Of a stretch of DNA of 64,000 nucleotides, positions 1 to 64,000 are shown piece by piece. Each line of letters opens with the position of its first letter. Position 1 is the first letter of the stretch. The stretch comes from Spinellus fusiger (taxonomy: Eukaryota; Mucoromycota; Mucoromycetes; Mucorales; Phycomycetaceae). Made by a program: the position numbers and the translations under genes. The DNA is taken from assembly GCA_025094145.1 (NCBI GenBank), contig JALLLS010000003.1, positions 124,001 to 188,000 on the forward strand. Direction: 5' to 3'. A model generated the notes under the pieces. The model did not search any database. It saw only the letters and a program-made list of their open reading frames with translations, and was not told the origin of the DNA.

Positions 1-419
1 AGCTTAGTACTTCTTTCTTCCTACAGGACAGTTAGGTTGGACTATAAATACATGTTCAATCAATGACCAAGATATTATGATAAGCACAATAAAACACTAC
101 TGCTTCAGATTGATGTACATAGAGATAAATCACTTGTATTTATTTGAAAAGCCCATTTATCAGTACAGAATATATACTAACATTGAACAAGGTTGTCTGA
201 ATTTTATATAACATAACAAAGACAAACTGAGAAGAGATATACTAAGTGGTGTACATGATACTGTTACTCCAGGTTCTATACACTAAAAACGAGTAGTTAG
301 TAGTTATCAGTTTGTAAATAAATAAATAAAACAAACAGTTACAAAATAAATGGTCTGGAATGAAGCATTTATGATAAGTTGTAGTGTATTTGAATGCAGT
401 GGATAGATCTTTTAGAGAT

Positions 420-1210
420 AGTATAAGAGTGCAACAGCCTTTATTAGAATGTGTACCTTCTGGTGGTGATCTCCTTGAAGTTCCTCTATCTGTAATAATC
501 ATTAGAATAAAAGAATAACATACAAGTTGAATAAAAAAGAAGGAACAGAATGAATCATACGTTAACTAAACAGATATCTTTGGACATAAGAAGCCATTGA
601 TGACACTATCACATCAATAGAGGATGAACAGTAGCTGATACTATACAATGTTATCAAAGGCTATCCATTTCCTCCTTCTTATTGTATTTCTATCTATTCT
701 TTCTGAACTAAAGATGTTATGTAGCCAACAAGATACGAATAAAGTAAAGTAAATACAATATGCCTATAGAATCAATCTAAAGTTCTTAAATGTGTTTGAT
801 TTCTATAGGTGACTATAGCAAGTCATCCAGGTACGAATCCTACCAGAGTAATGACAATAAAGGGAAAAGACATGCGGAGGATATTGAAGAAAGAAGGATT
901 CAAACTCTATCTTATCAATGAATTCAAAACATCGACCCTATGTCCTGAATGCAAGTACTCACCTTTGGAAACAGTTAAACATATCAAGAACCCCAGGCCC
1001 TATCAATGAACAAAAAATGCCCAAAGTTAAATGTTATGGTCTTCTCAGGTCATTTTTCTCCCTTCAAATAGGTGTTCAAACTAAAATTGTATGAAAGACA
1101 AGACATTGAGGCTTTGAGAATCGTGATCTAGCTGCTACATTGAACTTTGGACATAGTCTAATGTCTCCAAGGGAAAATAGTACCCTCTCATAGTGCTTTT
1201 GTAGATAGAA
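420..1210 (+). pseudogene. Fanzor (TnpB-like) relic, family B, copy 1
   Basis: This is the decayed C-terminal half of a Fanzor RNA-guided nuclease. The clearest part is 809-1008, where the translation shows a GKDMRRILKKEGFKLYLI stretch, then NEFKTSTLCPEC (the first zinc-finger cysteine pair) and NPRPY. These match the same region of the better copy at 34.9-35.1 kb. A second block near 1128-1160 reads NRDLAATLNF, the RuvC-III motif, in another frame. Between them is an AG|GT...TAG|GTG junction (about 1049-1071) at the same codon position as the intron of the better copy. Stops and frameshifts make it non-functional. The stretch 420-1200 repeats in inverted orientation at about 40510-41370. Upstream of 420 I see no further similarity. 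Confidence 0.7.
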
Positions 1211-1730
1211 CAAAAGAGAACATAAAGATATAACTAGAACCAAGAAAAGATCCAAGCCTTCTTGATTATCTTTCTCCTCCCCAGCGATCACTGGAGCCTC
1301 GGTTGACTCACCGAAGGAAACCTATGCTACAGGAAAACTATATAAAATAATAATGAAGTGTGTCATTGAATTTTCTCATGCAAAAAGACATTATAATGTC
1401 TATTACATCTTACTGTAGTTGGAATAATCATTGAATGGCAATAGATGTCCCCACAACTCACTCATTAGTGCTTTGAGAAGAAGAAGACGCTTTCTCATCC
1501 TATTACTTATTATGAATGAATGCATTTTTAGTGCCAATGACGCACACACTACTGACAGAAGCAAGGGAAAATGAAATAATGAAATAATAAAATAAATAAT
1601 AAAAATAATAAATAAAGGATATTCACTCGACAAAGAAGAATAAACTCTTCCGGATTCTCCACTTTCTAATCCCTCTTAATGTTCTTCTGCTTTACATGTA
1701 AGGAATTTATACAACTCATATCACTTGTTA

Positions 1731-1937
1731 ATGGCTTTAGTTGGTCTTGAAAAGTTCAAGCGTAAGACAAGTAACAACTACTCTTGTCCTCATTGTTCTG
1801 CTCATGATGTCTACTTGGTGAAGACTAATGACTGCTTTACTTTTTGCTTTATTCCACTGATACCCTGTGGAGGTACAAAAGAACTGTACGAGTGCTTTAC
1901 ATGTGGCTGGGTGAATGTCCAGCAACCCCTGCCCTAA
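1731..1937 (+). CDS. small zinc-ribbon protein (zinc_ribbon_15-like)
   Basis: A 68-residue frame starting at ATG 1731. It has two cysteine pairs, CPHC near residue 20 and CFTCG near residue 57. Between them is a hydrophobic FCFIPLIPCG segment followed by a TKELYEC stretch. This CxxC, hydrophobic PLIP, CxxC layout resembles the fungal zinc-ribbon family of unknown function (Pfam zinc_ribbon_15), as I remember that family. Metal binding is likely; a cellular role is not known. The frame could be the last exon of a longer gene, but no upstream exon is obvious. An AATAAA-like signal follows about 30 bp after the stop. Confidence 0.55.
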   Translation: MALVGLEKFKRKTSNNYSCPHCSAHDVYLVKTNDCFTFCFIPLIPCGGTKELYECFTCGWVNVQQPLP

Positions 1938-2032
1938 TCAATGGTCTGATATAACAAACCAATATATAAAATAAAAACAGAACCTATAAAACACAAAAGA
2001 AAGTGTGTGCATAGACAAGGGGGGATATTTTA

Positions 2033-4594
2033 TTATTCGTTTAGGAACTCATTAAACATGGCGGTCACACTTTGCTGTAGATGCTTTGCCAGTGAATTCT
2101 TGATGGTTTTAGCAAACTTTTTGATGGAGAGTTTGTTCAGTAGACTACAGTAATAATAATAATGTAGATATAAGCATACAATAAAATAAGTTAAATGAGT
2201 GTCTTGCCTGTGCTGTGTCTTCTCGAAGTGAATAACCAGTTTGTTGATTATACATACACACTTCTGAACGTGGTAGGGCAGTCCTTTGGCAGGTGCAATA
2301 CATACAAGTGTTATATGGATGCCAGAGATAATACCAGAAGCACTTCCCAAATCACTGTACAATGGAAGGCCCGTCTTAGTATTAAAGATGTAATCCAATT
2401 GTGTGCATATAAGTTCAAAGTTCTTACTATACACATAAGTGTATTAGTAGAGGTCAATAGTATGGATACAAATAAACAATAAGAAAAACTCACAATTCAT
2501 AGATCGACTTATAGCACTCATCACTCTCCTCTTCATTAACAAAAGAAGACATACTCTCTGTTCTTGTGCTGCTCCATTTTGACTCAAGCAATGTCTTTTC
2601 AATGTTTATATCAGGACCCCTCAGCTTAATGATCTGAGGAAAGATATTTTGAATATCAATAATGATATTCTGCAACAAGAAATCGTAATCATCAGAACAA
2701 CTAGTGCGGTTGCAACGAGACAAAATAAACAAATAGCTCATCTAGTTTCAATAATACCTTTCTATGTAAGGAATATTAATTGTTTTGTATCGCGTCAATC
2801 TAAAGACATCAACTATTAGCAGCAATAAACTACTCATTACATACAAATCATTAAAAGCGACTTTAGCATTTCGGATATGATCTTCATTAAGTGTAGGCTG
2901 CTGACTCACAGGCGCCCAGAATATTAATCTTCCCAAGTATTTTGCATACTGAACAGTTTCAGGTGAGAAGCCTCCTGGATAAGGATCAATCAATCTTCGT
3001 GTATGCTGAATAATCTCTTTCAATGCCTTTCTTCTTTCATAAGGAAGGTCCATAAGGATGTCTCCCATTTGTACGGTAATTTTCTCCAAGCTAGCTAAGA
3101 TTACTGACTGTTAACATGGAGAGAGAGAAATACATAACTACTATAGATATGCTTTTTCTCAAATACCTGTGTCATCGTTGTTTTCCTTCAGTCGAATCCA
3201 CATATCGTAGAAACTAATCAATACATTATTGGGAACAGCAAGTCTGTTTAAGCAAACAATCAAACAATCAACATCTTTTTCTTGTTCTTCTTGATCAGCA
3301 AACTTCTTCAAAATGGCACTCATTTCAGTAGCTTCCATTGTCCATTGGGATCGAGGTTTCTCAGCACATTGGCATAGTTGATACACACAGTCAACAAGAC
3401 ACTCCATGGCCTCAAGTGTTGATTGCTTTCTCAATAATATCTGAATCAGGTCTTTTACCCCCAACATAAAGAGGTTGAGAGACGATGCTATGATATGGTC
3501 TTCTGGGTTAAATATAAAAGACTTGGTGGAAGAGTCTTTTTCTGTTGTATTCATGAATGATTTCTTATCATTATCTTCTGTGGACTTGACATTTTCATCG
3601 ATGGTGGGATCTTCTTTTGTTTCTTCTTTGGACATTTTTTCTTTTTCGTCTTTCTTTTCTTTCGTGTATCCTTTTTCTGAATCTTCTTCTTTTTCTGTAC
3701 TTTTAGCTCCATCTGATGTTGCTTCTTTGATTTTGGATTTCTTAATTTTCTTTCTTGGATCATCTTTTATCTCTCCTTCAGAATCCTCCAATATCACCTC
3801 TTCAATCGTTGATTTTTTTTCTTTATTATCAGAATCATCTGCTTTTTCTTTTTCCTTTTTAGTAGATTCCTTTTCTTCAGCAAGCTGGGTCTTGGAGGAT
3901 GTCTCTTTTTTCTCAGTAGTTATCTTTTGTGTATCTGCTTTTTCATTTATGACTGGATAAGAACTTGTTTTTTCTATGTCTGGGTACAGACTTGTCATTT
4001 CCAGGCTTTGTAAAGTGCCCAGCAAGAGAGAGGCATAAAGTCCAACTATTACTGTCAAATCTTCAGGTAAAGTCAACTTTCTTACAACATCCCACCCCTT
4101 TTCACTGATTTGTGTATCAGTAAACCAATTGTCTGTGTATTTATATACATTTACATATATAAATATGTATGTGTATGTGTATGTGTATGTGTATGTGTTA
4201 GTAAAATTTCATTTTATTATTATTATTTGTATAAATTACCTTGAATATAAGGCTTTCTTTCTGCTCTTTTCATTGCCAAACCTCTGTAGATACGTTTCCA
4301 TAAGTCTCTTGAGCTTGTATACTCAACTTTCTTTTCCCAAGTATCTATCCATGATTTTTCCATTTTATTGCATATATCAAAGAAATCAGATGTAGTTTTA
4401 GGTGTATTTGTAGGATTCATTGGGTTGTTGTTTAGATTGTTGATATTTTCTGTATTATCAATCATTCTTTTCTTGATGTCTTCGAATCCTGAAATTACTG
4501 CATCGTTTGTATCTTTGAGTATCTTTTGTCTATCATCTGCTGATGCCTCAATAAAAATAGGTATCACAGGTAGAGGGTTTGGTAGTACTTTCAT
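2033..4594 (-). CDS. hypothetical protein, six exons, about 734 aa
   Basis: I do not recognise the family. Frame and splice consensus give exons 4594-4240, 4132-3167, 3103-2758, 2700-2494, 2426-2208 and 2144-2033, all in phase and summing to 735 codons. The last intron (2207-2145) would be GC-AG. It is 63 nt and in frame, so it can be read through. The N-terminal 120 residues hold a Trp-rich part (KSWIDTWEKK, RDLWKRIYRG). Residues of roughly 170-260 are a Lys/Glu/Ser-rich, probably disordered linker. The C-terminal half is an ordered, mostly helical-looking region with an NTKTGLPLYSDLGSASG segment that could be a longin- or roadblock-like strand, but this is a guess. ATG 4594 follows directly after a TTTTAG, so a further 5' exon is possible. 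Confidence 0.6.
3475..3960 (-). repeat. low-complexity K/E/S-coding stretch inside the hypothetical gene
   Basis: The minus-strand exon is dense in AAG, GAA and TCT codons, giving a Lys/Glu/Ser-rich linker. The complementary strand therefore has a long open frame rich in Ser and Phe. That frame is an antisense artefact, not a gene. Confidence 0.75.
4161..4200. repeat. (TATGTG)n microsatellite in an intron
   Basis: About four to five units of a TGTGTA-type hexamer lie in the first recognised intron of the hypothetical gene at 2.0-4.6 kb. Confidence 0.8.
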
Positions 4595-4599
4595 CTAAA

Positions 4600-6000
4600 A
4601 GAGAGCATTGCTTGATAAGTAAAAGGTGTATGTTATTACCTTTATCTTTAGACTTACTATAATAAATTGAAGTGAAGTAAATCAAAGTAACCTGAGAAAT
4701 AGTGTTTAAATAGTAAATTGGATATTTTTTCGGGGAGTATGAATACTATTGGTATATGATAAATGAAATCTCTATATCTATCTTTATCTCATTCTTTTTA
4801 AAGGATAAAGAACATAAAGAACATAAGAACAGGCAACGGCTTCTTTAATAACCACAGCTTTTGCCTTGTCGAACTATTGTTATTTACTTTAATAATTATT
4901 TTCTAGTGAATAATAGTAAGTATTTCTATCAATTCTGTCCATTATGCCTGTATGATTACTCTATCAATTCTATCCACTAGTGTAAAATAACAAGTCTATC
5001 AATCTAGTTAAACTTAACACTTCTTTTAAATAGATAAACATGTATTACTTGATGAAAACAGATACTATTTTTTCTAAAATTATTTCACACCTGGAAGTAA
5101 TTACAAATAAAAAAAAAAGAAAAGGGTCTTTGGACCTCGCATTGAAAAAACTATTGTCTGATTTTTTAATAGATAAGACTCATCACTGCTTTGTGAATGT
5201 TGTAAAAATAACATTACTCGATTTTTTTAGGAATAAAAATGACAAAGTTTTTCAAAGTAGCATGACACATTTATCATAGTATTATCGTTCAATTTATCCA
5301 CATTCTATTTCAATTGCAAGCAGAGCAAGAAAATAGTAATTGTTGATGTTTCTAAACCTAAAAAGTTTTATTTCTTATTTTATTATTGCTCGATGGATTC
5401 TTGAGTAGTTTTTTTTCAAAATATATAATCAATAAGAAGAAAAAGTACTTTTTAGTGGTCTTCTATTGTTTATTACAAAAATAGTTAGTATTATTCATAT
5501 ACCTCTTTGGCATCTCTATCTTATACTAATAATAAAGGTCGCCTGTCCTCTCAATACATTTCCCTTTATTTCAACATAAAATTTTCCAATAGAATTCTTA
5601 ATGATAAATTGATGTTTTATTTTCCCGATATCTTATCTTCTTCAAACAAGACCCAAGGTATTTCTTTGGACTTGAATTCAATATCTATACGAATGAGTAG
5701 GATAAGGTCTCGATACCACCTTATGTCTTTCTTATTAGATTTTTAGAATATAGCACCAAGATTATCTTTTAAGTGGAGGGGTTTTTTTTTGGAATCTAAG
5801 AAAGAGAAATAAACTGGACAATCACATGTCTCACATTTCAAGCAAATAGGAATTCAAAATGTTAAAAAAGAACTCTTTTTTGCATAAAACTCTTTTTCTT
5901 TCTAAATATCATTGAACCAACACAACATTTCAGATTGATAATCAGAAACTCACGCCCATAGGAAATATAATGTAAAAGATAAAAAGCTATAGGGCATTTA
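4600..6000. other. AT-rich intergenic DNA
   Basis: No supportable gene. Two short open frames (near 5040 and 5507) have AT-driven composition, no recognisable motif and no splice partners. A stretch at 5770-5790 (AAGTGGAGGGG followed by poly-T) could be an eroded left end of the Tc1-type element that follows, but it is too degenerate to call. Confidence 0.5.
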
Positions 6001-6004
6001 TTAC

Positions 6005-6989
6005 ATGTTTAAAGCTGGATTAAGTTTGACTGTCATTGAAAGCATAGTTAAGATAAAAAAAAGGTTCACAGTTCAAAATAGTATTAAGAACATAAAAGAA
6101 TGTGGATCACCATTGTATTTGAAGTCTCGGAAAACCCTAAAAGTGAATGAGAGGTACTTTAGACACCCAGAAAAGGTCATTAGAAAGGGTTTATTTGCCC
6201 CATATAATCAACTAAAGCTGGAGATTCTAAAGTTCCAAGTAGATGCATGTAGAACCATCCTTATCAGCTACTGCAATCAGTTAGGGTTTGGATCTTTTTA
6301 TGTAGATCATAAGCCAGGCTTGACTGAGAAACACGAGAAAAGGCTTTGTTGGGCTAAAGAACATGTCAATTGGACGAACGACCAGTGGAAAGGCGTCGTC
6401 TAGTCTGATGAGTCCAGGTACACCGTGAAAGGGAACGATGGAGGTGCCTGTGTCATCAGAAAAGTTGGAGAACGTTATGATCCTAATCATATTGTTTCAA
6501 CAACAAAGTTTGGTGGTGGTAGGTTCATGCTTTGGAGCTGTTTTTAGACAGGTGGATTTGGCCCATTAGTCATTGTTGATGGCACTGTAAACCAAGACGA
6601 ATATATCAATATTTTGGCTGGTGAGTTCTATCTTTGGTTTATGGAATTGCATCATAAAGAAGTACAACGAGTTTCTGTTAAAAGAAGATAGTACTAACTG
6701 TCATATTGGGGCCTATGCTAGATGGTGGAAAGAGATCAATAAAATCAGGGACTCTGAGTACTAGCCCACACATTGTCCTGGATTGAACTCAATTGAACAT
6801 ATCTAGTGGGCCTTTAAAAGACGAATTGAAGAAAAAAGGGTATTTATTAAAAATGTAGAATGTTTGAAGACTCTACTTGCAGAGGAGTGGAAGAAGGTTG
6901 GTGTTGAACTTGCACAACGATTAGTTCTGAGTATGACAGATAGATGCCAGACTGTAATAGATCCCAAGAGTGGCCATAGTGGTTACTAA
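6005..6989 (+). pseudogene. Tc1/mariner transposase relic
   Basis: This is a DDE transposase remnant of the Tc1 type. In order one reads a helix-turn-helix-like N-terminus (6005-6100) and a QLGFGSFYVDHKPGLTEKHEKR stretch split over the first frame. A WSDESR-like first catalytic site follows near 6400 with a stop just before it. Then come CVIRKVGERY, a second catalytic region LKEDSTNCH near 6690, LNSIEHI near 6785 (third catalytic Glu) and a DRCQTVIDPKSGHSGY C-terminus. At least four in-frame stops and one frameshift disable it. The right end at about 7163 (TCACTT then TA) resembles the AAGTGACC inverted repeat of other elements in this window. Confidence 0.85.
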
Positions 6990-7850
6990 ATGGCCTTACA
7001 ATAAAACTTTTTTCTTGTATTTTAAACAATCCTCTATGTATCTATTCAAAGTTTTATGTTTCTATCTAATAGATTCATGAAGCTATAACTATTAAGAAAA
7101 GTATGAATATAAAAAAAAGAAATATGCATTTGAAAAATTACAACACTTTCTTTTTCTCACTTTACGTTTACAATGATAAGACAAGACCCCACCTCACAGA
7201 GAATAAACTGGCAATTAGTATAAATAGTATAGTTTATTACATCTTTAATAAAACAGACCTTGATACGAGCTACTTTCTGAAGTATAAACAAGATAGACTT
7301 TCTTTGACTTGGATAGTGGACTGCTTCTTGATCCCAACCTGCTTTCTTTATTTCTCTTTCCTTTTCATTGGTTCTGAGCTGTGTATGCACCAAGTGCCAC
7401 AGCCAGACTATGAACCTGTTTGTTCTCTGTACCCCACTTTGTTCGTGGTATATTCTATACCTCACCTTTATCCTACATTCTCGCACCTGCGAACACATCT
7501 CCATACCCTATTCTTACATCTCTTGTTCCGTGTCAGTAGCCAGCCTCCCAAGGCCCTACACGTCCCCTAAACGAACTCCCCTGCACAACAATACACATTG
7601 CTTATCATGAATACGTTTTTTGATTATTATTTTTTCTTCTTTGATATTCTGTACATATAAAGTTCAATTAACCGACCTCTATAATAAGTGTAGACCTATA
7701 TAGTCACACAAAATTAAAAAGTATACGATTTTTATTTTTTGAGATCCTGAGAAAGAATATGCTTTATGCATGAAAAGGCTATAACCTCAAATTTAACACA
7801 AAGATATTTTAACATATTGTTTATAGTAATGTATATAAAAAAGTTTTTAT
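6990..7850. other. right end of a Tc1-type element plus unexplained GC-richer patch
   Basis: The first 175 bases resemble the right arm of the AAGTGACC family (TCTATGTATCTATC, ATTCATGAAG and GAAAAATTAC blocks recur at 40.3 kb and 20.7 kb). From 7350 to 7600 the composition becomes more GC-rich and cytosine-rich, with open frames on both strands but no recognisable protein. Confidence 0.5.
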
Positions 7851-8920
7851 TTAATACTTTGTTGGGCCACCTTTGTCATCAATAACTGCCTGGCAGCGAT
7901 CCTTCATTGAGCCAACTAAACGTTCAGCAAGATCAACGTGGATATTTCCCCAAGCTTATTCTAAAGCTGTCTTGAGCTCATCAATATTTTTGATACCGGC
8001 CCTCTTGTTATCAATAAGCTTATCAAGACAGCCCCAGAGATGTTCAATGGGGTTGAGATCAGAACTTTGGGCAGGACAGTAATTAAAACGCCTAATTTCA
8101 TGTGTGTTTTTCCACCATGTTGTATAGCCGCCTGTATGGCAGCTAACCCCATCTTCTTGGAATATGAAGTCCCTATTCTCATTCTCGTTCAATTCAATGA
8201 ACCACAACAGAGAGTTTTCTGCCAAAATGTTGACATATACGTCCTGATTCACAGTGCTATCAACAAAGACCAAAAGACCCAAATTCACCAGACCAGAAAC
8301 ATCTCCAGATCATTATGCTGCCTTTCCCCTCATTTGGTTGTAGGTATGATATGAGCCGCCTTATACCTCTCTCCGATCTTTCGAATCACTCTGGCTCCTT
8401 CCTGGTAACCTTATACTTCAAACCGTGACTCATCAGACCATACGACGCGTCTCCAGTCCTCAGGAGTTCAATTGACCCGTTCCTTCGCCCAACGAAGCCT
8501 TTTCTTCATCTTTTCTTCAGATAACCCAGGCTTGTGTTCTACTAAGTCAGAACCAAACCCAATCTGGTGTATGTATTTTATGAATATTGCTTTACAGATG
8601 ATTATCTCATGAGCCTTAAGCTCCAAATTTATGTAGTTATAGGAGGCAAATGGGCTGCCTCTTAGAATGGCCTCAAGTTGTCTGAGGTCTCTCTTGTTAA
8701 GTTTTTTTGGTGCACCAGAACTAGGTCTTGGTAGAGGTGTACCATTAGTCATGATTCTACTAATAGTATTCTGGACAGTAGACTTGCTAATGCCAACGAC
8801 CTTTGAAATGGTACCCATGGAGTAATTTTCTCTTTCAAGCCAATAAACACCCCATTACTCTCTTTTTTCAAGCTTATTATAAACTCTATAGTTTTTAGTT
8901 GAGGATTCTGAGTTTGACAT
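7851..8920 (-). pseudogene. Tc1/mariner transposase relic, full length but broken
   Basis: Read from right to left, it starts at ATG 8920 (MSNSESSTKN). After a frame break comes a helix-turn-helix (GTISKVVGISKSTVQ, near 8815-8770) and then a GAPKKLNKRD linker. An LVEHKPGLSEEKMKKRLRWA segment follows, and a WSDESRF catalytic motif near 8420. The second catalytic region is FQEDGVSCHTGG near 8150, and the third site SDLNPIEHLWG is near 8055. The C-terminus ends with DDKGGPTKY and a stop at 7853. Order and spacing are those of Tc1 (DD34E) transposases. At least two frameshifts and stops are visible. It is more intact than the neighbour at 6.0 kb and lies in the opposite orientation. Confidence 0.88.
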
Positions 8921-8949
8921 TTGAAATTGTTTAATGGGATGTGATTCTG

Positions 8950-10833
8950 TGGTTAAAAGAAGAATCATGTTTAAAAATGTATAAATTAAAGTCGTACCCT
9001 TTCTAATTTTATGTGGCTGTAGAAGTAAAAAAAAGTTCGGTAGAAGTTTTTCTGACAATCTGGAAGTTAACGCATTCATAGCTAGACTAGTATCAATAAT
9101 GTGTTTATGTTTTTATTTTTGTGTATATCCATAAACATATTTATAAATGTGCCATTATCAACTACAATTTGATAGCTGTTTTGGCAAAAGAGTCTATCTT
9201 TTTTGCTCTTAACAATGTTGTCATGACTTAGGACCTTACTCTATAGATCCAATGTCAGTTTATCTCTTATTTTTCAAGTGGAAATGTTAAATAATATTTA
9301 CAGATTAAAGCCTTGCTTTCATTTTTATTAACATTAAACAAAGCCTTTACATCAGTGCATAGAGAAAATTCCAGTATCTTTTATGTCTGAAGTAAAGTAA
9401 GTTATTTTTGTCTCTTTAGCAGTGAAAAATAATTATTCAGAACTTCATGAGCCAAACAGCTGCATCGAGAATACACCCTAGTCAATTTAACTCAATGATA
9501 ACCAATCAGTACACACATCCCAAATGCATAAATATTGTAGTATTGAGAAAAAAAATAGATGAGCTGTATGACCTCAACTAAGGCAAAAGATGATAAAAGT
9601 ATATACTCGGAGAAAATAAAAAGCAATAGCCTATTAATAATGTAGATGTCATTTCGGTGATCAACTTCTGGAAGATTTGTCTGTATTCTGTAAAGGCTGT
9701 GTCATTTTGAAATATTATAAATATATAGTAGCTCATAGTCGTATCTATAGAAGACAGTATTTCTTAGCGTTAAATATGAAATATATTTTCAAACTGAGGC
9801 TGACAAGAGAGGCACCAGAAACAAACGTGTTTCTCCAATCTAATAATATCGCCTAAATTTTACATTACATGAATTGCTTTCTGTAACTCCATTAGTACAT
9901 TTGTGGGATCTGCAAACTGATAGTGCTAGTGAAATATATTGTCAAACAGAGAAAATTACTAATGTAACTTTCCAAATAAAATAAAATAAAAACTTTCTGT
10001 ATACTATCCTTCCTTAATTTTATATTTAGTGTCGTTGTAAAGAGTACTATGGTTTCATGTGACCATAAAATAAGAAACACCTCATGATTGAATGACCACA
10101 GTTAGACCTAAAGCTACAGTAGCTTTTTTATTTTAGCTTTTAGAAATACTTAAAGTAATAAATTATTTTCTAAAAAATGACTACTAATATCTATAGGGGA
10201 ATAGTGATAATGTAATTGTCTAAGTATCATTCTAATTCGGACATCTATTTTCTTGTTAAGAAATAGTTGTTATCAGAAATCCGTCGACCTTCAGCTACCT
10301 CTTGTTTGATATTTGGCAGCAATTCTGGGTGACATAAATCTAGACACTTTCACAACCAAGGCTTTGATCTTTAACTCTTAATCAAACTAAAACACTAAAC
10401 CTTCTAAAAACAGCTCAAGATCACATCATTAAGAAAAACAACATTACTGCTCTCTGAAATTTTGGCAAAGGCGTACAAAATAAATCTCAGGCCTAGTCTC
10501 CGTAAAAAAAAGCTTGTTATCAAATCATTCCTCCAATAAAATGCTTATTACTCTATTTATTCAACAAATATTTTTAAATTACGTTCTATGAGTATCAAGA
10601 TGGAATATAAATTGAAGTATCGTTATATAGCATGTAATATGATGTAAATAATACATCCAACGTTATTGTTTTTTTTTACTCTTGTATTCGTTTGCCTTTT
10701 ATCAGTCCTATTGACTAACCCGTATTGAATGTTAAATGTACTGAATTTTTCTCATAAATTAACGGGTGATTGTATCGTAGCATATCTTAAATATAGTTTT
10801 TCTCATTCCAAGAATAGTGGCATAAATAAACTT

Positions 10834-10867
<34 letters not shown>

Positions 10868-13800
10868 AAAGATGGTGAAATAACATAGTATACTATTCAT
10901 GAGGATCTATTGAAGAGTCTGATAAGGTAGCTAAGGAAGGCTGTAGTCTAAATTCTTATCGTATTAGTATTAAAAAAAAGTCTATTCATCACACTACATG
11001 TGAGCTAAAAAGCGCATGATAATCACATGTATTTTTCATAGAATAATGATGACAAGATAAAACTTGAAATAAATATAGGCCATAAACAAAGCCTATGTCA
11101 ATCCCTTTGAACGGCTGTATTTAATTATAATGATTTCATTTCAAATAGCAAATGATTCAATACCTACCCTTTTTTCTTAGTGTAGTAAGCCAATCAAGAG
11201 TGCTGTACATTATTAAAGTGTGGAAATTTATTAATACCATTGGTATTTTTATATAATTGTTTGGGCTATCATCCAATCTTTGTCATTACTATTTACGTAT
11301 AATCTTATAGCTAGATAAAGGACAGACCAGAGCAAAATTAATCATGAGAAGATCCATAAACCCAAGAATATAAGAAGAATATTAGTAATGGTTATTTTAT
11401 TTTTACTTAAGTATTCATATGATGAAAGCATAAATGTATAAAATCTCCATTCAATCGGTTTATGACGCTTCATATAATTACTTTGCCGAGATATATATTT
11501 TTATATAAAAGATAGGGAGTTAAAAAGAAAAACAAACTGGCTTGAGTTGACGAGTTTGAAATTTCCCCACATTTAGCTATTATTTGTAACTAAAATATTA
11601 GCCATCAATGAATACAAAAAAAAGGTCAGCCGTTAATAAATGGATGTCCACTACGGCATTATACACTCAGAATATTAGCTATCATGCTTGAAATATTAAT
11701 ATTAATAAAAATAAAATAAAATAAAATAAAAACTAAGAAATACAATATGTAGCCCAAAATTATTGATAAAGTCAATAGTTTAAGAACATTTTATGTTGTT
11801 TGTTAAATTACATTTTGACGAATACCATTAGTGATTAGGAAATAGGAATTATTTTATTACCTTGCACGTACACTAAATCTTATTCTAATTATACGCCAAT
11901 TTTTATTTCGAAAACTTGTGAATATTTATTCCATATGGTGCATAGACATACCTAGACCAGTAAAGAAATAGAGTGAAAAATATAATAAAAATATAATAAT
12001 ACAATTAAATCATAGTAGTCGATCATTACTATTACTAAGGGTAAATCAAGAAATAAACTTTAGAAAGAGTTTATCAGTGAAGATAATGAACAGTGAAATA
12101 GAATGCTAGTATCATTGAGATTATTACTAGAAGACTACAGTAAAACTACAACAGCAATAAGAAACAGCATGTAGGGTGGGATACTAAGATATTCTTTTCT
12201 TTTTGAACTGAATTCAACGTGATATATTCTCTTTGACAAAGAATACCCATTACTAATGTCTTTTGGTATCTGTTTCATTTGAAGATCGACATTATCTGAC
12301 GTTATATGTCTTTATGATTTCATTGCTAGAGTGGGTGACTTTTATTACCAAAAATGACAACCTTGTCCAGTCTTTTTTTATTTGTTTCGTTATATTCTCT
12401 TTGCCATTAGGTTAATCTATCCTATGTCTTGTTTCATGGTGATTCAGTGCCCCGAGTACACTAAAGAGAACATTTGAGACAGTTAAAATCAGCTAAGAGT
12501 TGGATAGTCTACTTTACATACTATGAAGTACAGATTAATGTTAGTATACTAAAACGGAGACTGCATGTTTAGTTGTCTATGGGAAATCAGTCATTGGAGT
12601 AGGACAGTCTTACTCTACCTATCACGCAACCTTTAAACAAGAATGGTTGATCTTAATAGTGTTACATCTTTGCTTTCAACAAATAAAATCGTTCTTTTAA
12701 CTATCCTGTTTTTCCCATAGTGTACAGCAAAACTCTATACTAGAACAAATAGCCTTGAATAGGATAAAGCAGCACAACGTATTGTATTACATTACATTAC
12801 ATTGTCCTTTTTATTCCTTCAGAAAACAATAACTAAGGTAAAACTTCAAGAAGAACCTGTTCGTAGAACATCCGTTCTATAAGAGACTTTGTCCTTAATA
12901 TTATTTTAATAATAATAAAAATTTAGACAAAAGATAACCAAACGTCAATTATTTCTATTCGATCTCTGGGGAGCACTGCCGAGCTTTATTTTTCTATATT
13001 CAAACTATTACTATCTTTAGTTAAACAACTTATACTAACACATCCTTGTAGTTGATTATCCTTCTTTACAAGGTTTAGTTCATCTAGGGAATAATGGACC
13101 CAATAGTGAGTTAAGAAAGGTAACAAAATGTGTGGTTTTCTTTCATATGAGATATTTTCTGTGTTGAATTCAATTGAGTGTACTAATAGTGACTGAATAG
13201 GAATTTGTGCTTATGTATTTTCTACTGGAGACTCTATGTATTTGTCATCTCTCTATGATTGACTAATGGGAAAAGCCTGGTTTTTCTGGAATTCATGGAA
13301 GCATATTCTGTGGAAGGAAACAGATTCCACGATGATGAAGGAAAACCATCATGATTTTCCTTAAAGTAAAACTCTCTACATGTCAAATAAACACTAACTA
13401 TTCTCAGTGAACTGTGAATGAATGAATTTATTGTTTTCATACACACTATTTGAAATCATACATTATAACATTACTTGATAGCTCACTATGAATTGATCAT
13501 TTTATTGTTCATTGCTATTTGAATAATGTACAGGAAATAAATGGGAGAATTGAATTTTCCCTATTAATTCCTTTATTTTGCATATTTCGATAATCACCCT
13601 GTCTTTTTTCTTCAGTCATCATATCAATAGGTTAAGCATAAGCATGTGTTCTAGTAGTTGGGATTCAATAAGCAGTACTTTATTTTATACGTGGAACAGT
13701 TACTATTGGCCAAGGCTATGGGTGGATTTATTCAATATTATACCAACGTAGTCATATACTTATTAGATGTCTCTAGAAATACCCTTATTATTTCCACATC

Positions 13801-15840
13801 TAGACTGTTGAGTAGTACCTGAAACTACAAGAAATAGCTATTATTTTGATTTCTCTTGAGTTGATTGACTATAGTTTAAAACTGTGTTACTTTTATAGAT
13901 TTCTTAATTACTGCAGGAAGACATCGCATTTCAGCCGACTTACATACAAATGCTGCAGTCTCCAAGCAAACTGTTTTAAAAATAATGTAGGGTTTAATGT
14001 CATCCCTTAGATTTAATATTTCTACAAAGAGTATCCTCCACTACTCGTTTATCTTTGTCCATGTACAGTTTCCTATACATTTCTATGTGTATTTGTTTAT
14101 CTTATTCCGACATTTCGGATGTTTTATTTGAACTTCTTTTTTAATCATTTTCTTCTAGCCCTCATGAGATTATCGAAATTCCCAATGTCTGCATGACATG
14201 ATAAATTACATTCACAGAGCACTATAGATTATGCACATACATCTACTAATTGTATCCCTTTCAAAAAAGAAAAAAGAAAGAAAAAAAATGTTTACCAACG
14301 ATGATGAGTCTCCCTACCAAAGAATACTCTCCCATCACTACTTGTTATAATGCAAATAATAATAATAACAATCACAGAGCAGCAATAAATGAGTCAAGGA
14401 TGAATTTATTGATAGCACTGAAACAATAGCTTTAGGTTCTTGGAGTTGTGTCTCCGATTTTTCTTGTTAGTAGTGAAACAGCAATGTTAGGAATAGCCTC
14501 ACATTTCTAAACTTTAGTAAGGTGGAGGTATGGGTGTAAAGGCACTAGCCGATCACCCTGTCTTTTTTAGAACATGAAATGGTGTACAGCACCTAAGGTC
14601 ATTGCTATCACCCCTCTTCATTGGTACTGGTATATAAAATACTTCTTTATTTCAGTATATTCCACGTAGAGAAGTAGCACCTGACCTCTCCCTTGTATAG
14701 CTACTATTGGTGTATGCATATATTCCATCTCCTTCAATGCCACACTCTTATGCAAGAAGAATAAGATGCTATTGGTTGGGAAAAAGGCACAAGCCCATGC
14801 TACTTCTCTCACTATTAACTACCAACTCAGCAATAACTGGTGAATCATCTTATGACTGTTTAGTACTAACATTCATCCATCTTTCTTTGGTAAAATAAGT
14901 GGCAAGTGACTTAATCTTTACCAAAGATTGGTAAAACTATACCCTGAGTGCCATCATCTTAATTGTTCCCACGTTCCTGTCCTCCTAGAGTGCCTCCCCC
15001 TTAAATGGGTAACTGAGATTGCCCTACAGAATACACTAGAGTGCCTCTACAAAAAGGAAAGATCATCTTCTAGCCCTTGGTGTCTTGAATACACAGCACA
15101 GTGGGTCTTTTTTACCAGAAGAAATGAGTCAATGGATTAGAATAGAGTAGAATACATGTGTCTAAAGAATACACCACCTAATAGCATAGGCTCAAGATGA
15201 GTGTAGGCCCCATCTCTCAAGGAAGTCCTACTCCTCCCCTAGAATATAAGTGAGCCTATGTTATTATGTACCCGATTCCTTTTCTAGTGACATTTCCTAG
15301 TGCCATGGATAACACCATTGCCTTTTGTCCCATCAATACAGTTCTTTTATTTATGTATGTAAATATAATCTACTGTCTATTCTATCCTTTGTTTATAAGA
15401 AAAGAACCAGACACTATCTATCAGGGTATCAATGCATGAACGTCAAAAATAAAAAAGTTAAATTTGGTTCCACTAATAAAATAAAACTGCAATAAACCTT
15501 AATCACCTTGACTACCCTTAGCTCCAGTGAGCTTCATGGCTTGAATGTTACACTGGTATTCTTCACTCGTAGTTACACTTGAAATGTGTTTATTCTGTAA
15601 AATGACATGACATCATCCTCCTCTTTGCCATTAGCCAGAGCCAAGAAGATTAATCAAGGCATTGTCTTGGCATCAACACAATTCTATCTGTACCCTTTAT
15701 AGAACTGTCTCAATTTACAGAAAATTACAATCTCTAATTTCTACAGTGTGTATTGAAATTACAATAAGTAGTGCGTGACTGTTTAATTTCACCACTTGGC
15801 TGTGTTTGTAGTGGTTCCTTTGAGAATGAAAAAAGACATC
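8950..15840. other. long AT-rich intergenic region
   Basis: About 7 kb without a supportable gene. It holds an (ATT)n run at 10836-10866 and other short AT-rich repeats (for example near 11710 and 12780). From 14.5 to 15.8 kb the sequence is more GC-balanced, which may be flanking or promoter DNA of the BTB gene, but no protein is recognisable there. Confidence 0.5.
10836..10866. repeat. (ATT)n microsatellite
   Basis: About ten ATT units in intergenic DNA. Confidence 0.9.
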
Positions 15841-15847
15841 TCACCTA

Positions 15848-17539
15848 ATGGACTATCATACGAGCAGCAGCCCACAACAGCAGCAGCAACAGATACAGCA
15901 GCAGCAACAGATACAGCAGCAGCAACAAAACGATAACTTGGTAGACCCTGATCAACTGTTGAATTTTGATTCTTCATTCTCTTTTGACCCTCCATTACTA
16001 CTACCAAACACATTCCTTGATGAACCTCTTCCAGAAAACTTCCTTCAGTTTGTCAATGATGGTGCCTCTGTAACTACACCCATAAGCACAACACAGCCAA
16101 TGTCCAGTTCATGTAATGAAGTGAAGAAAGAAGAACAGGCAAAATAATACTTATCCACAAAGACAGCTTCTTTAGGCCAGAAAAGACCCCTTGAAACAGA
16201 GGAGCCTAATGACTCTAGCCTATTTATCATTATTGTAGGTGGATCTCCATTTCGTATCAGCTGGGAGTCTCTCAAGAGTGATGGCCCCGAGAACTACTTT
16301 ACCAGATACTTTACAAAGAAAAAGACCCGTACTATGCACATTGACAGAAGTGCAAAGACATTCGAGCTCGTTGTACAGCATCTGCGTGGTTATCATGTGC
16401 GTCCTGTGGATGATATGCAACACCAGGCGTTGTTGAGTGATTCTTACTATTACCAACTCACCTCTTTAACAAGAGTGCTCCTTGAGTTTCTCTATGTGAA
16501 TGTAGGGGGAAGAGTGTTTAAGGTGTCATGGGACTTGTTTCGTAAAGGTAGATCCGCCCATTGAAGCCCACTCAATCATGTCTAGCAGTCTACTAATCTA
16601 CTGATCTACTAATTAGAAGGAATAAACTTCTTTACAGGTCCATTGATGGATAACATATTCTCCCCTCATTACAAGCCAGGTGTTACTGTCATGTCTCCTG
16701 TCTACATTGAGCGTGATCCCGATCTGTTTGCAGACATCATTAGCCATTTAAGAGGCTATACAATCCAAATCAAAGACGAGGTGCATCGTAGGAATCTTCT
16801 AAAGGATGCCCAGTACTATGTGTTTCGGCAGCTGGCGGATAAGCTTATTACTGCAGACACAGCCCTGGATGGCTTTAGTGACCAGAACAGAGCAGATGTC
16901 CTATTATTACTCACAGATGTCCGCATTCCCAATGTACAGCTGCCCAGAGCAAAAGAATGGGTGCATGGACAATGGAGTGAATGCCAGCTCCAGTATAAAA
17001 AGAACACTACTGTCTATGCACTTCTTGTTCAGCTGTCTGGGTTCTTTGTCCAGGTCCATTACAATGGCAGTTTCTGGGTGTCCATGGATCTGGAAAAGGA
17101 CAGTGACCAGAAGCTAATGAAGATTGCTCAGGCAGTCAAGGCAGCCCAGGTGGATCCCCAGCTCCATATTGACGATACCTGTGCATTGACCATAGATGAT
17201 GGCTCCTGGAGTACATTGGAAGGCCTGTTGACCTGCAAAGGCTGGGAGACATGTCTTCAATGTCCCCACACGTCACAGCATGCACACATGTCGCCCATGT
17301 CACACACCCCGCTCTCTCCACAGCATCCCAAAGACAGTGAGGCTGCACAGGAAAACACCCGCCCACCCATAGTAGGCCACCAACACAGTCCGTGCAAGGT
17401 GCTTAGGCTGGGTGTACAGCGTGCCATGACAGGCCTCTACCTTGTGGACCAATCCCTGGTAATGCGTGGCGTGCGATTAGAAGCCATTAGTTCAAGACGG
17501 CAATTGAATATGAAGCGACCATTTCTACCAAAAGAATAA
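15848..17539 (+). CDS. tandem BTB/POZ (T1/KCTD-type) domain protein, 515 aa
   Basis: Three exons (15848-16112, 16167-16547, 16638-17539) join in phase to 516 codons. Residues 9-28 are a polyglutamine tract from CAG/CAA repeats, followed by a Ser/Pro-rich acidic region. The first BTB domain begins with IIIVGGSPFRISWESL near residue 120 and ends with SDSYYYQL. The second starts with LYVNVGGRVFKVSWDLF and contains VYIERDPDLFADIISHLRG, the typical T1 signature. The C-terminal ~200 residues hold WVHGQWSECQLQY and a His/Pro-rich linker and match nothing I know. Fungal proteins of this kind (for example yeast YLR108C) are BTB_2 proteins of unclear role, possibly oligomeric adaptors. The first intron, 54 nt, removes a TAA that would otherwise truncate the protein. 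Confidence 0.8.
15875..15931 (+). repeat. coding CAG/CAA repeat (polyglutamine)
   Basis: Imperfect (CAGCAGCAACAGATA)n units in the first exon of the tandem-BTB gene. They encode runs of Gln broken by Ile. On the other strand they give false Ala/Val-rich open frames. Confidence 0.85.
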
Positions 17540-17703
17540 GTTTCCTGAGCCAATGAGAAGTCAAAGGACAGAAAAAAAGGGCGTGCATCTTATCAGTGTG
17601 GGACAGAACATGGTTGGTCAAGATAAGAAGGCCTCAAGCAGTAATAAGCCGTTAACGTCACATGAACAGTGAACATCAGATCTGCTGATTTCTCTGTTCA
17701 CAC

Positions 17704-17710
17704 TATATAA
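17704..17710 (+). promoter_or_regulatory. TATA box of the small zinc-finger-like gene
   Basis: TATATAA lies 40 bp before ATG 17744, so the 5' leader must be very short if this is the core promoter. Confidence 0.5.
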
Positions 17711-17743
17711 AGCCTTTATTCATTGCTTCTTCCTTATTCCAAA

Positions 17744-18052
17744 ATGCCATTCCGATGCAAATGTGGAAGAACCTTTGAAAAGACCGATTCCTTCGCATCT
17801 CATACGTCATCCTGTGCTCCTTTCCACCACAGGCGAATGTCTGACACAAGTGCTCTGCCTACTGTACAGACATCCTTCAGCCTGTTCTCTGGATACACCT
17901 CACAAACAAGTTCCCCTACTGGACATTCATCTGATACAAATGATACCATGACCTCTAGCTTCTTTATGCCTACTGCCCTTTCCATTCATAATGCATTCGA
18001 AGGTGCCAGAAGACGCTCCATGTCCTATGGCAGTACCTTTGGCAGTAAATGA
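17744..18052 (+). CDS. small protein with an N-terminal C2HC-like finger, 102 aa
   Basis: A single-exon frame starting MPFRCKCGRTFEKTDSFASH and continuing to SSC. The C-x-C, Phe, His, Cys spacing of residues 5-24 resembles a truncated C2H2/C2HC zinc finger. The remaining ~75 residues are Ser/Thr-rich with no fold visible, ending in ARRRSMSYGSTFGSK, which looks like a basic, phosphorylatable tail. The ATG is chosen because it follows a TATA box and starts the finger; the frame extends upstream only through non-ATG codons. An AATAAATAAATAAA polyadenylation-like stretch occurs at about 18181. Function unknown; nucleic-acid binding is a guess. Confidence 0.6.
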   Translation: MPFRCKCGRTFEKTDSFASHTSSCAPFHHRRMSDTSALPTVQTSFSLFSGYTSQTSSPTGHSSDTNDTMTSSFFMPTALSIHNAFEGARRRSMSYGSTFGSK

Positions 18053-18508
18053 GTTCTCCTGCTGCTTTGTTGAGGCTATTCCCAATGTACATTCCAAACT
18101 ATTACACTTCACTGTCCCTGTTCTCTTTCATCTATAAATAATGCCCGCTCTCATGACACGCCACACACTACATTACTCTACAATAAATAAATAAAAAACA
18201 ATAAAAACATTATATACTTTAATGCATTGTGATGAGTCATCTTGGGAGATAAGAATAAAACCCTTTTATATATCTATATAAAGATATATATAAAGATAGA
18301 GATAAAAAACAGAGTTGCTAGGGGAACAATTTCTTTTCTTTTTGTATATGTAGTCCTGCTTGAAAAGTGATAAACTAAAGGGATTAACTTGACTGATTAT
18401 TTTATTCTTATGAAAATGGCGTAATCCTCTTTTGTACTTTACATATTAGGAAATACCAAATAAAGGGGGAATAAAAAGGAGACAATAAAGACAGGAGATG
18501 GGATAATA
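18053..18508. other. intergenic, downstream of the small zinc-finger gene
   Basis: AT-rich with an A-rich 3' end region at 18180-18210 and a short GATATA repeat at 18270-18300. Nothing else is seen. Confidence 0.5.
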
Positions 18509-19309
18509 AAATGACCTGAAAAAAGTAATTTACTCTTTTAAATTCCGAATTGCCTTTGTATATTACACACCTAAAGACTCTCTGGCCTTTAAGCGGTGAT
18601 ATCTCTTTCCTTTTAAGTAAAAGATAATCTTACCTTATATGAAAAATGATTAAAATGATTAAAATCAAAAGATTTGTGGATATTCAGATATTTGTTTCCT
18701 TTTGTAGTATACCTTACTACAAATTGTATTATCAATAGAATATAGTGCTGATGAATAGCATTGTTTATTATAATAGTATAGCTAATAGTATAGTATGACT
18801 ATAGATACTGCCCAAGTGAATTCCCTCATAGCAATAGAATCTATACCTAAAGGCCTTGTGCCTTATCCTTAAGAGATAGATATTTATGCTCAGGAGTATA
18901 CCCTAGACATTATTGACCTTGTAGAAAACCACCTGAGACTGACTTGAAAAGAGTCTTTACTTGCCTAATAACAATGCAATGAGTGTCTTGTGGATTACAA
19001 TAATATCAAGCTTAGAGGAGGACACTGCTTACCTTTTTACTTTCAGAATATTCCTTGGTAGTGTCTATCACCTCCTTCTATTGTTTTTCTTTGTTAATAA
19101 TAGTACATTAACTTGCTCAGTTATGCTTATCTGAACAATTAATTAGGTGTTAAGTTGTATGTGTGGTGTGAGAAATAACAAGATAATAAAAAGACCAAAG
19201 AATAAAAAATATTCTTATTCTGGTGAGGTATATAGTCCCATGCAATAAATGAGTGGACAGCAAATCAATCTTCTATTTTTATTTTACAATTTATTCAAAC
19301 AATGATTCC

Positions 19310-19740
19310 AAGCAATGATAATCATCCAACTCTTAACCAAGAACATGAAGAGAGTCCTAACAGAAGAAGAGATCAGACTATGTTTATTAGAAGTCAAATC
19401 ATAGGATAATGGAAAAGACATGCTACTTATCAAGAGATTTCTGACGACCTTGACATCCCAAAAAGCACAGTGGGCAGGATCGTTCTATTGTATATATATA
19501 GAAAAGGCACAATTCAACTCAAAATACATACAGTAAAACCTGAAAATGTGTCATCTACTTCAAAACTGGAAATACTTTTGTCTATTCGCAGAAACCCTAT
19601 ACAAATAATTGCATTTCATTTGAGAAATATGAATGATGTAAAAACAAGGTTATTTGGTCTGAAGAATCCTGTTTTAAAGTTATGGGCAATGATAAAGGGA
19701 CTAGAGTGATTAAAAATAAAGACTTTGTTACAAAGCACCG
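19310..19740 (+). pseudogene. gutted Tc1/mariner transposase inside Fanzor element copy 1
   Basis: The 5' half encodes a helix-turn-helix typical of Tc1 transposases: ATYQEISDDLDIPKSTVG followed by RKGTIQ. After an internal deletion the frame shifts. It then reads KVIWSEESCFKVMGNDKGT and RVIKNKDF, which is the region of the first catalytic aspartate (here SEES). The middle and the C-terminal catalytic parts are absent, so it cannot be active. The same truncated structure occurs at 32520-32950. Confidence 0.75.
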
Positions 19741-20087
19741 AGTAATCTCTTTATAATAAGAATGTAGACAATCAGTTAAAGAACAACTATTCCAAATCCT
19801 GTGTTATTCCATGAATATTTTATTATGAACATCTTAGACTGATAGATATACCTTTATTTCTCAAAATGAAATAGAAAATAAATTCTGTCCACTCACTCAT
19901 TGTATGGGACTGTATATGTGCATAGAAAACCCATGGGATTCACAGTTTTCATTGATAAAAATACAAACATTATGCTTTAGCACAACTTCTTGGTTTTCGA
20001 ATCACGGATTGAATGAATGGCATGTGAAAACCAATTATAAAACAGAAATAGTATAAGAGAAAGGTCAACTCGTCTTTTCTTTTCTAC

Positions 20088-20430
20088 ATGGAACCTGTTC
20101 TAAAGATTATAGCAGTGAGAAGCTCAATCACTGGTATCGAATAGAAGCCGAATTATTTTTGTCAGGACATACATCTTCAACAGTCAATTGTGGAAGGTTT
20201 GCAAGACACCTCGAGAGAGCCAGAGTCACCCCCAGTATTGCATAACTAATATTCAAATGAAGATACTCCTGCTGTGGAAAACCAGAATTCAATAGCTCAA
20301 TCCCATTTCTTAGAATGAAGTCTTTGATCTTTATTAATCAATAACAATCAGATAAACATCTAACTATTAATAGCCAATCCACCAAAACATATATAAAAAA
20401 GAATCCGGTGTAGTTATCGCTGCACTAAAC
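20088..20430 (+). pseudogene. Fanzor remnant with two internal deletions
   Basis: It begins with ATG at 20088 (MEPVLKIIAVRSSITGI, nearly identical to the copy at 33289). It then jumps directly to the LSLSGHTSSTVNC equivalent, removing about 1.26 kb. After the INQQQSDK segment it jumps again to the last 15 codons (KKNPV), removing about 0.57 kb including the zinc finger and RuvC-III. Stops are present. It is a relic of the same lineage as the full copy. Confidence 0.85.
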
Positions 20431-20931
20431 TAAGATACACAAGTCTTTTTTGAACCATGCTACATTTCTATACTAATTTCCCCAAAAATGCACCAATACT
20501 TTATGAAAATACCTTTTTTAAAACACAATAGCCAATTATAGAAATAATGTTATTTTATTGTCCGCATATTTACTTTTATATCCCAAAAATCTTTAGGTGT
20601 GTCATTAGCCTACTAATAAACCCACTGTTGTGTAGTATCAATACTCTTTTATTTATGTATGGAAGAATTTTCTTTCTATCTAATGAATTCATAAAGTGAT
20701 AACATTATTAAGATAAAGTATAGATATAAAAGAACAACTGAGTTTAAAGAAGAGAATTACTTTCTTCAGGTCACTTTAAAGAAAAAGAGAAGAAAGCACC
20801 CTAGATCACGTGCTGGCTGTAGTGCATTAATATTAAATCATTGATATTTGACTGTCGTTGTCTGGGATTAAATAGTAGAAAAAGAAACGGGATAGCAGTC
20901 TCTTCCATTGACACAACCATCAGTGTGCCTC

Positions 20932-22524
20932 ATGCTCACTACAGAACCATCATCAACAAAGCACATAGAAACAAGTCTTTTAAACCCGCCCAGAAAAAGA
21001 AGGAATGAGGAGATATTTGAGGAAGTTTCAATAGAAGAATCCTTCAGGAAAGAACGAAAATCTGAAGAGATCTCAGAAGAGAAAGTCTCCAGGAATGAAG
21101 AGGAAGAAAGTAAATTAAATAAAGAGACATTTGGGGAGGAAGAGAATGATGACGAAGAGAATGATGATGACAGAGAAATGACTGAAATATCTGAAGAAGA
21201 AGAGCGAGAAAGTAAAGAAGAAGTATCTGAGAATGATGAAGAAACAAATGAAGACATATCTGAGAAAGAACCCCTCAAGGCCATAACATCAGAAGAAGAC
21301 TACACAGAGAGACATGAGTGTACTTATCCAGGCTGTGGGAATTTATATACAAGAAGAGACCGACTTATAGACCATTTACTTAGCCACACTGGAGAGGTAC
21401 TGTATAAGACAATAACTATTCTCTCATCGCCACTAGTAGAGACCTTTTGTCTGCTCAGTACCTGATTGTGGAAAGACTTACAGAACGTCTAAACATCTCA
21501 ATGTTCATTCACGCTCTCATAAACAAGAGAACATGTATCATTGTTCAATAGCAGGCTGTGGAAAAAGCTACACTATAAGTCATCACCTTAAACGACACCA
21601 ACAGATACATGAGAACATACATCCTTTCAAGGTAAGGGACAAACAAACGAATACATTATCACACAGCTCTAGTGTACATATGAAGGCTGCATTGCTACAT
21701 TTGAGAAAAGGCATCAGCTGCGTACTCATATGTGTGTTCATACGAGTAAGAAACCCTGGCCCTGTGAGGTGGAGGGCTGTGGTGCTGATTTTAATACGCC
21801 CTCCAAGTTGAGGCGACATACAAAGTCTGCTCATACCAGTGAGTATCAGAAGTATTAGTGCATGCATTAACAGGGATTTGACATAGACGCACAGTATCTG
21901 TGTTCTTACGATGGCTGTAGTGAGGTGTTTTCCAAGTGGACTAGTGTCTGTGCACATATCAAGGAAAGCCATCCAAAAAACTGTAGGCTATGTGATAAAG
22001 TATTTGAGCGTCAATCTCAATTAACTCGGCATGTACGAAATGTGCATTCGACAAAGGATCCCATCCATTGTAGTTATGATGGGTGTAAAAAGACATTTGT
22101 GACAGTAAGTAAGGCTGTTGTATCTTATAATTCATGCTTGCATTAGAATAAGACACTAGCAATGCATGTGAATCTGGTGCATGAAAGAATCAATAAGTAT
22201 AAGTGCAGCTATGATGGCTGTAGTATGGGGTTCCCCTACAAGAGTATCTATTCTAGACATTTAGCCAAACATCTGGTAAGTCAATAGTGAATATAATTTA
22301 GTATAGATAGGTATTTATAGGTTGAATTGTAGAAAGAGAAGCATCCTCCTATTAGGCCTATTGCATTTGAGAAAAGACTATGCTGTCCTTTTGAAGGCTG
22401 TGGATCTGTTTTTTCTAAAGAGTATACACTTGAAATGCATATTTCTAGCAGTGCCCATGCTGTTGATGTGGATAAATTTGAGAGCAACTACAACTCAGAG
22501 AAGGATCATGAAGCCCGAGTATAG
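20932..22524 (+). CDS. transcription factor IIIA (C2H2 zinc fingers), about 453 aa
   Basis: Six exons (20932-21396, 21440-21631, 21673-21838, 21887-22104, 22147-22275, 22333-22524) join in phase to 454 codons. The N-terminal ~130 residues are very Glu/Ser/Asp-rich. Ten C2H2 units follow, beginning CTYPGCGNLYTRRDRLIDH and continuing with CSVPDCGKTYRTSKHLNVH, CSIAGCGKSYTISHHLKRH and so on. One middle finger has the short CRLCDKVFERQSQLTRH form. Nine to ten fingers of C-x4-C type with one short CxxC finger is the pattern of TFIIIA, which binds the 5S rRNA gene internal control region and 5S RNA. ATG 20932 is chosen because the upstream frame opens only at TTG. The acidic N-terminus is unusually long. 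Confidence 0.88.
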
Positions 22525-22525
22525 A

Positions 22526-22585
22526 TATAAGTATATAGGTATATAGGTATATAAGTATATAAGTATATAAGTATATAAGTATAAG
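22526..22585. repeat. imperfect (GTATATA)n repeat
   Basis: About eight units of a 7-8 bp GTATATA(A/G) motif immediately after the TFIIIA stop codon, probably in its 3' UTR. Confidence 0.8.
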
Positions 22586-22599
22586 TACGATTACAGGCC

Positions 22600-23660
22600 T
22601 AAATAAGAGCATATGTATAAGCACAGGTATCAAGTGTGGATGCTATTAAGAACTGAATTATAATACAGTTTCCTGTCTGTTAGCCAGAGATATAAAATAT
22701 AGTAGCTGTGCATAATAACATCTTTCTGACTAAAATACATCAATTCAAAGCGCATGTTTCTACGACTGTAATTACAGACATTAAGCCTGTTCTATGCTTT
22801 CCAAGAACTCATCTTACCTCCTCTGCTAGTAGTGTATTAGAGTAGAATACATAGAAGAAGAATGTCTTTTCTTTCTCTTCCTCTCTATGTTCCTCTCTCC
22901 TTCTCTTTAGTACAAATGTTAGTACCAACACACACAGAGTGACAGGTCTCATCATTTAGCTCTTCTCTTGAGTCAATAAAGTACAGGCACTGTTTATTCT
23001 TTTGGGTGCACACACATTCATACATGCACACATAAACAAACAAACATACAGATATAAAAATACACTTTCTCTCTTCTTTTCTCTTTAAATCTAAGAGTTG
23101 TGTTGGTCAACATCTTCAAAGCCAACTGTGTCCTATTCTTTTAATCTACACTTTGATATTCCAGGAACGGTCATAATAGTCAGCCAAAAGAAAACAAGAT
23201 AAAAGCACCCCGATCAAAGCCGTGTTCTGGTGACGTCACCTCGGAGTTCCATCAGAATCCCCAATGACAAATGCATATTAACATAGAGTAAACTTTGTTA
23301 TACATAAAGTCGTGGATTCTTAGGATCTATGAGTTAAAATGTAGGTATTTACAATAAAGAGGGACAGACAATGGAAAGGAAAGAAAAGGGAATATTCTTC
23401 TGGCTCTGAGTCAGAGGGGGTGGAATAGATTATGTAAAATACGTAGCATTCAGACTCGACAGCATATATGTCTTCAGAAAGAGGGGTGGGTAGTGATGGA
23501 ATTAGTAGATGGGAAGTCTATGAGCACAATCTGGTAGCATAAGTGATAAGAGAGTTAAGTAAAATAATCAACAAAAGAATGAAGAGAATAAAGAGAATAA
23601 AGATCATACAAAGAGTTCGAAAAGAGAGAACGCTGCTTTACCGTGGAGTTGAAAGCAATT
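22600..23660. other. intergenic region between convergent TFIIIA and HSF genes
   Basis: Holds 3' ends of both genes, pyrimidine-rich stretches near 22860-22910 and a perfect CRE-type palindrome at 23229-23240. No gene is recognised. Confidence 0.5.
23229..23240. promoter_or_regulatory. perfect CRE-type palindrome
   Basis: GGTGACGTCACC, a full TGACGTCA core with two extra symmetric bases on each side. It matches the consensus of bZIP factors of the CREB/ATF type. It lies between two convergent genes, where a promoter is not expected. Confidence 0.4.
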
Positions 23661-23662
23661 AC

Positions 23663-26239
23663 TTATTTCTTGGCTTGGTACACATTTTTAGAGAATGTGT
23701 GTTGGCCTAATCTTTCATTGGAATCTTCTCTAGTAGTAGTAGTAGCAGTAGCAGTAGTAGTAGCAGTAGCAGCAGCAGTAGCAGCAGCAGTAGGATACGT
23801 GGATCCAAAAGTATTCCTTGGTATGCTCAATCTCTGTCTGTGAGAGAGTCGGACACTATCAGTCAGTGCATTGACCGTCGGCATCAACAGATGGTTATCA
23901 GAAAACCCACTTCCATTGTAATAAATAAATTGTTGGTTAAGCTGAGAGGAGTTGTGGCATTGTAATTCATTTGTACTGGACAGGAGAGGATTTACAGTCT
24001 CCCACTGCATAGAAGATCCAGTATCATTCTAAAGGCAAGATATAAGTAAGAATGGGTAAGAATAACTCAGAGGCATCTTGCATCTCTACTTACAAGTAGT
24101 CCAAGTCTGTTATAATCATCTGTAAAGCCATAGAGACGCTGGCTATCAGGATTTATAAGCTGCAGGTTGTTTAGGGCGTGTTGGCTGTGGCTCTGAGACT
24201 GCTGCATAGTGGCTTCTTTACACGTGGTATTTGCATTGGCAGTCATGCCAGGAGATTGGGATATAATTGAGTTAAGGGTATCTCGGGCCATTTCCTCAAA
24301 TGATTTGGCATTGGGCTTGGCAGTACTCTTGTCTTCTCTGGATTGATTGTCGCAGTCTATACTGATCATCATGGCTTTGTAATCTTCATCGAAACTATCC
24401 ATAGACCCATGAAGCCCATCAGCGTAGTGAGTAGGATCAATGCCCAGATCTGAGGCAAGAGACTCTATATTGTTCTGGAGCTCATTAATCTCCTGACAAA
24501 TAGAATTTGCTGAGCGACTTGTTGCATGAAAAGCACGTGTAAAATCGTTCATCTTGACTTTACAAGCATCCTGAACAGGTTCTATAAGAATAAGACAAAA
24601 AAGAAGTCAGGTCAATGTTGAATAATATCTCATCAACCCCATCTTCTGTGTTGATTTCAGAGACTCAACACGCATACACACGTGCACACGCGCACACACA
24701 CGCACACACACACACACACAATCTCTCCCTCACACTCTCTCCTTGTTATAGAGCTCATATAGAGAATAAACAGTAGGAAGATACTGCTTATAGAATAAAC
24801 TACATACCTGATGTGTCTCTGGGGTTAAGAAACTTCAGAGGTGATTCAAAAAGAATATCTTTTTCTCTGATCATTCCACTTGTAATGTTATCTTTTTGCG
24901 AATCTGTAAAACCATAGAAATATTAGTATCCATACATACCAAAGAAGAAGAAAAAAGACTGAATGAATGAGGCACAGTCTTCGCGATTATCACATGTAAA
25001 GGTTCTGTTCAAGTCAATGCAAAGACATATACCTTTTGTTTTCATTAGAATAATTGATGATTGCCCACAGTATTATTATTTTTAAAAGCAAACGTACTTT
25101 TTTTTTACCTGTAACATGGGTCTTCTTTTATTGTAAAAATAAAGAAAGTACGACACCGAAGACTGGTACACTCATCGACTCTTTCTCATAATATTTTTGC
25201 TTACATGTATCATTGATGGCCTTGTCATTTGAAAATACAGTCGTCAAGAAATGCAGAATCTTCTCAATTGCATCTTGGTGTTGGTGCTGTTTTTCTCTAG
25301 AGAGCAGTGTTTCTTTCCACAGAATCTCATTGTCGCTGTGAAGGGTGTGGATATCAGAGCTAATTGTGGTTTGAGTTTTCTTGATGGCATCAATGTCTTT
25401 GACAAGTGTAGCCACATTGACACCATCTTCTTCTTCTGTATTGCGTTCACGACTTCGTTTTCTTATGACTAACGCTAGAAGATCGAGTCGTTCTTTTTGA
25501 AAATGAGGATGGCTAAACTCCCATATTTCATTTTCGGAATCAGATATTAAGACGCCTTGTTGCAAGTGAGGTACTTTGTGGAAGTCATACATATTCAATT
25601 GACGAACAAATGAAGCAAATGTATTGTGTTTGTAGAAACGAGGCAAAACAGTTTTTGCGAATTTCTCATGTTGTTCAACTTTATGATTTAAAAAGCAACA
25701 ATAAACTAAGTATTGTCGTTCTAACACTTGAACCAATAATAAAATTACCTATGAAAGAAGTACCATCTGTTGACCACCGAATAAGACTGTTTGTAGAGTT
25801 GTCTTCTACCATGCTATAAAAAAATTAAGGTGAATATGTTTGTCTTTCTATTTTAAAATACTGTATGTCGTTGTGAGGCTGGGAAGGGGGGGGGTATTTA
25901 CTTGTAGAGCTTGTCTAGGAAAGCAGGAACGGTTTTTTGAGTAGTGGGTTGATTCGGAGTTGGCCCAAAGGTGCCAAATGATAAAGTCGAATTTGAGGAT
26001 TTTGATGTTGACGGTAGCATGGTTAATTCTGAAATAGTCCGACGCTTTCTCTTAGGATGAGTATTGATGTCTACCGATGTTATAGGAGATGACCCAGAGT
26101 CAGATGAACTATTAGCAGAAGATACATTTTCTGAAGGCAAGCTGGATGTAGAGGATGCCGAAGAATACGATCGCTTTCGATTTGATGCAGATAAAGGTGA
26201 TGCCTTCTTGGCTGAGAAACGACGGAGCAAGGAGTCCAT
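23663..26239 (-). CDS. heat-shock-factor family transcription factor
   Basis: Read from 26239 leftwards. Exon 1 (26239-25902) encodes a Ser-rich leader with a basic KRKRR motif and the start of the HSF domain (TVPAFLDKLY). Exon 2 (25813-25749) gives NMVEDNSTNSLIRWSTDGT and SFI. Exon 3 (from 25678) gives FYKHNTFASFVRQLNMYDFH, the recognition helix of HSF DNA-binding domains, then a heptad-rich coiled coil (about 25430-25220). Later exons (24912-24800, 24580-24080, 24030-23663) carry a second coiled coil (ICQEINELQNNIESLASDLG) and a Gln/Asn-rich tail ending in Ala/Thr repeats. HSF proteins bind nGAAn repeats as trimers and activate stress genes. The domain is closest in feel to Hsf1, but Sfl1-type paralogues cannot be excluded. 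The junction between 25208 and 24912 is unclear. Confidence 0.85.
23733..23795. repeat. (TAG/CAG)n trinucleotide repeat, coding in the HSF gene
   Basis: About 20 imperfect TAG/CAG trinucleotides. On the minus strand they read as alternating Ala and Thr codons near the C-terminus of the HSF-family protein. Confidence 0.8.
24670..24720. repeat. (CA)n/(CACG)n microsatellite in an HSF-gene intron
   Basis: Imperfect CACACG units followed by a pure CA run, within the intron between exons at 24.8 and 24.6 kb. Confidence 0.85.
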
Positions 26240-26249
26240 AGTAAGATAA

Positions 26250-29000
26250 TAGGACAGACGTAAAATCTATAGATTTTTTAATGTACACGTGTTGTTGGGT
26301 ACAAAATATGAAGAACTGTATAATCAACTAGTAAAAGATACTTTAGCAATGAAACATTAGAGAAAAATGAAAAATAGAGGCTATTTGCAAAAGAGAAAAA
26401 ACTTACCTCTCACTAATGACTTTAAAACTGTGAACCAAAATGCTAAGAGTGTTGTAGAGGGAAGAAAGACTAAATTGGGAAAATAGAAAAATTCTTTGTT
26501 TTTGTGACATGGGAAAATGAGATTTTAGCCGATTTAAAAATATGAGGATTCTGGATTGAATAAAATTAGAGCTTTTCTTTTTGGGATACTTCCAAATGTA
26601 GATATAGGAGATGTAAAAAATAGCACACTTAGTTCTAGATGTCCCCTAGATCACTCACTTATGCTAGATCTATTGATATTATTAACCAAGGCCACATTTC
26701 TTCAAAGTCAGGAGTTTCTGGTGAATATAAAAAGTCTAATTCTGATGTCTCTATTGTTGTCCCTGCCGTCTATTCTACACACACCTTTTTGCTTCAAGTG
26801 ATAGAAAGGTAAATATCATTATTCCCATTATTACTACTTATACTCTAAGTATGTCATAATTCCTATTCGAGAATATGACTGATACTTTACGCAACAAGCA
26901 TCATTAAATCTTTAGGGAAAGGGTAGTCTTAAGCGGTAGTGTGATAATAAGCGTATTAAAACACAAGATACCAAAATCTCCCTATTTTAGCTATTGGTCT
27001 GCACACCTGTCATCAGTCTATAGATACCACCTGCAAACAAAGTAAAGACTGGGGTGAGCAAACAGTGCAAAAATGAATATAACTATAAATAAAATAATAA
27101 TAATAATAAATAGTAATAAATAGTATTATTTATTATTTGAATAAATGTCTTTGAATTATATTTTATTAAATAAAGATGGAGAAAAATGCATAAAAAATAA
27201 GTAGGCATTTTTAATGTGAATAATGTAGTGATTGTACTTCATTGATTAGTCTATAGGAGTTTGGTTTGCTGGTGTTTAGGTTGCTCTAACTATTCAGCAT
27301 CCCAAACTGTGTACCTGCCCCGAGTCACCTTACTATTTTTGCTTGCAGTAACTTCTTTTGTATACTTTACTCTCTCCCTCTCCCTCTACTCTTTACTCCT
27401 TTCCAACAACTCAAGTTTGCTCATGTAACCTATCTTTTGCATGAAGAAATGATTATCGATTATCGATTATGATATGATAGATAATTTATTCATCGGAAGA
27501 TGAAGAAAATAATTAAAATAGGAATCGTGGGCAGCAAATGAATGTTTTCAAAATATGTTTTTGATCGATATTTATTATTAAAGTTTGTTTGTACTTTTAC
27601 TTAACTTTCTTTTTGTTAATAACATTCCTTTTTTGTATCAGAATAGAGTCAGGCTGTGGTAGGAACACCTTTGTGATAATCTATTTTCCATTGTGAATAA
27701 AGGCTCTTCTATTATATGCTGAATTTAACTGTTAAAAGTAAGCTTTTATATAAAAGGTAATTATAGAAGGATGTAGGCTCTGTCATGCTAGCTGATTGGA
27801 GTATATTTATAAGCGCGCAGTATTTAATGATATCTCTAAGCATGAGTGTTTTATTGATCTAGCTTAACTCTACCTCCATGTCAGCAGTAAAATTGACACT
27901 TTTGTAGCAGTTAGTCATAGTATTTATAGCAGACAATGCATTGATTTATCTTTATGCTTGAACAATATACATACTTTCCCTTGACAAGAAAATACAGCTG
28001 GGAAAACCCAGAAAAGAAAACGTACCCAACTTGTCCTAAAAATACTGCACATTAAAGATGAAAAGATGATATTCGTTTAATCCCATGGTTATTTTTAGAG
28101 AGTTAATACTGTATGGACATGAGCATAGACACAGGTAGTGGTCTGTGAAGTGTCAGATTACAGATAGCTTTCTGCTGCGGATTATTTGTAGCATGTCTCA
28201 GTGTAAGGAACATCCTAATCTTAAACTTCACCACAAAACAGGCCACAGGTAAAACCCTCAAATTCATTCAATAGACTAGAGAGTAACGACCTTGATATGT
28301 ATTTATAAAAGTCTATCAAAGAAATATCAAGCTATACAGAAAATATGAGAGACATAGTAGAAGAGGACAAAGGAGAAGACTCAAAGACAATATAAAACAC
28401 CATTGTATCTCACCTTTTACTATAACCGACATTTTCTATACTTTCTGCATTAAATAAAAGAAACTGACCCTTTTATTTCACGAATAATGGCGTTCTTGCT
28501 AAGAAAGTGGTCGATTGTTTGATAAATAAATACTCAAAAAAGTGTGATATATACATGTTTTTACTAATAAGGTAAAATGCGAAAAGAAAAAAAACACGAT
28601 GTTTCAAATTCAGGTTTTTGTTTTGTTTTCACTCTACTTTCATATTATCATAACTCTGTGCCTTTTTATCTAGTGTTGTGAACTGACTAATGGCAATAGA
28701 AAATTAGTGTCTATTAATGAATGTATTAATAAATCTAATAATAAATTTAATAATAATAACACCTTTTGTTTATGCACTTCCATAATGACCACGATAAGTA
28801 ATACGAGGATTTCAGCATTCGACTGTTTGTTCATTTTCTTACTTAACTTTCCCATGATTATAACTTTATAAGTTACTTGGACGGTTTATTTCAAATATTC
28901 AATAGGTAAAGAAAACAATAGCTTGTAGCAGTAGAAAGATTCTATTAGAAAAAGAATAGTAATTTGTATATCTGCTTTTAGTAACTATAACAGCCTGCTA
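26250..29000. other. AT-rich intergenic DNA upstream of the HSF gene
   Basis: A short frame at 26556-26801 (+) has no recognisable motif. The rest is AT-rich with ATA/TAA-type repeats near 27100 and a GATTATC repeat near 27450. No gene is supportable. Confidence 0.5.
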
Positions 29001-29003
29001 TTT

Positions 29004-29640
29004 TTAACCCATGATAGCATGGAGAATTTTAGTGAAGTATTGGGACATTACTTCCATTCTATCACAAAGTCTGTTTTTAGCTACAACGCAGTCGTATAGT
29101 AGCACCTTCTTTTCTAAATGGATTATTAATAGACCTACAAACACTTGATGGGACTCAGGTCTGGAGTTTGAAGTGGTTATTAGGTAACTGTAGCCATATT
29201 GCCTACCACCTTCCACAGGTTTTTTTTTATTTTGCTATTATGATAACTTATATTATATTGCTGTACCTAGAAGGTATTACTCGGGTTTGGGTGCAATAGT
29301 CTGAAGGACTCGGAACAATACACCTTCTTTAAGACGTTCACGTATTACTATAGTTTGTATTTCCTTTCAGTGCATTAATCCACAATGCTTTCCCCATTGA
29401 AACATCCATACACCATGTGATAATATATAGTAAGTTTTTTGATGGGGGTCAGTTACTTTGAGGGAAGATTTGTATCAAGCCTTATTGGCATGCATGCTGT
29501 TATTATTCATGAGTTTTGAGCATCTTCTATTATACTAATAGTAGTGTTGTTTTAGTATTAGACATACTGTTGTTGCCAGACTCATACACACTAATGAAAT
29601 GAGTCTGAGGATCATTGTATTTTCTGTTCATAAATAAAGT
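29004..29640 (-). pseudogene. decayed Tc1-type transposase
   Basis: On the minus strand one can read, in mixed frames, YVNVLKKVYCSESFRLLH near 29360-29290 and a PLQTPDLSPIKCL block near 29165, the equivalent of the SPDLNPIE third catalytic motif. A long tail follows. Many stops are present. It is older than the copies at 6.0 and 7.9 kb. Confidence 0.55.
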
Positions 29641-29649
29641 ACATTGAGT

Positions 29650-31797
29650 ATAAGAATACCATTAAAAGATTTAAGCGTATGAGAAGCTCATAAAATTAAA
29701 CAAACACTAATATCTTTTATTACTATTATTATTATTATTATTATTAAAAAAGAGATCTTAGGCAGAACTTGAATATCTTCCATAACTTTTCATCGTCAGT
29801 AAAAAACTTTTCTTGGTCGTTATACTAAACAGCCTCTGTACCATATACTTCCTTGCCGGCACCAATTCTCATAAACAAAGTTAGTAAAAGTTTATAGTAC
29901 ACTTCTATCTATAACAGCTCTTTTCATAAAAATATAGCTGTATCATTTAGCAACGATCAGCCTATTCATTACTTTTGCACCCATCTATGCAGTGCGTCAT
30001 AGCTGTTGTGTAAAGTGATAAAACTGAGTTAAGATTAGTGATGTTTTTAAAGTATATTGATTACCAATGAAAAGATGAGTGATAATCCCCTTACACCTGG
30101 ATAGTTGGGACTAGAATATAACTTTTCAAAACTTTATGAATTATTTGTTATCTAAGATAATAAATTGATTCTTAGTCATTTGTACTTCAACATGGTCAAA
30201 TCTTATTGTTGAACCCTGTTCACTTTTTGATAACAATAGAAAGTCATAACTTTTTATGCATTTTCCTATAGTGTTTCTGTTATACAATGTCTACATCTAA
30301 TGCTGAATAAATCTTCAAACTGTTTTCAAACCTTAGGAATATTGATTATTTTGATTGTACACTTGTTATAAAAGAGCCAATAACAAATAATATGAGCCAA
30401 ACTGGGGCTGAAGTCATATTCAACCTAACAGCAGGACCATTTACTATATTCTTGAAAAGTATAAAAAGATTTTCATTCCAAATGAAAACAAGATAAACAT
30501 CTTATGAATATTTACATATTCAATCAGAGACAATGGACGTTATTCGAAAGGAAATAAGTATCAAAGTTACAACATCTATATTCTAAGAATAGATGAAAGA
30601 GTTCAGTCTTTTTGTGCCGAGTCATGCGTAAATGTACTCTAGAGAAAAATTAAAAAAGAAATACACAGATCTTTTCATATATGGGCTAAATAGATATAAA
30701 AAGACACCATCATCTAGATGAATAGAGTCCAAAAACCCCAGTAAAATTTTAGGAAGATAACTCTTTATAAAAGGTAATATCAGTTTTATCAACTCTGGTA
30801 TTTTAAATAGTAAAAATTACCCCATTTCTGTATTAAATATAAGGGGGTTATATTTTTTCCATCATTAAGACACCAAAAACTACTATACTAATAAAGAGGC
30901 AGAAAATATAATAGTATTTGTAAACTATAATAAAGAGCTAAAACTTACAAACTTATTGAGCATTAAGTGGTCTTTTACTTGTAAACGAGGTAGACTACAA
31001 TTGCTTTCAATACCATTGAAGAGTTTGAGGTCGATGTGTTGTTGAGTTGAAAAAGAACACTGAATAGAGTCACCAACAGTCTTACTACGATTCACTCATA
31101 GATTCTTTTTATATTTAATAAGCTTTCAATAAATAGATGTTTTACTAATTTTAAAAGGGTTTTATTGTTAAGCTAAAATATCATAAAAATATAGATATAT
31201 AAAAAGTCATAATCAAAAATGCTAAATGTATTTTTGTATGCCACTTTATATTACAGAAATATAGCATTGTGTAGGATATAACTGAATTCTTTGGTGAGTG
31301 CAGCTAATTAAGCCGATATGATTATCCCAGAGTCATTTGTTATATTTCATTTTTCTCTACTGGTCTGAATATGCGGAAAGGATAAATAGCAATAACAGAA
31401 AAAACTACAGTAGATAATTAATAAGGTTCTTCACGTTAAATTGAGAATATTCAGGATGCTATATTCTGACTTGCCATGCTTTTATTTAATAGAAAAACTC
31501 TTTTCAAGAAAGACATAACGTAACACAGTGAAGAGTATCAAACACTCTATTTCTCATTACTATTAGATTTTTCATAATTATGATCTTTCTAAAAACAGCA
31601 TGTAAACTTGCTTTTTCCAAAAGAAAGTGTATGTCAGTTCTAGATAAAAGTTTTTTTACTGAATCTCCATTCTTGGATTAATGGCATATCTATGTTACTC
31701 ATGACTGATATGACTGATAAACATGTGTCTCTCTCTCTCATTTGTGGTACATAAAGCGTTACGTGGAATCTAGTCTTATACTTTGGCAATTTTACTA
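29650..31797. other. AT-rich intergenic DNA
   Basis: Contains an (ATT)n run at about 29720-29747. No protein motif was recognised; small frames are AT-driven. Confidence 0.5.
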
Positions 31798-32516
31798 CAC
31801 ACCAGGAGATTTTTCTGGCTTTTAGGCGGGGATATCTCCTTCCTTTTACGTCTAAAAATTTCTTGCGTTTTATAGAACTGTGTTTAAAATCAAGAGGTTT
31901 GCGGATATCTAAATAATTGTTTTCTTTTGTGGATATCTCAATATCAAATTGTATTATCAGTAAAATATATTGTTTATGAATAAAATTGTTTATTATAATA
32001 GTATAGATAATACTATATTATGACTATAGCTACTTCCTAAGTAGATTCCCTCATAGCAATAGATTCCACACCCTAAAAGCTTTGTGATTTATCCTTGGGA
32101 GATAGATAAATATGCTCAGGAGTATACCCTAGACATTATTGACCTTGTAGAAGACCCCCTAAGACTGACTTGAGAGCCTCTGCTTAATAACAATACAAGG
32201 AGTGTCTTGTGGAATACAATGAGCACAAGCCCAAATGAAGACACTGCTTACCTTTTTACTTTCAGAACAGTCCTTGGTAGTGTCTACAACTTCTTTCTAT
32301 TGTTTTTCTTTGTTAATAATGGCACATTACCTTGCTCAGATATGCTCATCTTGACTAGTACTTGGGCGTTAAGTTGTATGTGCAGTGTGAAAAATAACAA
32401 AATAATAACAACAAAGAATAAAAAATATTCTTATTCTGGTGAGGTAACAGTCCCATGTAATAAATGAGTAGACGGCAAATCAATTTTCTATTTTTATTTT
32501 ACAGTTTATTCAAACA

Positions 32517-32950
32517 ATGAAAATCAACCAACTCTTAGCCAAGAACATAAAGATAGTCCCACCAATAGAAGAGAGCGTGATATGTTTATTAGAGGTCAAA
32601 TCACAGGACAATAGAAAAGATGTGCTACTTATCAAGAGATTGCTGACAATGTCGACATCCCAAAGAGCACAGTGGGCAAGAGTGTCCTATTGTATAAAAA
32701 CAAAGGTACAATTCAACTCAATACATACAGGAAAACCTGAAAAGGTGTCATCTACTTCAAAACTGGCTATCATTTTGTCTATTCGTAGAAACCCTATGCA
32801 AACAACTGCATAAGATTTGAGAAATATGAATGATGTAAAAACAAGGTTGTTTGGTCTGACAAATCCTGTTTTACAGTTGTGTACAATAATAAAGGGACTA
32901 GAGTGATTAAAAATAAAGACTATTACAAAGCACTGAGCAATATCTTTATA
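32517..32950 (+). pseudogene. gutted Tc1/mariner transposase inside Fanzor element copy 2
   Basis: A helix-turn-helix region reads CATYQEIADNVDIPKSTVGK in one frame. After a deletion, KVVWSDKSCFTVV and RVIKNKD appear in another frame, keeping the first catalytic aspartate. The second and third catalytic residues are missing. It shares its internal deletion with copy 1 at 19310-19740, so the deletion predates both copies. Confidence 0.75.
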
Positions 32951-33288
32951 ATAAAAATGTAGACAATCATCTAAAGAACAACAATTATAAATCCTGTGTA
33001 ATTCCATGAACCTTTTATTATGAACATCTTAGACTGATAAATATACCTTTATTTCTCAAAATGAAATAGAAAATAAATCCTGTCCACTCACTCATTGTAT
33101 GGGACTGTATATGTGCATAGAAAACCCATGGGATTCAGAGTTTTCATTGATAAAAATACAAACATTATGCTTTAGCACAACTTCTTGGTTTTCAAATCAC
33201 GGATTGAATCAATGGCATGTGAAAACCAATTATAAAACAGAAATAGTATAAAAAGAAAAGGTCAACTCGTCTTTATTTTATTTTCTTC

Positions 33289-35436
33289 ATGGAGCCTGCT
33301 CTAAAGATTATAGCAGTGAAAAGCTCAATCACTGGTATTGGATGGAAACCGCAGTATCTTTTGCCGCTCAAGACACTTGTATCTATTGTCCATATTCTTG
33401 TAACGCATACATTCGCTTTTCTAAAGTACATATTCATTCAAGAATTGGAAAATAACCCTGCCTTTGCTCTGGAGGATTTTGCCAATGTTGATTTTTACAG
33501 TGAAGTCTTTTTGTCGCTTCTTCAGAGTTACAAGCCAAATAGACAAGCAAATTCTTCAAAGTCAAGAACCAACCGAGAACTTATCAACAGACATCGAGAC
33601 ATGTACTTTCAACACAGTCTATATGAGCCAGTCAGTTTAAAGTATGTCTTTCAAATAGCCATGTATGAAGCAAGGAAAATAAACACAGTGTACCTCAATG
33701 GTGTCTCATTACACTTTGGAAACAAGCTGCGCATGTTCTTAAACATACTTTTGAAAAAGAATGAACGAATAAAGACAGTAAAGGAAGAAATGAAGAAAAA
33801 GGGCAGCACAGAGATGGAAGTATCAGCTGCAGTAAAGGATATTGTTGAACAATGCAGTAGAATCAAAACAGCCATTTCGTCTGGAAAAATCGACAATCTA
33901 CCAAAAGAATTCCTCTCTACTCATGATATTGATATGATTCATGATATCTTTAGCTCTTATCCCATGAACTATCAATTTTCCAAAACTCTATTTACTATGA
34001 CTGCAAAGCAAACACCCCAAAGCATCTGAAGGCTTATTATAAGCTATCAAGCATGTGTGAAGTCCTTCAAGACAAGCCTTTCAACTGTTTTTCGCTGAGA
34101 AGAACATTCATACCATCTTATATGACAATAGATACGCGTATATTGAACACCCATCTATTGAAAAGACCTATTATCAGCCATTTGGACAAAGATAGAGTGT
34201 GGGGGGCTGTTATTGATACCACAACAAAAGCAATGAAGCTACAGGGTGAAAGAAATGCAATGAAGTTTAGGGGAATGGTAATGACTGACGGTGTTGGTGT
34301 ATCTGTGTTGAAACAAAACCATGATACAAAGAAAAGTGGCGGTGGAAGAATCAAGAAAGAAACAAAAGAACTCGATGAATTCCAATACATTGAAGATTTG
34401 GGGAAAAAGAATTGGCAGCTAGTATCGGCAAGTGTGTATTGATTGACCCTGGTCGTCGTGATGTACTTTATTGCATGCATGAAGATAGCACTGTAGAGAA
34501 CAAAAGAACATATCGATACACTAGCAATCAAAGTGCAGTTGAAAACAAGTCAAGAAAGTTCAGGAAGCTCCGTGAGAACTTGAAGCCTGATGAAGTGAAA
34601 GCAGCCGAGTTGTCTCTATCAGGACATACATCTTCAACAGTCAATTGTGAAAGGTTTGCAAGATACCTTGAGGAAAGAGCCAGAGTCAACCCAGTGTTGC
34701 ATAACTATTATTCAAATGAAGATACTCCTGCTGTGGAAAACCAGAATGTCAATAGCTTGATCCTATTTCTTAGAATGAAGCTTTTGATCTTTATTAATCA
34801 GCAACAATCAGACAAACGGCTAGCTAGAAATCTTCGAAGAAAGTTTGGCGATGATGCTGTAATGGTGATTGGCAATTGGTCTGTAGGAAACACAAAGTTC
34901 CATGAACCAGTGAGAGGTGTTGGAATAAGAAGAATGTTGAAGAAAGAAGGGTTCAAGGTGTTCCTTATTGATGAGTTCAAAACATCTATTTTTTGTCCTT
35001 CTTGTAAGAACGGTGAGCTTGAGAAATTCAAGAAAGTACAAAACCCAAGACCCTTCAGAAGAGAGAAGAACCCCACAGTGACATGTCATGGTTTTTTAAG
35101 GTAAAAATACTCTTCTTTCTTCTATAAAAGTCAAAGAAAAGACTAGTTAGTTTATTATTTTTATTTTTATTTAGGTGCAAAAACCAACAATGTTTGAAGA
35201 TCATGACTAAAACTGCTGGAGTTTCTGATGAGATAATTTCTCAACGCTTTTGGAATCGGGACATGGCAGCAACATTGAACTTTCGTCATGTTCTTTTTGG
35301 ACTACGAGAGGAAGGCAAGCGACCCAAGCGCTTTTGTCGATCCAAGACAGTACAGTCTGTTGGTACCAAAAGAAAGGAGACACCATTAGCTAGTAGTAGC
35401 CGACCTACCAAAACATCAAAAAAGAATCCGGTGTAG
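33289..35436 (+). pseudogene. Fanzor RNA-guided nuclease (TnpB homologue), near-complete, two frameshifts
   Basis: Fanzors are eukaryotic TnpB-like nucleases that use an RNA from their own element to cut matching DNA. This gene starts at ATG 33289 and has an N-terminal KIIAVKSSITGIGWKPQYL region typical of the family. RuvC-I follows as CVLIDPGRRDVLYCM (near 34430-34480). Next are an IGNWSVGNTKFHEP segment (about 34870), LKKEGFKVFLIDEFKTS (about 34940-34990) and a C4 finger with FCPSC and LRCKNQQC. RuvC-III is FWNRDMAATLNF near 35250. The tail is basic (KTSKKNPV). A 74 nt GT-AG intron (35101-35174) splits the finger. Two -1 frameshifts interrupt it, near 34012 (in CCCC) and near 34405 (after GGGGAAAAAG). 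The gene is either recently dead or the breaks are homopolymer errors. With them corrected the length would be about 690 aa. Confidence 0.9.
35101..35174 (+). other. intron splitting the Fanzor zinc finger
   Basis: GTAAAAATAC...TTTATTTAG, phase 2, between LR and the CKNQQC cysteine pair. Removing it restores the C4 finger and the RuvC-III motif in one frame. The same position has an AG|GT...TAG|GTG junction in the family B relic at about 1049-1071. Confidence 0.75.
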
Positions 35437-35689
35437 TTATCGCTACACTAAACCAAGATACACGTAAGTCTCTTTTGAACCATACTACATTTCTATACTA
35501 TAATTTCCCCAAAGATGCACCAATACTTTACGACAATAGTGTAGCTATTGCTAGAATAGGCAGACAGAGTTTGAAATTGTTCATTTAGACAGCGAAAATA
35601 CCTTTTTAAAACACAACAGCCAATTAGAGTAATAGTGTTATTTTATTGTCCGTGTATTGACTTTTATATCCCAAAAATCTTTAGGTGTG
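35437..35689 (+). ncRNA. candidate guide-RNA (omega/fRNA) region of Fanzor element
   Basis: The 250 bp between the Fanzor stop and the right terminal repeat is non-coding. It is conserved in copy 1 (20431-20601), which lacks 67 bp in the middle, and its distal part is also conserved in copy 3 (35750-35915, inverted). In TnpB and Fanzor systems the RNA scaffold usually comes from this side of the element, with the guide read from beyond the right end. Conservation despite coding decay fits, but no transcript or fold has been examined, so this is an inference. Confidence 0.35.
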
Positions 35690-35749
35690 TAATTAGCCAC
35701 CCCCTTTTTTCGGTTGAACAAAATTAAGGAGAAATTTAATTCTTGTCTA

Positions 35750-36927
35750 CACACCAGGAGATTTTTGGGATATATAAGTAAATATTCTGAGAATAAAATT
35801 AATATATATGATTGGCTGATGTGTTTTAAAAATCTTTTCGATGTGTAAATAAACTATTTCAAACTCTTTTTGGCTGTTTTAGCAGTGATGATTGACTGCA
35901 ATTAAACGCCATAAAGTTGAATATAAAAGGAAGAAATGAGACTAATGTTTAAACCCAGAAAATGAATCTATTGTTTAACACAATATGTTATTATTAAATC
36001 CACAGTATTTACAGTATGACTGCTTGAGAAAGGCTTATCATAAGACACGCTGAATTGACTCTAGTGGCCATTGTCCGAAAATAGAAGCAAGTTTACTTAT
36101 ATTAAGAGCAGTATAGTCATTGATTGAATCAGTATTCATCATCAACTCAGTAACTATGTTATTGTAACTCGCATTAACAATGGTGCTTAATGATAACAGT
36201 GTATTGTTTTTAATACTGTCCTTTAAGCCCAAGACAAAAAGAGTGTGAGTTGTTTGACTTGTAAATTTGACTTTTGGATTTTAAGAGTTGAGGCTATAGC
36301 GTAAAAGATTACCAGAATAATAAATGAAACATTATTTATTACGATATTTTCCTCTTTTCGTTATTTCCCACACTACACACAACTTGATACTTAAGTACTT
36401 GTCAAGATGAGCGTAACTGATCAAGGTAATGTGTTACCATTAACAAATTAGAACAATAGAAGAAAGATGTAGACACTACCAAAGGCTATTCTGAAAGTAA
36501 AAAGGTAAGTAGTGTCTTCATCTGGGCTTGAGTTCAATATATTCCACAAGACACTCATTGTATTGTTAATAAATAAAGACTCTTCTCAAGTCAGTCTTAG
36601 GTGGTCTTCTACAAGGTCAATGGTGTCTAGGGTATACACTTGAGCCTAGTTATCTATCTCCTAAAAAGAACACAAAGCTTTTAGGTTGTGGATTTTATTG
36701 CTATGAAAGAATGCACTTAGGCAGTAGCTATAATTATATATTTTTATATTATTTATAAACATTTTTTTTTATTGATAATACAATGATATTAAGGTATTCT
36801 ACAAAAAGAACTAATAATTTGGATACTCATAGACCTTTGATTTTAAAACATCGAGATATAAAAAAGGTATACACATTCTTTAAATATAATATGTATTACC
36901 TCTTAAAAGTCAAAAAGTTCTGGTGTG
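35750..36927 (-). mobile_element. Fanzor-less deletion derivative of the element (copy 3, inverted)
   Basis: The ends are CACACCAGGAGATTTTT at 35750 and GGTGTG finishing at 36927, both flanked by TA. The right 680 bp (36250-36927) is the inverse complement of the left arm of copy 2 (31798-32400). The left 165 bp (35750-35915) is the inverse of its right tail. The middle (about 35920-36240) is not in copies 1 or 2. It lies tail to tail with copy 2, only 60 bp away. Confidence 0.8.
36038..36240 (-). other. unexplained open frame inside Fanzor element copy 3
   Basis: A 64-residue frame beginning MGLKDSIKNNTLLSLST and ending SIFGQWPLESIQRVL. Its amino-acid composition is balanced, not purely AT-driven, and the stretch is absent from the other two copies. 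It may be a captured host exon or debris of another element. The GLK start is not supported by any promoter or splice evidence. Confidence 0.25.
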
Positions 36928-36929
36928 TA

Positions 36930-38950
36930 TGAGAGCCCGAAAGTGACATTATCAAAGCTCTTGTATCACTAGATCCGCTAAAATCCTCTCTATCGGACTT
37001 CAACTTTAGGAAATAACTCCACCGTTATAATGCCCACCATATTTACAATAGTTTATTCAAATGAAAAAATCAACAACAATGTTAAATTATTGAAATTAAT
37101 AGATGCTATTATCAAAAATAAAGGATATTTTCTCAATAGAATAATAGAAATAGTAATAGATAGAAAGATAGTACAAAGATACACCTACTTGAGTGTATCA
37201 CAGTTGTATGATTTTTTGGGGTGTGGGTAAGGAATAGAAGAACTTTATGTGACCTGTAACAAGTACTTATTCAGCAATCCATAACACTACTATATTCAGT
37301 CTCCGATATAAGCCCTTGTAATATGTATTAACTTTTCTATACAACAGCAAAGATCGGAAGGTATTAGACAAGTATTGACCAGAGACTGGATAAAGAAAGA
37401 TAAAAGGCCCTTTTTAATGATATTTTGGTTGAAAATAAAAAAAATTAAATGATAACACTAACTTAGTTTTTATGCATATTAGTTGTAGCTGAAAAAGAAT
37501 GGACATAAAATAACCATTTATCTCCTTTTAACATTAGGATTAATTCTTATTATCTAGCTTTACTGTTTCCCATCTTTTATAGCCTACACTAGAAAGGGGT
37601 ATTAGAAGAGGCTGGGCTTGTTAAATAAAGAATGAAACGCGAATAGACTTTAAAACGACATAACTAGATGAGCAAAAGACTAACTATAAACAATTTAAAA
37701 GAAAGAATCGATCGACTGTTAGAAGCATTTATTATTTCAGTCTTTAAGCAATATATTGTTATCAGTATACTATTAAGATGGATACACATTGTAGTGGGTA
37801 TATATTATCAATAAACTGATAGTTTAATTCTGTAGATATTAAACCATCAGAAAAACTATAAATAAATGTATATGGAGCAACTATGTCCTCGTTTCAACTC
37901 CTTTATTGTGTTGTTTGTGCATTCTGGCATATATAGGAGTGAGTATTGATACTCATTTGATAAGGCAGTTTGTACTGTATATTTTATTGTCACTCACAAT
38001 AGGCTCAACTCTAGGGTTTCTCCTTTAAATGAGACTTTTTTATTTATTTATTTATTTTTTTAAAAAAAAAAGATTATTTTTCTACCTTTCTATAAAGATA
38101 TTCACAAAATAGTAGAATGTTGTAATATATAGTCAGAATATTCCATATTAATTTATCTTTTTGCTTCTATCTATAAAGAGAAATAAAATAAAAACATATG
38201 AGGAATAGGGTATATGATGGATTTAATTCAAAAATAAGATTTGGAATACCTTAACTTTTGAAAGTCCAAAAGAAATGTTTTTTAATAAACATCGAATAGG
38301 TTTTTGGCACTGAATTTGATCCACATGTTTAGTCAATAAGTTTTTGGCACTTTGTTTATTAATATTTTGTCGATAAATGAAGAATAATGCAATTAGTTTT
38401 ATAAAGAGTTGATATACACGACTGTTCCATGAATTCTTTCTAAAGTTGATTTTTCCAACACTATTAGGTGTAAGTGCTTGTAAAAGAATACATTACTAAG
38501 TGAAGGCAATTGCACTACTTACATATTAATTGCTAAAGAAAATAATCAAAATATAATAACTCTTTTAAAATAACAAACAGTTTTTTACACTTAACTTTCC
38601 TATGTGTGCAGTTTTATGGACTCCTTGAATGTAGATTTCAAACCTTCGACCAATCAATCAGCAAAGGATTTTCATGGGGAAAAATATTATAGACAAAAAT
38701 ACTTAATGCTTCACGTATTTTTCTTTGCCATTTAGGACCGACTAGAGCCTTTGCTTTATATTAACATTAAAAACGTTGGTACTTTTAAGCAGTATATCTT
38801 ATATTAGTACTTGAATAGCCTCAAAATATTCTTTAGCAACAACTAGGACGTTGTTTTCTATTTTGTAATTTAATTCGACCTCAACATCAAGAAATAAGCG
38901 CAAAACGTGGACCTTTAAGCAAAACAAAGAAAAGAAATTCTGGGGTATTT
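36930..38950. other. AT-rich intergenic DNA
   Basis: A 66-codon frame at 37030 is AT-driven. A (TTTA)n/poly-A stretch occurs near 38040-38070, and GTTTTTGGCACT recurs twice near 38300-38350. No gene is supportable. Confidence 0.5.
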
Positions 38951-38959
38951 TTTGCCTTG

Positions 38960-39445
38960 AAAAGCTTAGTACTTCTTTAAAAGAAATTACAACTACCATT
39001 GAGACATCAAAGATCTTAATTCATTCTGTCATTAAATAGCTTGCAAAAATAGATAGTCCAATACCAAGAAAACAGCTTTGAGCACCTAATAAAGGAGATG
39101 GAACAGCTGCTAGACACCTCAAACAACTGATTATAGGTGATTCATTTATTTCTTACACACAACTGCAATCTGAGTTAGAGACCATGGATATTATTGTCTC
39201 TAGACAGGTAGTTATTGCTTGCTTTGAGAATATAGGCTTTAATTCTTATTATACCGCTCATAAGTCTCGGTTATCAAAAGAACACACGAAGAAAATATTA
39301 CTTTAGGCCAAAGATCACATAAAACGGATAGACGACTAATGGGAGAGTGTTGTAGGTTTGGATAAGTCCCATTTTAGCCTAATAGGAAATGATGTAAAAG
39401 CGAGAGTATTGCGTAAAGTTGGAAAGCGCTATGAAGGAAGATAAA
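38960..39445 (+). pseudogene. Tc1-type transposase relic (N-terminal half)
   Basis: In one long frame with stops: KIDSPIPRKQL, ARHLKQLIIGDSFISYTQLQ, an AHKSRLSKEHTKK stretch, then DDWESVV-like and DKSHFSL near 39340-39375 (the region of the first catalytic aspartate), then RVLRKVGKRYEG. The order matches the Tc1 copies at 6.0 and 7.9 kb. The C-terminal half is missing. Confidence 0.7.
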
Positions 39446-39663
39446 GTTCAAAGTATTTTTATTATTATTTTCGGGTGTAATTTGCTATTCGCGCATTGGG
39501 CATATCAGCCACCCTATGAGATCGTTTGAGAAAATGAATTAGACATAGAAACACTTCAAATACAAAGGTGAAAAAATAAATACAGAGAGGAAGAAAACAG
39601 AAAGACAGAGAAATACAAAACCTCAAATGAGGGGAAAATGATGAAAAATGAGAAATGAAGATA

Positions 39664-40436
39664 AAGTGACCAAAAAAAAATGGGATTTTTCAAATTCCAA
39701 GCTATTTTTATATCAAAAGCAACATACACTATTTTCTCTGTTCATAACACTTCTTTTTCCCTAATGTCTGACCCCTCCAACACCGTAAACATTTTCACTG
39801 AGACCCTTGATATGTATAGGAAATATACCAGTCTCGAGACTCTCTCAGCCATTCTCCATGAGGTGCTGAACAACAACACCCAGTCCAGTAGGCAAACCTT
39901 TTTTTATTTTTATAAAGAAAGACAGAGTCTTGATTCTGGTGGGCCCAAGAACATATCAATTAGACCTATGAGCAATGACAGGAGATAGTATGGTTAGATG
40001 AGTTCAATGTGGAACTAATGAGCTATGATATGTCATCAAGGTCATCAGACAGTATGGCACAGCCTTCCAGCCTTAGGATGTCTTAGAAAAGAAGTTTGGT
40101 GGTGGTGGAGTAATGGTATGAGACTGTTTCAGTGGGGAGGCTGCCCTGATGCTAGAATAGGGCAAAATATCTAAAGAAGTGACAGATACCCTCATTGCCA
40201 GCATAGGGTGAAGATGCCAGGCTGTGATAGATGCCAAATACTGATGGTGGTTACCAAGCAACCTTATAATAAAACCACTGTTATGTATTATCAACAATCC
40301 TCTATGTATCTATCGAAGGCTATACGTCTTTATCTAATGAATTCATAAAGTTATAACACTATCAAGATAAACTACAAAAATAAAATAAAAAGGAAATTTA
40401 CATCTGAAAAATCCCGATTCTTTCTTTTGGTCACTT
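39664..40436. mobile_element. Tc1-type non-autonomous element with AAGTGACC ends (773 bp)
   Basis: The left end AAGTGACCAAAAAAAAATGG is at 39664. The right end at 40436 is the inverse complement of AAGTGACCAAAAGAAAG. Both are flanked by TA. Inside is a short frame from ATG 39764 (MSDPSNTVNIFTETLDMYRK), then IVWLDEFNVELM near 39990 (first catalytic region), and a DARL...NTDGGYQATL C-terminus near 40215-40270. It is an internally deleted transposon whose right arm matches 20604-20776. Confidence 0.8.
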
Positions 40437-40509
40437 TATGACTGAAATAAACTTATAGGTGTCTTAGTTTTTTTTTTAAAATAAAGTTGAAAGCATTATG
40501 TTTTCTTTT

Positions 40510-41370
40510 GTTATACCTACAAAAGCACTATGAGAGGGTAATATTTTCCCTTGGAGACATTAGACTATGTCCAAAGTTCAATGTAGCAGTTAGATCACAG
40601 TTCCAAAGTCTCAATGTCTTGTCTTTCATACAATTTTGGTTTGAACATCTTTGATTTTAAGTTGATATGAACCCAAAGATCAACATTTTCGCCTGTATAG
40701 CTTATGTTTTTTCATGATAGGGTGGTTGTGAATATTTTTGCTTTCATGGATATATATTTGTTGATCATTAGATAGTTTGATTGGAGTGTAAGACGCATAT
40801 TGACATCAGTCATCTTTTAGTAGGTTGATCTTCTCGCTTATTTCACACATCTTGAGTGAGACTTGTTTTACCAGAATCACTACTCTGATTTGTTTGTTAA
40901 CGAGGGAAAAAAACACCTCACAGAAGAGACTATTGGTTATGCACCCATTCAAAGCAGATTCATCTTTACTTTCGAGTAGATAGATCAAGATATACTTAGA
41001 TAATGCATAAGTATGAGAAACAATAGTATTGATGTTATGGACCAGATCTTACAAAACAGTTAAATGTTCAGAACTTTAACCAGTATCGCGTAAAGATGTC
41101 TTGATTGTTATTATTATGGCAGGATTGTTATATGAAGAACTTGCTAATAACATTGAATAGTGTCAGCTATTATTTATCATCTATTGATGTGATAGTGTCG
41201 TCAATAGCTTCATAGGTCCAAAGGTATTGGTTTAGTTAACGTACGATCCACTCTGCTCTTTTTTATTCAACCTGTATGTTATTCTTTTATTATAATAATT
41301 ATCATAGATAGAAGAACTTCAAGGAAATGACCACCAAAAGGCACACATTCTAATAAAGGCTGTTGTACTC
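40510..41370 (-). pseudogene. Fanzor relic, family B, copy 2 (inverted)
   Basis: The complement of 40520-40640 repeats 1079-1200, and that of 41160-41370 repeats 430-680, with clear base-level similarity. The RuvC-III block is present only in degenerate form. The middle part (40700-41100) differs between the two copies, so one of them has a replacement or large indel there. No frame survives. Confidence 0.65.
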
Positions 41371-41544
41371 TTATACAATCACACCCAACTGAATTTAAAC
41401 TTTTGAAAATAAATACCATGACGAAATATTTATGATATATTCAACATCAAATAAAACACTCTACATTTGATCTAGAACCTCTAAACTTAAGCATACTAAA
41501 GCTCAAGATTTTTAATTATAGAAAACAGAACAATAATAATACAG

Positions 41545-41640
41545 TTAGTATTTTGTATGTTTTCCTTTGGTATCAATGACTGTCTCCCAGTCTTCTGCAA
41601 GTAGATATTTCAAACTTTATACATTGGTAATAAATGCTCT
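41545..41640 (-). pseudogene. Tc1 transposase C-terminal fragment
   Basis: The minus strand reads LAEDWETVIDTKGKHTKY then a stop, matching the DRCQAVIDDKGGPTKY end of the copy at 7.85 kb. No other transposase part is visible next to it. Confidence 0.6.
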
Positions 41641-41649
41641 TCTTTCTTC

Positions 41650-42260
41650 AATAGATAGAAATAAACCACTGTAATAAAAAAGTAAACTTAGCCTTAGCCT
41701 TTGTTGTCTTACATGAGTCAATTATTGACAATACATCTTACTGCTAATATACCATAGATTCACAAGATAATTATCTAAATGATTTAAGAGATGACTATGA
41801 GATTTAGAAAAGTACTAAATAAATAACTTAAGTGATCAATATTATTTTTCCAAGATAATACTGACATATACCAAATGATAACAATTTTATCGGTTTTTTC
41901 AAGAAGAAATGAATAAAAAACAGACGGATAAGAACTAGATATACATTTACAGGTATAGTCGATCTATTATATGGTTTGAGAGGTACAAATATTTAGTCAA
42001 TTATTAGGGATGGTAGTGAATATATTTCCAAGAAGACAAAGGTGTTGACTATCTGAGTATTTCAAAAGACAATCTAAACATACAGTGTATATTGGTATCT
42101 TTTTTTTTTTTAAAAAAAAAGTGTTACTCAAAGGCATACAGACCCACTTTTTTAAGCCCTCTAACTGATCAAGGCAGATTAGAGAGAAAGTTTAAGTATT
42201 AGACTAATTAGTCTTAGTACTTCTTCCTACACTACCTTTCTATTATTTTATCCTGTTGAG

Positions 42261-42293
<33 letters not shown>

Positions 42294-45235
42294 GCTCGTG
42301 TGTGTTGCTCGTGTCTAATCCTTTCCGTTTCTTTGAATAGTATAGTGCTAAATAAGCCCATACATATATTCTTAATAAAAAATCTTAACTAAAACTAATT
42401 GGGATCTCAAGGTGACATTGCCAAATTTTATTCCCAAAAATGAAAAATAAATTGGAGTAAGAAATGATATTGTTCCAATATTTATATGATCTACAAAAAA
42501 CTATCATCAGCTTAATTGTTTTGATGAATTTATATGTTTTATACGAATAAATAAGTAAACACTTTATATGACTATGTGGACCATATCTTCTATTGATTTA
42601 AAACATAAACCCAGCTTATTCTCTCAAAAAAAACATTTTAGGAATAATAGTAATGTTTATATTTGTGAAAATACTTGTTTAGTTCGTTAAATTATAGAAT
42701 TGACATGTAAATCACAGTTAATCCAAGCCCGATTCTTGTGCTCAGTCTTTCACCGATCTCATCAATGTTACAAGTGTTTCCGTGAACTGATAATGTTTTA
42801 TAAGCATGATGTTTTTAAATATAGAATATTCCTGCTCTAAATAAAATAGTAAGCAGCTCTCATGATCACAATAGGCCTAACAATTAAGTAAAAGGGCTCG
42901 GAAGAAATAAAGCATTCAATTTCCCTTTTAAAGTAAATTGATCCCAAATTAGTCTCATAAACCTCATATAAGAAAATTAAGTGTTTTTTGCTGTTTAAAA
43001 TAACTTGAAACTTTCAACTTGGCTTATAAGTATACTACTTTAAGATAAGACGTAAAAGACTCCTAGAACACTTCAAAGCGTCTATATTCTAATAATATCT
43101 TATTAAAAAAATAAAAATAAAACAGAGATATCAAATGTCTGTCCATCCAAATTACATTTGTTATTATACTCTATTTAACTTGTTAATTTTCGTTGAAATA
43201 ATAGTCAATCGATCTTAAACTAGTACTAAACATAATGAAATATAAAAACCTTCACTAATAACAGGAGTACATACTTTCATCAAGATAAAAAACCCCATAA
43301 ATAAATCTAGAAAGATAATCAGGTTACAATAAACGCCACATGACATGCTTAAAAGGCCAGATTCTTTCAAATCACTTTCTTATTTACCACAGTCTCTCAA
43401 TATACCCATTCCCTTCTCATCACCCTCACTCAAGAAAATAAAACATGCTATTGTTTTTATCTAGTTAACGGATTCTATTCATGTTCTTTTTTCTATGGAT
43501 ATACCCTGGTTTCTAATAGCTAGCCTCTCTCGCATGTTGCAGATAGATTTGTGCATAGTACAGAGTTTTGTTTAGACCTCTTCATGCAACGTATGACTAA
43601 GTAAAAAACATAAAAGACAGCTTTCTATAGAGAAAAAACCTAAAAAAAGAATAATACCTGAATAAGAATATATTTGTGAAAACTCTAACGTTTATTAGAA
43701 GTGTTTAATTGTAAAGCAATTGTATCATTTTTTTATTACAATGTCATTAAAAGTGTCATATCACTAACAAAACTGATAGAAAACCTACACAAAGAATATA
43801 GACTGTCATTGTGTGCCTTTTTTTACATGCCTCTTTATCGATAATAATAATAAAAAGCGATGATAATAATGATCTACTCTTGGGTTTAGACTTGTATTTT
43901 TTATTAAGTATATGTACAATGAAAATGCAAAAGAAATGCAATGATGTCAGAACATAGGATTAGTCTAAATGTGGAAGACATAATTATACATGTAAAGAAT
44001 TAATACTTGCCTTATTTTGTTATCATATTTAAGGATCAGCAGAGAGAGAGAGAGATTTTTTTTTGGGGAGCAGGAAGGATTAACGACTGTGCACACTTTC
44101 TTTAGATCTAATGGGAATTATTGATAAAGTTGAGATTGTGTTTCATCGTAATGACTAGAGAAAGAATATTCTTTATCGAATTACTAGAAACTCAATGCCA
44201 TGCAATTGTCCTCAGCTTGGGCGTACTAAAAAAGAATAATCTAAAGTATTCTGAGCTGAAAATAAGCTTTGACATAAAGATAATGCAGCAATATTACCTA
44301 GAAAATCAAAAAGAGATAGTAATGGAAGTAGGCCTCCGACATTAAAAGTGCAGTTGTTAGCAGTTGGTTAATTTTTTTTGGTATTCTTTTATTGTAGGTG
44401 AACAAATGTTTAAATTTAGAGTTACCAATATCATGCAAATATATATTTTCCTACTAAATAGTATACATTTTGAAGATCGAAAAGTATTGTTATTCTTTCT
44501 GACAGAATCTATAGAATAAAAATCTATTGTTTTCAGGCCTGGTTCATAAATAGCTTTAATATCACATGCTCTAATGTCTACCCTTTTATTTCATTTCTTG
44601 AAAATAGTAATAATCTATTTTATTCGAGATTATACTATTTTCTGTAATAAACAATGGGTTGCGCCTACAAATAATATTCTTAAATAGTATACACCAAGCT
44701 AAGAACCGTGTTACAGAAAGAAGAATAAATCAACTATAATGAATTGTACACTGTTAGAATTGTAGTTGGCAAATCATAATAAAAACTGTACTTCCCCTGA
44801 TGAACACATGTCTTGAGGATAGAAACACTATTTATCACTGCTGTAAATTATAAAATATAGGTGTAAATCTAAGCATAGCATTATCTGAGAAGTAATTACT
44901 TACTGATAGGCAATGCTACACGGCAGATAGGATGTTATACCCTTTATTATTGGCCATTCACAAAGTATTAACTATTTCTTAAAGAGGCATACAAAAGATA
45001 GAGACAGTCATCTTTTTCTGAAGAAACTTTATTGTATTGGTATTTTCTAATGAATAAACGACTATGATACATGCGTTCAGATAATAACATAATAAATAAT
45101 AAATAATGTAGAGTCAAAGGTAAAAATACTTCAAAGATCAAGTAAGGAAAAGAAAATAGAGAAAATGAGAAAAATGTGGAGATTTCAAATGTTAAGTATC
45201 ATTGATACCAAATGTAGGATAAGGGGGCATTCGCC
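41650..45235. other. AT-rich intergenic DNA
   Basis: Contains a long (GT)n run at 42262-42292 and a poly-T/poly-A palindrome near 42101-42120. A stretch at 44105-44345 has a weak GRTKK motif that could be transposon debris. No gene is supportable. Confidence 0.5.
42262..42292. repeat. (GT)n microsatellite
   Basis: About 15 uninterrupted GT units, followed by two copies of GTTGCTCGTGT. Confidence 0.9.
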
Positions 45236-45239
45236 AGAA

Positions 45240-48200
45240 CTACTTCTTATTTAGCTCCTCTTTCATGCTATAGGAGGTATTGTAGTAGGAGGAGTCCTTG
45301 AAGAGGTTTTGTGCGATCATTTCTGCACGCTTTGAATCAAATGAGATGGATTTAATTTCACCTACAATGGTTGCAATGGCTGCTTCCCATCGAAGACGAG
45401 AGTAGCTCACGGAATGATTGAACTCGTCATCTGTGTTTTCACTCCAGAAATAAGGTAGGTGGCTAGGCAGTAAGCGAATCAAGATGCCTACGGGGAGAGA
45501 AAGTGCACCAATGCCGATAGTACAGAGCCATTGTGCTGGTGTAAGGGGAACTGTCTTAAAGGCAAGTCCGCCCCAAGTTACAATGCCTATCTGACTGACA
45601 ATGACTAATGTTTGCATTATTAAGAAGAGACGATCGCGTACGATGCCTTGAAACACATTCATGCTATCATCAATACGTCTATCAAAATAAGCCATACTGT
45701 TTGATCGATGCTAGTTTACCTGCAGTTGAGCTCATTGAAGACTTGCATAAACACAAATATGTTGAAGACCATGGTTCGGTATAGTTTGATATCTTCAATA
45801 GATTCTGAGAGACCAAACACGGAAGGACCACTGAACAAGATGATAAGATGAATGATGATTTGGAAGAACGCTTGACCAACAATCATACGACTCATTCTCC
45901 AGTTAATCAGGCTACTATCTTTACTAAGCGGTTTACGCTCAATCAGATTATCCGTCAATGGTTCAGTAGCCAGAGCAAGAGCAGCAAATGTGTCCATGAT
46001 CATGTTAACCCATAGGAGTTGAACAGCACTGAGAATACTCTCAGAATTCTCTGATGCCAGTGCACTCACAAAAGAGATGAAAACAGCAGTGATATTGACA
46101 GTCAGTTGGAAAGTAAGGAATTTTCTGACACCATCGTTCACTGCCCTGCCCCATTTTAGCGCTTGTAGAATGGAGGTAAAATTGTCATTCATTAAGATAA
46201 TATCGGATGCTTCTTTGGCGACTTCTGTACCACACACACCCATGGCAAATCCAACATTGGCCATTTTAAGCGCAGGACCATCGTTTGTACCATCACCTGT
46301 CATAGCTACAATTTCACCCATTGCTTGTAATCTAGCAACTACAATTGTCTGACAAGATACCGAGATAATAAATAAGGAATGACAGTCTTATAATCCATTT
46401 CCTTACCTTATCAATAGGAGAAGAGCGGGCTAATACTTGAAGACGAGGCAATACTTTAAGTTGCTGATCCACGGAAAGAGAGCGGAACTCAGGTCCTGTC
46501 ATGGCAATACCTCCCGTTGTCATGATCCCACTTTCCTTTCCAATGGCTTTCGCTGTTTCCAAACTGTCTCCTGTAATCTTTGATATAGACATGAGTTTGA
46601 TATTCTACTGACATAACATACCATTCTGATAAATACACCAGCTCGTCTAAAGGCCTGAACAGATTCAATGACGCCCGATCTTAGTGGATCTTGAATGCCC
46701 ACAATACCCAGCAGCACGAGGTTACTCATAGGCGCACTGTCTTGACTAAAAGCTATATTACGATGGCTTAGTACAGTTCAGATAAATTAGCCTGGTCCTA
46801 CCTGTATGGGTCTTTTCATCAATATCCCGATAAGCCAAACCAAGGGTACGAAGGGATCTTCCAGAGTATTCATTTATTTGGATCTCGTGCTCTAATCTTG
46901 CGTGACTTCCCAATACTTGAATTTGACCCTGTGCATCAATGTAGTGTGTACAATATTTAATGATATTCTCAGTAGCACCTGTATTTTTTTTTGCATTAGT
47001 GATAGGCCTTTCATGAACAGTATAGTTTACCTTTTGTGTATTGGCGGTAAGGAGTCTGATGATGAGATTTGACATTGCTTTGGTTCACTGCAATAATAGT
47101 AGTCATAGTCTTGGTAGTGGAGTCAAATGGATAAATGTGTGTTAATTTGCTGGAAGATCTATACATACAGGTATGAGCGGAGTCTCTCTGTTCTACATTA
47201 CCTTTGATGAAGATAATCATGGCCAAGTCTTTGAGTGAATTCAATCAAAGCACGTTCAGTTGTTGAGCCAACAATTTGTATCTGACCATCCAAAGTCATG
47301 CCATCTACTGCAGTTGAATTGATGGATATTCCCTCAAGCATCAAATTGTAGGCCATTGTGTTCACTTTGGATTTCCATGTGTAAATGTCCGAAGGTTTTG
47401 CCAGTTTTGTTTCTGCGATAGTTGTACTGACAAGGGTCATCTTGTTCTCAGTAAGCGTTCCTGTCTTGTCGGAGCATACAGTGGTTGCGTTCCCCATTGT
47501 TTCACTAAATAAACATATTAGTTACAATTAAAAAGAGAAAAGAGAAAAGAGACTTACCATGCAGATAAGTGTCGTACTAGATTATTGTCTTTAAGCATTT
47601 CAGTGGTAGCAAAAGCAAGGGCCAAAGTAACAGCCATAGGAAGTCCTTCTGGGACCTGATAAAGGTGAGGTTGAGTCAATAATAAAAACTTACAGCCACA
47701 ACAACAATAGTAATTGCTTGAATGATGATGTTGATGAGAATGGAAGCCAATTCGCTCAGTGGTGTCCATTGTCCAGTTGAAAGGCTCACGACGACCATCT
47801 TCATGACAAGAGCGCTAAGGCCATAAAAAGATAAATTAAACCAAAGCTTATTGTGCTACTGTTCATAGTTACATAAACATAAGCCCGGCAGCAATACAGC
47901 CAAATTTAGCGATTTGATCTGCCAGAGTATTAAGCTTTTGCTGTAGCGGCGTTTGCTCGTCTTCAGCGTTGCGCATAAGCTATAATAATAATAATAAATT
48001 AACTGAAAGTTGTATAAGTTGGATCTTACTGTGATGGCCCGACCATAGAAAGAGTGAACCCCGACAGAAATAACAATCACCTAACAAAGAGGTTAACAGG
48101 ATTTTCTACATTTTCTGCGTATTCCATATTTTAATATAAGTGTGTGCACCCTACCTTTGCCATGCCCTGTAATATCTGTGTCCCACTAAGTAAGAAACAG

Positions 48201-49320
48201 TCTCCTTTGAGGTAAGCGCTTTTTCTGACTGTTCGTGATTCTCCAGTTGCTGAGGATTCATCACAATGCACATTATGGCTACGAAGAAAAAGAAAAAAAG
48301 AAAAGAAAAAGGGACATTTAGATGTTACTTATTTTGACTCAAGTTCGCTTACCCTTCCAAATACAAACAATCTACAGTAATAATGTCTCCGGGTTCAATC
48401 AACATAATATCGCCTACAACCACTTCATGGGAATGGATTTGATGTGTCATGCCACCACGTAAGACCTGTACTCAAACACTAATAAGATGACTTCCTCCTT
48501 GTATGATAGTCACATCCACTCTCTGTTGTGGCGTGACAAGAGAAGGTAATATGTCGATAGATGGCTCTATCCAAAAGGTAAATACTTGCCTTGATACAGC
48601 GATCTTCTTTTTTGGCATTCAGTTTTCTAAACTGTTTTTCCTTTTCATAGTCATTGATTGCACCTAAAACACCCGAGCTTAGTTTATTTCCTTTTTTTAA
48701 TCTTAGTCCTGGCTGTGTTATCCTTACTTGTTATAACTACCACAATGACTGCCAAAAGAATAGCCACACCATCCACCCTAATGATTGCAAGATAAACATA
48801 AGCCAATTCCTCCCCTGAATCCACTTACCATCCAATTTTAGGCTCGTCTTTTGGATGTTTATCGGACATATCATTATAGATACCAGCAAAAAGCGACATA
48901 AACGCAGCACCCGTTAACATCACTAAGCCTGTTAGTAGTTGTTCTGGCATGGACTGACTTACACAGTGTTTGATCATTAAAGACTGTCCATACAAGTGAG
49001 AATAGAGACTTGGTGGGTGCTTCCGGGATATTATTACAGCCAAATGCACGCTTTCGTTCCTCAAAGGGTTCTGTTAATTTGCACTTGATAACACCATAAC
49101 AAGGATCAAAACATTCGTCAGGCAAAAGTCCTATGGTGGGGTCGACTTCTAATGCAGTACAGACACCATCAGTGCCACCCATACGGTCCAGCAAAGACTG
49201 CTGTCGATGATCCACAAGTTCTGTGAGCTGCTCTAGCGTAAGAGTAAAATGCTCTTTACAGTGTTGTTTCTGAAGCAGCGGTGCGCTTGCTTCTAATGTG
49301 TCTCTAAATTGTGGCGGCAT
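45240..49320 (-). CDS. PMC1: P2B-type Ca2+-transporting ATPase (vacuolar PMC1-like)
   Basis: This pump uses ATP to move Ca2+ out of the cytosol, in fungi mainly into the vacuole, in exchange for protons. The start is ATG 49320 ([16 protein letters not shown]), and the gene has at least ten short introns. Visible in order are a Ca-ATPase N-terminal [12 protein letters not shown] region, [10 protein letters not shown] (actuator, near 48230), [20 protein letters not shown] (M4, near 47640-47580) and [14 protein letters not shown] with the phosphorylated Asp near 47465. [11 protein letters not shown] (nucleotide binding) follows, then [17 protein letters not shown] and [19 protein letters not shown] near 46300-46250. 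M5-M10 includes [17 protein letters not shown]. The C-terminus (45695-45240) is short and basic, with no obvious calmodulin-binding extension. No breaks were seen. Confidence 0.92.
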
Positions 49321-49580
49321 CAGAGAAAGAAATGTAAGAAAATGAATTGATATGATTGAAAAAAAAAACAAATAAGGATTTTCTGTCCTTTTTATACTCT
49401 GTGCCCAAGAGAAAGGCGGCTGGGATTTTGTTTGACATGTAGAATGTGGTGTTGCGTTCGTTTCAACTCCCAGTCGCGTTACTTACTGTTTTTGGCCACC
49501 TCGTCATTTCTAAACATGATACTATTTACACAAAAGAGGACAAAAAATACACAGAAACACCAACACTCATACCCACACAC

Positions 49581-49634
49581 CTACGGAAATGGACGGAAAT
49601 GGACGGAAATGGACGGAAATGGACGGAAATGGAC
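49581..49634. repeat. 10-bp tandem repeat GGACGGAAAT
   Basis: Four perfect units (49591-49630) with partial units on both sides. It lies about 270-310 bp upstream of the Ca2+-ATPase start codon, between that gene and the GRX5 3' end. Confidence 0.85.
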
Positions 49635-49712
49635 CTGTAGATATCAATGTGTAGACACACTACCACCGATATTTGCAAGTGTACGCTCTGCTCTTCCCAA
49701 ACACAGTGATGG

Positions 49713-49731
49713 ATATATATATATATATATA
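49713..49731. repeat. (TA)n microsatellite
   Basis: A run of nine TA units in the intergenic region upstream of the Ca2+-ATPase; a CACG-type repeat follows at 49905-49940. Confidence 0.8.
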
Positions 49732-50006
49732 AGATATTCCCCAGTTACTATGGATCTACACATGTCGGAACACATGCTTATCTTGTACTAACTAAGATGT
49801 TTCTTTTCTTCCTTGGATATTCCTACCATTATTCCATAGAAGCAGACACACTTATAGATGTATATAAACAGACAGTCCGTATAAATATATATAAATACCA
49901 AGACGCACACGCACACGCACACGCACACGCACACACGCACAAAACATGCTAAAGCCTAGGTAACCCCTCATCTTTATTTGGTAAACTATTACTGTTTATT
50001 CTTGTG

Positions 50007-50872
50007 TTATTCTAAAGAAACAATATTTTCTTTTACTAATAAGTCTTCAAGTTCTCCCGATTGGTGCATATTGAGCATAATATCACATCCACCCACGAAT
50101 GTTCCTTTGACATAGACCTGAGGAATTGTAGGCCATTCAGAATATTCCTTAATGCCTGTTCTCAAATCATCATCCTCCAAAATATTGAAGGTCTTGACTT
50201 GGGAGCTAAAGTCAACTCCCTGCACCTGCAATATTTGGACAGTTGCTCTACTGAATCCGCACTGTATGCCATGTACCATCAGTCCTGCATCATTCACTAT
50301 AGCACCATGGTGCTGCTATTCTTACTGTGATTGACTTACCATAGGCTGATCGGGAGTACCCTTCATATACATAACAATGTCACTAGACTTGATATCCTAA
50401 GAATACAATACCAAAGGGTCAATGGCTGCATTTATTTGGGTGTGGGTTACTTGATCAATTTTCTGGCGCAGTGAGTCAGAGATCCAGCGAGCAGAGATGC
50501 GTGCATGGCTATTGGCAAATACAGTGGAAGGAACACGGACAGACTAGAGACAGGATCAATGAGATATAGAATAAGAATAAGAATAGAATAGAATAGAATA
50601 GAATAGAATAGAATAGAATATGAATTGGGTCAGTAAATGCTTATAAAATTATAGTCAAAACCATCAAAGGAAGACTCCAATAAAATACCAAATCAACACA
50701 GACCCTTCTCCCCACTCTTTATCCCCTGACAGAGTATAGTCTCAGCTATTTCTCCCTTCATGTGTTCATTTCGCTCTTTTTTTTTATAATAATAAAATAC
50801 ACATACAAATCTATTCTAATCTAGATCAGAAAATAGACCTACTGTTCTTGTAGCACTACGGAGAAAGTTCAT
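50007..50872 (-). CDS. GRX5: mitochondrial monothiol glutaredoxin, 144 aa
   Basis: Four exons (50872-50843, 50543-50451, 50396-50340, 50261-50007) join in phase to 145 codons. The leader [20 protein letters not shown] is Arg/Ser-rich without acids, fitting a mitochondrial targeting peptide. The glutaredoxin domain shows MKGTPDQPM followed across an intron by [11 protein letters not shown], the monothiol CGFS active site. It then has [19 protein letters not shown] with the cis-Pro and the GG glutathione-binding motifs. Grx5 acts in iron-sulphur cluster transfer in the matrix. The gene is divergent from SMC5, with 145 bp between start codons. Intron 1 holds a (GAATA)n repeat. Confidence 0.92.
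50583..50620. repeat. (GAATA)n repeat in GRX5 intron 1
   Basis: About eight pentamer units in the first intron of GRX5. Confidence 0.85.
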
Positions 50873-51017
50873 TCTACTGTGTGGGTAAGGGAGCAGGAGG
50901 AGTAATAACACATCTCTACAGGGCAAGAAATAAGGAAAACAGTAAACGATGTGACTGCTTATGCACGTGATCTCTACTTAATGCAAGTAGACAACGAACC
51001 TCTCTTTGACCTGCACC
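50873..51017. promoter_or_regulatory. bidirectional promoter GRX5/SMC5
   Basis: The 145 bp separates the two start codons and must hold both promoters. No clear TATA box is seen for either gene. Sharing links iron-sulphur assembly and genome maintenance transcription, but co-regulation is inferred only from position. Confidence 0.5.
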
Positions 51018-53030
51018 ATGTCTTCAAGTCAGTCTTCCAGAGCAGGCATGAAAAATGAGAGAAGGGACATTACTAGCCTCCGCTCAGATATCAAACGTCA
51101 GAAACTAGATAATCTACAGAACATAAAAAATAATACTACAGCACTGAGGGACGAAGACAGTAGCAGCAGTGATTATAATAATAATAATGGCAGTGACAGC
51201 AGTGACGAGGAAAATGATGCCCCATTACCAGCAGATAGGGATGGGTGAGACAGAACAGCCTTCTTCTTTCTTCTCGTGCTAATAGTATTCTTGTCAGCTA
51301 TGTTGAGGGCTCCATTGTTAGGATCATTCTAAAGGACTTTGTCACCTATGACTACTGTGAGATAGAGCCTGGACCACAAATGAATATGATCATTGGACCT
51401 AATGGCACAGGAAAGTCAACCATTGTGTGTGCTATTGCACTTGGTTTGGGTGGTTCTCCCTCTCTGTTGGGGCGTGCGAAGAATATCACAGAATTCATAA
51501 AGACAGGGGCAGACGAGGCTACAATACAGATTGAGCTGAAAAGGACTAGAGAAAGAAATGTTGTGATTCAGAGAACCATACAAAAATCCAGCAAAAGCAC
51601 ACCATGGAAGATAGACAGTAGGTATTTCATCCATTAGACAGTATTAATAGAATATCAGACAAAACCACCACGCATAAAGAAGTTCTCTCGACAATTGCAC
51701 GACTTAATATTCAAGTGGATAATCTTTGGTAACACCGTTATTTGTTGATTTGTTTCTGTTCGTTTGTTTGTTTGTTTTTTATTATTGTACTATTGTACTA
51801 TTGTACTATTGTACTATTGTAATTAGCATATATGTTTATTGTTATTGTCTGTTTTCATTTCTATTTAGCAAGAGATAGAACTCATACTACTTTTGTTTAG
51901 CCAATTCCTGCCTCAAGACAAAGTCTCTGAATTTGCACAAGTAGGCATTCCTCATCACATGCCATTTCAACTCAAACTTCTTTAGCTGACACCATCGCAA
52001 CTGCTGGAAAAAACACAAGAAGCAGCAGGAAAAAAAAATATGTCTCGATGGCTACAACAGCTCATTGAATGGAGACAAACACAAAAAACATTACAAAAGG
52101 TAATCATCTACCAGGAAACTAGTAAATATTAATACTGTATCAGTCTCATGAGGGGAGTCAGATGTATCTCAAGACATTGATGGATCGTAATGCAGGGCTA
52201 GAAAAAGATGTCTTTAAACTCAAACAAAGAGAGGCTGCTTTGAATAAAGTGGCTATTTTAAAAGCCATGCTTCCTCTTGCAAAATATTCTGAAGCAAAGA
52301 CAGCTTATGATGAGGCTAAGGAAGATGAAAAAAGCAAAAAGGATCAACTACAAGCATTGGAAGATTCACATAGGCCTCTTCAAATAGCTGTTAAGTAAGG
52401 TCTATGTTATTCGACTTAAAGACACACATACTATATATTTATATATATATAAACTATTCCAACATATGTATCTCTACTTACATATTATTCCAGTCGACAG
52501 GAGAGAGAATCAGCTTCTGCTTCAAATACACTTGCCATATTGAAAGATCAGGTCAAACAACACGCTGAAAAACTAGTACGGGACATGGATAATATTGATA
52601 AATCTGTAAGTAGACTCAAGCGTAAAATGGTAATAACAATAACAATAACAATAAAAATAAAAATAAACCCTATCTTAACATTGACACTTAGAAACAAACT
52701 GTCCTTAGCGCCAGATCAGAAATTGAGGGGTTGAAGAGACGTGAAGAGCAGCGAAAAGCAGATACTCTTGCTTTGGAAAACAAGATTGCTTATGCAAAAG
52801 AAAAGCTCGGCCCTGAACCTGCTGTAAACAACACGGATGAAATTAACAAAACCATTGCAAGTAGACACTCTTTTGTTTGTTTTATATTGACATTATATAG
52901 GAAGATATCAATATTCAACTTAGTCAATGCGCAGATAAAACTCTCGAACTCCGTCAAAAAGATACCGAATGCTCTCGAAAAAAGAATGAGAATATAAACG
53001 AAATAGCCGAGAACAAAAAAGAGTTGAGAT

Positions 53031-53074
<44 letters not shown>

Positions 53075-55974
53075 GCTATTATTATTGCTATTATTATTGC
53101 TATAGTATTTTATACTGTGTAGTTGAAAAAGAAAGACTAATGCATGGGTGTTAGGTTGGCTGAAATGCAAAATATTCAAGAAAGACGCCTAAGAAATCTG
53201 CGACAAACACACGAGGATACTTACAAGGGATTCCAATGGCTAAGAGCTAACAGATCCATGTTCAAGGGACGCATCTATGGCCCAATTCAGTTGGCTGTCA
53301 ATGTAAAAAATGAACAATATGCTAGTATTGTGGAAACAGTTCTTGGCGGTGAAAAAGGATCTCATTTAAGGGTAAGGTATTGATGTTCATGAAAGAAGGT
53401 ATTGATGTAGTATAATAGACTTTTGTTTGTGAATATCAAGAAGACTATCAGTTATTCACGAGAGAAACAATTGATAAGCTTAATTTAAAGCTGACAGTCT
53501 CTTGGCCCGGTGAGATTGATGCAAAGAGTATTCAGCCTCTCATGTCTGAAGAAAAGGTAAGTACTATTTACAACCAATATATTTGTCATAGCATGTTATT
53601 AAAAAGCATTCTTTTAGCTCAAAAAAGAATATAATATGGATCATTTTGTCGTTAATCTACTGGATGGTCCTCCTCTTGTCTTAAAATATTTATGCCAACA
53701 ATCCAAAATTCATTTAATTGTAAGTTACAATCTACTTTATTATTTGCTAATACTTATTATCTCTGAATATAGCCTGTAACAATAAACCAATGTAGCCAGG
53801 AGAAGATTGTGAACAGTGATAAATTCAAAAAGTTCATTATTAAGAGCAATTTGTATGAAGTCAATAAGTACAGTTATGGAAAAGGGGGTCGGCAAACGGC
53901 CATTCGTATGTTCAAGCCAGCCACTATCTTGGCCGATTCTAGTAAGTGGCCTGTCATACCAGATGATGGGATAACTTTTTTCTTGATACTAAGGATGATA
54001 TGTGCTGCAATGATTATAGTTAATAACGAATTGAAGCAGAACATCACTAAACGTTTAAGTGAATTGGAAGCAGAAGCTACTGTTATACAAGAAACCAAAA
54101 ATGATATAACGAGACAGAGAGAGACTATCTCTCAAAAAGAGAATGAGCTGAGGCACGAGAAGGTATTGTATAGTGTAAATGTGTACTTGTTCATAATAAG
54201 TGTGCTTTTAGGAGTCTCAACAGGCCTTGAAAAAGGATGTTAACTTGCGACGCAATAGATGGCAGGCAGGCAAAATGGAAATTGGTAAGAATTTGCAATA
54301 TGAGAAATTAAACTCAAATAGATTCGTATCACAGAGTCAATGGAAGAAGATTTAATCTTAAAAAAAAGTAGACCAGACAAAGCGGCTCAAGATATTAAGA
54401 GACTCGAGACTCATATTACGAGTGAGGTCATAGCTCGTGCTAAACTATCATCCCAGTACAAGGTAACCCAGTCTGCTCATGCATTTGTGTTTGTATTTAC
54501 ACTTGTTATTACTAGACCTCATTGCAGTCATATGTTGATACTGTTATAGAGCGAAACTCTGGATCATTAACGGCCCTGTATTTCTCTGCAAAATATGAGG
54601 CTATCAAACAGTTTTCGCGTCTGCAAATGAAAGATCTGTCCAACATGAGAGAAATGTATACTAAAGGTAAATTTTTATTATTATAAAAAAGAAAAAATTA
54701 ATGTATTTTTGTTAGCCATCGAAACTTCTGCTGAAAAAAAGAAGACTGCACACGTATATTTTAAGGACGCAGAGAGGGCTGGGAATGATCTTAAAGAGGA
54801 GTTGTTGAGCGAATTCAGAGAAGTATGTTTGTATTCTATAGTACAATTGTCCTATACAAAAAAAATGGCGCTATATGGTGTTCACGATCCATATAATATT
54901 CTGTAGATCTTTGAAAAATGGAAAATAAGTGGTTTAGACGAAAATGAGATGGAATTAGAAGATGCGATCAACTCTGAATCTGCAAAAGCTGATGCGATCA
55001 AGGCGTCTAATCCTCGTGCTATGGAAAACTATGAAAATAGATTGGCTGAGGTAAGTATTTGTTCATGTTGTACAGTAGAGTCAGGTTCTTGTGGTACTTG
55101 ATAGAAAGATAACTAACTGAAAGATAATAGATTGATAAATATACAGCAAAGGTCAACTCGGACAAACATAGACTTGATGAACTTTCAAAAAAGATAGAGA
55201 CAGTCAAGGTTTGTACATGCATGAATATTCATATTTCAAATCATGGTAACATTATATCAGCTTCATTGGGAACCACGCTTAAACAAGCTTGTGTCAAGAA
55301 TCAATGCTAAATTTTCAGAAGCATTTCAACGTAAGATTGTCAAATGCCCTTTGTACCCTTATAATGCACCTCACTCTCCTTTTCTCCTTTTCTTCTTTGT
55401 AGGTATTGATTGTGTGGGTGAAGTGTGTGTAAGTCCACATGAAGACTTTGACAAATGGGGTATTGAAATCCGAGTAAAATTCAGGTACAGGCATTGACAC
55501 AATTCATAAGAGAGAAAACGTTAGAGTAGCTGATCTAACGTTTTTAATCCTTCAAAATAATAGAGGCAATGAGAAATTACAACTTCTAACTGGTCAGAGA
55601 CAATCTGGTGGTGAACGAGCCGTCTCAACTATTCTCTATTTGATGTCTCTTCAAGCTCTTGCCAAAGCACCCTTCCGTACAGTAGATGAAATTAATCAGG
55701 GAATGGATCAACGTAATGAAAGAATGATTCACGAAGAAATTGTAAGAGAAGCCACCAAGTCTGGAACTGCCCAGTAAGTTATTCATTTAATGTGCTAGAT
55801 AGCTCTAATCAATGCATTAGGTATTTCTTAATCACACCTAAACTTCTATCTGATCTTTATTACAATGATCGTATGCGTGTGCTTTGTATTTACAATGGAG
55901 AATGGCTTCCAACTCAAGCAAAACCAGCATACGATTGTCTTCAGAGTGTAAAAGATAATTTGATATCTGGATAA
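51018..55974 (+). CDS. SMC5: SMC5, structural maintenance of chromosomes protein
   Basis: Smc5 pairs with Smc6 in the DNA-repair complex that resolves recombination intermediates. The start at ATG 51018 opens a short Ser/Asp-rich leader. The Walker A motif is IIGPNGTGKST (near 51385-51420), preceded by DFVTYDYCEIEPGPQMNMI. Long coiled-coil exons follow (52150-53030). The hinge lies at about 53140-53950 (MFKGRIYGPIQLAV, VVNLLDGPPLVLKYL). The second coiled coil runs to about 55220. The C-terminal head shows LTGQRQSGGERAVST (signature) and APFRTVDEINQGMD (Walker B) near 55590-55710. About fifteen introns are present, some with repeats. The first intron boundary in the ATPase (about 51620-51650) is unclear: only a very short intron keeps the frame. 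Confidence 0.92.
51771..51822. repeat. 9-bp tandem repeat in an SMC5 intron
   Basis: Five or so units of TATTGTACT in the intron before the 51.87 kb exon. Confidence 0.8.
53028..53100. repeat. (ATT)n microsatellite in an SMC5 intron
   Basis: About 20 ATT units with GCT interruptions near the end. The complement gives a false poly-Asn frame. Confidence 0.85.
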
Positions 55975-57575
55975 TTTTGCTAAAGTCAAGTACTCTTCTT
56001 CAATTTCCACTTGATAAAGAGTAACTCGTACACTCTTTTTTGATTGACTTTATATACATATGTAGAGGTTGATGCTCCAATGGAGGACTAAATAAAATAC
56101 TGAGTATATATATATATATATATGAGTCTTTTGTACAGCAGATAATGACTTAAACCTTTCCAATTATTTGTCTTCAAACCAATATAGAGGTTTCTGCATA
56201 AAGTACTCGAGCTGTACCGATAGAGAAAATATAGCTGAAAAAAGATAGAATAAACAACTTAGGCACAGAGTATTTTGCAGTTAAATCACATAAGATTTTA
56301 ACTTATAAGTAGCCCTTAGGTTACTATGGCCTTTTAAAGAGTGAGCTTACATCGTCTTTTAGTGTGATTGTCTGAATTCAAATAAGCTAACACTCTCCCC
56401 GGATGGCAAATTCGATGTGAGTCTCTTTAATTTTATAAAACATCATCCACTATTCACGAACTTTTGACTCTTCAAATCAGGTGTTTAATAATAATCCCTA
56501 AATTCAATTATTTTCTTATTTCTGCTGTATTATAATTATATGTATAGATGTCAGTTAAATAAGAATAGAAAAGGTTAGTAGATAGCACAATGTTATATAC
56601 CTTCTCGGATTATTGTTCTTAGGTTAAAAGAGCTACAAACCTAATCTGTATAAACTAACGTGTCTTTCTTCCGACAGAATTGTACTTTTAAAACTCTGTT
56701 CTCGTATCTTTATTGTACTATACTTTTCTTTTAGACCTGAAATTATAAAACAGTTTGAATCGTATAAAACTCTGCTACAATTCAAGAGAAATTGTCACAA
56801 AGTCAAACAAGGATATATCCACATATATTAAACGCCAATGAATATAATATTAGTTATGTTATGTTATGTTATGTTATGACAACCTACTAAATCATTTTGT
56901 TTTCAAGAAGTGGAATCTGAGTAGGGTTACTGACATCTTTAGAAAGTAGTTAGTCTCTGTGTTATAGAGTAGGACAATCTTTTTAGTATAGTTTATACAT
57001 GTACTATGTAACATCGGGTTAGGTTAGTGTAGAAGGCACTTAGAATGTATAGTAGAATATTTTCTTTTATCAGATAAAGAAAAACATTTACTTATCAGAT
57101 AAAGTAAAATATTTACTTATCAGATCTTTGCATTTATTATATGCTATGTCTTGGAAATATAATAAATGGTCAATACAACTTTTCAAAACCATTTAATAAC
57201 TACTGAACTGTTAAAAATAAAAACACAATTTATGTAAAGAAAGTTAAACATTTCAATACAATGTATTTGACTCATTCAAAAGATCTTTAAATGAAAAGGT
57301 TATGTGAAAAGAAATTTTCCAGTAAAAAAACATTCGAGTCTAAATGATTCCTTGTGTTCCTAAAAAATAAATAAATTCGACTTTTCTGGCAAGAGGAATC
57401 TCAAGAACACTGTTTTTTCTTCGTGTGCATAGAAAAAGATATAGAAAAATATCAAATGTGTGTTCATCGGGCGCTAAAATAGATCCAAACACACATATAA
57501 GAATACCATGGCCAACATAAACACTTGTTATCTGATTCTTTTTATCTTGTTTTCCTCTTGAAACCATCAAGCACT
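55975..57575. other. AT-rich intergenic DNA between SMC5 and the MFS gene
   Basis: A (TATG)-type repeat near 56110 and (GTTAT)n near 56855-56878 are the only notable structures. No gene is seen. Confidence 0.5.
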
Positions 57576-59347
57576 ATGGCAGATGCCAAATACAAGACTG
57601 ATAGTGCTAATTACACAATGCAAAACGATCAATTAATCGTATCAGAAAATTCGAACGTTTATACAGACAAAAAACTCGAGGAAGACAACCAGGAACACAT
57701 ATCTCATGGCGGCGACACTGCCCTTGCAAATGCTCCATGGCAATATAAGATGGTTGCACTTGTCACTGCCCTTTTATTCCCACGTAGGTTGGATAGACTG
57801 ATAGCCTGGCAAAGAAGAAGACTAATTGTTGTATAGTTGGTTCACATTTTGCTGGAAGTGCACTGAGTGCCATGAAAACACCAATCAAAACCGTAGGCTA
57901 TCTTTTCTTTTTAATATAAGAGATTAGATGTTATAACTTGACTTATTCTTAATTTTTTTTTAGTATCTTGCCATTGATAATACTCGTTATGGCGTTCTTG
58001 CTTCTGCTGTTTCTATTATTAATACCATTTTCCCTATTGCCGGTGGTGTATTCATTGATATGTTTGGTTCAGTCTGGGGTACACTTGCTGTCAATTTCAT
58101 GATTATTCTTGGAAGTTTATTGACTGCTATTGCCGCAAAGATACAATCTTTTCCTCTTATGATTGTGGGCCGTATCTTCTTTGGTATTGGCAGTGGTCTT
58201 ATTGTAACAATGCAAGAATCACTTTTATCAAAATGGTTCAGAACAGAGCATCTTGCAGTTGCCATTGGTCTTCAGCTCTCTATTAGTCGTCTTTCCACCT
58301 TTCTTGGTACACTCGTTGCCAATCCCATCGCAAAAGCTACTGATGACTGGGTTTGGGCCTTTTGGTTGTCTTTTATTCTTTGTGGATTTTCTATCTTTAT
58401 GAACCTGGTTTATGCACTTGTCGTTAAGCATCTTCGTGGAAAAGTAGTTACAAAGGAAGAGATTCAGCATATGAAAGCCAAGAGAACCTTCCGTTGGCGC
58501 TCCATATTGAAATTTCCTACAATATACTGGCATATTATTTTGATTGAATTTATATTTGCTGCCGTCTGGTCTTCTTTCCAAACAATCAGTACTGAACTTA
58601 TACAAGTTCATTTTGGCACCACCAGTATTTTAGCCGGTTATAAAGCCAGTGCATCTCAGGCTGTCCCTATTGCTGCTACGGCTATTCTGGGTGTTGTTAT
58701 GGACTATTTTGGTTACCGTATCTCTATCTGTAAGTCTCTTATTTTACTTGTATAATTATTTTCAAGATTATTCACTTGCTCCAGTGTTAATTTCTGCTAT
58801 ATTCTTGATGCTGAGTTCTGGTGTTCTTGGCTGGACCTATGTTGACGCCACTGTCGGAATGATATTTTACAGTATATCACTTGCATTTGGCCCTATTGCT
58901 ATGATTACCTCCATTGGTATGGTCTTGCCATCTGATTACATTGGTACTGGTCTTGGTCTTTATAAGAGTTCAAACAATATTGGGTCTTCTATTCTTGATA
59001 TTGTGGTTGGTGTGATTCAGGACAACACTCATAACCAAGCATACACGGGTGTTATGATTCTTTATCTTGCACTTGGTGGTATTGGTTTTCTTCTCATTCT
59101 TGCTCTCCTCCTTGTCCAACGCTTTTATTATGGAAACCTTTTGGAGGCAGGTCGAGCTCAACGTACTGTTATCATGAAAGAAATCAATGATAAGGAACTG
59201 GGCTATACCCAACAAGGTTTGGACGTTTATAGTGGCGTTACAGTTCGTCCTATAGGCTATGTCTACGTTGCAATCTTCTGCATATGTTTGTTGGTTGCAT
59301 GGGTTCTTTTCTTTGTCTATGCTGCCACTGGTGGTGTCGGTGTCTAA
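57576..59347 (+). CDS. major facilitator superfamily transporter (MFSD1-like), 536 aa
   Basis: Four exons (57576-57783, 57837-57892, 57964-58729, 58767-59347) join in phase to 537 codons. The first ~60 residues are a hydrophilic cytosolic leader with DKKLEEDNQEH. About twelve hydrophobic segments follow. IDNTRYGVLASAVSIIN, GGVFIDMFGSVWG and VGRIFFGIGSGLIVT are the motif A/motif B-type sequences of MFS carriers. The second half has SSGVLGWTYVDATVG and a final VFFVYAATGGVGV. The pattern resembles MFSD1, a lysosomal/vacuolar dipeptide carrier in animals, but the substrate in fungi is not known to me. Moderate confidence in the subfamily, high for MFS. Confidence 0.82.
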
Positions 59348-59915
59348 TCTTTTCTTTTCTTTTATACATTTCTTTCAATACCTATTAATTCTTTGAAACA
59401 TACTTTCTTTCTTTCATATATTTATGCATGAGTAATACATATTTTTAACATAAATTTAGACAATTGAAAACTGAACATTGAACCTTTTTTTTCTGGGATA
59501 AAAAGTTATTCTAAACCTGTCATATTTTGCTTAACTTCAATAAGTCTACATTTGGATATGTAATAAAGGGCACTAAGGTTATCAACAGGACTATTAGAGA
59601 GATAAATAGGTAGTAGTTCTGTCTCTAACAGGGACGATAAAATAGAGCTTTAGCACAAAGGCTGGTTTAAAGAAATCCAAGGAGTGCGGGGGCGGGGACA
59701 CAACACATGATTTGAATACAACGAGTAACTAGGCAATTAATCTTTAAGCAATCTATACTTCTCTTAAAAGTTCCAATGATATTTAACGTTAACAAAAATG
59801 ATGATACTTTATTAAATCTTCATATTATTTTGTTTTTATATACTGTTTCCTTGTGTCATTATCTATAACTAGTTATATCTAATGCACATTCAACACCGTA
59901 CATGTATATAAAAAT
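59348..59915. other. intergenic region
   Basis: Downstream of the MFS gene; a GC-rich patch near 59680 (GCGGGGGCGGGG) is unusual here but short. No gene is recognised. Confidence 0.5.
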
Positions 59916-59919
59916 GTCG

Positions 59920-60640
59920 ACTATCCATACTATAACCTCAGCTATATCAGATATTATACTGAAGATTTAGCTTCCCAATATACCGAAATTAGCAAATTAG
60001 TTGACATTGACGCAATAACAGTTCTTGAGTGTAAGATGAAAGATGTTGTTGAGACAATCATTACTGAAATAATAAAGGTATTCATTAATCAAAACAGAGT
60101 AAAAAAATAATAACCAGTATAGACCTGAAAAAATTAGTCTATTTATTGAGTCGATGCAAGAAGAGAGAATGTATGTACCAAAGGCTGTTGATCATTGCTT
60201 GATCCAAAGAATCAATACATATGTCTTATTCAACCAGTTGAACTCAATCAATTACACTGTTCCTACAAGAAGTAATTCGAGAAAACCCAACAGTGGAACA
60301 CCCCAATTCTTTTCCATTAGCACATACCGTTTTTTGTACACTATGGATGTCCTTGATAGACATATAAAGTATCTTTTTTTTATTTTTATTATTTTCATTT
60401 TCATAAATAACTGCAGAATTCATCATTTTGATCTTATTGTAGATGTTATTTCTCAAATAGGGTGCAAAACTCAATTTATGCTAATCTACTCATCTTTATT
60501 AAATCCTTTAGACAAACTCTTATCCAAAATCAAAGGGTACATCAAAAGAAACCCTTTAAACAGTAATTCAAAGCTAACATATTGTATTATGAAAGCTTGT
60601 CAAACTGTTACTATTAAAGATAGGTGCTTATACAAATAAT
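59920..60640 (+). pseudogene. IS630/DDE_3-type transposase relic
   Basis: An N-terminal helix-turn-helix region is suggested by MQEERMYVPKAVDH (60154). The best block is INNCRIHHFDLIVDV, then ISQIGCKTQFMLIYSSLLNP and LDKLLSKIKGYIKR (60390-60550). This matches the second catalytic Asp region, the PPYSPDLNPIE-like site and the following helix of DDE_3 transposases. The catalytic Asp and Glu are mutated and there are stops, so it is inactive. Confidence 0.6.
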
Positions 60641-61059
60641 GGGTCTAAAATATAAAAGTCGATATATACTTTTTCATACTACATTAATACCATTAAGGGT
60701 TATATGAGAAGATAATAAGTCCAAACTAATTTCTTATCACTCACAAATAGAAAACATTATGTCCAAGAAAAAATGTTCAGTTTTCATTTTCCAATAGTCC
60801 AAATTCAAGTTAAGCCTGTGCTAGGGAAAGAAGCCAAATCAATTATTATAAGCTTATTTTATCGTATCAAAAGAAGGCCAGTTCTACCACGTTAAGTTCC
60901 TAAAATCTTATATATCTATAGTGTTTGACATTTTAATAATAATAAAACAAAAAATAAAATACACACAAGTAAACTCATATAAATGGACGATGATATTAAA
61001 AATAGTATTGTTCTCTTTTGTTTATTCTTTTTGTGTTCTTTCCTAACATTGTGCAGTAT

Positions 61060-61620
61060 ATGAACAGATTTAAAATAACTACGGTCAAATGCTCTGTCTC
61101 TAGACTCAGGTGGAAGCCTGAATATCTACAATCATTGAGTAATTTTGTGTCTAATGTCAATACACTCATTAGACATACCTACATTCTCACAAAATATGGT
61201 TTTATTAATAAGCTAACTAGAGATATGGATGTTGATCTGGAACGTTATGCACAGCTATATTTCTATACAGAAGTGTTCTTGGCTCCAAAAAAAACAGTAC
61301 ACTGTTCAATCACACTTATCTCGGAAAGTATAAAATTTTAGAGTTATCGAATGTTACAAACAAGATGATTGTCAACTCGTTCATGACAACCACTACATCT
61401 CGGCTATTTACAGCAGATAGTATGTGATACATATGCAAAGAGAAATACTAAACATCTTCTGAAAAATCTATCGATGGGGTCTATAAAACATTTTCTTGAT
61501 GTGTACGATGTGAACTATAAGTTTGATGAAGATAATATTCATTACTACTGAAAGTCAAACAAAAACACACGTCAAGAATTACTACAAATGATTGCAGATA
61601 TATAAAAATCTTGAAGTTGC
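61060..61620 (+). pseudogene. Fanzor N-terminal relic, family C
   Basis: From ATG 61060 one reads MNRFKITTVKCSVSRLRWKP and then NFVSNVNTLIRHTY. LERYAQLYFYTEVFLAP follows, which aligns in order with the N-terminus of the copy at 33289 (VDFYSEVFLSL). After that, frame breaks occur; the part 61400-61560 still shows RYVIHMQREILNIF, similar to the GNKLRMFLNILLKK region. RuvC parts are absent. Confidence 0.6.
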
Positions 61621-62070
61621 TGAAACGAGAACCAACAATGTGGTAGTAACCCGCCCTTGGTGGATTTTTTTTCTGACACTCTGTGTTGAACATCCCTCAC
61701 CCTTAAGAAAGAAGAAAATAGAATATTATTACGTAGCTTAGAAAGATATAAAGTAGTAAAGATAGATTTTTTTTTACTTTAATTTATAGGAGAATAAAAG
61801 CGTGGCTTTTGAGAGCAATACTACATTGTCGTTTCTCATTTCATCAGCTTTAGGATTAAAAACACGTAGTCAATTTATTTGGAGATATTATCCCCAAAAC
61901 CTATTTAACCCCATTATTTGTAATAATAATCTTCTTACCACATACATTTACCTTTGCATCCGCCCATTACACACAAATGCATGTTCCACCCTTCAATATA
62001 AATTTTATACAAAGTACCTTTATTTAGAATAGATTGCATGTACTGAAGTTGTGTTGTAAAAGTATATGTA

Positions 62071-62127
62071 AAGTGACCAAAAGGAAATCTGCATTTGAAA
62101 AATCCCATTACTTTTTTTTGGTCACTT
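62071..62127. mobile_element. 57-bp solo terminal repeat of the AAGTGACC family
   Basis: AAGTGACCAAAAGG at the left and the inverse complement of AAGTGACCAAAAAAAAG at the right, flanked by TA on both sides (62069-62070, 62128-62129). It equals an element reduced to one terminal repeat. Confidence 0.6.
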
Positions 62128-62129
62128 TA

Positions 62130-62606
62130 TATCCCTATTTCAGATCTTTATATAAAAGTCAATAAATATAACATTGCTTTAAAGCTTAAGCTGCGTTTTT
62201 TCTACTAAAACTTAATATTTATATGACATTTATATTATTGCTCAGTAGATTAGTCTTGTCATTTTTGTCTTATCAGTTGTTTAGAATCTAAATTAATTTA
62301 GAGATTGTAGTTTGTAGATACATCCTTATTCCTTTTCAGCATTGTGAGTTCAATTGAGCAAAGAAATAGGCATACTGTAATATGATGTTTAAGGCTTTTG
62401 CTTGTACACTCCAGAAAAAGAACATATACTACTGAGATACTTTCTTTGGAGGGAGAGAATAAATTAACCACTCCACTCCCAAAAAAAAAGAAAAATGAAA
62501 GAAAGTATATACTGTTAGCCAAAAACTATAATGTGGATAAAAGAAAGAATAAGAAGCCTATTGAGATACACAGCTACTTTGCTTAACATTATTAGGAACG
62601 GATGAA

Positions 62607-62637
<31 letters not shown>

Positions 62638-62860
62638 CAACAACTCTTCTTTACATGTAAAATAGTATGCTTATAGTCCACAGCCTTCTTTTTTTTTTGA
62701 CTCCATGAATTTGGTTATCTTTATGCTGAGATTGATGTGCTGAAAAATAGTTGAAGAGAGATAATGAGAATGTGTTCCAGTATTGATATAATGCTTGAGG
62801 GTATTTTTCGCTAGAGATGAGTGACTTGGACAGCTTGTTAGCTACGACTATAACTAGGTT
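62130..62860. other. AT-rich intergenic DNA
   Basis: Contains a GAAAAA repeat near 62608-62632. Two short frames (62298 -, 62398 +) show low-complexity Lys/Phe composition and are not believed. Confidence 0.5.
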
Positions 62861-62864
62861 CCGT

Positions 62865-64000
62865 TCAATAAGGGTTCGTAATACTGTGTAGTATTGGATT
62901 GCCAATATGCTCATTGGCTAATGGAGAAAGGGGACGCCTGCAAGTAGGACACGTTGGTTGAGAGATATGGTACTGAATCCATGCATGAAGACAATGCCTT
63001 GGAATGACTGTTTAATAAGAATGCAATAATGTATACTTACAAATGAAATAGATGTCCACATGAGAGTTTTTTTGCTGTTTTCATTTTATCACAACAAATA
63101 GCGCAGTCATCATTGTAGGCTGCTATCTCGGCACTAGTAGCATAAACATATCTACTTTTGACATAGGACATGGCTCTCCATCTCTGATGGTGAGTTTGAA
63201 GTTTACTGTAAAGGTTCTTCAATACGCTTCTGACATTAAGCAAAAGAACAATATCCACAAGTCCAAATGAGATGCCATGTGTCCACTAGTAAAGTTATTA
63301 AAGAACATTATCTCTGACTTACCAAAAGCTGTAGATACTGTAACAAAGTACATCCAAGTATCAATATATCAGCAGATAATTCTGCATAATAGTTGATAAT
63401 GCGTTTACTCTCGAGGCCATTTTCTTTCCATTGGTCTATTAAGTGTGCAAAGTATTTCGTCATTGTTTGAACTGTATCAAACACAACAGGCAATAACTAT
63501 TGTAATTAAGTTTATACTCTCACACCATAGACTAAACATACCTCCAATGTAAGAAATATCAGTGAATTAGGAAATAGAATGATACTTCCTAGATACCAAA
63601 GAATACTGCACATAAATAGGATGCCAAGAAGGCCAGTTACTTTGTAGTATTGTTTAGGAGAGGTATAGGCCACTGTAGTAAGCTAATTCTATCAGATATG
63701 AAGAGTATACACTAAGACTTACATTATCAAATCTATCTTTACTCAATAGACTAAATATACGTATGAATCCCAGTATACCTACCCACATGGAGAGTCTTAA
63801 GATGTTTCTCCATATAGGATCCATAACAGCCCCAATAAATATGATCTTGAAGAGAAAAAAGTTCAACATTCGATCATACATGTGCTACAGTAAACAGTGA
63901 ATAATGAGAAAGATTACATAGATTTTTATGTTCCTTACTTGACTCTCTGTAGCCCATAGGCTTCCAAAAAATAACCAAATAATACATCTTCCTAGAAGAA
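62865..64000 (-). CDS. gp78/AMFR-like multi-spanning RING-H2 E3 ubiquitin ligase (5' end outside window)
   Basis: It runs off the right edge, so the N-terminus is missing. Reading leftwards, exon pieces show FFGSLWATESQ (63950), then MYDRMLNFFLFKIIFIGAV and LSKDRFDN (63880-63720). Next are a hydrophobic stretch (63660-63550) and DQWKENGLESKRIINYYAEL (63420). RSVLKNLYSKLQTHHQRWR, ATSAEIAAYNDDCAICCDKM and KKLSCGHLFH with CLHAWIQYH and CPTCRRP complete the RING-H2 finger. The arrangement of membrane segments and RING equals gp78/AMFR, an ER-associated degradation ligase. The protein seems to stop about 25 residues after the RING (TGA at 62867), so no CUE domain is visible. The last intron uses an AAG acceptor. 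Confidence 0.82.

Follow-up and report, generated by a model that had tools for sequence, protein, structure and literature searches.

What does a eukaryotic RNA-guided nuclease do for the transposon that carries it? The biological role of Fanzor is given as unknown in the accessible text of PMC10432273, and the question is raised anew by an element in a 64,000-nucleotide stretch of the Spinellus fusiger genome (the window). The element, a Tc1/mariner-type transposon copy that is now dead, has a Fanzor1 gene aboard and has lost most of its transposase. Its left flank carries a short motif which, if it is a trace of past Fanzor activity, would make the natural role of the nuclease testable.

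The element spans positions 31798-35689 of the window (3,892 bp), beginning with CACACC at 31798 and closing with GGTGTG at 35689. The target-site duplication TA lies at 31796-31797 on the left, as seen from the sequence and from empty copies of one target, and at 35690-35691 on the right, as seen from the sequence (no strand assigned to either). An earlier note on this DNA had claimed this span with its CACACC ends and outer TA, and the claim proved exact to the base. The left terminal inverted repeat, CACACCAGGAGATTTTT, occupies 31798-31814 on the plus strand and its counterpart, placed by comparison of both ends, 35673-35689 on the minus strand. The repeat is short and imperfect, with 14 of the first 17 bases agreeing between the element ends. 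The genome-wide search for it that the note had proposed found TACACACCAGGAGATTTTT, with at most two mismatches, at 1371 places (692 + 679) in the 38.1-Mb assembly, whereas the reversed pattern occurred at none; the inverted end is therefore not due to chance. The terminal inverted repeats recur at both ends of many copies. Three further near-full copies, 91-93% identical to the element, have the same start and end points, and in two copy pairs that were compared the similarity between sister copies was lost within 5 bases of TA. These comparisons show that the element, itself in a duplicated TA, belongs to a family, here called family A, whose members lie at different sites, some as full copies and others as deletion derivatives.

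To identify empty sites, the flanks of nine copies were joined at TA; matches crossing the junction were obtained for L020 alone (best 40 of 553 candidates scored). The joined L020 flanks align across the junction to two uninterrupted paralogues reading CTAC-TA-AT. A pattern search found 67 copies of this target repeat, with CTAC before TA in 56 and ATAC in 2; spacing was fixed in this search and left free in the paralogue alignments. The empty copies of the host repeat at this one insertion site show that only TA is duplicated on insertion, and they fit the CACACC/TA boundary for which the note had asked a comparison with empty sites.

The Fanzor1 gene is nearly complete, with two frameshifts that divide it into three pieces, all on the plus strand. 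The amino-terminal open piece extends from 33289 to 34026 (first ATG at 33289), the middle piece lies in another frame at 33981-34436 (tblastn with residues 106-254 of the sister exon described below), and the third piece, including an intron, was located at 34397-35433 by tblastn and sequence. The RuvC piece (34397-35100) has DPGRRD at 34445-34462, DEFKTS at 34970-34987 and CPSC at 34994-35005. It is followed by a GT-AG intron of 74 nt at 35101-35174, with the match to a homologue (P0002) resuming at 35173, and by the carboxy-terminal exon at 35175-35436, which contains the RuvC-III motif WNRD at 35251-35262 and the stop. The window copy has thus kept the split RuvC D/E/D and the zinc finger (DPGRRD, DEFKTS-x(2)-CPSC, WNRD), in agreement with the near-full gene with RuvC-I, zinc finger and RuvC-III that the note had read here. 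An uninterrupted full Fanzor1 gene was not present among the 11 sequences examined.

For similarity searches we used P0001, the uninterrupted 479-residue Fanzor exon of a sister copy 93% identical to the element; the Fanzor pieces of the window are 81-91% identical to it. In the PDB it matched PpFz1 (E 6.4e-128) and SpuFz1 (E 1.3e-44), and at E values up to 1 only these two and GtFz1. The exon has 243 homologues and, among the 120 matches listed, all named ones are fungal. In the alignment of this exon to PpFz1 and SpuFz1, DPG and DEFKTS line up with DPN and DEYKTS of SpuFz1; the assignment of catalytic residues follows the accessible text of PMC10432273. The Pfam TNB profile gave only a weak match on the window pieces (0.0086); it is the searches of the PDB and for homologues that identify the gene as Fanzor. 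The similarity search suggested by the note as a check returned a strong match. The median dN/dS of 0.44 (90/91 pairs, 14 copies of the Fanzor exon) shows that purifying selection acted on the exon during the spread of the family.

Much less is left of the Tc1-type transposase. The remnant, found with sister-copy and window pieces in tblastn at 32510-32959 on the plus strand, consists of HTH pieces (32510-32728 and 32721-32837) and a first DDE piece (32849-32959). The transposase was rightly called broken in the note and the element decaying, given this remnant and the two frameshifts in Fanzor. The description of the locus as self-contained has to be dropped: transposase and nuclease are both broken, and the element is one of 1371 end-sequence matches. 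An open 368-aa relative of the remnant at C154 was rejected as the mobilising partner, with no pair of family-A ends around it in 3.7 kb. Another element, L039, holds a DD34E transposase between TACACACC ends and has no Fanzor match; the window remnant falls in another Tc1 group than this transposase.

The flanks of family A differ between left and right. Among the 22 members with two ends, TAC precedes TA on the left in 17 and on the right in none (Fisher 7.7e-8). In the element itself TTAC stands at 31792-31795 (plus strand), left of the target-site TA, and empty copies of one target already have TAC there. Genome-wide, C precedes TA at 72 of 100 listed left ends; of the 95 distinct right ends of this type that were listed, 26 have C before TA and 2 have TAC. 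One of the five family-A elements without TAC is 99% identical to a TAC-bearing copy (L026/L028), and a looser, coordinate-paired set had TAC in 3 of 10, one of which had been counted before. A second, deleted family-A copy within the window (18566-20601, plus strand, left part about 85% identical) has TAT as its left flank.

TAC was kept in 13 of 16 deletion derivatives without most of the Fanzor frame, next to 4 of 6 near-full copies. Derivatives of 2.1 kb (L019, L021, L023, L024, L027 and L037) have retained TAC and the right 283-300 bp, whereas the Fanzor frame is reduced to short pieces. As nuclease-less derivatives that keep their ends and the left flank motif, they are ghosts in the sense of Saito 2023. 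Two more derivatives of this type read ATAC (L038) and TCTC (L036). From these flanks, TTAC-TA is predicted to be the TAM of the family-A Fanzor.

These observations are probably best read as the remains of a Fanzor1-bearing Tc1/mariner-type element, now dead, whose working copies used an omega RNA, TAM-filtered insertions and rescue in trans. In working copies the omega RNA would have come from the right end and its guide from the flanking DNA. Fanzor with this RNA would cut the empty site after excision by the transposase, or else a sister or homologous site that was unoccupied, and the element would be copied back as the cut was repaired. If cutting needs the TAM to the left of TA, insertions with TTAC on their left would persist and make up most of the surviving copies, and derivatives without Fanzor would borrow the nuclease in trans.

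The flanks of related elements bear on this reading. Family B comprises elements with another right end, which in L001-L008 comes after a Fanzor exon. It shares the outermost bases with family A, and in L005 and L006 the left end is 78-84% identical over its first ~110 bp, whereas the subterminal right ends differ. Family B has TC or CC before TA at 18 of 24 left ends and 2 of 24 right ends, and TAC at 0 of 24. Since TC/CC is weak in the Fanzor-bearing pairs (4 of 9 with a listed TNB match vs 14 of 15 without; neither L005 nor L006 has it), the motif tracks the right-end class and is not tied to whether the gene is there. Bases that stand on one side only and vary with the right end are what a TAM predicts. 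We suggest, as a tentative extension, that families A and B, with common mariner-type outer ends, were each filtered by their own nuclease and guide RNA, at TTAC-TA in A and YC-TA in B. Next to the element, at 35750-36927 on the minus strand, lies a short relative whose ends are of the same kind and in which no Fanzor match was found.

The strongest alternative, which we nevertheless regard as unlikely, is that the transposase itself prefers such targets: the left end of an asymmetric transposome would recognise TTAC-TA (or YC-TA), with Fanzor uninvolved. Part of the flank signal may indeed have this origin, because family-B right ends, too, are enriched in C at -1 (48/99); C also stands before TA at 39% of third-class right ends, so that the machinery seems to prefer C-TA. 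The stronger family-B motif in pairs without a listed TNB match also favours this explanation, and with differing subterminal right ends the two families could be moved by different enzymes. However, the left motif differs between A and B (TAC 17/22 vs 0/24) despite common outermost bases and the similar left ends of L005 and L006, and the right ends have a nearly identical inverted repeat without the motif. In the third class, a small set of seven paired elements that may include Fanzor carriers, TAC and TC/CC were each found in 1 of 7.

In the reading with an omega RNA, the candidate place of this RNA is the 3' non-coding right end (35437-35689, plus strand), which is retained in most deletion derivatives. 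This 253-nt region folds no better than shuffled sequences (z -0.47 for the window copy, +0.35 for L010), consensus folding of the right end gave no covariation or compensatory change, and an Rfam search of the region gave no match. The most conserved stretch, GTGTAGCTATTGCTAGAATAGGCAGACAGAGTTT at 35539-35572 (plus strand), is at most a possible omega-RNA core: related sequence is also found where there is no Fanzor match, namely in the transposase-bearing L039 and in short elements, and the block is absent from L033, L034, L038 and the window copy at 20.6 kb. A conservation plot was unreliable across deletions and was excluded from the evidence.

The lack of a guide RNA signal in these fold, covariation and Rfam tests would suit a Fanzor that was a mere passenger, or a regulator that for example damps the transposase, its nuclease never being used at the element's own site. 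A regulatory role in transposition has been proposed for TnpB-like proteins, and many copies without a working Fanzor have spread. We consider this improbable, as it leaves unexplained both the left motif changing with the right-end class and the purifying selection with retained D/E/D motifs. That the element is simply longer at its left, with TAC or C belonging to its end and a motif-free duplicated TA further out, has almost no likelihood: left similarity between sister copies does extend 4-5 bases past TA in some cases, but other bases stand at the TAC position in family B, and TAC already precedes TA in 58 of 67 empty paralogous copies of one insertion site, which contradicts this alternative at that site.

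As the note had said, Fanzor in Tc1/mariner-type elements is already in the literature. The nearest known case is SPu-1 of Spizellomyces punctatus with SpuFz1, described in the accessible parts of Bao and Jurka 2013 (PMC3627910) and Saito 2023 (PMC10432273); it shares with the Spinellus family a Fanzor1, terminal inverted repeats, TA duplication (putative in SPu-1), conserved left flank bases and nuclease-less ghosts that keep their ends. No transposase was found inside the SPu-1 repeats. The conserved CA before its left repeat is kept in ghosts and the TAM of SpuFz1 is CATA (PMC10432273), so that CA-TA in SPu-1 stands against TTAC-TA in Spinellus. As described there, SPu-1 is 2.1 kb long, its gene is a single open frame and some copies are intact; the Spinellus gene has an intron and no intact copy among those read, and its element has kept a Tc1 remnant. 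The second right-end class with the same outer ends and a different motif also sets Spinellus apart from SPu-1 as there described. PUl-4 type Fanzor-only Mariner elements likewise have Fanzor1, Mariner-type ends and TA duplications without a transposase; they come from another host, presumably with other ends, and the accessible text of PMC3627910 mentions no flank motif.

The nearest solved relative is PpFz1 of Parasitella parasitica (PDB 9cf0; PMC11423790), with E 6e-128 over the exon. The TAM of this nearest tested enzyme, given as ATN in the accessible text, differs from the predicted TTAC-TA and counts against the proposed mechanism. Its insertion of ~100 residues, which we take to be the FRI described there, is absent in Spinellus (gap at query 357-361). 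Among the homologues listed, the nearest are Fanzor1 proteins of Rhizopus, P0002 and P0003 among them, which cover 95-100% of the exon at 65-66% identity; they are named at the source as hypothetical or uncharacterized protein or transposase and were compared here by protein alone. In the open-licence literature we found no paper linking Fanzor to Mucoromycota, only PMC11423790 linking it to Mucorales, and none on Spinellus transposable elements. The kind of element is thus known from SPu-1, and the Spinellus family is new as far as searched.

With common outer ends, differing right ends and Fanzors, and hundreds of insertions in one assembly, TAMs become predictable from flanks ahead of biochemical work. 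If the proposed mechanism is true, the insertions surviving today would be a record of Fanzor activity in nature, including trans rescue of nuclease-less copies, and would be direct evidence of Fanzor aiding a cut-and-paste transposon of a eukaryote in retaining its copies. The Spinellus fusiger genome is Fanzor-rich: TNB profile matches with E up to 0.001 occur at at least 150 places in the assembly (best 150 of 457 candidates, inverted duplicates included). For S. punctatus, the accessible text of PMC10432273 gives 42 full or partial Fz loci, counted differently from the Spinellus places.

The window corresponds to C121:124001-188000 in an assembly of 38,076,753 bases. One of its reading frames (16613-17536) encodes a product 100% identical to the Spinellus fusiger protein BDF14DRAFT_711574; Spinellus belongs to the Phycomycetaceae within the Mucorales. 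The main element begins with CACACC at 31798 and ends with GGTGTG at 35689, with TA outside each end, and 14 of the 17 terminal positions of the two ends match. The end pattern, with up to two mismatches allowed, occurs 1371 times in the assembly and a reversed control does not occur at all. The earlier note had described a Fanzor on a TA-flanked Tc1/mariner-type element with inverted CACACC-type ends, and it was right in both observation and interpretation. The kind of element is already known; within the literature searched, the family, its host and the population evidence are new. A short inverted relative with ends of the same kind lies 56 bp away (35750-36927, minus strand). It is flanked by CTCA on the left and TGTC on the right, not by TAC, and no Fanzor match was found in it.

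Two frameshifts divide the Fanzor reading frame into three pieces, 33289-34026, 33981-34436 and 34397 onward, and the gene contains a 74-nt GT-AG intron at 35101-35174. The window copy carries DPGRRD, DEFKTS with CPSC, and WNRD. An uninterrupted 479-codon exon is retained in the sister copy L010, and its product P0001 gave three PDB matches with E up to 1, every one Fanzor1: Parasitella (6.4e-128), Spizellomyces (1.3e-44) and Guillardia (2.6e-7). The motifs and these matches agree with the near-full Fanzor, with RuvC motifs and zinc finger, that had been proposed. Among 120 listed homologues of 243, the best were Rhizopus proteins with 65-66% identity. In the alignment the Spinellus family-A protein, from the family of the main element, lacks an insertion of about 100 residues present in Parasitella Fanzor1. 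This is taken to be the FRI of PMC11423790, which that paper reports for Parasitella and Rhizopus only. No uninterrupted full Fanzor gene was found in the 11 sequences examined by tblastn. The median dN/dS for the Fanzor of 14 copies was 0.44 (91 non-independent pairs, one without differences and hence without a ratio), which indicates that the protein was under selection during spread of the family. Four further Fanzor relics occur in the window, at 809-1205 (+), 20141-20365 (+), 40507-41123 (-) and 61069-61284 (+).

The transposase, correctly recognized in the earlier note as a broken Tc1 type, is reduced to HTH pieces and the first DDE piece. Sister copies have a remnant of the same kind, which makes mobilisation of the family in trans probable. 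At least 150 places in the assembly match the HTH piece; the longest listed open frame among them encodes 368 residues with DDE_3 and HTH domains (C154:44.4-45.5 kb). No family-A-type end pair surrounds this frame in the 3.7 kb read, and one left-type end begins downstream, facing away. This Tc1-type transposase (locus L073, C154:43800-45800; 36 residues from the second D to E) possibly represents an element of another family, perhaps still active. L039 contains another Tc1 transposase, whose second D and E are separated by 34 residues, flanked by TACACACC ends at 278 and 2931. Its DDE_3 match is interrupted by one stop; related stop-free frames occur at L042, L046, L047 and L048.

Three more near-full sister copies, 91-93% identical, were found at C110:204201-208110, C142:114179-118100 and C145:246002-249941; scoring covered 40 of 1930 first-look candidates, making the copy number a lower bound. 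The alignment of these three starts 4 bases outside the left TA and ends with the right TA. Deletion derivatives, mostly 2.1-2.8 kb, retain the left end and, L034 and L038 excepted, at least 283 bp of unbroken right end; L033, a longer copy, also lacks one block there. On C79, two derivatives share 99.0% identity across the element plus 4 bases, and L010 and L011 share 97.9% with 5 extra matching bases at the left; in both cases the flanks beyond differ. Element copies often form inverted pairs with equal scores on one contig (C79:264 kb/298 kb, C122:46 kb/50 kb, C94:5 kb/10 kb, C172:96-111 kb). Flanks are identical in some pairs (C94, C189) and different in others (C79), and the pairs are inverted duplications or an assembly effect.

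Flanks were compared in 22 two-ended family-A elements, the main element included, left from 30 loci after removal of the duplicate L031 and of seven loci without a usable end (L013, L015-L018, L032, L035). At the left, TAC stands directly before TA in 17/22 elements (TTAC in 13); at the right, read outward, it does so in 0/22 (Fisher 7.7e-8 for left vs right). Left TAC is lacking in L014, L022, L028, L033 and L036; it was found in 4/6 near-full Fanzor copies and 13/16 deleted copies. Adding L032 (TAC, left end only) and the window's second copy, located at 18.6 kb (TAT), gives 18/24. In a looser, coordinate-paired set with type-A right ends, of unverified family, left TAC occurred in 3/10, one of the three being L029 again. 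Across all families, C precedes TA in 72/100 listed left ends vs 26/95 distinct listed type-A right ends, and TAC in 8/100 and 2/95, respectively.

An empty site shows which bases preceded insertion. L020 is inserted within a host repeat, and its flanks, joined at TA, align through to the uninterrupted paralogues L053 (83%) and L027 (75%), both with CTAC-TA-AT. A fixed-spacing pattern search found 67 uninterrupted repeat copies, these two included, with CTAC before TA in 56, CTAA in 5, ATAC and CCAC in 2 each, and ATAA and CTAT in 1 each. Since the uninterrupted paralogues carry TAC, it pre-existed in the L020 target, and the duplication was confined to TA. The evidence comes from one insertion site: when nine joined flanks were searched in the genome, with 40 of 553 candidates scored, only L020 gave a junction-spanning match. 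The target repeat is abundant, its site CTACTAAT occurring in 67 places (e.g. C3:48966, C27:7584). Because an L039-type transposase lies near the L053 copy, the host repeat may itself be a transposon.

A second family, B, has another right end, AGGAGRTCTTTAGGATA, with 225+202 occurrences in the genome; the strongest matches to the Pfam profile TNB (L001-L008) lie about 280 bp upstream of it. The first 100 of 677 listed left ends were paired, within 6 kb, with those of the 427 right ends listed on contigs C1-C57, giving 25 pairs and, after removal of one whose left end is L029 of family A, 24. The two bases directly before TA are TC or CC in 18/24 at the left and in 2/24 at the right; TAC occurs in 0/24. 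From these counts the motif tracks the right-end class, where the guide RNA would lie. A listed TNB match lies inside 9 pairs, and left TC/CC was present in 4/9 of these vs 14/15 of the remainder; two more TNB-bearing copies have GC (L005) and CT (L006). The motif is thus clearest in short derivatives and weak in copies in which Fanzor is still seen; such copies may be older, or the weakness may count against the TAM reading. C stands at -1 in 48/99 family-B-type right ends, so there is a two-sided C preference as well. In a third right-end class, with seven paired elements, TAC and TC/CC were each found once. Judging by its TNB exon, family B appears to have a distinct Fanzor; the 150-aa frame upstream of that exon had no PDB match.

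A mariner transposase selects TA as its target and joins the two ends of the element to it in a similar manner. TTAC occurs at the left end only, and the motif varies with right-end class while the outer ends are constant, which points to a filter that reads the left flank in the manner of a TAM (the motif beside a Fanzor target). The steps inferred for such a filter are cleavage by Fanzor, a guide RNA and excision-site rescue. SPu-1, described in PMC3627910 and PMC10432273, is a precedent for a left-side flank motif as in the Spinellus families: it has a putative TA duplication and, according to PMC10432273, a conserved CA before its left repeat, a TAM of CATA and the same CA in its ghosts, derivatives without the nuclease gene. 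The analogy predicts TTACTA, or the inner part of it, as the TAM of family A and YCTA as that of family B.

Near the right end of family A, per-site diversity was 0.006 at 35557-35571 vs 0.126 for 35437-35660 outside the block, computed on 23 of 24 rows; a 53-column window as conserved arose in 35 of 5000 column shuffles. Reading this stretch as omega RNA is premature, because elements with no Fanzor match carry related sequence too. The conserved block (about 55-60 nt) is absent from L033, L034, L038 and window 20505-20601. As block-less family-A copies lie at different sites, movement may not depend strictly on the block.
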